Assembly: GCF_003634775.1 (NCBI RefSeq)
Contig: NZ_RBXB01000001.1
Span: 186,001 to 250,000 of the forward strand
Reading direction: 5' to 3'
DNA length: 64,000 nucleotides
Source of the DNA: Chryseobacterium defluvii
GTDB lineage: Bacteria > Bacteroidota > Bacteroidia > Flavobacteriales > Weeksellaceae
The position numbers were made by a program, and so were the translations under genes. This document shows positions 1 through 64,000 of this stretch, piece by piece (positions within the stretch are counted from its first letter, which is position 1; every line of letters begins with the position of its first letter). The notes beneath the pieces were generated by a model, which ran no database searches, was not told the origin of the DNA, and was given only the letters and a program-made list of their open reading frames with translations.

Positions 1-125
1 GTTTTTTTTAAGGTATTAGGAGTGCACAAATAGGGATGGGATAAACTCCAGTCATCCATAGTAGTAAATTCTTAAACTCTTTTTTCTAAAATAGAACATA
101 AAAAAACAACAAATATTATTACAAA

Positions 126-1340
126 ATGAAAAACAGATTATTAACGCTTGCAGTTGTATCTTCTACTGCTTTTTTGGCAAATGCACAAGTTGGAATTAAT
201 ACAAATCAGCCGGCAGCTACTTTAGATGTAGTAGGCTTTCCTGCAAACATTACCAAAGCTGACGGGATGATTGCTCCAAGGCTTACAGGCGATCAGCTAA
301 GAGCAAAATCTGCCGTTTATACAGCTTCTCAAACAGGAGCAATGGTATATGTAACGGTAGCAGATAGTGCTCCTGCGGGACAAACGATTAATGTAACTGT
401 TCCGGGTTATTATTATTTTAATGGGACCTTGTGGGTAAGAAATGATGTTGGTTGGCGTACCTCTGGAAACACTGATGCAGAAATTGGAACTGTTGCGGAA
501 ACATTAGGAAATGCTCCGGCTTCAACCAATTATCTGGGAACAAAAGGAGTTGGTGATGACCTTGTAATTGTTACAGCCAATCAGACCCATGCCGTATTAG
601 ATATAAATGGTTCATTAAAAGGGGGGAACTCTAATACTGTGGCTCCTTTTGCTTCTTTATCATGGGGGTCAAACAATACTATCTCCAATGCAGCTTCTTC
701 AAGTATTGCCTTAGGAAGAAATAATACAGTTTCTGCATCAGCAGCAAACTTTCCGGGCGTTGCTGTGGGGGCGAATAATAATGCTACCAATGGGGCCAAG
801 TTAATTGGAAATGGCAATTCAGGGGATAACAGCAGTGCGTATGTATTGGGAAACAATAATACAATTACTTCTCCTGCCGGCGGATTCGCTGTTGGAAACG
901 GTAATACAACCAATGGTTTTGTTTTCGGTACAGGCAACACGGTTACGTCTGGAAACTATGCATTCGGAAATAACAATAATGTTACAGGAACAGCCAATGC
1001 AATGGTATTCGGTAGTGGAACAACCAACAGTGTTGCCAACCAAACTGTATATGGAAACGGGGCTCATGTTTTTTCGGGGCAGGGAGCTGTTGGAAGCGCA
1101 ATCACAGACGTAGGAATCAATATGGTTCCCAATACTACCAATGTAGCTGATTTGGAGGTGAGCAAAGGGATTTTGTTGAAGCCGAATTCAGGAGCGGGTG
1201 TTCCGAGCCTGACATGTGATTCATCCAATGCAGGAACTCTTATCTACTGGCTGAATACAAGCACAGGTGTTGGAAACTTCTACGGTTGCAGACAATTATC
1301 TACTACGCCGTCCGTTACTTTTGGCTGGTCTTCATTATAA
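126..1340 (+). CDS. Secreted beta-roll repeat protein (YadA-head-like)
   Basis: Predicted exported protein of 404 residues with a signal peptide ending near residue 20 (FLANAQ). Residues about 45-110 hold a module with the pattern GMIAPRL ... GAMVYVT ... FNGTLWV that recurs in two neighbouring proteins. Residues about 165-315 are a run of short repeats with a core such as (A/F)xxGNNNTV or GNGNT, spaced roughly 11-18 residues, resembling the left-handed beta-roll of YadA-type adhesin heads. No T9SS sorting domain is visible, and no trimeric-autotransporter anchor. The next gene starts 50 bases downstream on the same strand, so the two may be co-transcribed. Function is unknown; surface adhesin or filament is an inference. 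Confidence 0.85.
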   Translation: MKNRLLTLAVVSSTAFLANAQVGINTNQPAATLDVVGFPANITKADGMIAPRLTGDQLRAKSAVYTASQTGAMVYVTVADSAPAGQTINVTVPGYYYFNGTLWVRNDVGWRTSGNTDAEIGTVAETLGNAPASTNYLGTKGVGDDLVIVTANQTHAVLDINGSLKGGNSNTVAPFASLSWGSNNTISNAASSSIALGRNNTVSASAANFPGVAVGANNNATNGAKLIGNGNSGDNSSAYVLGNNNTITSPAGGFAVGNGNTTNGFVFGTGNTVTSGNYAFGNNNNVTGTANAMVFGSGTTNSVANQTVYGNGAHVFSGQGAVGSAITDVGINMVPNTTNVADLEVSKGILLKPNSGAGVPSLTCDSSNAGTLIYWLNTSTGVGNFYGCRQLSTTPSVTFGWSSL

Positions 1341-1390
1341 TAAAGCACAAATAAAATAAAACACACAATTTAACAACTAAACAAAAACAA

Positions 1391-3976
1391 ATGACAAAAG
1401 AATTATTCGGGAAAATTACAACGGTTCTAATGTTTTTAGTGACTACTGTAATGGTTTTGGCACAGGGCTATACTCCAATAAGAGGGATGGGAGTAGAAGC
1501 GAAGCCGGTAAATAGCAATGGAATTTGCTTAGGGTGTTATAATGGGAGTATGAATCCCGTTATTGATGCAAATCTTGATAATAGTGTAAGTCTGGGTAGC
1601 TTTGCTACGTTGGTGGGTGGAAACGGAATTTCGGTAAAAAACACCAATACTACTTATCCTGCCGGTTATATCACCGGTTTCAATGTTGACCTTGGAACAA
1701 GTGTCATTACTGCGAGTCTTTTAAGCAATATAAGAATCAGTACTTATAAAGGAGGAGTTCTTCAGGAAACTTCTTCGAGCTCGACTTTATTATCTGTTCC
1801 TGCTTTTGGAGGAACAAAGACCAGAATTTTCTTACATCTTAGAACAACAAAGGAATTTGATGAAGTAAGACTGTATCAGGTAAATGCACTTTCCATCTTT
1901 AGTGCTCTTAATGTATACTATGCTTTTGCATTTGATCCTACTAAAGTACCGGTGGATAACAATGGTATTTGTGATGACATTATTGCAGGAAGCGGAGTAG
2001 ATGGAAATGTATCTGGAAGCAGCAGTTTCTTAGCGCCGTTATCATACGTTACTGATAGGGAAAAAATTGGAGATGGGGATAAAAATTCTTATGGACAGAT
2101 TGTTTTGCCGGCTGGTTTATTAGGTTCATACTCGGTAGGAGTATTGGATAAAAATCAGATTTATCCGGCCGGGAATAAAGCCGGGTTTGTTATTGAGCCG
2201 GACGATCAGGGGAAACTTTTAAGTGCTGAGTTTTTAAAAAATATTACCATCGAAACTTATCTGTTTGGGCAACTGCAAGATTCTAAAAACCTGAGTGATG
2301 GAGGAGGACTTATCAACATTAAAGTGTTAAGATTTGGTTCTAACAAACAGAAGATTTCTCTTACAACGACTAAGCCTTTTAATGAAATAAGATTGAAAGT
2401 AACTCAAACTTTAGGAGTGAATTTCGGTGCGTTAAAAGTGTTCTATGCCTTTGAAGAGCCGCAAGGTTGCGATTGTAATGAATATATCCAGACTTCAGGA
2501 ACGTCCAGGTTAGGAGACATCGTGTACGGGTCTTCGTGGACAGGTGCTTCGGGAACCCTTTTCGGGCTTACTAATATTACAAATCCGGGAAATGTTGTAG
2601 ATACCAATACCACCAATTTTGCAACAGTGAATTTATCTCCGATCAATCTTTTGATTCCTACTGTAAGGCTTACAGTAAAAAGTAATACAGGTGTGTATCC
2701 TGCCGGAACATTCGGAGGGTTTACCCTGACAAAAAGTGCCAATCTTTTTACCATCAACGCTCTTGATTATATTACAATTACCTTCTATAAAGGAACTACG
2801 GTAACAGAATCCAGAACGTCAGGTGGTCTGTTCAGCGGACAATTTATTACCTCGGCTTCCAATCAGTTTTATGTAGGATTTACTGCTACAAAGCCGTTTG
2901 ACAGGATGAAAATTGAGATCAATCCGGGAATTGGTATTACATTGGCACAACAATATTATATTTATAATGCCTTTGTTCAGTTAGATGATGATGGGGACGG
3001 AGTGTCCAACTGTAATGATAAATGTCCTAATGGTGATGACAGTATAGATGCTAATGGAAATGGTATTCCGGATTGTGCTGAGGGTTGCACGGTGGTGAAT
3101 GATAAATCTCCTTCAATGGATTCAGATGGAGACGGAATTGTGGATGCTTGTGACGGAGATTCAGATAATGATGGTATTCCTGATGCTCTTGAAGACCTAA
3201 ACAATAATGGTAAATTTGAGGATGATGATGCTGATGGGGATCCTGTATTTGTGGCTGTACCGGGTGATGGTGTGCCAAGTTATTTGGATTTGGATTCGGA
3301 TAATGATGGGGTTTTAGACTTATTTGAATCCGGTATCCCTGTTTCAGTGATTGATCAGATCGACACGGATCATAACGGAATTGTTGATAGCGGAGTAGCA
3401 AAAGGAAACAATGGCATTGCTGATGTTTTAGAGACTTCACCTGATTCCGGTATTATGAAATACCCGCTTAGGAATACAGACGGTGATGATAAGCCTGACT
3501 TTGTGGATTTAACATCTAACGGATCTCAGTATGACCTTTATGTAATTGGTAAAGATAATCTGGATGATCTTGGCGGTGGATTTATCTCAAGAATTAGTGA
3601 TGCGGATTCAGATGGTATCCAGGCTGTAGTAGACACTGATCTTGTAAATAAAGGAGCTCCGGATTCTCCACTTTCTCCTTATGCTTCATTTGCTAAGAAC
3701 GGAAGTTTAACCACAGGTTCTAAAGCTTCAGATACAGCTGCTGCAATCAATGATATTAAAATATATCCAAACCCTGTAAAAGCAGGTGAAAACCTTAATA
3801 TCAGATCTTCAGAAGAAGGAACTTATACCATCTTCTCCATTCAGGGGCAGATTGTAAAGTCTGATAAGTTTGAAAGAAATACTGAGATTAATACGTCTGC
3901 ACTACCGGCAGGAATGTATGTCATTAAAATTGACACAAAATCTACAGTGAAATCATATAAAATTATTGTGAAATAA
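1391..3976 (+). CDS. T9SS-exported protein with three tandem unnamed domains and TSP3-like calcium repeats
   Basis: Predicted cell-surface or secreted protein of 861 residues. A signal peptide ends near residue 25 (MVLAQ). Three related segments of about 165 residues follow (about 30-185, 190-355, 360-530), each with a YPAG...GF motif, an ITI-TY-x-G strand and a TKPF(D/N)E(I/V)R motif. Residues about 530-640 contain DxDxDGxxD repeats of the thrombospondin type 3 kind, expected to bind calcium. The C-terminus (about 790-861) has IYPNPV and a YVIKI strand, the signature of a type A T9SS sorting domain. A hairpin terminator follows at 4001. Ligand and role are not recognised. Confidence 0.9.
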   Translation: MTKELFGKITTVLMFLVTTVMVLAQGYTPIRGMGVEAKPVNSNGICLGCYNGSMNPVIDANLDNSVSLGSFATLVGGNGISVKNTNTTYPAGYITGFNVDLGTSVITASLLSNIRISTYKGGVLQETSSSSTLLSVPAFGGTKTRIFLHLRTTKEFDEVRLYQVNALSIFSALNVYYAFAFDPTKVPVDNNGICDDIIAGSGVDGNVSGSSSFLAPLSYVTDREKIGDGDKNSYGQIVLPAGLLGSYSVGVLDKNQIYPAGNKAGFVIEPDDQGKLLSAEFLKNITIETYLFGQLQDSKNLSDGGGLINIKVLRFGSNKQKISLTTTKPFNEIRLKVTQTLGVNFGALKVFYAFEEPQGCDCNEYIQTSGTSRLGDIVYGSSWTGASGTLFGLTNITNPGNVVDTNTTNFATVNLSPINLLIPTVRLTVKSNTGVYPAGTFGGFTLTKSANLFTINALDYITITFYKGTTVTESRTSGGLFSGQFITSASNQFYVGFTATKPFDRMKIEINPGIGITLAQQYYIYNAFVQLDDDGDGVSNCNDKCPNGDDSIDANGNGIPDCAEGCTVVNDKSPSMDSDGDGIVDACDGDSDNDGIPDALEDLNNNGKFEDDDADGDPVFVAVPGDGVPSYLDLDSDNDGVLDLFESGIPVSVIDQIDTDHNGIVDSGVAKGNNGIADVLETSPDSGIMKYPLRNTDGDDKPDFVDLTSNGSQYDLYVIGKDNLDDLGGGFISRISDADSDGIQAVVDTDLVNKGAPDSPLSPYASFAKNGSLTTGSKASDTAAAINDIKIYPNPVKAGENLNIRSSEEGTYTIFSIQGQIVKSDKFERNTEINTSALPAGMYVIKIDTKSTVKSYKIIVK

Positions 3977-4000
3977 TAGCTGTAGAATATTTTTTACAAG

Positions 4001-4033
4001 AAAAAGGCTGTCCATTTTGGGCAGCTTTTTTTA
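4001..4033 (+). terminator. Intrinsic terminator after the T9SS/TSP3 gene
   Basis: A 14-bp stem with two G-T wobble pairs (AAAAAGGCTGTCCA against TGGGCAGCTTTTTT) with a TTT loop runs into a T tract, 24 bases after the stop codon. Confidence 0.85.
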
Positions 4034-4094
4034 TTCTTTTAAAAATTATAATAAATTAATATTGTACATGTTAGTGTATTTAATTCATATTGTA

Positions 4095-4102
4095 TATTTT
4101 TG
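4095..4102 (+). promoter_or_regulatory. Bacteroidota -7 promoter element
   Basis: TATTTTTG matches TAnnTTTG exactly, 61 bases before the ATG of the giant DUF11 protein and downstream of the preceding terminator. No convincing -33 TTTG is present. Confidence 0.5.
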
Positions 4103-4163
4103 TAAAATAATAATTAATATATATAATTGTTGTTTATTTATATTAATCTAAAAAAAACAATTT

Positions 4164-7100
4164 ATGAATGATAAATCTTTATTTCTTTCCAAGAAACCTT
4201 GGAACAGGATTGGTAAAAAGCTACCTTGTATTATAGGTTTTCTTTTTATTTTCTTTGTAAAAGCACAGAATCCGGCTTTAGAAATGACAGATGGTGATAG
4301 TAATCCCACTGCGAACGTAACTAACGTTGTAAGTAATACAACGATTAGACTCAGGAATAACACCAATAACCCCACAGGGAATACATTTGCTACCTACGCA
4401 AATCCCACGGCATTAAATGTTACCTACACTTTAAGCAATCAACAGTATGCGCAGACCAATTTTACAGGATATAACGGATCTGTGTTTATGGGGTATCCGG
4501 GTGAACCAATTCTTACTTTAATGAATGCTTTTGGAAGTACCACTGCGAGTACTCCTTTTACGAGCAATGGTGCACCAGTAGGGAATGGAATAGATGTCGC
4601 AGTAAACAGGGCGGTTAATATGATGGTTAATGTACAGCCGCTTACTGCGGCGGGAAGAGCAACCAATCAAAGGTGGCAGATGGCAGATCTTACACTTACT
4701 TTCAGCAGGCCTGTTACCAATCCCTATCTACAGGTCAATGCATTGGGAGGTACTTCTAACGGACAGAGCTATACTACTGAATTCGATTATGTTTCTTCTA
4801 ATGTACCTGTTACCTTTTCTAAAATTTCAGGGACTGCTCTTCTGAATGTTACCTCTACGCAGATTTTGAATTCGGCCACCACTCCGGATGGGACGGCCGC
4901 CAATGCATCAAGGGGGACTGTACAAGTTACCGGAACAGGCATTACTACCCTTACATTAAGGATATACATGCGTGGAGGTACTGCAAATACAGGGACCAAC
5001 TGGCATGGGACAACAGCAACAGCAGGTGATGGCTTCATGATCGGAGCTACTGCTGCAGAATCTAATTTAAGTGTGACTAAAACGATAAATAACTCTACAC
5101 CGGCAGCTGGAAACAATGTGAGTTTCATGATTACCGCAACCAATACGGGGGCATCCAATAACACCGGAGTTGTTGTGAATGATCTGCTTCCATCAGGATA
5201 TACTTACGTTAGTTCCACGGCGTCTACGGGGACTTATATCAGTGGAACCGGAGTTTGGACCATTGGTAATCTTAATGCGGGGCAAAGTGCAAATCTGGAA
5301 ATTATAGCAACCGTAAAAAGCACAGGTAGCTATACGAACACGGCAACTATTTCCGGAGATCTTATAGATCCTGATACCACTAATAATACAGCAAGTGTAA
5401 CACCTGCTCCTGTTATTACCGATACAGATGGTGACGGAATAGATAACAGCCTGGATCTGGATGATGATAATGATGGGATTTCGGATACGGTAGAAGGATT
5501 TTGTACTTCCCAAAGTGTGTATACATTAAATATGGCCAATACTTTAGCAGGAGCTACTTTCGGGGCAAACGGGGGAAGTTTTAATTTGGTATATACATTG
5601 ACGTCAGGTAGCGCTGTACCATCGCTCGGAGCTAGCTTTAATGTTCCTTTTTCCTATTCAGATTTCAATAACACTGTAAATGCGCAGAATCATACCTGGA
5701 GTGCATTCAATACTTCTGCAACTGAATTTAGAATTCTTCCTAATACTACAGCTTTATATACAGGCCTTCCAACCAATAATACAACCACTGAAGATCAGAG
5801 CGGGGCATCACCCAATACATCGGATTCATGGTTCAGGTATTTTCTGAGTACCAACAGGATCTCCCAGTTGGGAACCTTTACCACCACCATAGGAAATTTA
5901 CCAACGGTGACAGGAACTTCTTCTTATAGCAGTAATACTTCATTGGATCTTTTTTCATCTTTCAATGCAGCTAATTCTGGTGCAGTTTTGGGAAGTGGAT
6001 ATTATGCAAGAATGGAATTCCAGAATACCACTAATACAGGAGCTGGAGCGAGCACATTGCCTTTTGGGGTGAGTTATGGCAATACTTATACCTGGGATTA
6101 CACGGCATTTACAAGTACAGCAGGGACAGGAGCGACAAATGCTGGAAACAGAGGGCTTATAACCATTTCACAGAATACGGTCACTTTCTGTAATCACAGA
6201 GATACGGACGGGGACGGAACTCCGGATTATCTTGACCTGGACTCCGACGGAGATGGTTGCTTTGATTCTATTGAAGGAGATGAAAATGTAACCAAAGCAC
6301 AGATTAATGCAAATGGGAGTATATCAGGGAGTGTAGATGCTCAAGGGGTGCCTGTTCTTGTAAATACAGGCGGAGCGGCAGATGTGGGTTCAGACCAGGG
6401 GCAAGGCGTTGGATCTTCTGCAAATGCAAGCATTCAAGATGTTCAGTGTGCCAATGCTTTTGGTTGTACGAGTGCAATGTATCTTTCTCAGACGGCAAGT
6501 CTTTATAATGTGAATACGACTACTAATCCATTCACTTATCCGCTTATAGGAACAGCTTCTTCTAATTATAATGCAATTGGAATTAACCCATTGAACGGCT
6601 ATATGTATGGTATGGTAGCTAATACAAATAATATTGTAGTTATTAATACAGATGGGACTTCTATTGCTTTAGGTGCTGTAACAGGTCTTCCTTCGGGAGT
6701 TATATATAATTCCGGAGAAATAGATAACCTGGGCAACTATTATGTAAAAATAAATACAAACAATAACCAGCTATACAGGATAAACCTTACGACATTAACG
6801 GCAACATTAGTAACGCTTTCTGCAAGTAATACTTTGCCGGATATTGCGTATAGTGTGACAACCGGACTTTTATATGGTGTGAATTCAGTAAACGGACAGT
6901 TGGTATCCATTAATCCTACAACGGGAGCTGTTACTCCAATAGGAATTACGCCGGGAGCGGTAAACTTTGGAGCTATGTTCGCATCAAGTACCGGTGAAAT
7001 GTATGGTGTTGATAATGCGGGAGGGTTTTATCAGTTTAATCTTACTACAGGACAAAGAGTTCTTATTTCCGGAGCTCCTGCAAGTTCGGCAAATGATGGT

Positions 7101-7841
7101 GCACATTGTGTTACCACGCCAATAGCATTTAGTGCAGATCTGGCTGTAACCAAAACAGATGGCGTTACATCATATGCTCCGGGAACCAGTACCACTTATA
7201 CGGTAGTTGTAAGTAATAATGGTCCTTTTGGGGTTTTAGGAGCTACTGTGGCAGATCCTGTGCCTGCAGGAATTCCTTCAGCGAATGTTTCCTATACTGC
7301 TGCTGTAGCTGGCGGAGCCACGACTTCTGTGACGGGAACCCAGTCCGGGGCAATTAATGATGTGGTAAGCCTTCCTGTTGGAGGCACTGTAACCTATACT
7401 ATAGTGGTGAATATCCCTGTTTCTTATTCAGGAAACCTTGTTAATACGGTTACTGTGACTTCACCTTCCAATAGCACTGATGGAACTCCTGCCAACAATA
7501 CTGCAACAGATACGGATACTCAGGCAGCGTGCTACAGGCCGGCAGTGACTGCAGGAACTATTTTGGATACCCCTCAGGGAATTACTTCGCTGGGAAGAGC
7601 CGGAAATAATACATCAGGGAATAACTGGCCAATGGTAAGAAAAGGAGCATGGACTGTGTTGGAAGCCAAAACAAAAGGATTTGTTCTCAACAGGCTTACT
7701 ACGGCACAAATCGCTGCAATTCCTGCTGCTGATCTTGTAGAAGGGATGATGGTGTATAATGTTACCTTAGACTGTCTTCAGGTAAATACCACGGGTACCC
7801 CTGCGGGATGGGCTTGTTTTAATACGCAAACATGTCCTTAA
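4164..7841 (+). CDS. Giant secreted DUF11-repeat protein
   Basis: Exported protein of 1225 residues. The signal peptide has a long basic n-region (WNRIGKKL) and ends near residue 34 (VKAQ). Visible modules are: DUF11-type immunoglobulin-like repeats at about 290-415 (LSVTKTINNSTPAAG) and about 990-1125 (LAVTKTDGVTSYAPG); aspartate-rich TSP3-like stretches near 418-440 and 670-690; a propeller-like segment at about 765-985 (YNAIGINPLNGYMYG, GLLYGVNSVNG), similar to DUF6923; and a C-terminal GMMVYN...W module shared with its neighbours. No T9SS type A domain is seen; the protein ends CFNTQTCP. Probably a large surface protein; the partner or ligand is unknown. It is 31 bases from the next gene. 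Confidence 0.88.
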   Translation: MNDKSLFLSKKPWNRIGKKLPCIIGFLFIFFVKAQNPALEMTDGDSNPTANVTNVVSNTTIRLRNNTNNPTGNTFATYANPTALNVTYTLSNQQYAQTNFTGYNGSVFMGYPGEPILTLMNAFGSTTASTPFTSNGAPVGNGIDVAVNRAVNMMVNVQPLTAAGRATNQRWQMADLTLTFSRPVTNPYLQVNALGGTSNGQSYTTEFDYVSSNVPVTFSKISGTALLNVTSTQILNSATTPDGTAANASRGTVQVTGTGITTLTLRIYMRGGTANTGTNWHGTTATAGDGFMIGATAAESNLSVTKTINNSTPAAGNNVSFMITATNTGASNNTGVVVNDLLPSGYTYVSSTASTGTYISGTGVWTIGNLNAGQSANLEIIATVKSTGSYTNTATISGDLIDPDTTNNTASVTPAPVITDTDGDGIDNSLDLDDDNDGISDTVEGFCTSQSVYTLNMANTLAGATFGANGGSFNLVYTLTSGSAVPSLGASFNVPFSYSDFNNTVNAQNHTWSAFNTSATEFRILPNTTALYTGLPTNNTTTEDQSGASPNTSDSWFRYFLSTNRISQLGTFTTTIGNLPTVTGTSSYSSNTSLDLFSSFNAANSGAVLGSGYYARMEFQNTTNTGAGASTLPFGVSYGNTYTWDYTAFTSTAGTGATNAGNRGLITISQNTVTFCNHRDTDGDGTPDYLDLDSDGDGCFDSIEGDENVTKAQINANGSISGSVDAQGVPVLVNTGGAADVGSDQGQGVGSSANASIQDVQCANAFGCTSAMYLSQTASLYNVNTTTNPFTYPLIGTASSNYNAIGINPLNGYMYGMVANTNNIVVINTDGTSIALGAVTGLPSGVIYNSGEIDNLGNYYVKINTNNNQLYRINLTTLTATLVTLSASNTLPDIAYSVTTGLLYGVNSVNGQLVSINPTTGAVTPIGITPGAVNFGAMFASSTGEMYGVDNAGGFYQFNLTTGQRVLISGAPASSANDGAHCVTTPIAFSADLAVTKTDGVTSYAPGTSTTYTVVVSNNGPFGVLGATVADPVPAGIPSANVSYTAAVAGGATTSVTGTQSGAINDVVSLPVGGTVTYTIVVNIPVSYSGNLVNTVTVTSPSNSTDGTPANNTATDTDTQAACYRPAVTAGTILDTPQGITSLGRAGNNTSGNNWPMVRKGAWTVLEAKTKGFVLNRLTTAQIAAIPAADLVEGMMVYNVTLDCLQVNTTGTPAGWACFNTQTCP

Positions 7842-7872
7842 CCTTATTTGTATAATTAAAATTGAAATTAAC

Positions 7873-8403
7873 ATGAAAAATATATTCATACTTATCGCAG
7901 CATTATTTTTTAATAGTTTGTTTGCGCAGGTTGCAATTGGAAAAGTATCTGTTGCCTCTCCGTCTGTTTCATTAGATTTCGGAACGGCAAACAGGGGAAT
8001 GATTCTTCCCTGGGTTACCTCAACAGGGGCGGTTACAGGCGTTGTAAACGGGACCATGGTTTACGATCTTACCGATAAGAAAATAAAAGTAAAATATGCT
8101 TCCGGCTGGAAGGATCTTTCTATTCTTACAGGAACTACAGTTGATCCTTTAACCAGTGTGGATGGAGCTACTATCCAAAACGCTCCTGTGGAAAATTCTA
8201 CGGCAAAAACTGCTATAGGTACTCCTACAGCTACACCGGGAATTCTGGTGTTGGAGGATGCCAATAAGGCTATGGTTCTTCCTAAAGTGGCCAGTCCGCA
8301 CCTTAATATCATAAATCCTGCCCCCGGGATGATGGTTTATGATACAACTGCTAAACTTCTAGCTGTTTTCAACGGAAGTGTTTGGACTTTCTGGAAACAA
8401 TAG
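7873..8403 (+). CDS. Small secreted protein with two MVYD modules
   Basis: Exported protein of 176 residues with a signal peptide ending near residue 19 (SLFAQ). Two copies of one module are visible: about 36-80 (GMILPWV ... GTMVYDLTDKK ... GWKDL) and about 128-176 (KAMVLPKV ... GMMVYDTTAK ... NGSVWTFW). The same module closes the 1225-residue protein just upstream and occurs near the start of the first protein in the window. The gene lies 31 bases after the giant gene and before a strong terminator, so the two form a likely operon. Function is unknown; an accessory subunit of the upstream surface protein is an inference. Confidence 0.85.
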   Translation: MKNIFILIAALFFNSLFAQVAIGKVSVASPSVSLDFGTANRGMILPWVTSTGAVTGVVNGTMVYDLTDKKIKVKYASGWKDLSILTGTTVDPLTSVDGATIQNAPVENSTAKTAIGTPTATPGILVLEDANKAMVLPKVASPHLNIINPAPGMMVYDTTAKLLAVFNGSVWTFWKQ

Positions 8404-8427
8404 CCTGGGATTGTAGCAAAAAAATAG

Positions 8428-8456
8428 AACCGTTTCATTTTGAAACGGTTTTTTAT
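8428..8456 (+). terminator. Intrinsic terminator
   Basis: A perfect 10-bp stem AACCGTTTCA / TGAAACGGTT with a TTT loop and T tract closes the secreted-protein operon, separating it from rpoBC. Confidence 0.9.
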
Positions 8457-8487
8457 TTGTGAATGTGGATAACTTTTTGTATCTTTG
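8456..8487 (+). promoter_or_regulatory. Probable rpoBC promoter
   Basis: TTTG at 8456-8459 and TATCTTTG at 8480-8487 are separated by 20 bases and match the Bacteroidota -33/-7 consensus. The same spacing occurs at the pyrG promoter. It would start a leader of about 330 bases before rpoB. Confidence 0.6.
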
Positions 8488-8822
8488 CTCCTCTTTTGGC
8501 GCGAATAATTGTTTGTAAATCTGTAAAATATTATGAATCAGCTCTTTCATATTTATGAAAGGGATTTCGTGTATATAGATATTGCGGTAATTTCTGCCTC
8601 AAAAGTAATAAAAATATTTTGCATTACGCTGTGAAAAGATATACCAGTGTTGCAGTTAGAAGTCAGATTGAAGACTTTAAGAATAAAGGATAAAGAACAA
8701 AGACCGATGATTGCGCCAAAATTTTCTTGCTTTTTCTTTTTCTTGCCTCTTTTCTCTTTACTCTCTTCTGATATTTTTTTAATGAAATCAAAATATTTTT
8801 TAACCCCTTTCTTTAAAGTTTT

Positions 8823-11800
8823 ATGAGTAAAACAACAGCAACAACTCAGGGAAATCAGAGAATTAATTTCTCATCAGCGAAAGGAAAAATCATTACTCCG
8901 GACTTCCTGGATATCCAGATCGAGTCCTTTAAAGAATTTTTCCAGCTTGATACACTTCCTGAAGACAGAAGGAGTGAAGGTTTATACAAAACCTTCCAGG
9001 AAAACTTCCCTATTACGGATTCCAGAAACCAATTCGTATTAGAATTCCTAGACTATCTGGTAGATTCTCCACGTTATTCAATCGATGAGTGTGTGGAAAG
9101 AGGTTTAACGTATTCAGTTCCTCTGAAAGCAAGACTTAAATTGTATTGTACAGATCCTGAGCACGAAGATTTCCAGACCGTAGTTCAGGATGTATATTTA
9201 GGCCCGGTTCCTTACATGACGCCTAGTGGTTCTTTCATCATCAATGGTGCTGAAAGAGTTATCGTTACCCAGTTACACCGTTCACCTGGTGTATTCTTCG
9301 GACAAACATACCACGCCAACGGAACTAAACTTTATTATTCAAGAATTATCCCTTTCAAAGGATCTTGGATGGAATTTACAACTGATATCAACAGCGTAAT
9401 GTACGCGTATATCGACCGTAAGAAAAAATTGCCATTAACGACATTATTAAGAGCAATCGGATATGAATCTGATAAGGATATCCTTCAGATTTTTGACCTT
9501 GCTGAAGAAGTGAAAGTTTCTAAAGCTGCCCTTAAAAAAGTAGAAGGAAGAACATTAGCTGCGAGAGTATTGAACACCTGGTTCGAAGACTTCGTAGATG
9601 AAGATACAGGAGAGGTGGTTTCTATCGAAAGAAACGAAATCATCCTGGATAGAGAAACTGTTCTTGAAAAAGAACATTTAGATCTTATTTTGGATGCTGG
9701 TGTGAAATCTATCCTGATTCATAAAGAAAACAGCAATGAATTCTCTATCATCCAGAATACATTACAAAAAGACCCTACCAACTCTGAAAAAGAAGCGGTA
9801 GAATATATTTACCGTCAGTTAAGAAATGCAGATCCGCCAGATGAGGAAACAGCAAGAGGAATCATTGAAAAATTATTCTTCTCTGAGCAGAGATATTCAT
9901 TAGGTGAGGTTGGACGTTACAGACTAAACAAAAAGTTAGGTCTAAACATCCCGACTACCACTGAGGTTCTTACAAAAGAAGATATCATTGCGATCGTAAG
10001 ACACTTGATCGAGCTTGTAAACTCTAAAGCTGAGGTTGATGATATCGACCACTTATCAAACAGAAGAATTAAAACTGTTGGTGAGCAATTGGCAGGACAG
10101 TTTGGTGTAGGTCTTTCAAGAATTGCAAGAACAATCAAGGAAAGAATGAACGTTAGAGATAACGAAATCTTTACTCCGCTTGATCTTGTGAATGCTAAAA
10201 CGTTGACATCTGTAATCAACTCGTTCTTTGGTACCAACCAGCTTTCTCAGTTCATGGACCAAACCAACCCGTTATCAGAGATTACTCACAAGAGAAGATT
10301 ATCTGCATTGGGGCCTGGAGGTTTATCAAGAGAAAGAGCAGGGTTCGAGGTTCGAGACGTTCACCATACCCACTACGGAAGAATTTGTCCGATTGAAACT
10401 CCGGAAGGACCGAACATCGGTTTGATCTCTTCTTTAGGTATTTATGCAAAAATTAATACTTTAGGTTTCATTGAAACACCATATAGAAAAGCTGAAAACG
10501 GTAAAATTGATTTGAATTCAGATCCGATTTACTTAAATGCTGAAGATGAGGAAGCTAAAGTAATTGCTCAGGCCAACGTTGAAATGAATGATGACGGTAG
10601 CATCAGTACAGACAGGGTAATTGCAAGATTGGATGGTGACTATCCAGTGGTAGAGCCTAATCAGGTTGACCTTATTGACGTTGCCCCTAACCAGATTTCC
10701 GGTATTTCCGCTTCATTGATTCCATTCCTGGAGCATGATGATGCGAACCGTGCATTGATGGGATCGAACATGATGCGTCAGGCAGTTCCTCTATTGAAGC
10801 CACAGGCTCCGATCGTAGGTACAGGTCTGGAACAGCAAGTTGCAAAAGATTCAAGAATCTTAATTAATGCAGAAGGTACAGGTGTTGTAGAATATGTAGA
10901 TGCTGACAAAATTGTTATCAAATATGAAAGAAGTGAAGATGAGGATTTAGTACAATTCGAATCTGCTACTAAAACTTATAACTTAACTAAGTTCAGAAAG
11001 ACCAACCAAAGTACAACCATTACACTAAGACCAAACGTAAGAGTTGGTGATACGGTAGAAAAAGGGCAGGTACTTTGTGACGGGTATGCTACTGAAAATG
11101 GAGAGCTAGCGCTTGGTAGAAACCTGGTGGTTGCCTTCATGCCTTGGAAAGGGTACAACTTCGAGGATGCGATCGTAATCAACGAAAAAGTTGTACGTGA
11201 AGACTGGTTTACTTCCATCCACGTAGATGAATATTCATTGGAAGTTCGTGATACCAAATTAGGTATGGAAGAATTGACAGCAGATATTCCAAACGTTTCT
11301 GAAGAAGCTACCAAAGATCTTGACGAAAACGGTATGATCCGAATCGGTGCTGAAGTGAAGCCTGGAGATATTATGATCGGTAAGATCACTCCAAAAGGTG
11401 AATCAGACCCGACTCCTGAAGAAAAACTTCTAAGAGCGATCTTCGGTGACAAAGCCGGTGATGTAAAAGATGCTTCATTGAAGGCGGACTCATCATTAAG
11501 AGGTGTTGTGATCGATAAGAAATTGTTCTCAAGAAATATTAAAGATAAAAAGAAAAGAACTGAAGAAAAACTTAAGCTTGAAGAAATTGAAAACACTTAC
11601 AAGGCTAAGTTTGATGATTTGAGAAACACTTTAATTGAAAAATTAAATACACTCGTAAGCGGTAAAACTTCTCAGGGAGTGAAAAACGACCTGGATGAAG
11701 AAATCATCGGTAAAGGGGTGAAGTTTACTCATAAATTATTGACTTCAGTTGAAGATTATGTAAATGTTAGTGGTTCAGACTGGACTGTTGATGCTGATAA

Positions 11801-12644
11801 AAATGAATTGATCAAACAATTAATTCACAATTACAAAATCAAATACAACGATATCCAGGGAGTTAAAAACCGTGAAAAATTTGCAGTTTCTATTGGAGAT
11901 GAGCTACCTGCAGGTATTATGAAGCTGGCTAAAGTTTACATCGCTAAGAAACGTAAACTGAATGTTGGAGATAAAATGGCAGGACGTCATGGTAACAAAG
12001 GTATTGTTTCAAGAATCGTTCGTGAAGAAGATATGCCATTCCTTGAAGACGGAACACCGGTAGATATCGTATTGAATCCATTGGGGGTACCTTCCCGTAT
12101 GAACATCGGTCAGATCTATGAAACAGTTCTTGGATGGGCTGGTCAGAAATTAGGAATGAAGTTCGCTACGCCTATCTTTGACGGAGCAAGCCTTGATCAG
12201 ATTACTGAATATACAGATAAAGCTGGTCTTCCGAGATTTGGTAACACTCACCTTTATGATGGTGGTACCGGAGAAAGATTTACACAGCCTGCAACAGTAG
12301 GGGTAATCTATATGTTGAAATTAGGACACATGGTTGATGATAAGATGCACGCACGTTCTATTGGTCCTTATTCATTGATTACTCAACAGCCGTTAGGAGG
12401 TAAAGCTCAGTTCGGGGGTCAGAGATTCGGAGAGATGGAGGTTTGGGCTCTTGAAGCATTCGGAGCATCCAATATCCTGAGAGAAATCCTGACTGTGAAG
12501 TCGGATGACGTGATTGGTAGAGCGAAAACTTATGAAGCAATCGCAAAAGGAGAAGCAATGCCTGAACCAGGTATTCCGGAATCCTTCAACGTATTACTTC
12601 ACGAGCTACAGGGTCTTGGATTAGACGTAAGATTGGAGGAGTAA
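8823..12644 (+). CDS. rpoB: DNA-directed RNA polymerase subunit beta
   Basis: Full-length beta subunit (1273 residues) of the core RNA polymerase. Lobe, protrusion and fork domains occur in the usual order. The rifampicin region (about residues 468-510) reads QLSQFMDQ ... [11 protein letters not shown] with wild-type Asp, His and Ser at the positions most often mutated to resistance. The C-terminal half has [10 protein letters not shown], characteristic of the beta active-site region, and the protein ends with the clamp segment [18 protein letters not shown]. rpoC follows after 113 bases. The usual upstream partners rplJ and rplL are not in the window; a terminator-closed secreted-protein operon sits there instead. 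Confidence 0.99.
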
Positions 12645-12745
12645 ATTAAAAGATTTAATTATTAAAAAATTAAAGAATTAATGAACTCCGAGATGATAAG
12701 AGCGAAAGTAATTTTTAAATCTTTCAATCTTTTAATCTTTTAATC
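12645..12745. repeat. AT-rich imperfect inverted repeat between rpoB and rpoC
   Basis: The 113-base spacer begins with AAAAGATTTAATTATT-type sequence and ends with its rough complement, including two tandem TTTTAATC units at 12730-12745. It could fold into a long imperfect hairpin. There is no GC-rich stem with a T tract, so it is not a clear terminator. Confidence 0.45.
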
Positions 12746-12757
12746 AAAATAAAAATT

Positions 12758-15700
12758 ATGTCAAATAAAAATAAATCAAGTAGATTTAATAAAATAACCA
12801 TCGGTTTAGCTTCACCGGAATCAATTCTTCAGGAATCGAGAGGGGAGGTTTTAAAGCCGGAAACTATTAACTACAGAACACACAAGCCTGAAAGAGACGG
12901 GTTGTTCTGTGAAAAAATCTTTGGTCCTGTAAAGGATTACGAATGTGCTTGTGGTAAATATAAGAGAATTCGTTACAAAGGGATCGTTTGTGACCGTTGT
13001 GGAGTAGAAGTTACTGAGAAAAAAGTAAGAAGAGAAAGAATCGGGCACATCAATCTTGTAGTTCCAATTGCGCACATTTGGTATTTCCGTTCATTGCCAA
13101 ACAAAATCGGATACCTGTTAGGAATCCCTTCTAAGAAATTAGATATGATTATCTACTACGAAAGATATGTAGTGATTCAGCAGGGTATTGCTAAAAAATT
13201 AGATGGTTCCGATTTTGATCACATGGAATTCTTAACAGAAGAAGAGTATCTTGATATCTTAGAAACCCTTCCGGTTGAGAACCAGTATCTGGATGATTCA
13301 GATCCTAATAAATTCATCGCCAGAATGGGTGCTGAAGCTGTGGAAGATCTTTTAAAAAGAATCGATCTTGATGCATTGTCTTTCGATTTAAGACACAAAG
13401 CTCACAATGAAGGCTCCAAGCAAAGAAGAACTGAGGCTCTAAAAAGATTGAATGTTGTAGAAGCGCTAAGAGGTGCCAATACAAGAATGATCAATAAGCC
13501 TGAGTGGATGATCATGCGTGTGCTTCCAGTTATCCCACCGGAATTAAGACCATTGGTTCCATTGGATGGTGGACGTTTCGCAACTTCTGACCTTAATGAC
13601 CTTTACAGAAGAGTAATTATCAGAAACAACCGTTTGAAGAGATTATTGGAGATCAAAGCTCCTGAAGTAATCTTGAGAAACGAGAAGCGTATGCTTCAGG
13701 AATCAGTAGATTCATTATTTGATAATACAAGAAAATCTTCAGCCGTAAAATCTGAATCAAACAGACCGTTGAAATCACTTTCAGATTCATTGAAAGGTAA
13801 GCAAGGGCGTTTCCGTCAGAACTTATTAGGAAAAAGGGTTGACTACTCTGCGCGTTCGGTAATTGTTGTAGGTCCAAACTTACAGCTTCACGAGTGTGGT
13901 ATTCCTAAAGATATGGCTGCGGAATTGTACAAACCGTTTATCATTAGAAAACTAATTGAAAGAGGTATTGTAAAAACGGTAAAATCTGCCAAGAGAATTA
14001 TTGATAGAAAAGAACCTGTAGTATATGATATCCTTGAAAATGTGATGAAAGGCCACCCTGTTCTACTGAACAGAGCACCTACGCTTCACAGACTGGGTAT
14101 CCAGGCTTTCCAGCCTAAGATGATCGAAGGTAAAGCGATCCAGCTACACCCGTTGGTAACAACGGCATTCAACGCCGATTTCGATGGTGACCAGATGGCG
14201 GTACACTTACCGTTAGGCCCGGAAGCAATCCTTGAAGCTCAGTTATTGATGTTAGGTTCTCAAAACATCCTGAACCCTGCTAACGGTTCTCCTATTACTG
14301 TACCTTCTCAGGACATGGTTCTTGGTCTTTATTTCATGACTAAAGAAGCAAGCTCTACAGAAGACTATAAAGTAAAAGGTGAAGGATTGGCATTCTATTC
14401 TCCGGAGGAAGCGGAAATTGCTTATGCTGAAGGGAAAGTTTCTTTAAATGCGAAAGTAAGATGTAGATTACCGGTTAAAGAAAACGGAGAATTAGTAACA
14501 AGATTAATTGAAACTACAGTAGGTAGAATTTTATTCAACCAGATTGTACCTAAGCAAGTAGGATATATCAATGAGCTTCTAACGAAGAAATCATTAAGAA
14601 ATGTTATCGGTAAGATTCTTGCTGACACAGACTTCCCTACAACAGTGAAGTTCCTGGATGCAATGAAAGACTTAGGATATTCAAATGCATTCAAAGGAGG
14701 TCTTTCATTCTCATTAGGAGATATCGTAGTTCCTGCTGAGAAGAAGCAAATGATTGCTCAGGCTGTTGAAAATGTAGACGAAATTAGAGCCAACTATAAC
14801 ATGGGTCTTATTACAGATACGGAACGTTATAACCAGGTAATTGACGTTTGGACAAACACCAACGCGGGATTAACGGAAATGATCATGAGCAGAATGAAAT
14901 CTGACCAAGGTGGATTCAACTCTGTATATATGATGCTTGACTCTGGTGCGAGGGGTTCTAAAGAACAGATCCGTCAGTTATCAGGGATGAGAGGTTTGAT
15001 GGCAAAACCGCAAAAAGCCGGATCTACCGGAGCGGAAATCATCGAAAACCCGATTGTTGCCAACTTTAAAGAAGGTCTTTCGATCCTTGAATACTTTATC
15101 TCTACCCACGGTGCACGTAAAGGTCTTGCGGATACTGCTCTTAAAACAGCTGATGCGGGTTACCTGACAAGAAGATTGGTAGACGTAGCGCAGGACGTTA
15201 TCGTAACGGAAGCCGACTGTGGTACTCTAAGAGGTACTGAAGTTACTGCACTTAAGAAAAATGATGAGATCGTTGAAAAAATCTCTGAAAGAATCTTAGG
15301 TAGAGTTTCCCTTCATAATATTTATGATCCTGAAACAGATGAATTAATCGCTGGAGCAGATCAGGTAATCAACGAAGAGCTGGCTAAGAGAATTGAAGAA
15401 GCAGGATTAGAAGCAGTTGAAGTTCGTTCACCATTAACCTGTGAAGCTAAGAAAGGTATCTGTGCGAAATGTTACGGAAGAAACTTAGCAACCGGTAAAG
15501 TAATCCATATGGGTGAAGCGGTAGGTGTAATTGCAGCACAATCCATCGGGGAACCGGGAACTCAGTTAACATTGAGAACCTTCCACCAAGGGGGTACTGC
15601 AGGAAACGTATCAGAAAACCCTTCTATCGTTGCAAGAAGAGACGGTATCGTAGAAATGGATGAAGTAAGAACCATTACTTCTGAAGATGAAAACGGTAAC

Positions 15701-17023
15701 ACGGCTGAGGTTGTGGTTTCCCGTTCAACAGAATTCAGATTGGTAGCTGATAACGAAACCAGAACTCCGCTAATGATTGCCAACGTTCCTTATGGTTCCG
15801 TATTGGCAGTAAAGCCTGGTGATAAAGTGAAGAAGGGAGATATTATCTGTAAGTGGGATCCTTATAATGCGGTTATCATTGCTGAAACGGCTGGTAAGGT
15901 AGAATACGAAGATATTATCCAGGGGGTTTCATTCCAGCTTGAAATTGACGAGCAGACAGGATTTGAAGAAAAAGTAATCTCTGAATCCAGAAATAAGAAA
16001 GCCGTACCTACATTGAGAGTAGTAGATTCTAAAGGTGTTGAGCAAAAAGCTTACAACTTACCGGTAGGAGCTCACTTAATGGTTAACGACGGTGAAAAAA
16101 TTAAAGCTGGTAAAATCTTAATCAAGATTCCGAGAAAATCTGCAAAAGCAGGGGATATCACCGGAGGTCTTCCGAGAGTTACCGAATTATTCGAAGCAAG
16201 AAACCCTTCAAACCCGGCGGTTGTTACAGAAATCGATGGGGTAGTTTCTTACGGAAAAATTAAGAGAGGTAACAGAGAATTGATCGTTGAGGCTAAAACT
16301 GGGGAAAGAAAAATTTATTTAGTTAAATTATCAAACCAGATTCTTGTTCAGGAGAATGACTTCGTAAGAGCGGGAGCACCGCTTTCTGACGGTTCTATCA
16401 CACCGGAAGATATCTTAAGAATCAAAGGTCCAACTGCGGTTCAGGAATATCTGGTGAATGAAATTCAGGAAGTTTACCGTCTGCAAGGGGTGAAAATTGA
16501 TGATAAACACTTTGAAATCATTGTAAGACAAATGATGACGAAGGTAGAAATTGTTGATGGAGGTGATACCCAATTCCTTGAAGGTGCTTTAGAGCATAAG
16601 TATGATTTCTTGGAAGAGAACAACAGAGTATTCGGTCTTAAGGTAGTTGTAGATGCTGGAGATTCTAAAGAATTCAAACCAGGTCAGATGATTACAGCAA
16701 GAGAATTAAGAGACGAGAACTCCAAGCTGAAACGTGAAGATCAGAAATTAGTAGAAGTAAGAGAAGCGCTTCCTGCTACGGCAACGCCGGTACTACAGGG
16801 TATTACAAGAGCCGCTCTTCAGACTAAATCATTCATGTCTGCAGCATCGTTCCAGGAAACTACGAAAGTACTTAACGAGGCAGCGGTTGCAGGTAAAGTT
16901 GATGAACTGAATGGTCTTAAGGAAAATGTAATTGTAGGACACAGAATCCCTGCAGGTACAGGTCTTAAAGAATATCAGAGTGTAATCGTAGGTTCTAAGA
17001 AAGAATTCGAGGATATTAACTAA
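12758..17023 (+). CDS. rpoC: DNA-directed RNA polymerase subunit beta'
   Basis: Full-length beta' subunit (1421 residues). The N-terminal zinc-binding segment has paired cysteines (CACGKY ... CDRCG, about residues 65-85). The catalytic NADFDGDQM motif that binds the active-site magnesium is near residue 471. The bridge helix and trigger loop region contains [16 protein letters not shown] (about 930-950). A second cysteine cluster ([13 protein letters not shown]) lies near residue 900. It is co-directional with rpoB and probably co-transcribed with it and with the following DUF3467 gene. Confidence 0.99.
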
Positions 17024-17030
17024 AAAATTA

Positions 17031-17083
17031 ATTATAGATTACGGATTTTAAATTCTAAATGATTTATATTCGTAGTCTATAAT
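17031..17083. repeat. Inverted repeat between rpoC and the DUF3467 gene
   Basis: ATTATAGATTACG (17031-17043) pairs with CGTAGTCTATAAT (17071-17083), 13 positions with one G-T wobble and a 27-base loop that itself pairs partly. No T-rich tail follows directly, so attenuation or RNA processing is as likely as termination. Confidence 0.5.
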
Positions 17084-17118
17084 TTAAGATATAAAAATTA
17101 AAAATTTTTTAAAAAAAC

Positions 17119-17424
17119 ATGGACAATCAAAATCAAAATCAAGACGGAAACATCAACATTGAATTAAATGAAATGGTAGCTGCTGGAATCTATGCTAACT
17201 TAGCATTGGTAAACCACTCTCCATCAGAATTCGTTGTAGATTTCATCCAGTTAATGCCAGGTGTTCAACAAGCTAAAGTAAGATCAAGAGTTATTCTTGC
17301 TCCACTTCACGCGAAGAGAGTTTTATCTGCTCTTCAACAAAACATCGCTAACTACGAGCAACAATTTGGTGAAATCAAAGAAGTTGAGCCTTTCGTATTA
17401 GGTGGTAACAATGTACAAGCTTAA
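17119..17424 (+). CDS. DUF3467 domain protein
   Basis: Cytoplasmic protein of 101 residues with the DUF3467 pattern: NIELNEMVAAGIYANLALVNHSPSEFVVDF, then LMPGVQQAKVRSRVILAPLHAKRVL. The family is small, widely conserved in Bacteroidota and of unknown biochemical role. It follows rpoC by 95 bases and is closed by a strong terminator, so a role tied to transcription is possible but only inferred from context. Confidence 0.93.
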   Translation: MDNQNQNQDGNINIELNEMVAAGIYANLALVNHSPSEFVVDFIQLMPGVQQAKVRSRVILAPLHAKRVLSALQQNIANYEQQFGEIKEVEPFVLGGNNVQA

Positions 17425-17449
17425 GATTTTTATCTAAAAAATAAATCAG

Positions 17450-17480
17450 AATGCCTCAAATTTATTTGAGGCATTTTTTT
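17450..17480 (+). terminator. Intrinsic terminator of the rpoBC transcript
   Basis: AATGCCTCAAA / TTTGAGGCATT, an 11-bp perfect stem with a TTTA loop and a T tract. Confidence 0.92.
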
Positions 17481-17605
17481 ATGCTTTTTTGATATTTTAA
17501 ATGATAGTGATGAAATCTGTTGGATTTTAAAAATATATTTATGTTTTATTGATAATTTGTAATAAAAGTTTAATCCTATACTGTCTTATCAATACTTCAA
17601 TTTTA

Positions 17606-17613
17606 TATATTTG
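17606..17613 (+). promoter_or_regulatory. -7 element of the Crp-type regulator gene
   Basis: TATATTTG is an exact TAnnTTTG match 14 bases before the ATG at 17627. It decides the start codon: longer in-frame starts would lie upstream of transcription initiation. Confidence 0.6.
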
Positions 17614-17626
17614 TCTTAAATATGTA

Positions 17627-18283
17627 ATGGATATGATAGATCATCAGTTTATAATCAATAAGTTCGGGTTCCTGGGTAGTGATTTCTTTGATGAAATGCA
17701 GAAACATGCCATAATAGATACAATAAAAGCAAAGACCGAAATCATACGGGAAGGGCAAAAGATAAGGTATGTCCCTTTTTTAATCAAAGGATCTATAAAA
17801 GTCTATTCCCTGAATGACGGCCGCGAACTTATTTATTATTATGTCCGGCCGGACGACAGCTGCCTGATGACCTTTGCTTCCATTTTTGGGGATTACACCA
17901 GCAAAGTATATGCGATCGCTGAAGAGGATTCGGAAGTATTGCTGATTCCCGCTTCCGTTTTGCACAATTGGCTCATCCGTTTCCCTGAGATTAATAAACT
18001 CTTCTATCACGAATATGACAAAAGATTTACTGATGTCATGAATATGGTCAATGAAGCTGTTTTCCACAGACTGGATAAAAGGATACTCAGCTACGTGAAA
18101 CAACAGATTTCACTCACAGGAAATAACCCTATTAAGCTTACTCATAGAGAAATTGCCAGCAACCTGGGAACTTCGCGGGAAGTTGTAAGCAGGGTATTGA
18201 AAAAAATGGAAAATGAAGGAGAAGTTGTACAGACTAGAGACGGAATACAAATACTTGCTAATGAAAATGTTAGAACAATCTAA
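17627..18283 (+). CDS. Crp/Fnr family transcription regulator
   Basis: Cytoplasmic regulator of 218 residues with an N-terminal cyclic-nucleotide-binding-like domain (about 10-130) and a C-terminal winged helix (about 165-210). The recognition helix reads TSREVVSRVLKKME. It has the Arg-Glu-xxx-Arg arrangement with which E. coli CRP reads GTGA half-sites. There is no N-terminal cysteine cluster, so it is not an oxygen-sensing FNR of the usual kind. Starts at 17627 or 17633 are both possible; the promoter at 17606 excludes the longer frame. A matching GGTGA-N6-TCACA site lies 52 bases after its stop, in front of the exported cluster it probably controls. The effector is unknown. Confidence 0.93.
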   Translation: MDMIDHQFIINKFGFLGSDFFDEMQKHAIIDTIKAKTEIIREGQKIRYVPFLIKGSIKVYSLNDGRELIYYYVRPDDSCLMTFASIFGDYTSKVYAIAEEDSEVLLIPASVLHNWLIRFPEINKLFYHEYDKRFTDVMNMVNEAVFHRLDKRILSYVKQQISLTGNNPIKLTHREIASNLGTSREVVSRVLKKMENEGEVVQTRDGIQILANENVRTI

Positions 18284-18334
18284 TAAATATTGTTTAATGT
18301 TTTTAATTCTATGATTGATAAAAACAATGCAGTA

Positions 18335-18350
18335 GGTGACTTTTATCACA
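18335..18350 (+). promoter_or_regulatory. CRP-type operator
   Basis: GGTGACTTTTATCACA, that is GGTGA-N6-TCACA, differs from the E. coli CRP consensus TGTGA-N6-TCACA at one outer base. Its centre (18342.5) is about 30 bases before the -7 element at 18373, the geometry of class II activation. Confidence 0.6.
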
Positions 18351-18372
18351 TATTTTTGAAACCATAACTCGA

Positions 18373-18380
18373 TAAGTTTG
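18373..18380 (+). promoter_or_regulatory. -7 element of the exported redox cluster
   Basis: TAAGTTTG matches TAnnTTTG exactly, 27 bases before the DUF5777 ATG. A second exact match, TATTTTTG at 18351-18358, touches the operator; if that one is used the operator would repress instead. Confidence 0.5.
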
Positions 18381-18406
18381 TTATATACATTTTAATTGAA
18401 AATTAT

Positions 18407-19246
18407 ATGACGAAAACTCTCTTATTTTTGTCGGTATTGATTTCAAATCTTGCCTATTCCCAGGAAGATTTGCTTAAAGATATTGACACACTCAAGACAA
18501 CCGAAACTTCACCACCTGCTTTTAAAGCCTTACAGGTCGTTACCGGTCAATCTACCAAGCTCACTGCCAAAAATGAATGGTATATTGTGGTGGCACACCG
18601 TTTTGGAGATATAAGTACCGGCTTCAAAAACTTTTTTGGATTAGACGATGCTTCCACCAAATTAGGAGTGATCTATGGTGTAACTGATGGACTTTCTTTA
18701 AGCCTTTCCAGAGAAACCAATATGAAAACATTTGAAGGAGCGGCCAAATATAAACTGGTAAAGCAAAATGAAAATTTCCCCGTAGACATTGTAGGATACA
18801 ATGTAATGGGTGTAAATACAGATTTGGATAAAGATAACTATCCGCATCTGAAATTTGGGGATCGGCTTTCTTACCTTACACAGGCATTAATTTCAAGAAG
18901 GTTTAATGATAAGTTTTCTTTACAGTTAAGTCCTTCTTATATTCATAAAAATTTATATGATCCGAATATAGAAGACAAAAATCAGTTCTTGGCCGGATTA
19001 GGGGGACGTTATAAAGTCTCCAAAAGAATTTCGGTAAATGCGGAATATTTTGTCAATTTTGATAATCACAGTTTCTATAAAAACCCGTTGTCATTAGGAG
19101 TAGATATAGAAACCGGGGGACATGTTTTCCAGCTTTTGTTCACCAATTCCCAGCTCAATTCCGATATCGGATATTTATCCAATGCGACGGGGGAGTGGGG
19201 AAAAGGTCATATTTTCTTTGGGTTTAATCTTTATAGAGTTTTTTAA
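18407..19246 (+). CDS. DUF5777 outer-membrane beta-barrel protein
   Basis: Exported protein of 279 residues with a signal peptide ending near residue 18 (NLAYSQ). The sequence alternates amphipathic strands, has the DUF5777 pattern (FKALQVVTGQSTKLTAKNEW, VVAHRFGDIS, GVTDGLSLSLSRE) and ends in FGFNLYRVF with the C-terminal Phe typical of outer-membrane barrels. First gene of a five-gene cluster with a CRP-type operator upstream; the cytochrome c gene starts one base after its stop codon. Likely sits in the outer membrane. Transport substrate or anchoring role is unknown. Confidence 0.88.
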   Translation: MTKTLLFLSVLISNLAYSQEDLLKDIDTLKTTETSPPAFKALQVVTGQSTKLTAKNEWYIVVAHRFGDISTGFKNFFGLDDASTKLGVIYGVTDGLSLSLSRETNMKTFEGAAKYKLVKQNENFPVDIVGYNVMGVNTDLDKDNYPHLKFGDRLSYLTQALISRRFNDKFSLQLSPSYIHKNLYDPNIEDKNQFLAGLGGRYKVSKRISVNAEYFVNFDNHSFYKNPLSLGVDIETGGHVFQLLFTNSQLNSDIGYLSNATGEWGKGHIFFGFNLYRVF

Positions 19247-19247
19247 A

Positions 19248-19586
19248 ATGAAAAAGATAATATATATATCATCACTCGCCATTACTTTAATCGCTTGTGA
19301 AAGCAGAACCTATGAAGAAATTTCAGATAACACGCCTATTGTTGAGAAAATAACGTATAACAAAGATGTAAAACCAATAGTAGAAGCCAATTGTGTATCC
19401 TGCCATTCTCCGGGAGCACAGGCTTTGACGAATTATGACCAGGTTAAAACACATATTGATAATATTTTGGACAGGATTCAGAGACCTAATGGTGATCCTG
19501 GGAAAATGCCGCAAGGAGGGGCGTTAACCCAAACTCAGATCAATATTTTCATCAAATGGAAAGCCGACGGTCTGGTAGAAAATTAG
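19248..19586 (+). CDS. Mono-haem cytochrome c lipoprotein
   Basis: Periplasmic lipoprotein of 112 residues. The lipobox LIAC puts the acylated Cys at residue 17. One CxxCH haem-binding motif (CVSCH, Cys49, Cys52, His53) is present; Met87 in GKMPQGG is the likely distal ligand. A longer in-frame start exists, but the ATG at 19248 gives the signal peptide and sits right after the upstream stop. It is an electron carrier by family; its donor and acceptor are unknown. Neighbours are an outer-membrane barrel, YceI and a DOMON protein. Confidence 0.9.
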   Translation: MKKIIYISSLAITLIACESRTYEEISDNTPIVEKITYNKDVKPIVEANCVSCHSPGAQALTNYDQVKTHIDNILDRIQRPNGDPGKMPQGGALTQTQINIFIKWKADGLVEN

Positions 19587-19605
19587 AAACAGAAAAAATA
19601 GAGAA

Positions 19606-20151
19606 ATGAAAAATATAATACTAATCATTGTCACGTTACTGTTCAGCAACCTGATTTCGGCGCAGAAATACAGTTCTAAAACAGGGAAGGTAACGTTTGA
19701 AGCATCAGTTCCTTTATTTGAGGATGTTTTTGCACAGGATGACACTAATGTGGTGGTGTTGAACGCGGATACGGGAGATATCGCTTCTATTTCTGCCGTT
19801 AAAAACTTTCATTTTAAAGTGAAATTAATGGAAGAACATTTCAATGAAAGCTATGCCGAATCATCAAAATATCCCAAAACCACTTTTACCGGAAAGATTT
19901 TGAACTTCGATAAAACCAAACTTACAACCTCTCCTCAGAAATATACAGTTCAAGGGAAACTCAACTTCCATGGAGTGGATAAAGCAGTTACTTCTTCTGC
20001 AACCATATATGCTAAAGACGGGAAAATATATATGCAGGGAGGCTTCGTAGCAAGACCAGCGGATTTTAATGTGAAGATCCCTAAAATGGTTACGAAAAAA
20101 ATTGCTGAAACGGTAAATGTTGAATATAATTATGCACTGGTAAAACAATGA
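19606..20151 (+). CDS. YceI-family periplasmic protein
   Basis: Exported protein of 181 residues with a signal peptide ending near residue 19 (NLISAQ) and the YceI lipocalin-like pattern: GKVTFEASVPLFEDV, HFKVKLMEEHFNESYAESSKYP, KTTFTGKI and YTVQGKLNFHGVDK. YceI proteins bind long isoprenoid or quinone-like lipids in a beta-barrel pocket. The stop overlaps the start of the ankyrin gene (ATGA, 20148-20151), implying translational coupling. In this cluster a quinone-handling role is plausible but inferred. Confidence 0.92.
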   Translation: MKNIILIIVTLLFSNLISAQKYSSKTGKVTFEASVPLFEDVFAQDDTNVVVLNADTGDIASISAVKNFHFKVKLMEEHFNESYAESSKYPKTTFTGKILNFDKTKLTTSPQKYTVQGKLNFHGVDKAVTSSATIYAKDGKIYMQGGFVARPADFNVKIPKMVTKKIAETVNVEYNYALVKQ

Positions 20152-20675
20152 AAAATCTACTCTTAATAATAAGTATGTTCCTGAGTTGTACATTTTTTTC
20201 AGCCCAGGAAAAAGCAAAATCAATTTTTGATATTGCAAGAACCGGAACAGTAGCAGAAGTAAAAGAACTGATGAAGCAGAATCCGGACGTCATCAACCAG
20301 GCTAATGAAAATGGCTTTTCTCCGCTTATTTTAGCATGCTATAGGGGAAATGTAGAAGTGGCTAAATTTTTGATGGATAACGTAAAAGACATTAACTATA
20401 AAAGTCAGGAAGGAACGGCATTAGCTGGCCTTTCTGTAAAGTATAATAAAGAACTCGTAGAGTATTTATTAGAGAAGAAAGCTGATCCCAATATTGCAGA
20501 TTCTACAGGATCCACACCATTATTTTGGGCGGTGAAATTCGGGAATAAAGAATTGATAGAATTATTATTAAAGCATAAAGCTGATAAGTCTAAAAAAGAT
20601 TCAATGGGAATGACTCCATTTGAATATGCCCTACAAACCAATAACAAAGAAATCATCAACCTCTTAAAAAATTGA
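20148..20675 (+). CDS. Exported ankyrin-repeat protein
   Basis: Protein of 175 residues with a signal peptide ending near residue 21 (TFFSAQ) and four to five ankyrin repeats from about residue 28 to the end (NGFSPLILACYRGNVEVAKFL; STPLFWAVKFGNKELIELLL; GMTPFEYALQTNNKEIINLL). Ankyrin repeats mediate protein contacts. Periplasmic ankyrin proteins are known next to catalase and redox genes in other bacteria. It overlaps YceI by 4 bases, and the DOMON gene begins 2 bases after its stop. Partner unknown. Confidence 0.92.
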   Translation: MKNLLLIISMFLSCTFFSAQEKAKSIFDIARTGTVAEVKELMKQNPDVINQANENGFSPLILACYRGNVEVAKFLMDNVKDINYKSQEGTALAGLSVKYNKELVEYLLEKKADPNIADSTGSTPLFWAVKFGNKELIELLLKHKADKSKKDSMGMTPFEYALQTNNKEIINLLKN

Positions 20676-20677
20676 AT

Positions 20678-21436
20678 ATGAAAAAAGTTTTACTAACACT
20701 AAGTTTAGCTCTTGCAGGGATCGTTGGAGCGCAATTTTCTTCTGGGACAGTAAGTCTGGGAGCAACAGGAATGACAGTAAGGCTGGAAACTACACCAACT
20801 CTGGCTACTTTAACAATTACGGGAAACAGTACTTCTTATTTGGGAATAGGATTTGGAGCAGTAGGAGATGGCATGGCTGATGGTGCTGATGGATTTATAT
20901 ATAACGCAACTGCTAACAGGGATTATACATTTAATGGAGTTGGAACGGCACCATCTCCTGATGCTGGTGGCCAGGATTGGACAGAAACTTCTAATACGGT
21001 TTCAGGTACCACAAGAACTGTAATTGCGACAAGATCACTGACTGGGGGAGCTGGAGATATGGCAATTCCTAATGCGGCAGGACCCATCCCTATTTTCTTT
21101 GCCAGAGGAGGAAGTACAACCATTACTCAACACAGTTCTACCAACAGAGGATATGCGACATTAAATATGGCTGCTACTCTGGGAACGCAAGAGGCTGCTC
21201 TGGCAGAAAGTAAGAAAGTGGTTCTTTATCCAAACCCGGCCAAAGAAACGGTAAGCTTTAAAAACTTTGATAAAATAAAATCTGTTGATATCTACGAATC
21301 ATCAGGAAGAAAAGTAAAATCTGTAAAAATGGATGGTGAAAGTATCTCGGTTTCCGATTTAAAATCAGGAAGCTATTATTTCGAGATCACTTTAAAGGAC
21401 GGAACTTTATCTTATGAAAAATTAATTAAAGAATAA
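20678..21436 (+). CDS. T9SS-exported DOMON-like (probable haem b) protein
   Basis: Protein of 252 residues. Signal peptide to about residue 18 (IVGAQ). Residues about 25-165 look like a DOMON domain: YLGIGFG, GMADGADGFIYN, a DW-T motif and TRTVIATRSLTGGAGD, IFFARG, then QHSSTNRGYATLNM. Met66 and His152 sit where haem ligands lie in cytochrome DOMON domains. Residues about 185-252 are a type A T9SS sorting domain (LYPNPAKETV ... YYFEITLKDGT). An in-frame TTG two codons upstream is less likely than the ATG at 20678. Last gene of the cluster, closed by a terminator. A surface-exposed haem protein is the inference; sugar binding is the alternative. Confidence 0.8.
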   Translation: MKKVLLTLSLALAGIVGAQFSSGTVSLGATGMTVRLETTPTLATLTITGNSTSYLGIGFGAVGDGMADGADGFIYNATANRDYTFNGVGTAPSPDAGGQDWTETSNTVSGTTRTVIATRSLTGGAGDMAIPNAAGPIPIFFARGGSTTITQHSSTNRGYATLNMAATLGTQEAALAESKKVVLYPNPAKETVSFKNFDKIKSVDIYESSGRKVKSVKMDGESISVSDLKSGSYYFEITLKDGTLSYEKLIKE

Positions 21437-21440
21437 ATAA

Positions 21441-21467
21441 AAAAGCCGCTTTTCAGCGGCTTTTTTA
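21441..21467 (+). terminator. Intrinsic terminator of the redox cluster
   Basis: AAAAGCCGCT / AGCGGCTTTT, a perfect 10-bp stem with a TTTC loop and T tract. Confidence 0.93.
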
Positions 21468-21540
21468 TTTACAACAATTCTAAAAAGAGCTTTTAATGTT
21501 TTTTTAACCTGCCAAACTTTCAGCAGCGGAATACAGATAG

Positions 21541-21548
21541 TAACTTTG
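21541..21548 (+). promoter_or_regulatory. -7 element of the phosphodiesterase gene
   Basis: TAACTTTG matches TAnnTTTG exactly, 15 bases before ATG 21564. A possible upstream TTG start lies inside this element and is thereby excluded. Confidence 0.6.
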
Positions 21549-21563
21549 CTGAAAATTTTTCTC

Positions 21564-22841
21564 ATGAAGCGTGGAATGCAATTATTCTTGCTGTTTATTT
21601 CGTTATTTGTTTTTGCCCAAAAAGGCGATATAGATACGGCTCAAATAGTGATTCCGAATCGATATAACAGCGTGGAAGCACAAACAAAGCCTTATGTCAT
21701 CATGATCTCTGCAGATGGTTTTCGTTATGACTATGCTCAGAAATACAAAGCTGAAAATCTTTTAAAGCTGTCTTCGCAAGGCGTTCAATCCAAGGCGATG
21801 ATTCCAAGCTATCCAAGCATCACTTTCCCGAATCATTGGAGCCTGGTTACTGGTCTCTATCCATCTCATCATGGTTTGATCGATAATTATTTTTATGATT
21901 ATCAAAGAAAAGAAGGATATGCAATGAGTGACCGGAAAAATGCCGAAGACGGAAGCTGGTACGGTGGAATTCCGCTTTGGGGATTAGCCGAGAAACAAGG
22001 AATGGTCTCCGCTTCCTTAATGTGGGTAGGTTCTGCAAGCGACGCCGGAGGTAAAAGACCCACCTATTATTACCCGTATCACGAAAAATTCACACCTTCT
22101 GAAAAAGTAGATAAGGTCGTCCATTGGCTACAATTACCAATGGATAAACGCCCTCATTTTATTTCATTATATTTTCCTGAAGTAGATGGAAGCGGTCATC
22201 ATTATGGCCCGGATAGTAAAGAAACTGAGAATGCTGTTCATCTTGTTGACGAAGCTATTGGAGAATTGGTTCGAAAAGTAAATAATCTGGGATTGAAAAA
22301 TGTGAATTATATCTTTGTTTCTGATCATGGAATGATCAAAGTGGACGGCAGAAACCCTTTGGAAATACCGGAAATTCTAATGGACAAAAAAAGGTTCGAC
22401 TTTTATAATTCCCAGACCTTATTAAGAATTTATGTTAAGAACCCATCCGAAGTTAAATCGGTTTTTAAAGAATTAAAGGCCCAGAAAACAGATGACTATA
22501 AAGTATACCTGGATAAAAAATTTCCAAAATATCTTCATTTTGCCACCAAAGACGATAAATATAACAGAATAGGACAGATTCTGTTGGTTCCGAAAGCGCC
22601 AAAAGTATTTTTACCGAAAGGAAAAACAACTTCTGTTGGAAAGCATGGATATAATCCAAGAATAGTTCCCGAAATGAAAGCGACCTTTTTAGCTTGGGGA
22701 GCAGAATTCAAAAATAATTTGGTCATTGATGAGTTTCCGAATGTCCATGTATATCCATTAATTGCTGAAATACTAGAATTAAAAATAGACCAGCCTATTG
22801 ACGGGAAAACAAAGGTTTTAAAGAAAATATTGAAAAAATAA
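21564..22841 (+). CDS. Ectonucleotide pyrophosphatase/phosphodiesterase family protein
   Basis: Exported enzyme of 425 residues in the alkaline phosphatase superfamily (NPP type). Signal peptide to about residue 19 (FVFAQ). Metal-site motifs are visible: MISADGFRYD (first Asp), PSYPSITFPNHWSLVTGLYPSHHG with the nucleophile Thr, PEVDGSGHHYGPDS, and VSDHGM for the second metal pair. Such enzymes hydrolyse nucleotide or lipid phosphodiesters with two zinc ions in the periplasm or outside. The real substrate cannot be read from sequence. It has its own promoter, and a perfect hairpin starts at its stop codon. Confidence 0.93.
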   Translation: MKRGMQLFLLFISLFVFAQKGDIDTAQIVIPNRYNSVEAQTKPYVIMISADGFRYDYAQKYKAENLLKLSSQGVQSKAMIPSYPSITFPNHWSLVTGLYPSHHGLIDNYFYDYQRKEGYAMSDRKNAEDGSWYGGIPLWGLAEKQGMVSASLMWVGSASDAGGKRPTYYYPYHEKFTPSEKVDKVVHWLQLPMDKRPHFISLYFPEVDGSGHHYGPDSKETENAVHLVDEAIGELVRKVNNLGLKNVNYIFVSDHGMIKVDGRNPLEIPEILMDKKRFDFYNSQTLLRIYVKNPSEVKSVFKELKAQKTDDYKVYLDKKFPKYLHFATKDDKYNRIGQILLVPKAPKVFLPKGKTTSVGKHGYNPRIVPEMKATFLAWGAEFKNNLVIDEFPNVHVYPLIAEILELKIDQPIDGKTKVLKKILKK

Positions 22842-22879
22842 TAGTTTTCGGCGCACCGCAGGTGCGCCGAAAACTATTA
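22839..22879. repeat. Perfect 19-bp hairpin overlapping a stop codon
   Basis: Arms 22839-22857 and 22861-22879 are exact complements around a GCA loop, with a GC-rich core GGCGCACC/GGTGCGCC. The left arm starts with the TAA of the phosphodiesterase gene. No T tract follows, so it is not a classical intrinsic terminator. Confidence 0.8.
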
Positions 22880-23013
22880 ACTATGTTCTAAACAATAATT
22901 TCGTCAGTAAATTCAGAGCTTTAATTAATATCAGATCAAGTGTTAAAAACGAAAAATAATTCGGATTTTTGAAAAAACAAGCTTAATTTTAAAAAGTAAA
23001 GTTATTGTTTTTA

Positions 23014-24345
23014 ATGACGTCACATCAAAACATAGGAACACATACTTTTCATACTCCCCTTGGAAAGATCATAGCATTAAAAGAAAATGGTGTTATCAAA
23101 GCCAAAAGTATTCGTTATGCCTATTCTGAAAGATATAAAATGCCGGTTCCGGTAGATCCCTCTGAATCAGACATCATTTTCAAAGAAAAAACACCCGTTT
23201 GTCCGCAGATAATAAGCCCGCTTTTAGAAAGGTTGATAGAAAAAACGGATTTGGAAAAGTTCGAAGTGGAGGAGTCATCGCAATTCCTCACCGTTACTCG
23301 TCCCGGAGATTTTACAGAAAAGGAAAAGCTACCTGTTGTAGTATGGATTCATGGCGGGTCCTATGAAGTCGGTTGTGGCGATCTTCCTACTTCTGATCCT
23401 GAACTTTGGGTGAAAGAACAAAATATCATTGTTGTTTCAGTTTCCTATCGTCTTGGGCTTTTCGGATTTTTAGGCGGAGATGAAAAGAGACCTCCCAATC
23501 TTGGGCTTTTTGATATTATAGAAGCCTTGCGGTGGATTAAAAAGAATATCGAAAGCTTTGGCGGACATCCTGAAAACATTACTCTTTTCGGACAATCTTC
23601 CGGAGGAGATGCTATTGCACATCTTATCATTTCTGAGGGCGTTGAAAATTTATTTCAAAGACTGATCATTCATAGTGCTCCTTTAGGGTTTCGACATAAA
23701 AGGCAGAAAATGTCTGCAGAACTTTTCAGGAAAACAGAATATTTGAAAGATGAGACAGACGTTGTGAAAATGATTTCGGAATACACACAACATTTGCCTT
23801 CGGTGATCAAATATGGTCTGAAAGCATCAATGCCTTTCTGCTTACAGTATGGTTATCCTCCTTTGTGTACAGAAAACGAAAGTCTTGAGCGGTGGAAAAA
23901 GAATGCGGAAAAATATGATGTGTTAATAGGCTTAAATCATGATGAGACTGCTTTTTATGTAAAAACTGCCGAAGATGGCATGTACACTTACCTGAATGAT
24001 CCTATTCTCAACAGAATAGTTCGTGCAACAACAAAATTTATTTATGAAAAACCAGCTCGCATTTTTGCCGAAAACTATGCGGAAGGCGGCGGAAATATTT
24101 ACCTCTTTAAAATTCATTCAAAAATAAAACATAACTCTATCGGAGCGTCGCATTGTATTGATCTTCCTTTGATTTTTGAGAATGAACATGCCTGGGAAAC
24201 TTCGGAACTACTAAAAAATATTCCTTGGGAATATATTCATGAGAACGGGAAAAAGCTGAGAGCGCTCTGGGCTGAGTTTGCCCGAAGCGGAACTATTTCC
24301 GATAACTCGGAAAGACCCGAAATTTTAGAACTCCGAAAAGTTTAG
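23014..24345 (+). CDS. Type-B carboxylesterase family protein
   Basis: Cytoplasmic alpha/beta hydrolase of 443 residues, no signal peptide. The oxyanion-hole motif WIHGGS is near residues 111-116. The nucleophile elbow GQSSGG places the serine near residue 195. GLNHDE and GASHCIDLPL give the likely acid and His. The order matches carboxylesterase type B. A TTG nine bases upstream is in frame, but ATG 23014 is preferred. Its natural ester substrate is unknown. It converges on the alpha-amylase gene with 59 bases between and no strong terminator. Confidence 0.88.
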   Translation: MTSHQNIGTHTFHTPLGKIIALKENGVIKAKSIRYAYSERYKMPVPVDPSESDIIFKEKTPVCPQIISPLLERLIEKTDLEKFEVEESSQFLTVTRPGDFTEKEKLPVVVWIHGGSYEVGCGDLPTSDPELWVKEQNIIVVSVSYRLGLFGFLGGDEKRPPNLGLFDIIEALRWIKKNIESFGGHPENITLFGQSSGGDAIAHLIISEGVENLFQRLIIHSAPLGFRHKRQKMSAELFRKTEYLKDETDVVKMISEYTQHLPSVIKYGLKASMPFCLQYGYPPLCTENESLERWKKNAEKYDVLIGLNHDETAFYVKTAEDGMYTYLNDPILNRIVRATTKFIYEKPARIFAENYAEGGGNIYLFKIHSKIKHNSIGASHCIDLPLIFENEHAWETSELLKNIPWEYIHENGKKLRALWAEFARSGTISDNSERPEILELRKV

Positions 24346-24404
24346 ATCGTCTAAAAGATAAAATATTCTTTTAAACTAAGTGTTAGAAGCTTTTGTGGTT
24401 GAGA

Positions 24405-25877
24405 TTATTCCGGCACCCAAACGCTTACATTTCCTGCCGGAACAGGGAAATCGCCCCAGCCGTTTTTATCAATAATTACCTTTTCCTCAGACCTTTTAAG
24501 CAGATCATAAAATTTTTTTCCGGCATATTGTTTACCTATTTCCATAGGTTTATTATAATGGTCCTTATTGCTCAGAACAACAGCACAACCTCCATGCTTT
24601 TCATTACCTTCACGAATCCAGCCTAGGCAATTGGCATCTTCAAAATAATCTCTTTGGGCTCCATAAGCGTGCTCTTTCCTTGCCTTTAAAAGCTCTTCGA
24701 TGCCATCTACTTTAGGTAAGAAAATTTCCTGATCATTCCCCGCCTTGTCTTTATCAACATAATGAGCTCCATAAAGGTCGGGATAAAAAACACATGGATA
24801 GCCGTTTTCCCTTAATAGGATCAGAGCATAGGCAATTGGTTTGAACCAGCTTTCAACCGGAGCTTCCAGATCCTGTAAAGGCTGAGTATCATGATTGTCA
24901 ACCAGACTTACAGAATGTAGAGGATCGGCCTGTGTGAGTGTTTCATCAAAAATCCGTCTTAAATCATAGGAAGCTCCTTCTTTGGAGGCATTGTGGAAAT
25001 TATTCTGGAATGAGCTGTCAAAAAGACTCATACAACCTTCAGTCACGTCAATATATTTTTGGAGAAGATGTAAATATCCCGGGGCCCAGTATTCACCCAC
25101 CGCAAAAATATCTTTTCCTGAATTGGAGCGCAACAACGTTAACCACTCCTTATAAAAATCAAAAGAGATATGTTTTAAGGCATCCAGTCTTACTCCGTCA
25201 AAATCTGTCTGATCAAAATACCACTTTGCCCATTTATTAAGTTCTTCCCGTACATGCGGATTGCGATGTTCAATATCATTGTACATCAGGTAATCATAAT
25301 TTCCTTTTTCATCATCTATCATTTCTTCCCAGTTGTTTCCATATTCAGACTGGGTTTTGAAGATATGGGAATCTAATCCTTCTGCATAATCCACACCACT
25401 GAAACAGGTGAAATTCCATTCAAAATCCGAATACTTTTTACCCCTTCCCGGAAAAGTAAACTTGGTATAAGACTGAATATCGAAAAATTCTGAAATAATT
25501 TTATTCCGGTTGTTTTCATCCACTTTTGCCGCCTTGAAGGTCTCAAGCTCATCACCACCGCCTTTATGTCCGAGAACAATATCCACAATAACCTGGATAT
25601 TATTTTCCTTAAGCGCCTTTATAGCATTTAAATAATCCTGTTTCGTCCCGTATTTTGTAGGAATGGTTCCTTTTTGGTCAAATTCTCCTAAATCGTACAG
25701 GTCATATGAATCATAACCCGTTGAATAGCCACCGTTTGCCCCTTTATAGGCAGGAGGAAACCATACTGATGTAATTCCCAGATTGGCTAAATGATTGGCT
25801 TCCTTTTCAGCTTCTTTCCACAGTTTTCCACCACCTTCCGAGTACCAGTGGAAAAATTGAATCATGGTCTGGTTCAT
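24405..25877 (-). CDS. Cytoplasmic alpha-amylase (GH13)
   Basis: Enzyme of 490 residues that hydrolyses alpha-1,4-glucans. It lacks a signal peptide and starts with MIQFFHWY, as in cytoplasmic bacterial amylases (AmyS/AmyA-like, GH13_5). The catalytic residues are all present: nucleophile Asp232 in GVRLDALKH, acid/base Glu262 in VGEYWAPG, and Asp330 in VDNHD. The conserved VDIVLGHKGG region is near residue 98. Likely acts on intracellular glycogen or imported maltodextrins. It follows dinB on the same strand, 41 bases away, but a functional link is not evident. Confidence 0.96.
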   Translation of the reverse strand: MNQTMIQFFHWYSEGGGKLWKEAEKEANHLANLGITSVWFPPAYKGANGGYSTGYDSYDLYDLGEFDQKGTIPTKYGTKQDYLNAIKALKENNIQVIVDIVLGHKGGGDELETFKAAKVDENNRNKIISEFFDIQSYTKFTFPGRGKKYSDFEWNFTCFSGVDYAEGLDSHIFKTQSEYGNNWEEMIDDEKGNYDYLMYNDIEHRNPHVREELNKWAKWYFDQTDFDGVRLDALKHISFDFYKEWLTLLRSNSGKDIFAVGEYWAPGYLHLLQKYIDVTEGCMSLFDSSFQNNFHNASKEGASYDLRRIFDETLTQADPLHSVSLVDNHDTQPLQDLEAPVESWFKPIAYALILLRENGYPCVFYPDLYGAHYVDKDKAGNDQEIFLPKVDGIEELLKARKEHAYGAQRDYFEDANCLGWIREGNEKHGGCAVVLSNKDHYNKPMEIGKQYAGKKFYDLLKRSEEKVIIDKNGWGDFPVPAGNVSVWVPE

Positions 25878-25921
25878 ATAAAGTAAGATTTGGTTCTTAC
25901 AATGTAGTGAAAAAATACCAA

Positions 25922-27019
25922 TTAATAACTTTCAAACTCTTTAAACGGGATTTTTAGTTGAACGGAAACCTGCTTTTTTTCTTCCGTATTGAGATGAGAA
26001 AGTGATAATCCTAACAAACGTACCGGCTTATCAAAAGGACGAAGTTTCCAAAGTTCTTTTGAAGTTTTGAAATATTCTTCTTCTGAGCTGAAATATTTCT
26101 CTTTGGTGATGCTTCTTGTAAAAAGTGAAAAATCTTTGTATTTGATCTTCAGCGTTAAAGATCTTCCGAGAATATTATTTTTTTGCAGTCTTTGATGAAG
26201 TTCAGCACTTAGACTGTTTAATTTTTCATCAATCTGTTGTTCATCAAGGAGATCTTCAAAAAATGTGCGTTCAACAGCAACACTTTTTTGAATGCGATGA
26301 GGTTTTACTTCCGAAGTATGGATTCCTCTTACTACATTATAATAATATGCCCCTGATTTCCCGAACAGCTTTACAAGTTCGTCCAGAGATTTCTTTTTGA
26401 GGTCACTTCCTTTGAAAATGCCCAGTGTAAACATTTTATTGGCAGTAACTTTTCCTACCCCGTAAAACTTTTCAACGGGAAGCTCTTCCAGAAAATCTTC
26501 AATTCTATCGGGATGAATGGTTTTTTGGCCGTTAGGTTTATTGATGTCGGAAGCTACTTTGGCCAAAAATTTATTTACGGAAATCCCTGCAGAAGCAGTT
26601 AATCCGGTTTGCTCAAATATTTTCTGGCGGATTTCCCTTGCTATCTGGTTAGCCGACTCTATATTTTTTTTATTTTCCGTAACATCCAGGTAAGCTTCAT
26701 CTAAAGAGAGAGGTTCTACCAGGTCGGTATATTCATGGAAGATTTCACGGATCTTTCTTGAAATCTCTTTGTACCGGGCAAAACGGGGTGGAACAAAAAT
26801 AAGATGCGGACATTTTTCTTTGGCTGTTTTACTAGGCATTGCAGACCGGACTCCGAATTTTCTGGCTTCGTAGCTCGCCGCGGAAACCACACCTCTGTGC
26901 CCGCCACCGACAGCAATTGCTTTTCCTCTTAGAGCCGGATTATCATGCTGTTCCACGGAAGCATAAAATGCATCCATATCTACATGAATAATTTTGCGGA
27001 TGGGAAAAGGAAAATCCAT
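25922..27019 (-). CDS. dinB: DNA polymerase IV (translesion)
   Basis: Y-family polymerase of 365 residues that copies past DNA lesions. HVDMDAFYASVEQ carries the first catalytic Asp, and SLDEAYLDVT the Asp-Glu pair. The little-finger domain follows from about residue 235. An in-frame TTG gives 13 extra residues, but the ATG at 27019 yields the family start (MDFPFPIRKIIHVDMD). It is the third gene of a compact minus-strand run (TlpA-like lipoprotein, GNAT, dinB). No LexA-type box was recognised. Confidence 0.96.
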   Translation of the reverse strand: MDFPFPIRKIIHVDMDAFYASVEQHDNPALRGKAIAVGGGHRGVVSAASYEARKFGVRSAMPSKTAKEKCPHLIFVPPRFARYKEISRKIREIFHEYTDLVEPLSLDEAYLDVTENKKNIESANQIAREIRQKIFEQTGLTASAGISVNKFLAKVASDINKPNGQKTIHPDRIEDFLEELPVEKFYGVGKVTANKMFTLGIFKGSDLKKKSLDELVKLFGKSGAYYYNVVRGIHTSEVKPHRIQKSVAVERTFFEDLLDEQQIDEKLNSLSAELHQRLQKNNILGRSLTLKIKYKDFSLFTRSITKEKYFSSEEEYFKTSKELWKLRPFDKPVRLLGLSLSHLNTEEKKQVSVQLKIPFKEFESY

Positions 27020-27061
27020 ATCACAAAGATATGGATTCTTGTATTTCTGATGATTCAAATA

Positions 27062-27517
27062 TCATACTTTCAGCCGCATAGTGAGAAGGAGTGGCTCAAA
27101 GCCTGCTTTTTCATATGCCCTTACCGCGGGCTCATTCTGATCATATACATCCAGCCTGACTTCGGAAATTCCTTTTTCCTTTGTCCACCCGAGAAGTTGA
27201 TCAAGAATTAATTGATTGACGCCTTTTCCTCTGTGTTCAGGCTTTACAAACATAAAGCCGAGATAGGCATATTTCTTAAAATTATAATAAGGCTTTCCGG
27301 ATTCCTTTATCAAAGCATATCCTGAGGCAACGACCTCATTGTTTTCTTCAGCTACCTGCAATGTGGCATCAGGAGAATCAATTAAATAATCCAGATTATA
27401 ATAGTGGATTTCTCCTTCAATCAATGTGCTGTCAAAAGGTCTTTCCGCATCCACGATACCTTGCTCAAACTTCAGGAGTGTTGTAAGGTCTGCTTTTGTA
27501 GCCTCTCTTATAATCAT
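27062..27517 (-). CDS. GNAT-family N-acetyltransferase
   Basis: Protein of 151 residues with the GNAT fold: N-terminal IREATKADL, the acetyl-CoA-binding motif VKPEHRGKGVNQLIL (R/QxxGxG/A type), and the C-terminal VYDQNEPAVRAYEKAGF segment. The start at 27517 overlaps the stop of the upstream thioredoxin-like gene by one base (TAATG), implying coupled translation; a longer frame would run back into that gene. The substrate is unknown. Confidence 0.92.
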   Translation of the reverse strand: MIIREATKADLTTLLKFEQGIVDAERPFDSTLIEGEIHYYNLDYLIDSPDATLQVAEENNEVVASGYALIKESGKPYYNFKKYAYLGFMFVKPEHRGKGVNQLILDQLLGWTKEKGISEVRLDVYDQNEPAVRAYEKAGFEPLLLTMRLKV

Positions 27518-28041
27518 TATCTGGCATTTTTTAGCAGGTTGTCGATAGTTGATTGAATTTCCGGATCTTCCGGCGAAATAGCATAATATTTGGCTATAGC
27601 GGATTTCTGATCGATTACCATATATCTCGGAATCCAATTAAGATCTACATAATTATTAAAATCATTCTTCCAGCCGGATGCAAACCAATAATTATTCTTT
27701 TCTTTCATATGGAATCTTTCAAGGCTCTTATCGAAACCTTCCTTTGATCTTTCCAGGGAAAGGAACACAAAATCTATATCCGGATTGTTTTTTTCAAGCT
27801 CCTCGGCTTTTGGAAGTGCTTTTAAACAGTCTCTACACCATCCGGCCCAGAAATCAATTACCAGGACCTTTCCTTTATGTTGATCAAGAATTTGCTGTAT
27901 GGTAACGCTTTGCCCCTCTTCATTTTCCAGTTTTTGGTTTAAAGCTTCTTTAGAAAAATTGGTTTTAAGAACTTTTGGAGTCTCCTGCGAACAACCCAGT
28001 CCAAAAATACCCATCATTAATAGTAACAATAGCTTTTTCAT
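27517..28041 (-). CDS. TlpA-like thioredoxin lipoprotein
   Basis: Periplasmic lipoprotein of 174 residues. The lipobox LGCS gives acylated Cys17. A thioredoxin fold with active site WCRDC (Cys69, Cys72) and preceding VIDFWAGW follows. TlpA/ResA-like proteins reduce disulfides outside the cytoplasm; this one matches by motif, the target is unknown. It heads the run with GNAT and dinB. Confidence 0.93.
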   Translation of the reverse strand: MKKLLLLLMMGIFGLGCSQETPKVLKTNFSKEALNQKLENEEGQSVTIQQILDQHKGKVLVIDFWAGWCRDCLKALPKAEELEKNNPDIDFVFLSLERSKEGFDKSLERFHMKEKNNYWFASGWKNDFNNYVDLNWIPRYMVIDQKSAIAKYYAISPEDPEIQSTIDNLLKNAR

Positions 28042-28057
28042 TTCAATTTCATTTTTG

Positions 28058-28065
28058 CAAATCTA
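28058..28065 (-). promoter_or_regulatory. -7 element of the TlpA-like gene
   Basis: On the minus strand TAGATTTG matches TAnnTTTG exactly, 16 bases before the ATG. Confidence 0.55.
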
Positions 28066-28138
28066 AACAATGAAACGTAATTATGGCTTGATTTTGTATG
28101 AATTAGTAAAAATTTAAGAATTGAGAAATTCTATGATG

Positions 28139-28171
28139 AAAAAAATAACCGGCATCAAGCTGATGCCGGTT
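28139..28171 (-). terminator. Intrinsic terminator of lpxK
   Basis: Stem AACCGGCATCA / TGATGCCGGTT (11 bp) with a 3-base loop, followed on the minus strand by TATTTTTTT. Confidence 0.9.
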
Positions 28172-28201
28172 TATGCGATTTTTTTAAGGTCCTACTGTTT
28201 T

Positions 28202-29227
28202 CTAGTTTTTTCTGACGTAATCCAGGATGATCTGGTTAAACTCTTCCTTCTTATCAATAATGACATTGATTGGCCAGTAATAAACAAGATCTCTGAGATA
28301 ATCAAAGGTTTTCAAACGAACATAATCCTTTTCTGTAGTCAGAATCAATTTATACTCTCCTAATTTTTTATATTCGGCAACGATTTTCTTAATATCATCA
28401 TCAGTGAAATTATGATGGTCGCGGAACTTTAAATGCTTAACTCTTTGGGAAAATTTAGCCAGATGCTCCAATAATGGTTTAGGATTGGCAATTCCTGTGA
28501 TGAGCAGAATATCATAATAATTCAGATTATTATCAGGAAGCATTTTTTCTCTTCCGTAAACATTTTCGTCATAACCGATTGATGAAAAAAACACTTTCTG
28601 CTTGTAGGAAGGCCTGATTCTGGAAATATAATATTGCTTGGTTTCTTCAGTTAATTCATCAGGACATTTGCTGACCATGATGATATCGGCTCTTCTAGAC
28701 CCGGCTCTTGATTCTCTTAAATCTCCGGCAGGAAGAAGATGATCTTTAAAGTAAGGATCATTAAAATCCGTCATCAGAATATTGAAACCTGCTTTTATGG
28801 CTCTGTGCTGCAGGGCATCATCCAGTACAAGAACATCAAGGTCCATGTCGGCAATCACTTTCTTTGCTCCGGGAACTCTTTCTTCTGAAACTGCGATCAC
28901 GAAACGGTTTTTAAAACGTTCAAATAACTGCATGGCTTCATCACCCACTGTTTTATAGTTGCTGTCATAATTAGTGATGTCATACCCTTTTGTTAGCCTT
29001 CCATAGCCGCGAGAAAGAACCCCGGTTCTGTAATGCTTTGAAAGGTATTGGGCCAAATACATCACCATCGGCGATTTTCCACTTCCGCCAACAGATAAAT
29101 TACCGACGTTAATTATCGGTGTCTTGAACTTTGTAGATTTTAAAATCCCCAGATCATACATTGTGTTTCGGATACCCGTTACCAAATGATAACCGAGGGA
29201 AAAAGGAAAAAGGTACCATCTTTTCAT
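28202..29227 (-). CDS. lpxK: Tetraacyldisaccharide 4'-kinase
   Basis: Inner-membrane-associated kinase of 341 residues that phosphorylates the 4' position of the lipid A disaccharide precursor. The P-loop VGNLSVGGSGKSP lies at residues 41-53. LVLDDALQHRAI carries the acidic residues of the Walker B/catalytic region. The N-terminal hydrophobic segment is membrane associated. Length is normal for the family. It is divergent from truA and has its own -7 element and terminator. Confidence 0.97.
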   Translation of the reverse strand: MKRWYLFPFSLGYHLVTGIRNTMYDLGILKSTKFKTPIINVGNLSVGGSGKSPMVMYLAQYLSKHYRTGVLSRGYGRLTKGYDITNYDSNYKTVGDEAMQLFERFKNRFVIAVSEERVPGAKKVIADMDLDVLVLDDALQHRAIKAGFNILMTDFNDPYFKDHLLPAGDLRESRAGSRRADIIMVSKCPDELTEETKQYYISRIRPSYKQKVFFSSIGYDENVYGREKMLPDNNLNYYDILLITGIANPKPLLEHLAKFSQRVKHLKFRDHHNFTDDDIKKIVAEYKKLGEYKLILTTEKDYVRLKTFDYLRDLVYYWPINVIIDKKEEFNQIILDYVRKN

Positions 29228-29234
29228 ACGTTTG

Positions 29235-29242
29235 CAAAAATA
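29235..29242 (-). promoter_or_regulatory. -7 element of lpxK
   Basis: TATTTTTG on the minus strand, only 7 bases before the ATG, which predicts a nearly leaderless mRNA. Confidence 0.5.
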
Positions 29243-29333
29243 GGAATTTTAATAAGGATTTTAACTAATATTAACAATGACTTTTCAACATTTATTTTTG
29301 AGGGTCATAAAATGAATTGTCATTAAATTAAAG

Positions 29334-29341
29334 TATTTTTG
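29334..29341 (+). promoter_or_regulatory. -7 element of truA
   Basis: TATTTTTG, an exact TAnnTTTG match, 18 bases before the TTG start. Another exact match at 29293-29300 is an alternative. Confidence 0.5.
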
Positions 29342-29359
29342 TAGAGTTATTTTATTGCA

Positions 29360-30094
29360 TTGAGGTACTTTATTGAGTTTTCTTACAACGGTAAAAATTA
29401 TTTCGGCTATCAGATTCAGCCGGATGCAATTTCCGTGCAGGAAGAGCTGGAAAGAGGGCTTTCCACAATTTTAAGGGAAAAGATTACAACAACGGGAGCG
29501 GGAAGAACAGACACGGGAGTTCATGCCAGAAAAATTTTTGCCCATTTTGATACGCAACAGGTGTTGAATGACCAGTTGGCCCACAGGCTGAACAGCTTCC
29601 TGCCTCCGGATATTTCTATTACAAGGATTTTTCAGGTGAAAGATGATTTTCATGCCCGGTTTGATGCGACATACAGGACATATGAATATTACATTTCCTT
29701 GGAAAAAAATCCTTTTACACAAGATTTTGCATGGCAACACTGGAAAAGGCCGTTAGACATTCATCCTATGAATGAAGCCTGTAAAATCTTATTTGAATAT
29801 GAGGATTTTACAAGTTTTGCTAAGCTGAAGACAGATAATAAGACCAATATTTGCAAAATCTACAAAGCGGAATGGGAACAGAACGGAAATGAATTGAAAT
29901 TTACCGTGTCGGCGAATCGTTTTTTACGTAATATGGTGAGGGCAATTGTAGGAACGATGGTGGAAATCGGTGCCGGCAAAATGAAGCCTGAAGATTTACG
30001 AAAAGTCATTGAAAATAAAAACCGTAATTCTGCGGGAACTTCCGCACCTGCACAAGGCTTGTTCCTGGTGGATGTGGGATATGATTTTGAATAA
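29360..30094 (+). CDS. truA: tRNA pseudouridine(38-40) synthase
   Basis: Enzyme of 244 residues that isomerises uridines 38-40 in the tRNA anticodon arm. The catalytic Asp is in GAGRTDTGVHA near residue 52, and FLRNMVRAIVGTM is a conserved C-terminal motif. The start appears to be TTG: the frame is closed by a TAG at 29342, no in-frame ATG precedes the conserved RYFIEFSYNG start, and a -7 element lies just upstream. Confidence 0.97.
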   Translation: MRYFIEFSYNGKNYFGYQIQPDAISVQEELERGLSTILREKITTTGAGRTDTGVHARKIFAHFDTQQVLNDQLAHRLNSFLPPDISITRIFQVKDDFHARFDATYRTYEYYISLEKNPFTQDFAWQHWKRPLDIHPMNEACKILFEYEDFTSFAKLKTDNKTNICKIYKAEWEQNGNELKFTVSANRFLRNMVRAIVGTMVEIGAGKMKPEDLRKVIENKNRNSAGTSAPAQGLFLVDVGYDFE

Positions 30095-30113
30095 AATAAA
30101 AAACTAATACTTT

Positions 30114-30458
30114 ATGATGTCAATTTTTATCATGATCGGTGCCTACAAATATTATGCAGGCCTGGCTGAAAGATATGGGAAACCCAAATGGCAGCTCGGC
30201 ATCTTAGCCATTGCTATTTATTTAGGCTTTCAGGTAGCATTTCTTTTTTGCTACGGAATATATAGGGCTCTTACAGAACCTGAATATCTGAATAACAACA
30301 ATTACACAGGCTTTTCCCTGATCAATATTATAAGCTGGCTATTTGCTATTGGAGCAGTATACGGAATTTATAAATTGCTGGAAAAAAAGTTCACGAAAGA
30401 GAATCTTAAAAAACCAGCTCTGGAAATAGAAGAAATCGGAAGAAAACAGGAATTTTAA
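30114..30458 (+). CDS. Small integral membrane protein
   Basis: Protein of 114 residues, not recognised. It shows a short N-terminal hydrophobic segment, a helix at about 28-50 (LGILAIAIYLGFQVAFLFCYGIY) and another at about 67-87 (INIISWLFAIGAVYGIYKLL), then a charged tail. ATG at 30114 or 30117. It lies 19 bases after truA and 11 bases before a Crp-like regulator, so co-transcription with truA is likely. Confidence 0.75.
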   Translation: MMSIFIMIGAYKYYAGLAERYGKPKWQLGILAIAIYLGFQVAFLFCYGIYRALTEPEYLNNNNYTGFSLINIISWLFAIGAVYGIYKLLEKKFTKENLKKPALEIEEIGRKQEF

Positions 30459-30469
30459 AATGTATTGTC

Positions 30470-31057
30470 ATGACCGAAATCGAGAAATTGTCTTTTGCTT
30501 TACAGCAGTTTGCCGGTCTTTCGGAGGAGGAGTTTAAGCTGTCGGAAGATTTTTGGCTACCGAAGGCATATAAAAAAGGAGATTTCTATAATCTTCGCGG
30601 AACGGTTTGTACCTATTTCGGATTTATTGTAGACGGTGTTTTTCGTTCTTATACAATAGATGAGAAAACCGGGGAAGAGAAAAATGTTTTTTTGTATTCT
30701 GCTAATGGTTTTGTAGTGTCTTTCAAAAGTTTCATCAACCAGATTCCGTGTGATTATCATACTCAGGCTTTAACGGATTCTTCTATTATTTACATTCGGT
30801 ATACGGATTTACTTTCATTATATCAGCAATCGCATCACTGGGAGAAATTCGGGAGATTATTGGCTCAGGAGGCTTTCAATGTGACTATGACAAGGATAGA
30901 GGGCTTTTTGCTTAAGTCACCGGAAGAAAGGTATCTGGACCTGATTAAACAGCATCCGGATATTTTCAATAATGTTCCTTTATATCATATTTCTTCCTAT
31001 CTGGGAATCCAGGGACCGTCTTTAAGCAGGATAAGAAAAAGAATTTCAGGGAAGTAG
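30470..31057 (+). CDS. Crp-like regulator, divergent type
   Basis: Regulator of 195 residues with a cyclic-nucleotide-binding-like domain (about 15-125; GDFYNLRGTVCTYFGFIVDGVFRSY) and a short C-terminal helix-turn-helix (YHISSYLGIQGPSLSRIRKRI). It lacks the RExxxR helix of the regulator at 17627, so a different DNA target is expected. A cluster of TTAAC/GTTAA pentamers lies between it and the downstream alpha/beta hydrolase gene, a plausible operator. Confidence 0.88.
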   Translation: MTEIEKLSFALQQFAGLSEEEFKLSEDFWLPKAYKKGDFYNLRGTVCTYFGFIVDGVFRSYTIDEKTGEEKNVFLYSANGFVVSFKSFINQIPCDYHTQALTDSSIIYIRYTDLLSLYQQSHHWEKFGRLLAQEAFNVTMTRIEGFLLKSPEERYLDLIKQHPDIFNNVPLYHISSYLGIQGPSLSRIRKRISGK

Positions 31058-31064
31058 TACGATT

Positions 31065-31085
31065 TTAACCGAAGTTAAAATTAAC
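31065..31085 (+). promoter_or_regulatory. Three-pentamer inverted-repeat site
   Basis: TTAAC (31065-31069), GTTAA (31074-31078) and TTAAC (31081-31085) form two overlapping inverted repeats 16 bases before a near -7 element CAACTTTG (31101-31108) of the hydrolase gene. Confidence 0.4.
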
Positions 31086-31134
31086 GTCATTTTATCTCCG
31101 CAACTTTGTCTCATAATTTAAAACAATAAATATT

Positions 31135-31905
31135 ATGAAAACAAAAACTATCGTACTGATTCATGGATTATTTGTGAATAATACAAGCTGGAGAGAATGG
31201 AAAACTTATTTTGAAGCTCAGGGATATACTGTTCATACCCCATCCAATCCCGGACATGATGGAGATCCCGTAAGTCTGAAAGCCAATATTCCATCCGTAT
31301 TAAAAGATGTAGGTTTCGATGATGTGGTGGATCATTTGGTGAGATTTATTGATGCGCTTCCCGAGAAGCCCATTATAGTAGGGCATTCATTTGGAGGATT
31401 GATGGTTCAGAAACTGATTGACATGGATAAGGCCGTTGCCGGAGTGAGTATCGACGGTGCTCCACCTAAAAATATGATGGCTCCTTTTTCCACCGTTAAA
31501 ATTGTTTGGCCTGTGGTGAACATTTTCAAAGGAAACAATCCTTATCTGGGCACTAAAGAATGGTACCACAAAGCCTTTTTCAATAATTATTCCAAGGAAG
31601 AAAGTGACAGGCTGTATGAAATGGTAGCGGCTCCTGAAAGCAGAAAGCTGGCAAGGGATCCTTTGTTCAAATCTTCTGCTCAACTGGATATGAAGAAGTC
31701 TCATCAACCCTTGCTTTTTATTGCCGGTTCAAAAGATCAGATATTTCCGGCAGCATTTTCAAGAAAAATAGCCAATGCGTATCAAGATGCAAACAGTATA
31801 GTGGATTTTAAAGAATTTGAGGGGAGAAGCCATTTTATCTGTGGAGAAAAGGGTTGGGAAGAGGTAGCGGAATATATTCTCAACTGGTTGAGAGGGCTTG
31901 CATAA
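31135..31905 (+). CDS. Alpha/beta hydrolase
   Basis: Cytoplasmic hydrolase of 256 residues. LIHGLFVNN forms the oxyanion hole, GHSFGG (about residues 83-88) carries the nucleophilic serine, GSKDQIFP the Asp, and GRSHFICGE the His. It follows the Crp-like regulator at 30470 by 77 bases and probably is its target. Substrate unknown; esterase, lactonase and haloperoxidase-like relatives share these motifs. Confidence 0.9.
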   Translation: MKTKTIVLIHGLFVNNTSWREWKTYFEAQGYTVHTPSNPGHDGDPVSLKANIPSVLKDVGFDDVVDHLVRFIDALPEKPIIVGHSFGGLMVQKLIDMDKAVAGVSIDGAPPKNMMAPFSTVKIVWPVVNIFKGNNPYLGTKEWYHKAFFNNYSKEESDRLYEMVAAPESRKLARDPLFKSSAQLDMKKSHQPLLFIAGSKDQIFPAAFSRKIANAYQDANSIVDFKEFEGRSHFICGEKGWEEVAEYILNWLRGLA

Positions 31906-31987
31906 GATTCATATTATAAATAACTGATATCTGAAATTTTCTATGACTATTTTGATGAGGTAGCAACCTAATGAATTTTTAAAATCT

Positions 31988-31995
31988 TATTTTTG
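31988..31995 (+). promoter_or_regulatory. -7 element of the ABC exporter gene
   Basis: TATTTTTG, an exact TAnnTTTG match, 36 bases before the ATG. Confidence 0.5.
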
Positions 31996-32031
31996 CAAAA
32001 GAATTTTTAGTTCTATTCATCAATTCGTACA

Positions 32032-33792
32032 ATGAAAAAACAAGATACCTGGGCAATTATCAGAAGGTTGTTCTTTATCGGAATGAAGTTCCGTTCCTGG
32101 TTCATCCTTACCCTGATCATTTCCATCATATTATCGGTAGTTTCCACATACAGGCCTTATCTTACCATGCAGGTGGTGGATAATGATATTACAGGATTAA
32201 AGGACAAGGCCTTAATGATGAAGCATGTCTATATCCTCGTAGGCCTGGTTTTTGCGGAAACTGTCCTGAACTTCTTTCTGGTGTATTTTTCCAATTTTAT
32301 CTCCCAGAATGTAATCCGTGATATCAGGGAAAGACTGTATGCCAAACTGATTTATTTCAAAACTTCTTTTTTTGATAAAACACCGATCGGGCAGCTTGTA
32401 ACCCGTGCTGTAGGGGATGTGGAAACCATTGCCACAGTTTATACCGATGGATTCCTGATGGTTTTCGGGGATATTCTCAGGATTATATTTGTATTGGTGA
32501 TGATGTTCATGACGAATGTGCATCTGAGTTATATTACACTGGCTATTTTGCCATTGATGGTTGTAATTACCAGGGTGTTCCAGAAGAAGCTAAAAAAAGC
32601 ATTCGGAGATGAAAGGAACTGGACGGCCAATCAGAACTCTTTTGTGCAGGAAAGATTGGCAGGAATGCCGATTATTCAGGTTTTCAACAGGCAGAAAGCG
32701 GAATTTGAAAAATTTGATGATATCAATATCACATTAAAGGATGCTTTATTGAGAACAGTATTCATTTTCTCATTATTCTTCCCTGTTGTAGAGCTTATTT
32801 CTTCCCTTTTTATAGGATTTATATTGCTTTATGGAGGATATACCACTATAAAAGCGGGTGTTGTGATTGCTTTTATCCAATATATTTCAATGCTGATCCG
32901 TCCTTTGAGGCAGATTGCAGACCGATTTAATAATATTCAGAGAGGTATTGTGGGAGCAGAGAGAGTATTAGGCTTAATGGACGAGGAAAATGCAATACCT
33001 AATACAGGAAAGGTGGCAAAAGATCACTTCGATGGAAAGATTGAGTTCAGGGATGTACATTTTGCGTATGATGAAAAACAGGAGGTCTTAAAAGGAATCG
33101 ATTTTAAAGTCAATCCTGGTGAAACGGTAGCCATTGTGGGGGCAACCGGGGCCGGAAAATCTACGATCATCAGTCTTATTACAAGATTATATGACATTAA
33201 CTCGGGGAAAATTCTTATCGATGATATTGATCTGAAAGATTATGAGCTGTATAACTTAAGAAGTCACGTTGGAGTGGTATTACAGGATGTGTTCCTGTTT
33301 CATGGAAGTATTTATGAAAATCTTGCTTTCGGGGATGAAACCATTACTTTAGATAAAATAAAAGCCGGAGCCAGGGAAATAGAAGTAGACGAATTTATCG
33401 AACAGCTTCCGGGGGGATATGATTATGTGGTAAGTGAAAGAGGTTCATCCATTTCTCTTGGACAAAGACAATTGCTGTCTTTCCTGAGAGCTTATTTATC
33501 TGATCCGAAAATATTAATTCTGGATGAGGCTACCTCTTCAATAGATCATGAAAGTGAAAAGCTGATTCAAAGAGCTACAGAGAAGATTACCAAAAACAGA
33601 ACATCCATTATCATTGCCCACAGACTTTCCACGATTGAAAAAGCGGATAAGATCATTGTGATGGACCATGGTAAAATTGTAGAAGAAGGAAAACATTTGG
33701 AGCTTTTGGATAAAAACGGATATTATGCGACGCTTTACAAAGCCCAATTAAGGCATGAAGTAGAGTTGGAGGAAGAAAACCGTAACTCATAA
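32032..33792 (+). CDS. ABC exporter, fused permease and ATPase (MsbA-like)
   Basis: Half-transporter of 586 residues that should work as a homodimer in the inner membrane. Six transmembrane helices occupy about residues 20-320. The ATPase has Walker A GATGAGKST, a Q-loop in VLQDVFLFHG, signature SLGQRQ (in place of LSGGQ), Walker B ILILDEATSS and H-loop AHRLS. Family members export lipids, peptides or drugs; the cargo here is not clear. The LSGGQ variant SLGQR is common in this subfamily. Confidence 0.93.
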   Translation: MKKQDTWAIIRRLFFIGMKFRSWFILTLIISIILSVVSTYRPYLTMQVVDNDITGLKDKALMMKHVYILVGLVFAETVLNFFLVYFSNFISQNVIRDIRERLYAKLIYFKTSFFDKTPIGQLVTRAVGDVETIATVYTDGFLMVFGDILRIIFVLVMMFMTNVHLSYITLAILPLMVVITRVFQKKLKKAFGDERNWTANQNSFVQERLAGMPIIQVFNRQKAEFEKFDDINITLKDALLRTVFIFSLFFPVVELISSLFIGFILLYGGYTTIKAGVVIAFIQYISMLIRPLRQIADRFNNIQRGIVGAERVLGLMDEENAIPNTGKVAKDHFDGKIEFRDVHFAYDEKQEVLKGIDFKVNPGETVAIVGATGAGKSTIISLITRLYDINSGKILIDDIDLKDYELYNLRSHVGVVLQDVFLFHGSIYENLAFGDETITLDKIKAGAREIEVDEFIEQLPGGYDYVVSERGSSISLGQRQLLSFLRAYLSDPKILILDEATSSIDHESEKLIQRATEKITKNRTSIIIAHRLSTIEKADKIIVMDHGKIVEEGKHLELLDKNGYYATLYKAQLRHEVELEEENRNS

Positions 33793-33820
33793 ACCAGATG
33801 CATTATAGCAAATAAATAAA

Positions 33821-33846
33821 AAAGAGAGCTGAAAAGCTCTCTTTTA
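33821..33846. terminator. Bidirectional terminator
   Basis: AAAGAGAGCT / AGCTCTCTTT, a perfect 10-bp stem with a GAAA loop, A-rich on one side and T-rich on the other, between convergent genes. Confidence 0.9.
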
Positions 33847-33864
33847 ATTTTATAAAATGACCGG

Positions 33865-35646
33865 TTAGAATTTCAGCTTCTTGGTAATCACTTTGCCGTT
33901 TTCTAAAGTGGCACTTGCAATAACTACTATATTTTTTACATTCAGAGGAGTTGAGAATTCGGTAGCCTTAATATTAGACTGGTCGAAAAGAATTCTTCCT
34001 GATGCATCATATATCTTTAATGAAGAGATTTTGTCATCACTTTTCACTACAACCGTATGTTCTACTTTAATGATGTTGGTTTCGCTTTTCTTTATTTCTC
34101 TGGTTGCTAATGCATCTCCTGCAGTAATAGTTACCGAATAATCTTCCACCTGTCCGTATTTTGGAGTGTAACAAGAAGTGACGGCTGTGCCATTATAGTC
34201 ACCGATTACCCTCATTCGTAAAGGAGTGTTGAGAACTGCACCGGCTGGTGGAGTTACAGAAGCTGTGGCAACAGAAGTATTGCTTACATTGCTTTGATTG
34301 AGAACCAATTCGGTAGTTTCATTAAACTGCCCGTCATTATTATAATCAATATAAGCTTTAATGATATGTGAATTGCTTGTTCCCGGAGCAACGGTAAGCG
34401 TAGTGGCAGAATTGGCCGAGATGTTAGTTTTTGATGTTCCTAAGCAATAATTGGCCGTAAAGTTTTCATAGAAATTATTGGTGGCTACCTTGTAATTGGT
34501 TGAATAATTATTAATGCTTCCAAACTTAACGGAAGTAACGCCAATATTGTAATTTCCCGGATTGGTAATTGATGTAGGGGCACAAGCTGTAGCTAAAGTC
34601 ACCGTATTATTTGGAGGGGTAGTACTGGCTGTAGGAGAATTAATTAGGGATTGTCTGTACTGTAGAAGCTGAGCAATGGCTCTGGTTGTCTGTCCCTGTG
34701 TGAAAAGATCCCTGAAACAGAACGTATAAGACATCACATTTCTTTCTCCTCCTGCATACACCTGGGTTGTACAGGGATTGATCTGCCCAGTCTGGCAGGT
34801 ATAAGGAATGGAAGAATGATAAAGACTTTTCATAGGTTCGGTATCACAAACCAAATCTCCTTCCAGTGTACAGTCTGCATTAGGAGGGCAGGCTCCGGTG
34901 CTATCATTGAAGCCTTCATGGGTATGTCTTAGTCCCAATGCGTGCCCAAATTCATGAGCTAATGTTTGAGCATTGACGGCAGAAGCGCTTGTAGACATGA
35001 ATGAATAATCCAGGCTTCCTCCGGGATAATAGGCAAAACCATTTAAAGTTCCTGAATTGGAAGCTAGTTTTTTTACCACATAAATATTATAATATTTACT
35101 GGTATCCCACATTCCTAATGCTGTAATTTCAGAAGCGGCAACAGCATTCGTGGTATTATCACTGTTCACCCCGCCGCTTACATATTTTGGAAGATGGGAA
35201 GCGTTGATTCTATTGATACCATTTGTAGCTGTGCAACTCGGGCTTATTTTGGCAAAAACGAATTTTACAGGCAAAACAGCACTCGTTGCAGACATACCAC
35301 TGGAAGAGTTTCCCGCGAATACACCATTGGTATAATTGATCCATGCAATAATATCAGCGTCAGACTTGTTATTAACGGAACCGATAGGGCTCCCGTCACC
35401 CACAACATGTACTACAACTGGGATTTCATAAATCTGATTTTTGTTGATCTGAGAGGCGATTTTTCCACTTTTGATCAATTTTGATAATTTTAAATTGAAG
35501 GCGTCATCCTGAGCTTTCTGCTCTGGAAATCTTTCGTAATGCTTTCGCATCAATTCATCAGTCCCGCATTCCAAAACCTCAATTTTTTGTGAGTAGGCGT
35601 GTGAAACTATCAATCCTAAGAAGAGAGAAAAGAGTAGTTTTTTCAT
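33865..35646 (-). CDS. T9SS-secreted M43 metalloprotease with GEVED domain
   Basis: Secreted zinc protease of 593 residues. A signal peptide ends near residue 20 (HAYSQ). A pappalysin-type M43 domain follows, with zinc motif HEFGHALGLRH at residues 231-241 and Met-turn NVMSY near 305. A GEVED domain (about 390-510, ending YGQVEDYSVTI) precedes a T9SS sorting domain (about 520-593). It likely cleaves extracellular proteins; the specific substrate is unknown. It converges on the ABC exporter gene and shares a terminator with it. Confidence 0.93.
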   Translation of the reverse strand: MKKLLFSLFLGLIVSHAYSQKIEVLECGTDELMRKHYERFPEQKAQDDAFNLKLSKLIKSGKIASQINKNQIYEIPVVVHVVGDGSPIGSVNNKSDADIIAWINYTNGVFAGNSSSGMSATSAVLPVKFVFAKISPSCTATNGINRINASHLPKYVSGGVNSDNTTNAVAASEITALGMWDTSKYYNIYVVKKLASNSGTLNGFAYYPGGSLDYSFMSTSASAVNAQTLAHEFGHALGLRHTHEGFNDSTGACPPNADCTLEGDLVCDTEPMKSLYHSSIPYTCQTGQINPCTTQVYAGGERNVMSYTFCFRDLFTQGQTTRAIAQLLQYRQSLINSPTASTTPPNNTVTLATACAPTSITNPGNYNIGVTSVKFGSINNYSTNYKVATNNFYENFTANYCLGTSKTNISANSATTLTVAPGTSNSHIIKAYIDYNNDGQFNETTELVLNQSNVSNTSVATASVTPPAGAVLNTPLRMRVIGDYNGTAVTSCYTPKYGQVEDYSVTITAGDALATREIKKSETNIIKVEHTVVVKSDDKISSLKIYDASGRILFDQSNIKATEFSTPLNVKNIVVIASATLENGKVITKKLKF

Positions 35647-35714
35647 AAAGGGTTTATATTTAAGCGATTAGATTTTAAAATTCTAAAATAAGTGAAATAT
35701 TTAAAATGGACAAA

Positions 35715-36329
35715 TTAAAGTTTTTTGAAACGGCAGAATATAAAATTCTGTATGGTATTGAACGGGGTAGTATGATCTTCTGTAAAGCAGTCTAATTTTT
35801 CAAAACTGTCTTGGAACAGGCTGTCGAGTGAGGATTCATCATATTGCTGAATATCCAGTCCGCTGCATTTTGTAGGTCCATTGGTTGAAAAAGTTCCCAG
35901 AATGATATATCCGGTTACATTGTCTTTGGTAATCTGCAGGTATTTCTGAACCTGTTCCTGTTGGGTTAGAAAATGGAATGCCGCTCTGTCATGCCAAATA
36001 TCGTAGGTTTCTTTAGGGTTGAATTCTGTAACATCTGCTTCAATCCAGGTTACTTTCCCTGCGTGAACTCCTAAACGTTGTTGTGCCCTTTCCAAAGCTT
36101 TGGCTGAAATATCGAGTACCGTGATGTTCTGATAGCCTTCCTCAAGCAGAAAATCGACAAGATGGCTATCACCTCCACCGATATCAATTATGCTGGCTTC
36201 TTTTCCTAATCCGCAAGAGTGGATGAGGTTAAGTGATGTTTGTGGTTTTTCCTGGGTCCAGCTTACTTCTTTAGGAGTTTTGGTTTGATAGACTTTTTCC
36301 CAGTGGTCTTTTTTTATGTTCTCGTTCAT
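35715..36329 (-). CDS. Class I SAM-dependent methyltransferase
   Basis: Cytoplasmic protein of 204 residues. The N-terminus WEKVYQTKTPKEVSW, the SAM motif I IIDIGGGDSHLVDFLL and the acidic motif II VTVLDIS are typical of the methyltransferase 11/25 type. The substrate is unknown. It has its own -7 element. Confidence 0.9.
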   Translation of the reverse strand: MNENIKKDHWEKVYQTKTPKEVSWTQEKPQTSLNLIHSCGLGKEASIIDIGGGDSHLVDFLLEEGYQNITVLDISAKALERAQQRLGVHAGKVTWIEADVTEFNPKETYDIWHDRAAFHFLTQQEQVQKYLQITKDNVTGYIILGTFSTNGPTKCSGLDIQQYDESSLDSLFQDSFEKLDCFTEDHTTPFNTIQNFIFCRFKKL

Positions 36330-36632
36330 GATTACGATGTAAGTGTTTCAAAAATAAAATATTTTCTTTTGAAATGTACCAATAATGGGAATATTGTAAA
36401 ATGAAGTACTCATTATAGGGTTAGGCTTTGATATTGTAGTAAATGTATGAATTGTTCTATTGAATGTTTTATTTGGGTGGTAATTCCGCAAAAAGATATA
36501 AATAATATTGATAACCCTTGATTATTTGGTGGAAATTGTTTAATTTTATTTAAAATTAGATTTTGTCCCTGTCAAAATTATGGGATGTTTGTCTTTTTGT
36601 TATTTAATATTTTAACTAAACCCAATTTATAG
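36330..36632. other. Gene-free AT-rich region
   Basis: Apart from the minus-strand promoter I see no gene or strong structure in these 303 bases. The promoter of the small gene at 36633 must lie here, but no exact TAnnTTTG is found in the right orientation. Confidence 0.4.
36349..36356 (-). promoter_or_regulatory. -7 element of the methyltransferase gene
   Basis: TATTTTTG on the minus strand, 19 bases before the ATG. Confidence 0.5.
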
Positions 36633-36845
36633 ATGAACAATATCCAAGATGAATTTCAAATGCTGAAAGACGAATTGAAGAAACTGAACATTGATGTACA
36701 GAAGATTGTGAAAGTGGGAAATGGAAGTATGGATTTCCATGAGGTTTTTTACAGATCTCCAAGATATGATGAGGTAAAAAGTGTATATGTACAACGCCAT
36801 ACGATGGATCATCTGATTGAAAAATTCAAACAAGTTTACAGTTAA
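36633..36845 (+). CDS. Small cytoplasmic protein of unknown function
   Basis: Protein of 70 residues, not recognised. It is charged, with an N-terminal helix (DEFQMLKDELKKLNIDVQKIV) and a C-terminal helix (TMDHLIEKFKQVYS), and no signal peptide. An opposite-strand frame of similar length exists. This strand is preferred because a strong terminator begins 8 bases after its stop and the 5' side is gene-free. Confidence 0.65.
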   Translation: MNNIQDEFQMLKDELKKLNIDVQKIVKVGNGSMDFHEVFYRSPRYDEVKSVYVQRHTMDHLIEKFKQVYS

Positions 36846-36852
36846 AAAATAG

Positions 36853-36887
36853 CCGCGGCTCAGAAGAATTCTGAGCCGCGGTTTTTT
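36853..36887 (+). terminator. Strong intrinsic terminator
   Basis: CCGCGGCTCAGAA / TTCTGAGCCGCGG, a perfect 13-bp stem with a 3-base loop and six T. Confidence 0.92.
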
Positions 36888-36903
36888 AAGTCTATGGCTT
36901 ATC

Positions 36904-38199
36904 TTAATCTTTATCCAGCTCAGAGTTGTCTTTAGTATCCTTCATTCTGGAATATACCACTAGAGAAAAGAAAATACATGCGGTAATATACCAGTAGAAA
37001 TAATGTTCCATTTCCATTTGCTTGAGCCATAATGCGATATATTCTGCACTTCCCCCGAAAATAGCTACCGTTAAGGCATAAGGAAGCCCCACGCCAAGAG
37101 CTCTCACTTCGGAAGGGAATAATTCTGCCTTTACCACAGCGTTGATGGAAGTATAACCACTGACGATAATCAAAGCGGCCATGATCAGAAAAAATGCGCC
37201 CCACATGGAAGTGGTAGCACTTAATGCGCTCAGAAGAGGGTAGGTGAACAGGGTTCCTAAAATCCCAAAACTTAAAAGCAGTGGCCGTCTTCCAATTTTG
37301 TCTGATAATGCTCCGAATACAGGCTGCAGGCATGCAAATATGAAAAGCGAAATAAATGAAATGAGGGTAGACTGCTCTTTGGTAAGGTGAACCGTGTTTA
37401 CCAGAAATTTCTGCATATAAGTCGTATAGGTATAAAAAGCTAAAGTTCCTCCTAACGTTAATCCTACAACGGTAAGTAAAGCTTTTGGGTGCTTTAAAAG
37501 TTCTTTAAGGGTACCTTTTTTCTGTTCACTGACTTCTTTTTTATTTTCAAAAGCTTCGGTTTCATGAAGGCTTGACCTCAAATATAAAGCGATGACAGAA
37601 AGCATGGCTCCAATGATAAAAGGAATTCTCCATCCCCATTCTTCAAGCTGGGACTCAGTTAACAAAAGTTTTTGCAGGATTAGCTGAATACCTAATGCAA
37701 TAAGCTGTCCGCCAATTAATGTCACATACTGAAAACTGGAATAAAACCCTCTCCGGTCTTCGGTGGCCATTTCGCTCAGATAGGTTGCGGAGACACCATA
37801 TTCGCCACCTACACTCAAACCTTGTAATAATCTTGCAAGCAGCAATAATGCGGGAGCCAGAACACCAATAGTTTTATAGGTTGGAGTAAAAGCGATCAGT
37901 AAAGAACCAAACGACATCAGTAACACGGAAAGTGTCATCGCTTTTTTTCTCCCGATTTTATCGGCAATGCTGCCGAAAAGCCAACCACCTACGGGTCTCA
38001 TTAGAAAACCGACGGCAAAAATCCCTGCAGTATTCAATAACTGTGCAGTAAGATCCGAATCCGGAAAGAAGGAATGGGAAAAATAAATGGCAAAGGCTGC
38101 ATACGCATACCAGTCATACCATTCAACGAGATTTCCGATAGAACCTCCTATAATTGCTTTGATTCTTTGGGCCGTGGTGATTTGTGATGAATTCATCAT
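36904..38199 (-). CDS. kgtP: MFS transporter, alpha-ketoglutarate permease-like (MHS family)
   Basis: Inner-membrane proton symporter of 431 residues with 12 predicted helices. The sequence closely follows E. coli KgtP: GNLVEWYDWYAY, GFLMRPVGGWLFGSIADKIGRKKA, LLQGLSVGGEYGVSATYLSE, FQYVTLIGGQL, and ALGVGLPYA in the last third. Those motifs are general for the metabolite:H+ symporter family, so 2-oxoglutarate is probable but not proven. It stands alone between terminators. Confidence 0.88.
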   Translation of the reverse strand: MMNSSQITTAQRIKAIIGGSIGNLVEWYDWYAYAAFAIYFSHSFFPDSDLTAQLLNTAGIFAVGFLMRPVGGWLFGSIADKIGRKKAMTLSVLLMSFGSLLIAFTPTYKTIGVLAPALLLLARLLQGLSVGGEYGVSATYLSEMATEDRRGFYSSFQYVTLIGGQLIALGIQLILQKLLLTESQLEEWGWRIPFIIGAMLSVIALYLRSSLHETEAFENKKEVSEQKKGTLKELLKHPKALLTVVGLTLGGTLAFYTYTTYMQKFLVNTVHLTKEQSTLISFISLFIFACLQPVFGALSDKIGRRPLLLSFGILGTLFTYPLLSALSATTSMWGAFFLIMAALIIVSGYTSINAVVKAELFPSEVRALGVGLPYALTVAIFGGSAEYIALWLKQMEMEHYFYWYITACIFFSLVVYSRMKDTKDNSELDKD

Positions 38200-38284
38200 T
38201 TTTCTAATAGTCGTATTTTGTAGAAGCGCTAAATTTGTGCTGGTTCATTAGTTTGTGCAAATTAAAGGTTTTTATAAGAATATA

Positions 38285-38307
38285 AAAACCGTTCCTGATT
38301 GGAACGG
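38285..38307 (-). terminator. Terminator of the DUF3575-like gene
   Basis: CCGTTCC / GGAACGG with a TGATT loop. On the minus strand the stem is followed by TTTTTA. Confidence 0.8.
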
Positions 38308-38333
38308 CTGCATTTTTATTAAATTTAATTTTT

Positions 38334-39086
38334 CTAAAATCTATATCCAATCGACAATCCGCTTCTGAATCCTGCCCATGGACCGTCCACTTTTATTTTT
38401 GCTCCGTTGGCATTGGTTTCTACCGTATAATCTACAAAAGGAATGTCGAGATTTTCAATTTCTTCTTTCAGTTGAGCCTGCATATCCGGGGTAAGAACAA
38501 CATCGCTGGTTAAGTTGAAATCTCCTTTTCCGCTTCCGTAATGGGCTCCGGCAATCCACAAGTCTAAGACAAGATTCTGGCTTTTGGTTAAGAAAAACTG
38601 TACACCAACCATGAGTCCGCCACTGTTTCCGTTGGTACTTCCGTTTCCTTTAAGAGGAATCCGGTAGGTAACTCCGTTGGTGGCATTGTAGTCATAATAA
38701 AAATCAAACGTGTTGGAGGTCACTTTTGAATACCGGTAGTAGGGAGCAAAATAGAAACCCTTGCCGTATCCCTGTCCTATGTAAAAACGGGGTTCAATTG
38801 TAAAATTGGTAGCTTTTACTCTAAGATTCTGAAACCGGTTTTCATCTTCGTCGCTTAAAAACGCATTGATGAAAGGAACTTTTCCCTCTGTCATGGTTCC
38901 GAAACCGACATTTACTGAAAACCATTGGTTAATGGCTCTTTCATAAGATAAATTGATATTCCTGAATACATATCCCGTGACATTGGTTTTTACGATATTC
39001 ATTTTTTCCGGGGAAGCCGTCCCTGATTCCTGTGCGGCAGCTTCAAAAGAGAATAATGAAAGGATGATAAGAAGGCTTTTTTTCAT
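38334..39086 (-). CDS. DUF3575-like outer-membrane beta-barrel protein
   Basis: Exported protein of 250 residues with a signal peptide ending near residue 19 (EAAAQ). Its body alternates strands with NIVKTNVTGYVFRNINLSYERAIN, FTIEPRFYIG, GFYFAPYYRYSK, and ends GLSIGYRF with a terminal Phe, as in outer-membrane barrels. Similar to DUF3575 proteins of unknown function. No operon partner is evident. Confidence 0.8.
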   Translation of the reverse strand: MKKSLLIILSLFSFEAAAQESGTASPEKMNIVKTNVTGYVFRNINLSYERAINQWFSVNVGFGTMTEGKVPFINAFLSDEDENRFQNLRVKATNFTIEPRFYIGQGYGKGFYFAPYYRYSKVTSNTFDFYYDYNATNGVTYRIPLKGNGSTNGNSGGLMVGVQFFLTKSQNLVLDLWIAGAHYGSGKGDFNLTSDVVLTPDMQAQLKEEIENLDIPFVDYTVETNANGAKIKVDGPWAGFRSGLSIGYRF

Positions 39087-39224
39087 GACCCTGTATTTTC
39101 ATTAAACATAAGTGATAAGTGCGTTATGGAAATGAAAGCAAAAAACGGGCAAATAATTCAAGTCTATATAAACATAATGTGAAATTGGAGATAATTTTCT
39201 AATAATAAATTATTTTTTTTGCAA

Positions 39225-39251
39225 TAAAAAATCCGATCATCATGATCGGAT
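39225..39251 (-). terminator. Terminator of the T9SS gene at 39273
   Basis: ATCCGATC / GATCGGAT with an ATCAT loop, followed on the minus strand by six T. Confidence 0.85.
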
Positions 39252-39272
39252 CTGATATGTTTACTAGCATAA

Positions 39273-40268
39273 TTATTTCTTGATGAACTTCATTGCTTCT
39301 GATTTTCCTTCTTTTCCTGAAATTTCAATAAAGTAGTTAGCTTGTGGTAATTCCGATACTTGTATTCTTCCGGAAGTAATATCTGCTGTTTTTATTAATC
39401 TTCCATCCAATGTGTAAACATGGGCAGTAGAGTATTTTCCCGTATTTCCTCTGAATTCTATAAAATCCTGTGCCGGGTTAGGATAAATTCTGAAGCTTTC
39501 CTTTTTTACGGTGTCAATAGCAGCCAGGTAAACTTCAGCTAAAGCCTGTGCCCCGTTCGTTGTTTGATTGATGCTCAATAAAGGAACATTAATGTTTCCA
39601 TTGGTAGAGCTTAATAGAGCAAATTTATGAGTGGCATCATAGTACGAGTAAGCCGTATTGATAATTGTTCCTATCGGGTTAGAATAGATCACATCAAAAG
39701 AAGCGTACAGATTAAAATTCTGTACAGATTTTATCCTGATAACATTGGTATATGTTTTTGATCCGATAAGCAAAGTTCCGTACGCATCAGCAGTCGTAGT
39801 AATGGTTCCTTTAAACAGCCCGGAAGCTGCTGTAGAAGAGAAAGTACCTCTTGCATTATCCGTTTCCGAATGCCCGAAAGCTGCAGGGTATGTAATAAAT
39901 GTACCGTTGTCCGCAGAAAAGTTTAAGGTAGCATCAGGAGTAACTACTCCGGTTATTTCCAGCTTGGTGGCAGATGATTTGTAAAGAATGGTGTTCCCTG
40001 TTGCTACCATTTTAATATTGGATCCCGGAAAAGTGGATATTTCCGTAGCAGTGGGAGCTGCATAGGTGGTGTTGCTTGCCGTTCCCTGCGTTAACCCAGT
40101 ATTCATAAAAGTAACTCCGTTCCCTGTTGCAGAATTATCTACAGTTCCGTTCACGGTGTAGCCGTTTACCGCGTCACCCACAACGGGATCATTAAAGGCT
40201 TTGGTAATAGTTGTTTGCGCAGATAGAAGACCACAACCAGCCCATAAAAGAAGTATAGTTTTTTTCAT
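39273..40268 (-). CDS. T9SS-exported protein of unknown function
   Basis: Secreted protein of 331 residues with a signal peptide near residues 1-17 (CGLLSAQ) and a type A sorting domain at the end (IYPNPAQDFIEFRG ... YFIEISGKEG). The middle is Thr/Ser/Asn-rich and beta-like, with no catalytic motif that I recognise. The start at 40268 is preferred over an in-frame TTG 39 bases upstream, because it begins the signal peptide. Confidence 0.85.
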   Translation of the reverse strand: MKKTILLLWAGCGLLSAQTTITKAFNDPVVGDAVNGYTVNGTVDNSATGNGVTFMNTGLTQGTASNTTYAAPTATEISTFPGSNIKMVATGNTILYKSSATKLEITGVVTPDATLNFSADNGTFITYPAAFGHSETDNARGTFSSTAASGLFKGTITTTADAYGTLLIGSKTYTNVIRIKSVQNFNLYASFDVIYSNPIGTIINTAYSYYDATHKFALLSSTNGNINVPLLSINQTTNGAQALAEVYLAAIDTVKKESFRIYPNPAQDFIEFRGNTGKYSTAHVYTLDGRLIKTADITSGRIQVSELPQANYFIEISGKEGKSEAMKFIKK

Positions 40269-40354
40269 AAGGTTTATTTTTGCTAAAGATAGGAATATTG
40301 CATACAATTAGGGATGTATTTTTTAATAATAAGTGAATTTTATTATTAATCTTA

Positions 40355-40387
40355 TAAAATAAAAGCCGTTCAATCTAAATGAACGGC
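40355..40387 (-). terminator. Terminator of ribB
   Basis: GCCGTTCA / TGAACGGC with a 7-base loop; on the minus strand TTTTATTTTA follows. Confidence 0.85.
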
Positions 40388-40413
40388 AATAATCTGTGCG
40401 TTAAATGCTATTT

Positions 40414-41064
40414 TTAATTTTGGCTGATTTTTGTTTTACGGTAAGAATAAATATCTTCAATCGTAACGACGCTCATCTGCTTTTTTACGGCAAAATCCAC
40501 AATCTCAGGAAGCCTTGCCATGGAACCGTCTTCATTAGTCAGTTCACAAAGCACGGCATCTTCCCCGAGACGCGCCAGTTTTACCAGGTCCACACTTCCT
40601 TCCGTATGGCCTCTTCTTTCGAAAACGCCATTTTTTCTGGCTATTAAAGGAAAAATATGTCCGGGACTTGCAATGTCTTCTGCCTGAGCACTTTGAGAGG
40701 TTGCTGCTTTGATTGTTGTTACACGGTCTTTCGCTGAAACTCCTGAAGAAACCCCTTCTTTAGCCTCAATGGAAATAGTGAATGCTGTCTGGTTTTTGCT
40801 GGTGTTGTTTTCTACCATCGGACGAAGATTAAGATATCGGCTTTTTTCTTCGGAAATGCATAAGCAGACAATACCGCTGCATTCGCGGATCAAAAGTGCC
40901 ATATCCTGTTCTGTGATGGTGGAGGCCGGAAAGATGATGTCGCCTTCGTTTTCACGGTTTTCATCATCTACTAAAATAATGCCTTTGCCTTGTTGTAGTT
41001 TCAGAAGTGCATTTTCTACACGTTCTGTGGAGGTAGATCCGAATGTTTCTAATAATGTTTCCAT
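40414..41064 (-). CDS. ribB: 3,4-dihydroxy-2-butanone-4-phosphate synthase
   Basis: Enzyme of 216 residues that makes the four-carbon unit of riboflavin from ribulose 5-phosphate. The motif [15 protein letters not shown] carries catalytic acidic residues, and [11 protein letters not shown] is the conserved substrate-binding segment near residue 150. The length fits a stand-alone RibB with no GTP cyclohydrolase II domain. The start at 41064 is chosen because a longer in-frame reading is FMN riboswitch sequence. Expression is predicted to be turned down by FMN. Confidence 0.96.
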
Positions 41065-41159
41065 GCTGTATTTACTTTTAAAAGTTAAATAGCTCTTCGG
41101 TACATGGAAATGAAATACAATACGATAAGTCCATCGAAATAGTCTTACCGATTGCTCCA

Positions 41160-41282
41160 TTTTCTTCTCCCATCCAGACTGTAACTGTCGGTTTTGGAAT
41201 TCCACCAAATCAGTCCCTTCAAACGAAAGGAGTCGCGGACTGTAACCGCCGGTAGGGAATTTCACCCTGCCCCGAAGAAAAC
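41160..41282 (-). promoter_or_regulatory. FMN riboswitch (RFN element)
   Basis: On the minus strand the aptamer reads from CTTCGGGGCAGGGTGAAATT through CCGGCGGTTACAGTCCGCGA to GACAGTTACAGTCTGGATGG and GAGAAG. These are the conserved RFN segments. It lies about 95 bases before ribB. Confidence 0.95.
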
Positions 41283-41418
41283 TTATCCTAAGTTTTACTG
41301 TTTGTTTTAATTAATTTTTTATTTCATTGATTTTGATTTAACGCACAGACTGCTAATTTCGGAAAGTTTTTTGAGATGGGGAAGAGGTTCTAGAGGGATT
41401 TTAAAGTTTGAGAAATAA

Positions 41419-41448
41419 AAAAAACGTTCTGTTTTTAGAACGTTTTTT
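41419..41448. terminator. Terminator after the DUF2200 gene
   Basis: AAAACGTTCT / AGAACGTTTT, a perfect 10-bp stem with A and T tracts, able to act on both strands. Confidence 0.88.
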
Positions 41449-41458
41449 ATGAGTTTGG

Positions 41459-41818
41459 TTATTTTCTTAATATTTTCTCCATTGCTTTTCCTTTGGCCAA
41501 TTCATCAATTAATTTATCCAGATAACGGATATTCCTCATCAATTCCTCTTCAATATCTTCCACACGATATCCGCAAATAACGCCTTTGATCAATGAAACA
41601 TTAGGATTGATTTGGGGAGCCTGCTCAAAGAATGTTCTGAAATTGGTTTTATTATCCAGATGTTCCCGGAAACTTTTTTCATCATATCCCGTCAACCAGA
41701 ATATGATTTCATGCACTTCTTCTTTTGTGCGTCCTTTCTTTTCTGCCTTTTCAATATAATGCGGATAAACGCCTGCAAAAGACATATTGTAAACTCTTTC
41801 GTAATTTTTATTTTGCAT
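41459..41818 (-). CDS. DUF2200 domain protein
   Basis: Cytoplasmic protein of 119 residues that matches the DUF2200 pattern ([57 protein letters not shown]). Function is unknown. Four bases separate it from the upstream reductase-like gene, so it is the last gene of a three-gene operon (42365, 41823, 41459). Confidence 0.92.
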
Positions 41819-41822
41819 GGTT

Positions 41823-42368
41823 TTATTTTAAAGGTTCATAAATCAATTGTACTACTCCGGATTTAAAAACATTTGCTTTGATTAATTGTAAATTCAATCG
41901 GTCTTTCAGGTCTTCAAACAAAGGTTTTCCTTTTCCTAAGGCAATCGGATGAACGGAAATCCTGTAGATATCAATAAGATTCAGATCAATAAATGTTTTA
42001 ATCAGGCTTGCTCCGCCATATAGCCAGATGTCTTTTCCATCCTGCTTTTTTATCTCAGCAACGGTTTCAGCAATATCGGAATCAATAAAGACCGCATTTT
42101 CATTTTCTCTTTTCTGGGTGGAAAACACGTATTTATTTTTTGCATGAATGACTTTCCAGAGATTGTTTTCTTCCGGACCTGCATTTTCATCCGGACGATA
42201 ATTTCCCCACATGTCATAACTTACTCTTCCATAGAAAATAGTGTCAATAGTTGAAAGAAAGCCGTCAAAATCCATATCATCATCCAGGATGCACCAGTCG
42301 ATTTCCCCATTGGGTCCTTCTATAAATCCATCTAAGGTTACGGCGAGGTCCAGGATTACTTTTTTCAT
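41823..42368 (-). CDS. Dihydrofolate reductase-family (RibD C-terminal-like) protein
   Basis: Protein of 181 residues with the RibD C-terminal/DHFR fold: [54 protein letters not shown] and [13 protein letters not shown]. Members are NADPH-dependent reductases with unknown substrates; this need not be a folate enzyme. Its start overlaps the preceding gene's stop by four bases. Confidence 0.9.
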
Positions 42369-43087
42369 TTTAATTGGTTTTTTTTCATTTTAACCAAAGG
42401 AGTTCTCATTACATCTTTTTTACCCTTTTTGCTTGGATAGTATAAGGATTTTCCGTCCAGAATAAAAAACTCATCTTTGATGATATCTTCATCGTATGGA
42501 ATATCTTCTATTTCAAATTCAAAAACATTCGAATTCGGATTACTTTTTGTAAAAACAATATAATCGTTCAAATTATGGGTCATAAAGCCAATTTGTGAAA
42601 AATCTTTTTTTGAAATGGTTACAGCATGATTGCTGTTGAGTATTTTTTGTTTTCTTACAGGTGGACCCCATGCACAACTGGATAAGGGAGTTTTGGAAAT
42701 ATGGATATAATCGTTTTTCTTATCAAAATAAACGGTAGCCATTTGAAAGGTTGTACTTTTTGTCCCGGAGTTGTACTTAGGAATATAATTAATTGTAATG
42801 GTTATAGAATCAGAATCAATTTTAAAAGATTCCTTCATTCTTACTTTAGCAAACTCTTTTTTGATTTTTGGGTTTAATAGAACCTTGTTTTGGGAAAGCT
42901 CCCATTTCCCATAATATTCTCTCCCTAAATTAGTATAGATAAATGTAGAATCAGATTTAAGTTCAATGTAATTTCTGTAAGAGCTTAGGTTTCCCATTAC
43001 TCCCTCCTTATAAATCCCTGTAATCTCTTTATTTTGTGAATAAAGAACAGAGTGAATGAGAATTAAAATAAGAAGAAGATTTTTCAT
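42365..43087 (-). CDS. Exported protein of unknown function
   Basis: Protein of 240 residues with a signal peptide near 1-17 (VLYSQ) and no domain I recognise. It is lysine and asparagine rich, beta-like, with GIYKEG, YIELKSDSTFIY and GKWELS near the N-terminus, resembling small lipocalin-like proteins found in Bacteroidota. It is first in a three-gene operon (overlap at 42365-42368). Confidence 0.7.
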   Translation of the reverse strand: MKNLLLILILIHSVLYSQNKEITGIYKEGVMGNLSSYRNYIELKSDSTFIYTNLGREYYGKWELSQNKVLLNPKIKKEFAKVRMKESFKIDSDSITITINYIPKYNSGTKSTTFQMATVYFDKKNDYIHISKTPLSSCAWGPPVRKQKILNSNHAVTISKKDFSQIGFMTHNLNDYIVFTKSNPNSNVFEFEIEDIPYDEDIIKDEFFILDGKSLYYPSKKGKKDVMRTPLVKMKKNQLK

Positions 43088-43112
43088 TCGTGAAATTTTA
43101 TACGAATATAAA

Positions 43113-43140
43113 AAAATCGTTCTGTTTCCAGAGCGGTTTT
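43113..43140. terminator. Terminator
   Basis: AAAATCGTTCTG / CAGAGCGGTTTT, a 12-bp stem with two wobble pairs and a 4-base loop. T tracts on both strands; probably serves the DinB-family gene. Confidence 0.75.
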
Positions 43141-43155
43141 CGGTATAATAGAAGC

Positions 43156-43686
43156 TTACATTGTATTTACAGAGCCGGCTGCCACATCCACATCTTTATA
43201 GATGTTCCAGAAGTTATAATCCGTCATTGGAGCATCGGTGATTCCGACGTTTCGTCCCATGGTTACGATCTGTCCCCGGTGATATGTTCCGTGCATCACG
43301 ATATGCTGAATGTACTCATATTTGGAAAAATCACATTGAAACCATTGTGATTCTATTTTTACGTTTTTTGCCAAGTCCTCTTCAGAAAGGCTTCCCACAT
43401 ATTGCATCAACTTTTCCGAATTGTTTTTTATTCCTGAGAAAATTTCATCCCTTGTTGTCTTAGCTGAAATTTCGGTGAAATTAAAATCATTATTTTCTGC
43501 AATGTGGCTCCACCAGTATTCCTGAGTTTGCCAGATATGATGTAATGTGGCCAAAATAGTCGGGAAACTTGAAATGACTTCCTGATTAAGCTGTTCATCA
43601 GACTTGGTGGAAAGCCAGTCGAGGTACTTATTCACCACCCAGTTGTTGTATTGCACAGTGTGGGTGATTAGGGTTTTTAGATTCAT
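43156..43686 (-). CDS. DinB/YfiT-family protein
   Basis: Four-helix-bundle metal protein of 176 residues, unrelated to polymerase IV. ILATLHHIWQTQEYWW and YIQHIVMHGTYHRGQI supply the conserved histidines that bind a divalent metal in this family. Members include thiol-dependent transferases; the substrate here is unknown. Confidence 0.88.
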   Translation of the reverse strand: MNLKTLITHTVQYNNWVVNKYLDWLSTKSDEQLNQEVISSFPTILATLHHIWQTQEYWWSHIAENNDFNFTEISAKTTRDEIFSGIKNNSEKLMQYVGSLSEEDLAKNVKIESQWFQCDFSKYEYIQHIVMHGTYHRGQIVTMGRNVGITDAPMTDYNFWNIYKDVDVAAGSVNTM

Positions 43687-43787
43687 GATCGTAATATTTT
43701 GTTTTAATGCTTTGTTGTATAAAATTAAGTAAAATAATAAGCGTATTGATACGCGGCAGAAAATTCTTAAACGGGTTTCTTTATATT

Positions 43788-44447
43788 TTAAAATAAAGAT
43801 TCTCCATTTAAATCCGTAGTAAGCACTTCGCTCATATAATCAAAAAAAGGACGCATGGCTAATAAAGTGAGAACCGCCTCTTTCTGAAAGCCATCCGATA
43901 AGACTTCCTTATCGGTAAATTTTCTCATGACTACATATTGTTTTTTTCTGATCAGGTCTATGGCGGGATGATCCTTATCAAAACCTCTCGGGGCGGTTTT
44001 TACGGCATCCCCTTTAATCTCTTTAAAATATTGTACGAAGGTATCGTCTGAAGTGATCTTTTCAATTTCCGCGGTACTGCTTTCAAATTCTTTACGGATG
44101 CGGAGCAGGTCTTTGGCATCCGGTCCCCAGAATCCGCCTCCTACAAAGCTGTTTCCGGGTTCAATCTGAATATAGTATCCTCCTCTCAGCATCGGTTTTG
44201 AACGGGAATATCCGACCCCGAAATTAGTTTTGTATGGAGTTTGGTCCTTAGAAAAGCGGACATCCCTGTAAATTCTGAAAATATGGATTCCTTTTAAGTT
44301 GTCATGTTCCTGAAGCTCGGTATACACCTGATTGAAAAATGCTTTGTTTTCTTTTACCACCGCATCATATTCTGCTTTATGCTGGGAAAACCATTCTCGG
44401 TTGTTGTTTTTTTCTAGCTGTTTAAGGAATTCAAAGGCTTTTTTCAT
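43788..44447 (-). CDS. DUF2461 domain protein
   Basis: Cytoplasmic protein of 219 residues with the DUF2461 pattern: FEFLKQLEKNNNREWF, IFRIYRDVRFSKDQTPYKTN, GGYYIQIEPGNSFVGGGFW, and a later FDKDHPAIDLIRKK motif. It belongs to a family of unknown function, often close to MTase and phosphatase genes. It appears monocistronic. Confidence 0.92.
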   Translation of the reverse strand: MKKAFEFLKQLEKNNNREWFSQHKAEYDAVVKENKAFFNQVYTELQEHDNLKGIHIFRIYRDVRFSKDQTPYKTNFGVGYSRSKPMLRGGYYIQIEPGNSFVGGGFWGPDAKDLLRIRKEFESSTAEIEKITSDDTFVQYFKEIKGDAVKTAPRGFDKDHPAIDLIRKKQYVVMRKFTDKEVLSDGFQKEAVLTLLAMRPFFDYMSEVLTTDLNGESLF

Positions 44448-44578
44448 CTTTATGGATTATTTTTTGAAGAAGATTATATTTTGCGTTTTTCAGAATGGCT
44501 GTAATGATATCAGAAATTTCAAATAATTTTCCATTCTCAGTCCGATATTTTTGACAACAAGATATTATGATTTAAGAT

Positions 44579-45424
44579 TTAAAAGTTTGTTTCAAAACCT
44601 TTTCGTAATGCTTTTAATTCAGGTTCTGTTAATTCCCTTTCATTAATTTCTTGCCAGAGTAATTTTGCTTTGTTTAGTTCTTTTATACCGTTTTTTTTAA
44701 CAGCAGCTCCCCACATCAATATGGCAAAATCTTTTTTGTTATATAAGACTCCTTCAAAGTTTATAAAAGCACCATCATATTTTTCGACAGTATTTTTGAA
44801 GTCTAACTTTCCTCCTTTAGATTCGGTTTTAATATATTCTTCGATATTGGAATTTTCATTATCATGATTGTCAATAATTTTTTCCTTTGCAATAATTTTC
44901 ACTTCCTCAATCACATCATGGTATTTTAAAATTTGAAAATCTTTATTGCCGAATTTTAAGACATCATCATTTACAATTGCGTTAGTTTTTTTAATGCCTG
45001 CTAATTCTTTTGCTCTGTTTTCTGTTATTTTTCCTTTTAGTTTTGAGGCAACCTGAAAATTTTCATTTTTACCCAGGATTATTATGTTATAGAAAAATGA
45101 GTCATCTTCTTTTTTAGGAATTAGCATCAACATTCCTTTAACATTTCCCTTGTCAGCAATCATAAAGTAGTAAGTTGGTAATTTAGTCGAAAAATTCCAA
45201 TAATCATCTAAACTTGGATTTTCATTGATAAAAACTGATGATTGCTTATTGTCAATATTATCTTTAATTGTATAATAACTTGAAATTATTTCAACATTTT
45301 CGAAATTAAAACTTTCTATTTTTTCACTGTTGAATATTGGATTTCCATTTTTATCCAATTGTGAATACAATTTTGAACTTATAAGAAAAATCAAGAATAT
45401 AAGTATTGATAATTGTTTTTTCAT
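44579..45424 (-). CDS. Exported protein of unknown function
   Basis: Protein of 281 residues with a signal peptide ending near residue 21 (KLYSQ). No known domain is recognised. Low GC and high Lys/Asn content. The mature part has an alternating beta-like N-terminal half and a charged helical C-terminus (ELNKAKLLWQEINERELTEPELKALRKGFE). It has its own -7 element. Confidence 0.7.
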   Translation of the reverse strand: MKKQLSILIFLIFLISSKLYSQLDKNGNPIFNSEKIESFNFENVEIISSYYTIKDNIDNKQSSVFINENPSLDDYWNFSTKLPTYYFMIADKGNVKGMLMLIPKKEDDSFFYNIIILGKNENFQVASKLKGKITENRAKELAGIKKTNAIVNDDVLKFGNKDFQILKYHDVIEEVKIIAKEKIIDNHDNENSNIEEYIKTESKGGKLDFKNTVEKYDGAFINFEGVLYNKKDFAILMWGAAVKKNGIKELNKAKLLWQEINERELTEPELKALRKGFETNF

Positions 45425-45452
45425 CGTATTTGTAATATTTCCGCTAATGCCT

Positions 45453-45460
45453 CAAATTTA
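45453..45460 (-). promoter_or_regulatory. -7 element of the gene at 44579
   Basis: TAAATTTG on the minus strand, 28 bases before the ATG. Confidence 0.45.
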
Positions 45461-45533
45461 CGCATTACACCAATATTATAAATATACAATCGCAATAATG
45501 TTGTTTTAGTTTTTGTGAATTTTTGTAAAAAAC

Positions 45534-46058
45534 TTATTTTTTCTCCCTTCTTTCAAGAATGAGATACCCCGCATCCAGCATTTTGGTCAGATGAATGTAC
45601 GGGCTTATCATATTCCTTTCCGGCAGATGGTTATGGATTCCCAGTGAAAAATAGACCATCCCGGAAATAAAATACTCAAATTCTTTGATACTGTATTCTT
45701 TGAACGCTTTTTTAAATACCAACAACGGATGTTGGTATTCTTTCTCCGAAAGCAGGCCAAGAACCAGTGGAGAGACTTCTTCCAACTGAATATTAACGGT
45801 CTTTTTCCTTTCCTGCAATGTGATGAGGTAACCTGCCCGGATGAAAGACCGCATAGCCCGGTGAAAATGAAAAATGACGGAGGGGTCTTCTTTTATCCGG
45901 CTATATCTTTTGACGGCATGGTTCATAATGCTGTTTAGCTGTTCTTTAGATGCTGAAAGTTCATTCAGCTGGAAAAAGGTTTCCATGAGCTGTAAGCCGC
46001 AATGTTTCCTGCGATATTTCCCAAGCCGAAATTGAAAGTCTGTTTTGTTTTTTTTCAT
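45534..46058 (-). CDS. Protein of unknown function
   Basis: Predicted cytoplasmic, mostly helical protein of 174 residues. It is basic at the N-terminus (MKKNKTDFQFRLGKYRRKHCG), has a middle segment with HFHRAMRSFIRAGYLI and a C-terminal MLDAGYLILERREKK. No family is recognised. The frame is open upstream to 46196, but ATG 46058 is preferred because the extension is Gly/Pro-rich and unlike the body. It borders the palindrome-rich region at 46059. Confidence 0.6.
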   Translation of the reverse strand: MKKNKTDFQFRLGKYRRKHCGLQLMETFFQLNELSASKEQLNSIMNHAVKRYSRIKEDPSVIFHFHRAMRSFIRAGYLITLQERKKTVNIQLEEVSPLVLGLLSEKEYQHPLLVFKKAFKEYSIKEFEYFISGMVYFSLGIHNHLPERNMISPYIHLTKMLDAGYLILERREKK

Positions 46059-46314
46059 GAATTTGTATTTTTTACTGTACGATTTTACTGGCCGTAAAGG
46101 AGGAAGTCCGCCTGAACTTCCTGCCATACAAGCCATAAATATGATAGAATTTGTGTTTTTTAAAGCCCTAAAGCCGCAATGGATTGTGCACTCCATTGTA
46201 CCGTATCATGATACTTTATGTTGTAAAGCAGGCTTAGAAAAAGATGATTGTAGAAGAACAGAACGGCATGAAAATAAAAACGGCATGGAACTCTACAATA
46301 TCCGTAATAGAGGT

Positions 46315-46401
46315 ACTGGTATACCCACACACAGGATAAGAGAGCCCACGCCTAGGTCGTGAGCTTCTGCTTATCGTCTCGTGTGTTTAAAAATTACCAG
46401 T
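46315..46401. repeat. Nested multi-stem hairpin element
   Basis: Four nested stems: ACTGGTA/TACCAGT (46315-46321, 46395-46401), ACACAC/GTGTGT (46327-46332, 46381-46386), GATAAG/CTTATC (46335-46340, 46370-46375), and AGAGCCCACG/CGTGAGCTTCT (46341-46350, 46358-46368) with one bulge and one mismatch around a CCTAGGT loop. Could be a structured RNA or a recombination/mobile-element end; no T tail follows. Confidence 0.6.
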
Positions 46402-46454
46402 TTTCTATTACAAGATTCTAAGCAATAGCTTCTATATTTTGTTGAAGTATCGCA

Positions 46455-46475
46455 AAGCTACATTTATTGTAGCTT
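46455..46475. promoter_or_regulatory. Operator-like inverted repeat 1
   Basis: AAGCTACA-TTTAT-TGTAGCTT, a perfect 8-bp inverted repeat upstream of the XRE regulator; it shares the half-site TGTAGnTT with site 2. Confidence 0.5.
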
Positions 46476-46504
46476 ATGGTACAAATATAATATAATTTTC
46501 TAAT

Positions 46505-46524
46505 TGTAGGTTAATTCAACTACA
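46505..46524. promoter_or_regulatory. Operator-like inverted repeat 2
   Basis: TGTAG-N10-CTACA, whose left half extends to TGTAGGTT. It lies 30 bases nearer the regulator start and probably overlaps its promoter. Confidence 0.45.
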
Positions 46525-46570
46525 TTTTTTTATTGTAAACTTTCCAAATTGCTTGATAATGGTATTTACA

Positions 46571-46795
46571 ATGGACAAAATTGAATTTCGAATAGCTTTT
46601 GGGAAAAGAGTTGAAAAATTTAGAAAGAAGATGGGATTAAGCTATCGTGAGTTAGCTCAAAAATGTGATGTTGACCATAGTAATATCAGCAAAATTGAAA
46701 AAGGAGAAGTTGACTTAAGGATTTCAACAATACAGGAGTTAGCGAAAGGTTTAGAAGTTCATCCTCAAGAATTATTCGATTTTAAAATCGAATAA
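46571..46795 (+). CDS. XRE-family helix-turn-helix regulator
   Basis: Small DNA-binding protein of 74 residues with a Cro/C1-type HTH: FGKRVEKFRKKMGLSYRELAQKCDVDHSNISKIEKGEVDLRIST. ATG 46571 fits the family start; ATG 46559 would add four residues. Its size resembles restriction-controller and phage regulators. Two inverted repeats with shared TGTAGnTT half-sites lie in its upstream region, suggesting autoregulation. It converges with the P-loop ATPase gene. Confidence 0.9.
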   Translation: MDKIEFRIAFGKRVEKFRKKMGLSYRELAQKCDVDHSNISKIEKGEVDLRISTIQELAKGLEVHPQELFDFKIE

Positions 46796-46797
46796 GA

Positions 46798-46834
46798 CAA
46801 GCTCCAAAGTCTGAAGACTTTGGAGCTTGTTTTT
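46798..46834 (+). terminator. Strong intrinsic terminator
   Basis: CAAGCTCCAAAGTC / GACTTTGGAGCTTG, a perfect 14-bp stem with a TGAA loop and five T, right after the XRE stop codon. Confidence 0.93.
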
Positions 46835-46914
46835 AAAGAGGTATTTTATTTTGCTGAGGTAAAGTCATAGACTTTGCGAAACGGGAAAGTTGAAAATCGA
46901 TGTTTCTTTACAAT

Positions 46915-48387
46915 TTATATTTCTATAATTTTGTTTTCAATCATATGCCTAATTTTAGGATCAATAACATTATAAACATATTGTTCGTCTGTCATTTTAA
47001 TGAAATTAAAATCAGACATGATTTTGATGTATGAATTCGCTGTGGCTGGATTGACTTTTAAAACAGATGCTAAGTCATTTGATCTTAATTTTGTTTTTGC
47101 AGTCTTGAGCAACCTATTAATATTTCTAAAAACATCATCTTTTGAATTTCTATTAGATGGAAATAATGCATAATATTCATATTCCTTACAAAACTTTAGT
47201 TTTCCATTATTAATTGCTTCATGAGTGAAAAAGGTACTGGAACTATTAATAACAGATTGTTCATCGTAAATATTTGCTAGTAAATGGAACAAATCTCGAG
47301 GTGAATAATTTGCTAATTCAATAATCCCATTTTTTTCATTTCTATCAACTAAAAGGTCATCAATTTCTTTTGAATTGTTAGAAAAAAAACCAATTCTTTT
47401 GTTTATAATTTCAGTGATTTCTTCATTAGTCCAAGTTACATCGATAGGCCGGAATTTATCAAAGCGAACCCCTCGCGATGCTAAAACGTTTCTAACTTCA
47501 TCCCATATACTAAATACCAAACCAAAATCATTTTGCATTAAAAGATTTGTATCTTTTAGTATTTCTTCGATAAAGTTGCAAACATCATTAATTGAACCTT
47601 TTAAATTTCGATTTTCATCAATCTTATCAATTAGAATAACAACATTTCTGTAGCCAATTTTTTTTATAATTTTACATAAATCAATTAAAATTTCTTTTAA
47701 TGAATTGTATTCAAAATCTTTTATAGTTAATTTTTTCTCAGGAGTAGAAATTTTAAATTCTGGAAAATAATTCTTATAAAAATTTTGAGTTTGAACTTTA
47801 GGTAAACCAAGTGATTTTGCTACAGAATCAGAGAAAATTTCTATTCCTCCAGAAATTAAAAGATTTATTGGCTTATTTAGATAAGAATTAAAAAAATCCT
47901 TTAGCCAATTCTGCGTTTTGAAACGCTTTACTTTATTGTTTCTATCCAGATATTCTTTTTTACTTAAAGTTTTAAAAAACTCTTCTATAATGAATGATAG
48001 TTTCTCTTTCTCAAATTTATTAAGTTTTTTTAGTAAACTAGGATTTTTTGCTAATATTAAGCTAAAGTCAGAAGTAATTCCTTGTATAATTTCAAATATG
48101 AAATATTTTTCATTATCCTTTTTGGGAATGTTCTCGAAATTATCTAAAAGAAAAGTATATACCTCCTCATTTTCAAGAGCATTTTTTAACTGTAATATTA
48201 ATGCTGTTTTTCCACTTCCTCTTGAACCTATGATAAAACGGCTACTTGCATCTTTCAGATTACTATAAAGAGAATTAAAGTATTTAGGTATGACATAAAT
48301 TGAATCTAAATACTCTATTTCTTCTTCTGCTGAAAATTTTGAAAATAAATTTGTAGTTAGTCCCAGAGATTGATATAATTCTTTCAT
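46915..48387 (-). CDS. P-loop ATPase (Sll1717-like) with C-terminal helix-turn-helix-like segment
   Basis: Cytoplasmic protein of 490 residues, visibly more AT-rich than its neighbours. Walker A GSRGSGKTAL lies at about residues 53-62; a Walker B-like VVILIDKIDE near 250-260; an arginine-bearing WDEVRNVLASRGVRFDKFRP follows. The last 80 residues (LRSNDLASVLKVNPATANSYIKIMSDFNFIKM) look like a winged helix. It resembles the Sll1717 family of STAND/Orc-like ATPases, whose role is not established; some relatives sit in defence islands. Composition and position by the XRE gene suggest acquisition by transfer. Defence function is an inference. Confidence 0.75.
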   Translation of the reverse strand: MKELYQSLGLTTNLFSKFSAEEEIEYLDSIYVIPKYFNSLYSNLKDASSRFIIGSRGSGKTALILQLKNALENEEVYTFLLDNFENIPKKDNEKYFIFEIIQGITSDFSLILAKNPSLLKKLNKFEKEKLSFIIEEFFKTLSKKEYLDRNNKVKRFKTQNWLKDFFNSYLNKPINLLISGGIEIFSDSVAKSLGLPKVQTQNFYKNYFPEFKISTPEKKLTIKDFEYNSLKEILIDLCKIIKKIGYRNVVILIDKIDENRNLKGSINDVCNFIEEILKDTNLLMQNDFGLVFSIWDEVRNVLASRGVRFDKFRPIDVTWTNEEITEIINKRIGFFSNNSKEIDDLLVDRNEKNGIIELANYSPRDLFHLLANIYDEQSVINSSSTFFTHEAINNGKLKFCKEYEYYALFPSNRNSKDDVFRNINRLLKTAKTKLRSNDLASVLKVNPATANSYIKIMSDFNFIKMTDEQYVYNVIDPKIRHMIENKIIEI

Positions 48388-48418
48388 AAGTGGTTATTGT
48401 TTTATTTACATTAATATT

Positions 48419-48426
48419 CAAATTTA
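48419..48426 (-). promoter_or_regulatory. -7 element of the P-loop ATPase gene
   Basis: TAAATTTG on the minus strand, 31 bases before the ATG. Confidence 0.5.
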
Positions 48427-48508
48427 CGAATTAGGTTGGTACAAAATAAGAAAACCGCCCTACAAAAGTAGAACGGCTTATATATTAATTTGCCTCGGTC
48501 GCTGACCG

Positions 48509-50169
<1,661 letters not shown>

Positions 50170-50200
50170 AGCGTAAGCAAGTCGCAAGTTTAATTATTTT

Positions 50201-50557
50201 TTAATTTGTTTTTAGTTTGTTCCAAAGCGTTACAAGCTTCTTTTTCAATATTGTTAATTCTTCCAGAAGACTTTGGTAATCATTTTCATTAATGTATCCT
50301 AAATCTTTTGCAAGAACTAATTGGTTTTCAGCTTCATTGGACGATCCTAATGCAATGTTAATAAAATTAGCAAACTCTTTATCTGAATTTCTGCCGCTCC
50401 CTTCTGAAATATTATATCCAATTGAAGCGAACGATCTTCTGATCTGAGAAGTGAGCCCAAAAATTTCTTCTTTAGGAAAATTTTTAGTCAAAGTATACAT
50501 TTTTAAAGTGAGCTGATGGCTTAATTGCCAAACTTCAAACTTTTTAAAATCTCTCAT
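50201..50557 (-). CDS. Four-helix-bundle (S23/IVP) protein
   Basis: Protein of 118 residues with the TIGR02436 pattern: MRDFKKFEVWQLSHQLTLKMY, SQIRRSFASIGYNISEGSGRNSDKEFANFINIALGSSNEAENQL, YQSLLEELTILKKKLVTLWNKL. Family members are encoded inside 23S rRNA intervening sequences and at dispersed genomic sites, form pentamers and resemble the bAvd protein of diversity-generating retroelements. The start at 50557 begins the conserved MRDFKKFEVW; a longer frame exists. It is inserted between groES and groEL and flanked by inverted repeats. Role unknown. Confidence 0.95.
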   Translation of the reverse strand: MRDFKKFEVWQLSHQLTLKMYTLTKNFPKEEIFGLTSQIRRSFASIGYNISEGSGRNSDKEFANFINIALGSSNEAENQLVLAKDLGYINENDYQSLLEELTILKKKLVTLWNKLKTN

Positions 50558-50589
50558 AAAGCTAATTTTATGCAGAAACGCCATTAGCC

Positions 50590-50610
50590 AAAAGCCAATA
50601 GCAAGAAGCC
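50590..50610. repeat. Right inverted-repeat arm of the IVP element
   Basis: AAAAGCCAATAGCAAGAAGCC, running into the stop codon of groES. Pairs with the left arm at 50149-50169. Confidence 0.65.
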
Positions 50611-50888
50611 TATCCGATGATTCCCAATAAATCAGATTCTCTTACGATTAAGTAATCTTTTCCTTCCAATTTTAATTCGGCTCCTGAATATTTTCCGTAA
50701 AGTACTTTGTCACCTACTTTAACTGTTGTAGGCTCATCTTTTTTACCAGGACCTACTGCTACTACCGTACCTTCTTGTGGTTTTTCTTTTGCCGTGTCCG
50801 GAATAATAATACCTGAAGCTGTTTTAGTTTCTGCAGCAATTGGCTCTATTAGAACTCTGTCTGCCAATGGTTTAAAGTTTACTGACAT
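50610..50888 (-). CDS. groES: Co-chaperonin GroES
   Basis: Complete GroES (92 residues) with the mobile-loop segment [22 protein letters not shown] and the roof segment [18 protein letters not shown]. It caps GroEL. The first gene of the interrupted groESL transcript. Two direct copies of TCTGCCAAA on the minus strand lie upstream at 50961-51000, possible heat-shock control elements. No CIRCE repeat is seen. Confidence 0.98.
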
Positions 50889-50960
50889 AATATATCTGTT
50901 TTAAATTTTATTACTGTCTTGAATTTCTCTAAATGTATGCCAAGTACCTGAAACGAAATT

Positions 50961-51000
50961 TTTGGCAGAGTTTTATTTCCGGATGTGAAAATTTGGCAGA
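50961..51000 (-). promoter_or_regulatory. Direct repeats upstream of groES
   Basis: On the plus strand TTTGGCAGA occurs at 50961-50969 and 50992-51000, 31 bases apart, about three helical turns. A weak -7-like TACATTTA (minus strand, 50930-50937) lies closer to groES. Confidence 0.4.
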
Positions 51001-51050
51001 AAAATGAAAAAACAAAAGCCGGAAACTTCCGGCTTTTGTTTTTTCATTTT
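51001..51050. terminator. Perfect 24-bp palindromic terminator
   Basis: Arms 51001-51024 and 51027-51050 are exact complements, with a GCCGGAA/TTCCGGC core and A and T tracts, so it can stop transcription from both sides. It lies just downstream of the small peptide gene on the minus strand. Confidence 0.88.
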
Positions 51051-51062
51051 AGTAATGTTGGA

Positions 51063-51194
51063 TTAAGGACAATTCTGTCCGGGTCCGATCCATAAAATAC
51101 ATTTCCCCTGATCATTGTATTCACAACAAACGGTTCTTGCGCCTCCGAAAATAACTTTTTGGGCGTCTCTGCTTAATGATTTGGCATTTTTCAT
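51063..51194 (-). CDS. Double-glycine leader cysteine-rich peptide (bacteriocin-like)
   Basis: Open frame of 43 residues. The N-terminus MKNAKSLSRDAQKVIFGG is a typical class II leader with a Gly-Gly site at residues 17-18. The predicted mature part has 25 residues with four cysteines (CC near the start, C in GKCILW, C in QNCP). Bacteroidota encode many such peptides annotated as bacteriocin-like. A terminator follows its stop. No peptidase-ABC exporter of the C39 type lies nearby. Activity is unproven. Confidence 0.72.
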   Translation of the reverse strand: MKNAKSLSRDAQKVIFGGARTVCCEYNDQGKCILWIGPGQNCP

Positions 51195-51406
51195 AAGTAA
51201 TATTTTGTTTTTTAGCACCCCTGAACATTTTACGTCAATCAGGACCTTTGACTTTTGGTGTTTTAAAAATAATTTTTTTTATCTTAATGGATATTGTTCG
51301 ATGTCCAAAAGAGGTATAATGACGACGAAAAACAAGTTTTAGCATTCTTATGAAGATCTGGAAGAAAAAAAGCCACTCTGTCCGGAGGGCTTGGGCTATA
51401 AAAATT

Positions 51407-51440
51407 AAAAAAAGTATTCAAGTTCTGAATACTTTTTTTA
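51407..51440 (-). terminator. Terminator of the M1 peptidase gene
   Basis: GTATTCA / TGAATAC extended by A7 and T7 to a perfect 14-bp stem with a 5-base loop. Confidence 0.88.
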
Positions 51441-51460
51441 ATGAATTTTATTTTTTACAA

Positions 51461-53839
51461 TTAATTTTTCTTTCCGGCGGCCTGCATCGGGTTTACTTTT
51501 CCATTGGCTCCCCCTCTTATGCCGTCTTGCTGTTTCTGTTTGAACACCTGGAATTTTGAAGATTCAGAACCGGATCCGCCATCACTCCAGAAATTGTTTG
51601 ACGTATCAATATCTGCTGTTTCTCTCATCGGGTCCAGTTGGATGGATTTCACTTTTTTATTGAAATAATAAGTCTTTGAAACTTTTTCCTCATCATGTCT
51701 CCAGATTTGCGCAGAAGACTTGTCATGTAATTTTGAACCGTCTTCAAAAGTGAATTCAAGAATAATTGGCATTACCAGTCCGCCTTTATTGGCAAAATCG
51801 ATCTGATAGGCAGTGATATTTTTGAATTTCTCTTTATCTTTTGTATCAAGACTTGCCATATTATCAACCTTGAAAGAGTACTCTTTATTGGTGTCCACTT
51901 TTTCCTGTCCTCTGTCATAGCGGTAATAAAAATCCTGTACGTCTTTATCTTTGTCTACGTAGAACGTAATGTTTTTATCTTCTCTGTTTCTGATTTTTGA
52001 GATATCTTCAAAATCATTCTGTACAGGCTTATCCACTTTATATTTTACTTCGTTGGATTTTGGAACGGCATCCAGATCCGGTGTTGCAATCGTAACTTTT
52101 TCAATGGCAATATCCACAGGGTCTGTTCCGTAAAACCATCCTCTCCAGAACCAGTCAAGGTCTTCGCCGCTTGCATCTTCCATTGTTCTGAAGAAATCTG
52201 CAGGTTCAGGATGTTTGAAAGCCCATCTCTTGGAATAGGTTTTAAAAGCCTTATCAAAAAGTTCTCTGCCCATGATGGTTTCACGAAGGATATTCAATCC
52301 GGTGGCCGGTTTTGAATAGGCATTCGGTCCGAAATGAGTAATATTTTCCGAGTTGGTCATAATAGGTTCCAGCTGATCTTTCGGAAGCTTCATATAGTCT
52401 ACAATCGTCCATGCCGGACCACGTTTTGAAGGGAATTTATTGTCCCACTTTTCTTCCGTAAGATATTCTACAAAAGTATTTAATCCTTCATCCATCCAGC
52501 TCCATTGTCTTTCATCGGAGTTGATGATCATCGGGAAGAAGTTGTGTCCTACTTCGTGGATAATTACACCAAGCATTCCATTCTTGATTCCTTCGGAATA
52601 CGTTCCGTCTTTCTCGGTTCTCCCGTAATTGAAGCAGATCATAGGGTATTCCATTCCGTTGGCTGCTTCCACAGATTGTGCTACAGGATAGGGATAAGGA
52701 ATAGTGAATTCCGAATATGTTTTAATAGTGTGGGCCACTGCTTTAGTAGAGTATTTTCTATATAATCCGTAAGATTCCTTAGGATAGAAGCTCATGGCCA
52801 TTACTTTATTGTTGTTCTCAGGAATCGTAACGCTCATACCGTCCCAAACGAATTTTCGGGAAGACGTCCATGCAAAATCTCTTACGTTGCTTGCTTCAAA
52901 CGTCCATGTTTTTCTTTGTTTTGAATGATTTTTTTCTGCTTTTTTCGCTTCATCCAGGGTTACGATTTCCACTGGCTCATTAGCATTTTGTGCCTTTCTG
53001 TATCGGGCTAACTGATCTGAAGATAAAACTTGTTCGTAATTTTTACATTCTCCTGTACCGCCCACAACGTGATCTGCAGGGACATTCATAGACACTTTGA
53101 AATTTCCGAATACCAAAGCAAATTCACCTCTGCCGGTGAACTGGTGGTTTTGCCATCCCTGGAAATCACTATAAACGCACATTCTGGGATACCATTGAGT
53201 CATAGTATAAAGATCATTTCCGTCTTCAGGGAAATTTTCATAACCTCCACGTCCTCCTTTCGCTATCCTGTTGGGAATATTGTAGTTCCAGTCTATTTTA
53301 AAGACAAATTTTTCACCTTTTTTTAAAATTTTCGGAAGGTCAATACGCATCATTGTTTTGTTGACCACGTATTTTAAATTATTTCCCGAAGCATCCGTCA
53401 CCTTCTCCAGGTTTACACCATACCCGTTGTCTTTTGCAGGAAGATCGGTAGTTCTCAACTGCTGATCGCTGGCCATTCTTGGAAGGGTGGATGAGTTGTC
53501 ATAATCCGCATTTTTAATATTGGATTGCTGGTTTTCATCCAACTGCAGCCATATATAATCCAGATCGTCTGGCGAATTATTGTAGTAAGTAACTGTTTCG
53601 GAACCTTTCAGATTTCTTTTGTCTTCATCAAGGTACGCCGAAATTTCATAATCTGCCCTGTTTTGCCAGTATCCTTGTCCGGGTGCACCTGAAGCAGCTC
53701 GGTAAATATTGGGAGTAGGAAGAATGGTTCCCAATTGTTCAAATTTATTTCCGTGATTGCTTCCCGGATTATTTTGAATATTTTGAGCCGTTAAGCCTAT
53801 ATAAGCAAATGCTGAAAGTAAAGTTACTTTTAATTTCAT
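51461..53839 (-). CDS. M1-family metallopeptidase
   Basis: Exported zinc aminopeptidase-like protein of 792 residues with a signal peptide near residues 1-18 (YIGLTAQ). The zinc site HEVGHNFFPMI with the downstream Glu in WMDEGLNTFVEYL and the substrate-binding GMEYPM segment are present. An in-frame TTG 63 bases upstream is less likely than ATG 53839, which starts the signal peptide. The gene lies 65 bases from the HupE gene on the same strand. Probably removes N-terminal residues from peptides in the periplasm or outer membrane. Confidence 0.93.
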   Translation of the reverse strand: MKLKVTLLSAFAYIGLTAQNIQNNPGSNHGNKFEQLGTILPTPNIYRAASGAPGQGYWQNRADYEISAYLDEDKRNLKGSETVTYYNNSPDDLDYIWLQLDENQQSNIKNADYDNSSTLPRMASDQQLRTTDLPAKDNGYGVNLEKVTDASGNNLKYVVNKTMMRIDLPKILKKGEKFVFKIDWNYNIPNRIAKGGRGGYENFPEDGNDLYTMTQWYPRMCVYSDFQGWQNHQFTGRGEFALVFGNFKVSMNVPADHVVGGTGECKNYEQVLSSDQLARYRKAQNANEPVEIVTLDEAKKAEKNHSKQRKTWTFEASNVRDFAWTSSRKFVWDGMSVTIPENNNKVMAMSFYPKESYGLYRKYSTKAVAHTIKTYSEFTIPYPYPVAQSVEAANGMEYPMICFNYGRTEKDGTYSEGIKNGMLGVIIHEVGHNFFPMIINSDERQWSWMDEGLNTFVEYLTEEKWDNKFPSKRGPAWTIVDYMKLPKDQLEPIMTNSENITHFGPNAYSKPATGLNILRETIMGRELFDKAFKTYSKRWAFKHPEPADFFRTMEDASGEDLDWFWRGWFYGTDPVDIAIEKVTIATPDLDAVPKSNEVKYKVDKPVQNDFEDISKIRNREDKNITFYVDKDKDVQDFYYRYDRGQEKVDTNKEYSFKVDNMASLDTKDKEKFKNITAYQIDFANKGGLVMPIILEFTFEDGSKLHDKSSAQIWRHDEEKVSKTYYFNKKVKSIQLDPMRETADIDTSNNFWSDGGSGSESSKFQVFKQKQQDGIRGGANGKVNPMQAAGKKN

Positions 53840-53904
53840 GACAAAATTGTTTAGAATTTTCAAATATAATAATAAGTAGTTGAAAAGTTGAAAATGTTTC
53901 AATA

Positions 53905-54486
53905 CTAAAAGGGAATTCTTTCCAACGCCATTTTTAATGATAAGGCGAATACCCCTGATGAGACAAAAAGGATCCAGTCTTTTTTATTTACCTTGAACAC
54001 ATTCAATAACATAAAGAGTAGAATAAGAATTGCCAGTACAATTAGTATTTGACCCAGTTCCAGTCCAATATTGAATCCCAGAAGCGGAATCGCAATGCTT
54101 TGACTTTTAGCAATCATCACTCTTGCGGTATTGGCGAATCCCATTCCATGGATAAGCCCAAAGACTAGGGCCAGGTAATAATTGGCCTTCATCAGGGTCT
54201 GTTTTTTGTTTTTCATGATGATATTATCTAATGAAGTCAAAACTATAGTTAGAGGAATCAGGAATTCAACCCAGTCTGAAGGAACCCGGAAAATATCTAA
54301 AATACTTAACGCCAGGGTAATGGAATGGCCGATAGTGAAAGCTGTTACAAGAATCAGAATTTTCTTCCAGTCCTGATAAGAGTATACTGCGATCAGAGCT
54401 AATACAAAAAGCTGATGGTCTAAGGCGTCTAATGAAATAATGTGTTCCCAGCCGAGGTTCAGATAGAATAAAAAATCCTGCATCAT
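53905..54486 (-). CDS. HupE/UreJ-family membrane protein
   Basis: Integral membrane protein of 193 residues with six hydrophobic segments. The N-terminal GWEHIISLDALDHQLF and FGLIHGMGFANTARV segments carry the histidines typical of HupE/UreJ, a family linked to nickel or other metal uptake. It is divergent from a DUF6702 gene and followed by the M1 peptidase. The three often occur together in Flavobacteria, to my knowledge; the metal is unproven. Confidence 0.9.
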   Translation of the reverse strand: MMQDFLFYLNLGWEHIISLDALDHQLFVLALIAVYSYQDWKKILILVTAFTIGHSITLALSILDIFRVPSDWVEFLIPLTIVLTSLDNIIMKNKKQTLMKANYYLALVFGLIHGMGFANTARVMIAKSQSIAIPLLGFNIGLELGQILIVLAILILLFMLLNVFKVNKKDWILFVSSGVFALSLKMALERIPF

Positions 54487-54547
54487 AGAATATTATATTA
54501 AAGCTTACGAAAATAATGATTAATTTCGGAACAAATTTCAACAGACA

Positions 54548-55054
54548 ATGGGTAAAAAAATATTTCTGATTATAGGAATTCTGTTTTTTTCTTTACAGGC
54601 TTTCGCAAAAGATATTCATCCGTATCATGTGGGTTCTGTAGAAATCAGCTATAATTCAAAATCGAAAACATTTGAAATTACCGGGCGTTTTTTTCTTGAC
54701 GACCTGGAAAATGCATTGAATAAAAAATACGGAAAGTCACTTCATTTTAATGATCCAAAATATAAATCGCTACTTAATGAGGCCTTAAAAGGTTATTGTG
54801 CAGAGTATCTGAAGCTAAAAACCAATAACAAATTTTTAAAGATTGATTATCTGGGATATGAGGAAGATAATGAATCTGTAAATATTTTTTTGGAATCGGA
54901 AGCGGTTGATCATCCTAAAAAGATAGAAACAGCCGTAAGTTTTTTATATAACCTGTTTGATGATCAAATCAATATTGTACATATCATCGCATATGGGGAA
55001 AGAAAAAGTGAAAAACTGACTTATCCTGATCGTTATTTATACAAACAATTCTAA
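54548..55054 (+). CDS. DUF6702 family exported protein
   Basis: Protein of 168 residues with a signal peptide near residues 1-20 (LQAFAK) and the pattern HPYHVGSVEISYNSKSKTFEITGRFFLDDLENALN typical of DUF6702. It has no T9SS domain. It faces HupE, from which 61 bases separate it, and near -7 elements overlap there on both strands. Function unknown; a partner role with HupE is an inference. Confidence 0.9.
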   Translation: MGKKIFLIIGILFFSLQAFAKDIHPYHVGSVEISYNSKSKTFEITGRFFLDDLENALNKKYGKSLHFNDPKYKSLLNEALKGYCAEYLKLKTNNKFLKIDYLGYEEDNESVNIFLESEAVDHPKKIETAVSFLYNLFDDQINIVHIIAYGERKSEKLTYPDRYLYKQF

Positions 55055-55546
55055 CTTTCTATCTATTTTTTCAAGGAACAGTATTGTAATCACATATACT
55101 GTTTTACACTTTTGTGTGAATTATTTTATTTAATAATGATTTATTTAATAGTCTGATAATCAGTTTTTTTAATTTTTATAGCAGGTAGGTGACGATAATG
55201 AATGCAAATTAATATTTGTTAATGTACTTGTTTTTAAAGTATTTTTATTAAATTTGTGTTAATAAGTTAAAATATCATAAAAAATAATACAGGATTTATT
55301 ATTTATTGTTTACTTTTATATAATATTTAAATTAAATTTATTATTAATGATATTTTTTTAATTATTTGTCTGATAAAATAATAATTTTTTGTTTAGGTAG
55401 GGATTAGTTCAATGTGGATTTAACAAATAACTATTAAAAAATAACCTTGAACCCTCAATTTTTTGTCTGGAGACAGACGCAGAATTCTATTAACACAAAT
55501 AGTAAAAAACACTTACTCCCGTGAGTGTTTTTTTTATTTAATTATT
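55055..55546. other. Very AT-rich gene-free region
   Basis: 492 bases with no convincing coding sequence. An exact -7 element TAAATTTG lies near 55249-55256, and GTCTGATAA occurs twice, but no gene follows. A terminator for the minus-strand gene ends it. It may hold an RNA or a decayed gene; I cannot support either. Confidence 0.4.
55504..55536 (-). terminator. Terminator of the ACP hydrolase gene
   Basis: AAAAAACACTTAC / GTGAGTGTTTTTT, a 13-bp stem with one wobble and a TCCC loop. Confidence 0.85.
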
Positions 55547-56140
55547 TTAATTTTCCAATTGAAGTAGGCTGTTCATTCCTTTAACATGTGCTTCCAGGTC
55601 AGGAAAAAAGGTGTCATAACATTGTTGAAGAATATCTTTGTTTTGGAGGAATATATTAAATACCGGAATGTCTTTATCTAAATATTTAGCTTTATGAAGA
55701 ACATTTTGCATACTGAATTGTATGCCCTGGTTTTCACGGTAATTATACAGCCAGTCATCCTGTTCCATTCTTATTAACATCCTTTTTAGATTCTCCGGGA
55801 GCCATATTTCATATTCATGAAGAACTCTGTATACTTTCAGGGAATGTTCTTTCCAGCCATGAAGCGAGTTCAGGGTGAGATCGTTGGCTACGAAATAATC
55901 CATGGCAACATCTACAAATGCTCCCGAATATAATCTTACAAGAGGACTGAATATTTTTTTAGCTTCATGGATAGCCGGGTGAGAATCTGTAAACGTATCA
56001 ATAGCTCTGTGCAATGTAATTCCCTCCTGAATATCCCTGGGAAAAGAAAAACGCTCTTTATTGGGAATAAAGTCTTCTAAAAACTGTCCGACAATCTGTC
56101 CGTCAGAAAAGGTGAGAAATGAGTGAGCCAGATAATTCAT
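55547..56140 (-). CDS. ACP phosphodiesterase-like protein (DUF479)
   Basis: Protein of 197 residues. Starts MNYLAHSFLTFSDGQIVGQFLEDFI, and LHRAIDTFTDSHPAI and VDVAMDYFVANDL are the conserved segments with His and Asp of the HD-like metal site. AcpH removes the phosphopantetheine arm of acyl carrier protein; this homolog probably does likewise. A GTG start five codons upstream is possible but ATG 56140 is preferred. Confidence 0.9.
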   Translation of the reverse strand: MNYLAHSFLTFSDGQIVGQFLEDFIPNKERFSFPRDIQEGITLHRAIDTFTDSHPAIHEAKKIFSPLVRLYSGAFVDVAMDYFVANDLTLNSLHGWKEHSLKVYRVLHEYEIWLPENLKRMLIRMEQDDWLYNYRENQGIQFSMQNVLHKAKYLDKDIPVFNIFLQNKDILQQCYDTFFPDLEAHVKGMNSLLQLEN

Positions 56141-56161
56141 ATACCAATATAACACATAAAA

Positions 56162-56200
56162 TTAAATCCTCCGAATATTTTATTGATTCGGAGGATTTAA
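56162..56200. terminator. Hairpin between ACP hydrolase and protease genes
   Basis: TTAAATCCTCCGAAT / ATTCGGAGGATTTAA, a perfect 15-bp stem with a 9-base loop. It stands 18 bases downstream of the protease stop; flanks are AT-rich rather than a pure T tract. Confidence 0.75.
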
Positions 56201-56218
56201 ATAATATTTTTTTGAAGA

Positions 56219-57757
56219 TTATTGGACAATAAATTTCTTATTTCCAATCAACGTATTTTTTTCATCATAAATGCTAAGGAAATATTCTCCGGAAGCAAGA
56301 CCTTTTAAATGGATACTTTTTTCTGAAGTAGTCAGTAAGAGCTGGCCAAGAGAGTTGATTACTTTGAATGAATACTTTTTGTTATCATTAATGGAAATGT
56401 GAATAATATCTTTTGCCGGATTAGGATATAAAATAAATTCTTTAGATTTAAAATTGATATCCGCTGTAGCTAAATTAGCTTCAGGCATAAAATTCGAAAC
56501 CACACACGCAAAACGGGAAAAGCCGAAAGCTTCATCTGAAGGATTTGTATTCCCTATAGCAATTCCTGTAGGTTCCGTATTGTAATTGACGTTCGGGTTT
56601 GCCCAACGGTTGATTCTGGTACAACTGATGGAAGCAGCAGTACACTGATCATTATAAGCCATAATAGTTCTCCATCTTTGAGAAGAAGCGCTGGCTGTTC
56701 CTAAAGTAATGGCTGTCTGATTAATATAGCCGTGTTGGTGACTGCAAGGAAGAGAGCCTGTTGCAACATACCAGTCATGATTAAGCCCCATATTATGTCC
56801 CATCTCGTGAGCTAAAGAATAATTGGATACTACACAGTTATAGATGGTCACAGAAAAAGCAGCGTTACTACTGTAGTTGGTAGGATTCGTATTAAGGTTT
56901 CCTAAACCACAAGTGTTCGTTGGAGTAGAGGTAACCAGACTGCAAAGATCTGCTCCATATGTCGTTCTCAAGGTGTGTACATCATCCATATAAGAGTCGC
57001 CGTTGGTTCTGAATCTTGTAAGGTCTGTATTGATATTCCCAGACTCTGTATAGGATATTTCCCCCGAATATACCAGGTTGATAGTGGTGTTGGTAACTCC
57101 GGAATTAATAAGTGCCGTATTGAAATTAGTAACAGCAGTAGCAATTAGGGTATTACTTTGTGAAACTCCGCCCCAGACTGTTCTTGCTGCGGTAGTGTAT
57201 ACAACCATTACATCGATTCTGGTTGCACTGCATACCGGAGTAGATGCGGAACATACATCGGCATTAACTTTATTGGCATTGTCTAAAATTGAAGGATCTA
57301 AAACATAATCATTTTTAGAATCCTGGCTGATCATTTTTTCATCACTTACTACCGATAGGGCAAAAACGTCTCCCTTAGTTTGGTGAAACATCACTTTTTC
57401 TGTACCGGAAGCATACATTCCGGTCACAATATTGTCGTATTTTGAGAGTACTAATTCTGCGTTGGGAGAATTCACTATATCATAAACATACGATTCTGTA
57501 CCGTTGCTGTATCTGAAAATACGATTGAATTTAGCGGTAATCTCTTTATTGGTGGGAAGCGCGATCTGTAGGTCAGACTGTAAATTGAAAGCTGGTTGCA
57601 GATAATACTTCGTTAAAGTATAATTAGAAGCAAGTTCTTTATGTATTTTTTGTTCAGTAGGTAAATTATTTTCATTAATGATATTCTGGAAAACTTTATT
57701 TTGGGCAAAGAACAAGCCTGTACAAAAAATCAACAAAGCTGTAAATTTTGTTTTCAT
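56219..57757 (-). CDS. T9SS-secreted M12B-type metalloprotease
   Basis: Secreted zinc protease of 512 residues. A signal peptide ends near residue 19 (LFFAQ). An N-terminal propeptide-like region (to about 170) precedes a reprolysin-type catalytic domain with the zinc motif HEMGHNMGLNHD at residues 317-328 and Met-turn IMAYND. Residues about 440-512 are a type A T9SS sorting domain (ILYPNPAKDIIH ... YFLSIYDEKN). The likely target is extracellular protein. It has its own -7 element. Confidence 0.93.
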   Translation of the reverse strand: MKTKFTALLIFCTGLFFAQNKVFQNIINENNLPTEQKIHKELASNYTLTKYYLQPAFNLQSDLQIALPTNKEITAKFNRIFRYSNGTESYVYDIVNSPNAELVLSKYDNIVTGMYASGTEKVMFHQTKGDVFALSVVSDEKMISQDSKNDYVLDPSILDNANKVNADVCSASTPVCSATRIDVMVVYTTAARTVWGGVSQSNTLIATAVTNFNTALINSGVTNTTINLVYSGEISYTESGNINTDLTRFRTNGDSYMDDVHTLRTTYGADLCSLVTSTPTNTCGLGNLNTNPTNYSSNAAFSVTIYNCVVSNYSLAHEMGHNMGLNHDWYVATGSLPCSHQHGYINQTAITLGTASASSQRWRTIMAYNDQCTAASISCTRINRWANPNVNYNTEPTGIAIGNTNPSDEAFGFSRFACVVSNFMPEANLATADINFKSKEFILYPNPAKDIIHISINDNKKYSFKVINSLGQLLLTTSEKSIHLKGLASGEYFLSIYDEKNTLIGNKKFIVQ

Positions 57758-57787
57758 AATTATTTAGTTTTAAAATGGTTTTAGAGA

Positions 57788-57795
57788 CAAATATA
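57788..57795 (-). promoter_or_regulatory. -7 element of the M12B protease gene
   Basis: TATATTTG on the minus strand, 30 bases before the ATG. Confidence 0.5.
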
Positions 57796-57852
57796 TAAAT
57801 AAGAGTTTTATAATATAAATAGTTAGCTTAAGGTTGTAATAGCTGGATAAGT

Positions 57853-59202
57853 TTAAAAAAGCCTTTCATGAAATTCTTCAATTTTACTTACCTCTTCAAT
57901 TTTGATCCCGAATTTCTTCTTGGAAATTTTGTTAAGATTGGAAATGAAAATTTTCTCATAACCCAGTTTTTCAGCTTCAGAAATCCTTTGTTCAGCTTGT
58001 GCGATAGGACGAATTTCACCGCTCAAACCAATCTCGCCCGCAAAACAAAAATGTTCAGAAATAGCAATGTCTTCATTGGAAGATAGGATAGACGCTACAA
58101 CAGCTAAATCTAAAGCCGGATCGTCCGTTTTAATTCCCCCTGTAATATTCAGGAAAACATCTTTGGCTCCCAATTGGAATCCTGCTCTTTTTTCCAGGAC
58201 GGCGAGAAGCATATTCAGTCTTTTAGCATCAAAACCTGTTGAACTTCTTTGTGGAGTTCCATAAACGGCAGTACTCACCAAAGCCTGGATCTCTAATAAC
58301 ATAGGACGGTTTCCTTCCAATGTTACCGCAACAGAATTTCCGGAAAGCTCTTCGAATTTCTTGGTGATTAAAATTTCAGAAGGATTTTTGATTTCTCTCA
58401 GCCCTTGTGCAACCATTTCGTAGATTCCGATTTCAGCAGTTGAACCGAAACGGTTTTTATTGGCTCTCAACAATCTGAAAAGGTGGTTTCTGTCCCCATC
58501 GAAATTCAAAACGACATCTACCATGTGCTCCAGAACTTTCGGTCCTGCAATTTGGCCGTCTTTAGTAATGTGACCTACAAGAAAAACAGGAGTGTTATTT
58601 TCTTTGGCATATTTGATGATCTCATTGGAACATTCCCTGATCTGGGAAACGGTTCCCGGTGAACTTTCAATAAGCTGGGACTGTAAAGTTTGAATGGAAT
58701 CTATGATGATAAAATCGGGTTCCAGCTTTTTGGCTTCGTGAAGAATTTTCTCCAGTGAAGTTTCAGTGAAGAGAAAACAATTGGGATTCTGAATTTCTGT
58801 TAATCGGTCTGCCCTCATTTTGATCTGAGACGCACTTTCTTCCCCCGAAACGTAGAAAATCTTTTTCTTCATTTTCAAAGCAAGCTGAAGAAGAAGGGTG
58901 GATTTTCCGATTCCGGGTTCTCCACCGATCAGAGTGACCGAACCTAAAACAATTCCGCCGCCCAATACACGATTGAGTTCTTCAGAAGGGGTTTTAATTC
59001 TTGGTTCTTCACTGGTTTCAACCTCAATAATATTAATGACGTGCTGTTTCGATTTTGATGAAGGAAGGCTTTTATGGGAGGGTTTTTCTATCACTTCCTC
59101 CACCAAAGTGTTCCATTGCCCGCAATTTTTGCATTGCCCCATCCATTGGGAATACTGGGTTCCGCAGTTTTGACAGAAATATGCTGTTTTAAGTTTTGCC
59201 AT
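57853..59202 (-). CDS. radA: DNA repair protein RadA
   Basis: Recombination protein of 449 residues that promotes branch migration. It has the N-terminal zinc finger (CQNCGTQYSQWMGQCKNCG), Walker A GGEPGIGKST at residues 93-102, Walker B FIIIDSIQT, the RadA-specific KNRFG motif and a C-terminal Lon-like domain (DLAVVASILSS). Length normal. It lies 95 bases from the protease gene and about 58 bases from the hypothetical gene at 59261. Confidence 0.98.
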   Translation of the reverse strand: MAKLKTAYFCQNCGTQYSQWMGQCKNCGQWNTLVEEVIEKPSHKSLPSSKSKQHVINIIEVETSEEPRIKTPSEELNRVLGGGIVLGSVTLIGGEPGIGKSTLLLQLALKMKKKIFYVSGEESASQIKMRADRLTEIQNPNCFLFTETSLEKILHEAKKLEPDFIIIDSIQTLQSQLIESSPGTVSQIRECSNEIIKYAKENNTPVFLVGHITKDGQIAGPKVLEHMVDVVLNFDGDRNHLFRLLRANKNRFGSTAEIGIYEMVAQGLREIKNPSEILITKKFEELSGNSVAVTLEGNRPMLLEIQALVSTAVYGTPQRSSTGFDAKRLNMLLAVLEKRAGFQLGAKDVFLNITGGIKTDDPALDLAVVASILSSNEDIAISEHFCFAGEIGLSGEIRPIAQAEQRISEAEKLGYEKIFISNLNKISKKKFGIKIEEVSKIEEFHERLF

Positions 59203-59260
59203 ACCGCGAAGTTCTTGAAAATTTTTTAATTTCTTTCTTTTGAGTTGATTTAAAGATCTC

Positions 59261-59848
59261 CTAAGACTCTTTTAAATTTTGTCTTAGCTCTTTCAGATTA
59301 TTCAACACATCTTCTGAGGAAGGTATCATAGGAATTTGTGATTCAATTCTTTCAACTAAGCTCTGGAATGTAGCTTCATTATTCAATACTTTTAGGCTGT
59401 ATTCAAAAGGATATAGAGAAAGTACCCCGCCATTGTTATTATATTTTAAGGTAAGGCCCCTTAAAGGATATTCAGGTTCCGAATCCTTATATAATATAAA
59501 ATCAAAATTCTTGATAAGATATTGTGAAAAAACAATTGCTAAATTTAATATGACCATTGAATCCGCCATTTGGAAATTCTGGCAATAAGCATGGAAACCC
59601 GGACCTTCATGAATGATTTGATCCAAATTGACTGGATGGTTAATAATAGTATGCTTTTGAGAGATATGATTATCTATGTAATAACTTTCGATCATTTTTA
59701 TACTGTCGTCGAAAGACATTTCATATATATTTTGTTCGGTATATCTTTTGTCAAAATATTCCGTTGAATAAACACCGGAAATACTTGCCGGACTTTCATT
59801 ATGCGGGGTGTGTTTTCTTGAGGAAAAGATTTTTTTGAAAAAATTCAT
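59261..59848 (-). CDS. Protein of unknown function
   Basis: Cytoplasmic protein of 195 residues, no signal peptide. It starts MNFFKKIFSSRKHT and contains a folded middle (FHAYCQNFQMADSMVILNLAIVFSQYLIKNF) and a helical C-terminus (SSEDVLNNLKELRQNLKES). No family is recognised. The gene has its own -7 element and may be co-transcribed with radA. Confidence 0.7.
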   Translation of the reverse strand: MNFFKKIFSSRKHTPHNESPASISGVYSTEYFDKRYTEQNIYEMSFDDSIKMIESYYIDNHISQKHTIINHPVNLDQIIHEGPGFHAYCQNFQMADSMVILNLAIVFSQYLIKNFDFILYKDSEPEYPLRGLTLKYNNNGGVLSLYPFEYSLKVLNNEATFQSLVERIESQIPMIPSSEDVLNNLKELRQNLKES

Positions 59849-59873
59849 GTATTGATTATATTAAGTTTTAAAA

Positions 59874-59881
59874 CAAATATA
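59874..59881 (-). promoter_or_regulatory. -7 element of the gene at 59261
   Basis: TATATTTG on the minus strand, 25 bases before the ATG. Confidence 0.5.
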
Positions 59882-59899
59882 TGAAATATTAAAATCGGG

Positions 59900-59931
59900 T
59901 TTGACTTGTATCTCTTTTTCCCCTAACTTTG
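59900..59931 (+). promoter_or_regulatory. pyrG promoter
   Basis: TTTG at 59900-59903 and TAACTTTG at 59924-59931, 20 bases apart, as at rpoB. The in-frame TTG within the -7 element is not a start; ATG 59947 is. Confidence 0.7.
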
Positions 59932-59946
59932 CACAAACCTAATCTA

Positions 59947-61554
59947 ATGAGTAAAAAGAATACAAAATACATCTTTGTGACAGGAGGTGTAACTTCATCT
60001 TTGGGAAAAGGAATCGTTTCTGCTTCTCTGGGACTACTACTAAAATCACGCGGTTTTAATGTAACGATCCAAAAACTAGATCCTTATATCAACATCGACC
60101 CAGGAACACTGAATCCTTATGAACACGGAGAATGCTATGTAACCGAAGATGGTGCGGAGACGGATCTGGATTTAGGTCATTACGAGCGATACTTAGATGC
60201 TCCCACTTCCCAAAACAACAACGTTACTACAGGAAAAATTTACCAGACTGTTATTGAAAAAGAAAGAAAAGGAGACTTTTTAGGAAAAACAGTTCAGGTA
60301 ATTCCCCATATTACTAACGAAATCAAGCGTAGAATTAAAATTCTTTCCAAGCAGAACTACGATATCATCATTACGGAGATCGGAGGAACTGTGGGAGATA
60401 TTGAATCCCTTCCTTATATTGAAACTGTCCGCCAGCTGAAGTGGGAATTGGGAGAGAAGAATTCTATGGTCATCCACTTGACCTTATTGCCATATCTGGC
60501 TTCAAGTGGAGAATTAAAAACAAAACCGTCACAACATTCCGTTCGTCAATTGATGGAAAGCGGAATTATGGCAGATGTATTAGTCTGCAGAACGGAACAT
60601 AAAATTCCAAAAGATCAGAGAGCAAAATTGGCTCAGTTCTGTAACGTTCCTTTAGATAATGTCATTGAATGTAAAGATTTGGATACGATCTATGAGGTTC
60701 CGATGTATCTTCAAAAGCAAAATTTTGATGATGTAGTTTTAAAAGGGCTGGATCTTAAAAGCGATAAAGATGCTGATCTTAAAGACTGGAAAAATTTCCT
60801 TAAGAAATTCCAGAACCCTAAAAAGACAGTGGAAATTGCATTGGTAGGTAAATATATTTCTCTTCAGGATTCTTATATCTCTATTGCTGAAGCTTTCAAA
60901 CATGCAGGAGCAGACCTGGAAACAGGTGTGAAAGTAAGATGGGTATACAGTGGAGATATCACAGAAGAAAATATCAAGGAAACTTTAAAAGGAGTGAACG
61001 GAATTCTGATTGCTCCGGGCTTCGGAGACAGAGGAATTGAAGGAAAAGTTCTTACCGCACAATATGCAAGAGAAAACAAAATTCCAATGTTGGGAATCTG
61101 TTTAGGTATGCAGATTATGACGATTGAGTTTGCAAGAAATGTCCTTGGACATTCAAAAGCCAACTCTATGGAATTCGATACAGCTACGCCGGATCCTGTG
61201 ATTTCATTAATGGAAGAGCAGAAGAATATTGTGGACAAAGGAGGAACTATGCGTCTTGGAGCTTGGAAATGTGCTTTGAAAAACGGTTCTAAATTATCAG
61301 ATATCTACGGAAGCAAAAATATTTTGGAGAGACACCGTCACCGTTATGAATTCAATAGCGATTATCTGCAGGATTTCGAAAAGAAAGGCTTTTTTGCTAC
61401 AGGGACAAACCCGGAAACAGGATTGGTTGAAGCCCTTGAAATGCCGGACCATCCGTTCTATGTAGGAGTACAGTACCATCCGGAATATAAAAGTACGGTA
61501 GCAACACCGCATCCTTTATTCAGAGCTTTTATTAAAGCTTGTGCATCGAAATAA
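59947..61554 (+). CDS. pyrG: CTP synthase
   Basis: Enzyme of 535 residues that converts UTP, ATP and glutamine to CTP. The synthase domain starts KYIFVTGGVTSSLGKGI and has the metal-binding GECYVTEDGAETDLDLG. The glutaminase domain (about 290-535) has the nucleophile elbow LGICLGMQ and the His-Glu pair in YHPEYKS. The start at 59947 is set by the promoter just upstream. Normal length for the family. Confidence 0.98.
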   Translation: MSKKNTKYIFVTGGVTSSLGKGIVSASLGLLLKSRGFNVTIQKLDPYINIDPGTLNPYEHGECYVTEDGAETDLDLGHYERYLDAPTSQNNNVTTGKIYQTVIEKERKGDFLGKTVQVIPHITNEIKRRIKILSKQNYDIIITEIGGTVGDIESLPYIETVRQLKWELGEKNSMVIHLTLLPYLASSGELKTKPSQHSVRQLMESGIMADVLVCRTEHKIPKDQRAKLAQFCNVPLDNVIECKDLDTIYEVPMYLQKQNFDDVVLKGLDLKSDKDADLKDWKNFLKKFQNPKKTVEIALVGKYISLQDSYISIAEAFKHAGADLETGVKVRWVYSGDITEENIKETLKGVNGILIAPGFGDRGIEGKVLTAQYARENKIPMLGICLGMQIMTIEFARNVLGHSKANSMEFDTATPDPVISLMEEQKNIVDKGGTMRLGAWKCALKNGSKLSDIYGSKNILERHRHRYEFNSDYLQDFEKKGFFATGTNPETGLVEALEMPDHPFYVGVQYHPEYKSTVATPHPLFRAFIKACASK

Positions 61555-61584
61555 AGTAATTACATACGATAAACGTCTTACTTT

Positions 61585-61623
61585 AAACTCAGGTTGATTA
61601 TTATCAGCCTGAGTTTATTATTT
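61585..61623 (+). terminator. Terminator of pyrG
   Basis: AAACTCAGGTTGAT / ATCAGCCTGAGTTT, a 14-bp stem with one G-T wobble and a TATT loop, followed by an AT-rich tail. Confidence 0.85.
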
Positions 61624-61662
61624 TGTAATAGGGTAAAAGATAGAGTTTTGATAAAAAAACAG

Positions 61663-61670
61663 TATTTTTG
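61663..61670 (+). promoter_or_regulatory. -7 element of yidC
   Basis: TATTTTTG, exact match, 62 bases before the ATG. Confidence 0.5.
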
Positions 61671-61732
61671 TCAGCTCAAAAAGTAAGTACAATTGTACGT
61701 ACAGATAAAAATAAAATTTTAATAAAATCAAC

Positions 61733-63532
61733 ATGCAACAGAACAACGGACTCGATAAAAGTCAAATGATTAGTTTTGCGGTTTTATGTTTGGTTCTTTT
61801 CGGCTTCATGTTCTATTTCCAGAACAAGCAGCAAAAAGAAGAGGAGCTGAAAGCTCAGCAACAAAAAACTGAACAGGTAAAAACTGCCGTAAAACAAACT
61901 CAGGCAAGTAATATCAATCCAAATGTAACTCCCAATGCGATTCAGGTTTCCAATCTGGCCAACAACGAATTGAAACTGGAATTTTCCAGCTTAGGAGGAC
62001 AGGTTTCTAAAGTAGAGCTTTCTCAATATAAAGCTTATGATCAGAAAAGTGATAAAGCAGATCTGCCTCTTTATCTGATTAATAAAAATAATTCGAACTA
62101 CGGATTTCAGTTTAAAGATAAAACAGGGAAAGTGATCAATACCAAAGATTTGGTATTCTCTCCGACAGTTAACGGAAACTCAGTGACCATGACCGCTAAT
62201 TACGGCGGTGCTGTTATCCAGTTTATCTATACATTACTTCCGAAATACACCCTAGATTTTAAAGTAAGAACCCAGGGACTTGCCAAGGTTACTTCTGATA
62301 CAAAAGCAGATTTCATCTGGAACTATAATGTAAGAAACTTAGAAAAGGGTAGATCCCAGGAGCAGTCACACTCGGAATTTTCTTATGCATTCAATAATTA
62401 TAAGGATTATGATTACGATGCAAGAACAACTATGGATGAGCCGGAGGAAACTTTAAACTGGATAGGAGTAAAACAGCAGTTTTTCTCATCAATCATTGAA
62501 GCTAAGACCGGATTTACACAAAGTAAAGGAAGTCAGGAAAATGTGGAAGAAGGAGAATATCTGAAGAAATTCAATTACGAAGGTTTTGTTCAGATGACCG
62601 GGAATGAATTGAACCAGGATTTTTCATGGTATTTCATGCCGTTGGATCTGCCTTTATTGAAATCTTATGATAAAAACTTTGATGAAATTTTACCATTAGG
62701 CTGGTCGTTTATCGGATCCATGAACCGTTGGTTCTTTATGCCGATGTATAACTTTATTTCTTCTTGGGGAGTTACTGCAGGCTGGGCTATTTTCATATTG
62801 ACAATCATTGTAAAGCTTATCCTGTCGCCAATTATGTACAAACAGCATAAATTGAGTGCGATGATGAGAGTGATCCGTCCTGAAATTGATGAGGTGAATG
62901 CCAAATTGAAAGATGCAGACCCGATGAAGAAGCAACAGGCGACTATGGAAGTGTACAGAAAAGCAGGTGTCAATCAAATGGCAGGTTGTTTGCCGGCATT
63001 GGTGCAAATCCCGATTTTCTATGCCTTATTCCGTTTCTTCCCGAACTTTATAGATTTAAGAGGGGAGGGCTTCTGGTTTGCAAAAGACTTAACTGCTTAT
63101 GATGATCTCATTAAGTTACCATTTAACATTCCTTTCTTAGGCGATCATTTAAGTGTGTTCGCGTTGGCATGTACGGTGGTAATCCTTATTTATACCATTA
63201 TGACTTCAGGAAATATTCAGCAGCCACAACAGGAAGGAATGCCGAACATGAAAGTATTAATGTATATCTTCCCGATTACATTCCTGTTCTTCCTGAATAC
63301 ATCTGCATCCGGTTTATCTTGGTATTATTTTGTATCAAATGCCATCAATATTTTAATTATCCTTGTTATTAAATACTGGATTTTGGATGAGAAAAAGATT
63401 CACGCACAAATTCAGGCTAATAAAGAAAAGCCAAAAGCGGAAGGAAAGTTCCAAAAGAGAATGAGAGAAATGATGGAGAAAGCTCAGGAGCAACAGAAAA
63501 TGACAGAGCAGCAAAGAAATAAAAAGAAATAA
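61733..63532 (+). CDS. yidC: Membrane protein insertase YidC
   Basis: Inner-membrane insertase of 599 residues. An N-terminal transmembrane anchor (residues about 10-28) precedes the periplasmic domain (to about 350), then the 60KD_IMP core with helices from about 348 (WAIFILTIIVKLILSPIMYKQHKLSAMMRVIRPEI) to 555, containing the conserved Arg of the hydrophilic groove. The C-terminus is basic and Gln-rich, as in family members that bind ribosomes. It inserts proteins into the membrane with or without SecYEG. Confidence 0.97.
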   Translation: MQQNNGLDKSQMISFAVLCLVLFGFMFYFQNKQQKEEELKAQQQKTEQVKTAVKQTQASNINPNVTPNAIQVSNLANNELKLEFSSLGGQVSKVELSQYKAYDQKSDKADLPLYLINKNNSNYGFQFKDKTGKVINTKDLVFSPTVNGNSVTMTANYGGAVIQFIYTLLPKYTLDFKVRTQGLAKVTSDTKADFIWNYNVRNLEKGRSQEQSHSEFSYAFNNYKDYDYDARTTMDEPEETLNWIGVKQQFFSSIIEAKTGFTQSKGSQENVEEGEYLKKFNYEGFVQMTGNELNQDFSWYFMPLDLPLLKSYDKNFDEILPLGWSFIGSMNRWFFMPMYNFISSWGVTAGWAIFILTIIVKLILSPIMYKQHKLSAMMRVIRPEIDEVNAKLKDADPMKKQQATMEVYRKAGVNQMAGCLPALVQIPIFYALFRFFPNFIDLRGEGFWFAKDLTAYDDLIKLPFNIPFLGDHLSVFALACTVVILIYTIMTSGNIQQPQQEGMPNMKVLMYIFPITFLFFLNTSASGLSWYYFVSNAINILIILVIKYWILDEKKIHAQIQANKEKPKAEGKFQKRMREMMEKAQEQQKMTEQQRNKKK

Positions 63533-63545
63533 CATATCATAACAG

Positions 63546-63577
63546 AAAGAGAAGCAAATTATTGCTTCTCTTTTTTA
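63546..63577. terminator. Terminator between yidC and rnhB
   Basis: AAAGAGAAGCAA / TTGCTTCTCTTT, a perfect 12-bp stem with a 4-base loop and T tract. Confidence 0.9.
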
Positions 63578-63639
63578 TTTAGAGGGATTTTAAATTTCAT
63601 TTCTGAAGGCTGTAAAATCATAATTCAAATTTGAAAAAT

Positions 63640-64000
63640 TTAATCGTATTCAAGCCTGAAGGATCTTCTGTGATATTTGGTAGGACCATGCTTCGAAAGC
63701 GCTTCCTGATGCAGTTTGGTTGCATACCCAAAGTTTGTATTCCAGCCATACTGCGGGAATTCATCATGCAACCTAATCATCAATCTATCTCTGTAGTTCT
63801 TTGCTAAAATAGATGCTGCAGCGATAGATAATACTTTAGCATCGCCTTTTATAATACATTGATGGGGAATATAATTATAGGGATGGAATCTATTTCCGTC
63901 TACTAAAATAAGTTCCGGCCTTATAGTTAATTGATCTAATGCTTTATGCATCGCATGTATGCTGGCGTTCAATATATTGTGCTGGTCTATGAACTCTGCA
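63640..64000 (-). CDS. rnhB: Ribonuclease HII, 5' part beyond the window
   Basis: C-terminal 119 codons of RNase HII, which cuts the RNA strand of DNA-RNA hybrids and removes misincorporated ribonucleotides. The segment contains LILVDGN (acidic metal ligand), [19 protein letters not shown] (conserved core) and the RDRLM and [31 protein letters not shown] motif. The N-terminal GxDEAG metal site lies outside the window. Confidence 0.95.

Follow-up and report, generated by a model that had tools for sequence, protein, structure and literature searches.

A conserved cluster of genes for exported proteins in Chryseobacterium defluvii as a candidate envelope electron-transfer unit

Described systems closest to the locus

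Cyc2, a fused cytochrome-porin that serves as an iron oxidase (PMC8406198), joins one outer-membrane barrel to a mono-haem cytochrome c that faces the periplasm. In a second system, the YceI lipocalin family protein BcnA is genetically tied to an envelope cytochrome partner, the integral cytochrome b561 LcoA, and both protect against lipid peroxyl radicals (PMC9113575). The MtrCAB/MtoAB porin-cytochromes combine a barrel, cytochrome c and a surface haem protein, with ten haems per protein and the multihaem cytochrome inside a barrel of 26 strands. The DOMON fold provides extracellular electron outlets in the plant CYBDOM ferric reductases and in the cytochrome domain of cellobiose dehydrogenase (CDH), where a Met/His pair occupies the ligand positions of b-haem (PMC10784544). 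Finally, DUF2271 proteins have been shown experimentally to be substrates of ApbE in flavinylated extracytosolic systems, in a survey whose main text does not mention DUF5777, YceI, DOMON or Rieske proteins (PMC8238504).

Here, we analysed a stretch of 64,000 nucleotides of the Chryseobacterium defluvii genome (the window), in which genes for a DUF5777 barrel, a cytochrome c, a YceI protein, an ankyrin protein and a DOMON protein lie side by side. The unit belongs to neither Cyc2 nor BcnA/LcoA, which are its closest published relatives in kind. Cyc2 is one polypeptide with 16 strands, whereas barrel and cytochrome are encoded here by separate genes that are fused only in distant relatives, and 12 strands are predicted for DUF5777. 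The Cyc2 motif AXPXFAR[Q/K][T/Y] upstream of CXXCH is absent from the window cytochrome, which reads YNKDVKPIVEANCVSCH, and Cyc2 membership is rejected on both motif and strand number. DUF5777 systems also differ by the common use of CX4CH, by their YceI and type IX secretion (T9SS) partners and by their heterotrophic Bacteroidota hosts. These differences also bear on the direction of flow, i.e., on whether an extracellular donor (e.g., Fe(II) or phenols) is oxidised in a Cyc2-like manner and its electrons pass inwards to periplasmic cytochrome c and a terminal oxidase. Cytochrome-DUF5777 fusions do show the Cyc2 arrangement, but with 12 predicted strands instead of 16, without the motif in the window cytochrome and with Chryseobacterium being a heterotroph, we consider inward flow improbable.

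With regard to BcnA/LcoA, the ORF and Pfam scans found no cytochrome b561 gene within the unit but a cytochrome c; the partner across relatives is a cytochrome c, Rieske protein or cupredoxin, and an outer-membrane barrel as well as secreted redox proteins are added. Compared to MtrCAB/MtoAB, we find one haem motif per protein and a small barrel with 12 predicted strands, and the T9SS-exported surface protein is a predicted b-type one. The window DOMON differs from CYBDOM and CDH in being free, T9SS-exported and accompanied by an ankyrin partner, and it carries neither a cytochrome b561 nor a flavin domain. The link to the flavinylated systems is a DUF2271-like protein with ApbE in the T9SS slot of some Flavobacterium relatives, while the window operon is without a DUF2271-like protein. 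Across 5.4 million papers, among which subscription titles are sparsely represented, no paper was found that names DUF5777, and no description of the gene set was found in the Flavobacterium, Chryseobacterium or T9SS literature. The statement of the first-pass annotation that no named system is known with this set agrees with these searches, but the set does have Cyc2 and BcnA/LcoA as relatives in kind. We regard the unit as a variant of envelope electron-transfer systems that comes close to a new family.

Extent and control of the unit

The DUF5777 outer-membrane barrel gene (18407-19246; PF19089, E 1.9e-86, 247/247 profile positions) is followed by genes for a mono-haem cytochrome c lipoprotein (19248-19586; lipobox and a single CVSCH), a YceI periplasmic protein (19606-20151; PF04264, E 2.3e-10, 41 bits vs. 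a cut-off of 23.7), an exported ankyrin protein (20148-20675; PF12796, E 2.9e-30) and a DOMON protein with T9SS type-A sorting tail (20678-21436; DOMON E 0.0017, Por_Secre_tail E 3e-10), all on the plus strand. For the chosen starts, the intergenic gaps are 1, 19, -4 and 2 nt. Export signals are present in the YceI, ankyrin and DOMON proteins, and the tail of the latter scores above the cut-offs of both PF18962 and TIGR04183, i.e., it is a T9SS type-A C-terminal sorting domain. An intrinsic terminator with a GCCGCTTTTCAGCGGCTTTTTT hairpin (21433-21472, plus strand), rated strong in the hairpin scan, marks the end; the scan lists it on the minus strand with an 18-pair stem, and the plus strand also has a terminal T run. 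That is, the five genes at 18407-21436 form one tight unit closed by a terminator. A phosphodiesterase gene at 21546 was rejected as a further member, since the terminator lies between it and the unit, and relatives either have it elsewhere or lack it.

The first-pass annotation had described these five genes as a tightly spaced cluster. All five plus-strand ORFs and their domain calls hold, and gene set and end were right, but the true start is found one gene upstream: a gene for a CRP/FNR-family regulator (17627-18283, plus strand; Pfam cNMP_binding and HTH_Crp_2) and a palindrome, GGTGACTTTTATCACA (18335-18350, no strand; TGAC-N4-GTCA type), which we predict to be an operator, belong to the unit. 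Such a regulator gene adjoins the operon in nearly all Weeksellaceae loci that have it, and its product is the probable local regulator. It has one invariant cysteine, Cys79, in 38/38 sequences, and the comparison of these sequences revealed no FNR-type cysteine cluster, for which reason FNR-type oxygen sensing is rejected.

A palindrome of the GGTGACTTTTATCACA type lies between the regulator and DUF5777 genes at the same position in 37/37 relatives. Its exact form, GTGACNNNNRTCAC, occurs a single time in the genome, such that a wide regulon is rejected. As a control, the reversed pattern was likewise found once, and the weight of the palindrome therefore rests on its conservation. Further downstream, the box TAAGTTTG (18373-18380, plus strand) is conserved in nearly all Chryseobacterium loci; we take it to be a Bacteroidota-type -7 box and thus a predicted promoter. 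The centre of the palindrome is located about 42 bp 5' of the transcription start predicted from this box, which is the usual position of class II CRP/FNR activators and makes a class II site plausible. The adjacent CRP/FNR-type protein would then turn the operon on via the promoter-proximal palindrome.

Conservation of the gene set and exchange of redox partners

DUF5777 is found in 41/148 genomes of the family, among them every one of the 20 listed members of the genus; two of the 41 are weak matches. It also occurs in 153/395 Bacteroidota genomes (roughly 40% of those sampled), while none of 14 control genomes has it. The best named relatives show about 90% identity to the window's DUF5777. 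Among the 148 family genomes, 35 encode both DUF5777 and the DOMON protein, four DUF5777 only, one DOMON only and 108 neither (p about 3e-28, with genomes that are not independent), and the DOMON gene is always about 2 kb from DUF5777. One of the four genomes counted as DUF5777 only (G082, locus L037) does encode a diverged DOMON, which escaped the search. The gene order is kept throughout Chryseobacterium and related genera. Joint conservation of this order had been set beforehand as a test, and we observe that the genes are indeed conserved together.

Phylum-wide, we examined 138 DUF5777 loci, which are related, i.e., the counts are not independent trials. YceI adjoins DUF5777 in 112 of these. 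A redox carrier is found at most three genes from DUF5777 in 119/138 loci, compared to a carrier label for 11/676 background ORFs; in the other 19, some of which lie at contig ends, the operon run is without a carrier. A core of DUF5777, carrier and YceI thereby spans Bacteroidota, and most of the phylum is without DOMON and ankyrin. The exported gene set is real and evolutionarily conserved. Chance or selfish clustering of genes with no joint function is hardly credible given the phylum-wide linkage, the fusions, the conserved operator and the strict pairing of ankyrin and DOMON genes detailed below.

Two positions of the unit accept different redox proteins. The carrier slot is occupied by a cytochrome c (CX2CH or, in many families, CX4CH instead), by a Rieske protein (12 loci) or by a plastocyanin-like cupredoxin (6 loci). 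In Weeksellaceae and part of the Flavobacteriaceae, the T9SS-exported slot holds the DOMON protein. It is filled instead by a cupredoxin with T9SS tail in six loci (L083, L086, L237, L266, L276, L277) and, in eight loci of some Flavobacterium relatives, by a DUF2271-like protein with the flavinylation motif [S/T]GA[S/T]. ApbE adjoins several of the latter and is seen only in DUF2271-type loci or the relative L260. For four loci (L087, L252, L259, L278), the protein in the T9SS slot has no recognisable cofactor. Such an exchange between haem, Fe-S, copper and flavin at set positions is hard to account for other than by electron transfer.

Barrel, quinone link and surface protein in a possible electron path

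The residues expected of a haem carrier are strongly conserved. Among 185 homologues of the carrier cytochrome c, haem Cys and His are kept in 100%, Met in 98% and the lipobox Cys in 99%; the predicted axial Met of the window cytochrome is part of KMPQGG, and its nearest solved relative is 4rlr (E 0.002). Seven genera, all from one order, encode cytochrome c and DUF5777 as a single polypeptide in one uninterrupted frame, with the cytochrome at the N-terminal end, and all such fusions carry CX4CH and a Met-Pro motif. These fusions make it likely that cytochrome c and barrel are a direct functional pair.

The AlphaFold2 model of DUF5777 has 12 strands (pLDDT 85, pTM 0.80). No solved structure was found among its sequence relatives, and the nearest solved barrels to the model are the NanC, FapF and COG4313 channels for sugars, amyloid and small molecules. 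Taken together with the sugar binding of some DOMONs (PMC10784544), this similarity would suit a ligand uptake system, in which DUF5777 would act as the channel, YceI would carry a lipid or isoprenoid, DOMON would bind sugars at the surface and the cytochrome would be incidental. The carrier swapping and the cytochrome-DUF5777 fusions speak against such a role, as does the retention of the haem Met/His pair by almost every DOMON variant, and we deem it very improbable.

His64 and His239 of DUF5777 are present in 136/137 homologues. Hydropathy parity places the invariant His and Arg on the lipid-facing side, such that we do not claim a bis-His haem inside the barrel. A lipid-facing site would on the other hand fit the main rival, lipid-radical defence, i.e., a Bacteroidota counterpart of BcnA/LcoA. 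There, YceI-quinol would quench lipid peroxyl radicals of the outer membrane, the cytochrome, Rieske or copper protein would re-reduce the YceI quinol, DUF5777 would be a docking or lipid-exchange site and the surface protein an accessory. This is the role described for the YceI protein with cytochrome b561 (PMC9113575), and YceI is also the commonest partner among the DUF5777 loci. However, T9SS-exported DOMON, cupredoxin and DUF2271 proteins are left unexplained, as are DUF5777 operons with NrfD/Fe-S in place of YceI. We thus rate lipid-radical defence as rather unlikely, and Cyc2-like inward flow or non-redox uptake as less likely still.

The same NrfD/Fe-S operons inform on the preferred reading of an electron-transfer module. 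An NrfD/Fe-S quinol-dehydrogenase or dihaem cytochrome module is found in 0/112 loci with YceI vs. 12/26 without. The exclusion is strong but not absolute, because one locus of the latter group (L197) encodes a lipoprotein that resembles a divergent YceI by eye and was missed by the profile. In published YceI structures, the tunnel is occupied by octaprenylphenol or ubiquinone-8 (PMC9113575). The exclusion pattern fits a YceI that acts as quinone-linked input of the module. The genome encodes cytochrome c assembly, and one of its loci combines NrfD, Fe-S and cytochrome c genes in the manner of alternative complex III.

On the surface side, the window DOMON reaches 19 bits, which is below the curated Pfam cut-off of 32.7, while an orthologue from the operon (L232) reaches 34.5. 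In the orthologue alignment, Met66 is present in 24/25 and His152 in 25/25 sequences, corresponding to the b-haem ligand positions introduced above. The DOMON model (pLDDT 84) matches the fold of the CDH cytochrome domain and of ethylbenzene dehydrogenase gamma (1pl3 with a target TM of 0.56, 4qi3 and 2ivf_C; probability 1.00, E-values 6e-4 to 2e-3). Electron supply to LPMO in the style of fungal CDH is rejected, as the genome has no LPMO_10. Within the genus, DOMON diverges much faster than DUF5777, which is expected for a surface protein. The ankyrin gene precedes 49/49 operon DOMONs vs. 0/22 other proteins of the T9SS slot, and due to this strict pairing the ankyrin protein is probably a dedicated DOMON partner.

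The unit very probably carries single electrons between the envelope interior and the cell surface, for which we propose the following path. DUF5777 would be a small outer-membrane barrel paired with the lipoprotein cytochrome c anchored on its periplasmic side, i.e., both together a split counterpart of the fused cytochrome-barrels. The YceI tunnel would hold an isoprenoid (mena)quinone or quinol and couple this pair to the membrane redox pool, and in this lineage DOMON, exported by T9SS with help of the dedicated ankyrin protein, would accept or donate electrons through a b-haem at the surface. The relay would thus run from the quinone pool to YceI-bound quinone and/or cytochrome c, then to DUF5777 and finally to DOMON, and the flow is most likely outward, with oxidants, radicals or Fe(III) at the surface as acceptors. 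Gene set and order, conservation, ligand residues, exchangeable partners, fusions and the conserved operator are observed directly; whether haem and quinone are bound, which proteins touch, which way electrons run and what the substrate is are inferred from these. A barrel of 12 strands that has its single haem at one face cannot on its own span the membrane in one hop, such that a mobile substrate or a deeper insertion would be needed.

The first-pass annotation had suggested an extracytoplasmic redox chain in these genes. This idea is well supported by the conservation, the cofactor swaps in two slots, the fusions and the DOMON Met/His pair, and the path suggested there, on which a quinone pool would feed a haem protein at the surface by way of YceI and cytochrome c, would be compatible with them. 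For the full explanation, i.e., an inducible cell-envelope electron-transfer module with all its steps taken jointly, we judge the chances to be somewhat better than even. A further-reaching reading, which we put forward tentatively, is that Bacteroidota could have in DUF5777 and its cytochrome a first example of such an electron conduit at the outer membrane, namely a minimal cytochrome-barrel that feeds T9SS-secreted surface proteins of interchangeable cofactor (b-haem, copper, flavin) and so couples extracellular electron transfer to type IX secretion.

DUF5777 and the dedicated ankyrin partner can now be assigned likely roles, and the exchange of cofactors within fixed slots makes the module concretely testable. 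If the proposal is true, a major phylum would have a device of its own for electron transfer at the outer membrane, and a redox role would be added to type IX secretion.

Invariant histidines of the DUF5777 barrel

Two histidines of the DUF5777 protein encoded in the window (18407-19246, + strand), His64 (18596-18598) and His239 (19121-19123), are invariant in 136 of 137 homologues. Based on hydropathy parity, both are predicted to face the lipid surrounding the barrel.

Additional genes, operon copies and regulators

In most DUF5777 loci of Flavobacteriaceae (e.g., L081, L119, L221), the operon includes a further gene, whose product is an OB-fold (tRNA_anti-like) protein of about 130 aa with a membrane anchor; the window lacks this gene. 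Within Flavobacterium, a TonB-dependent receptor-like protein of about 844 aa adjoins the operon in L221-L229, and some loci also show an adjoining protein of about 300 aa of Lipoprotein_15 type, an assignment with Pfam confirmation in L081 only. At least one Chryseobacterium genome (G136) carries an additional DUF5777-cytochrome-YceI operon (locus L044), which comprises neither the ankyrin nor the DOMON gene.

Dedicated regulators of other kinds also occur. L054 has FecI/FecR-like genes accompanied by a TonB-plug protein, L091 and L102 have MarR, and many deeper loci (L096, L098, L113, L116, L122) have an ECF sigma factor together with a gene of about 420 aa.

Cytochrome c fusions and an operon type lacking standard YceI

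Cytochrome c and DUF5777 are joined within one protein in L284-L290, and this fusion is conserved across seven genera. Another DUF5777 operon type, without standard YceI, is found at L134, L138 and L178 as well as at L177, L179 and L197. It encodes cytochrome c, DUF5777, an Fe-S protein and NrfD, accompanied in L134, L138 and L178 by an ethylbenzene-dehydrogenase-like haem lipoprotein. The Fe-S protein and NrfD of this type form a putative quinol dehydrogenase.
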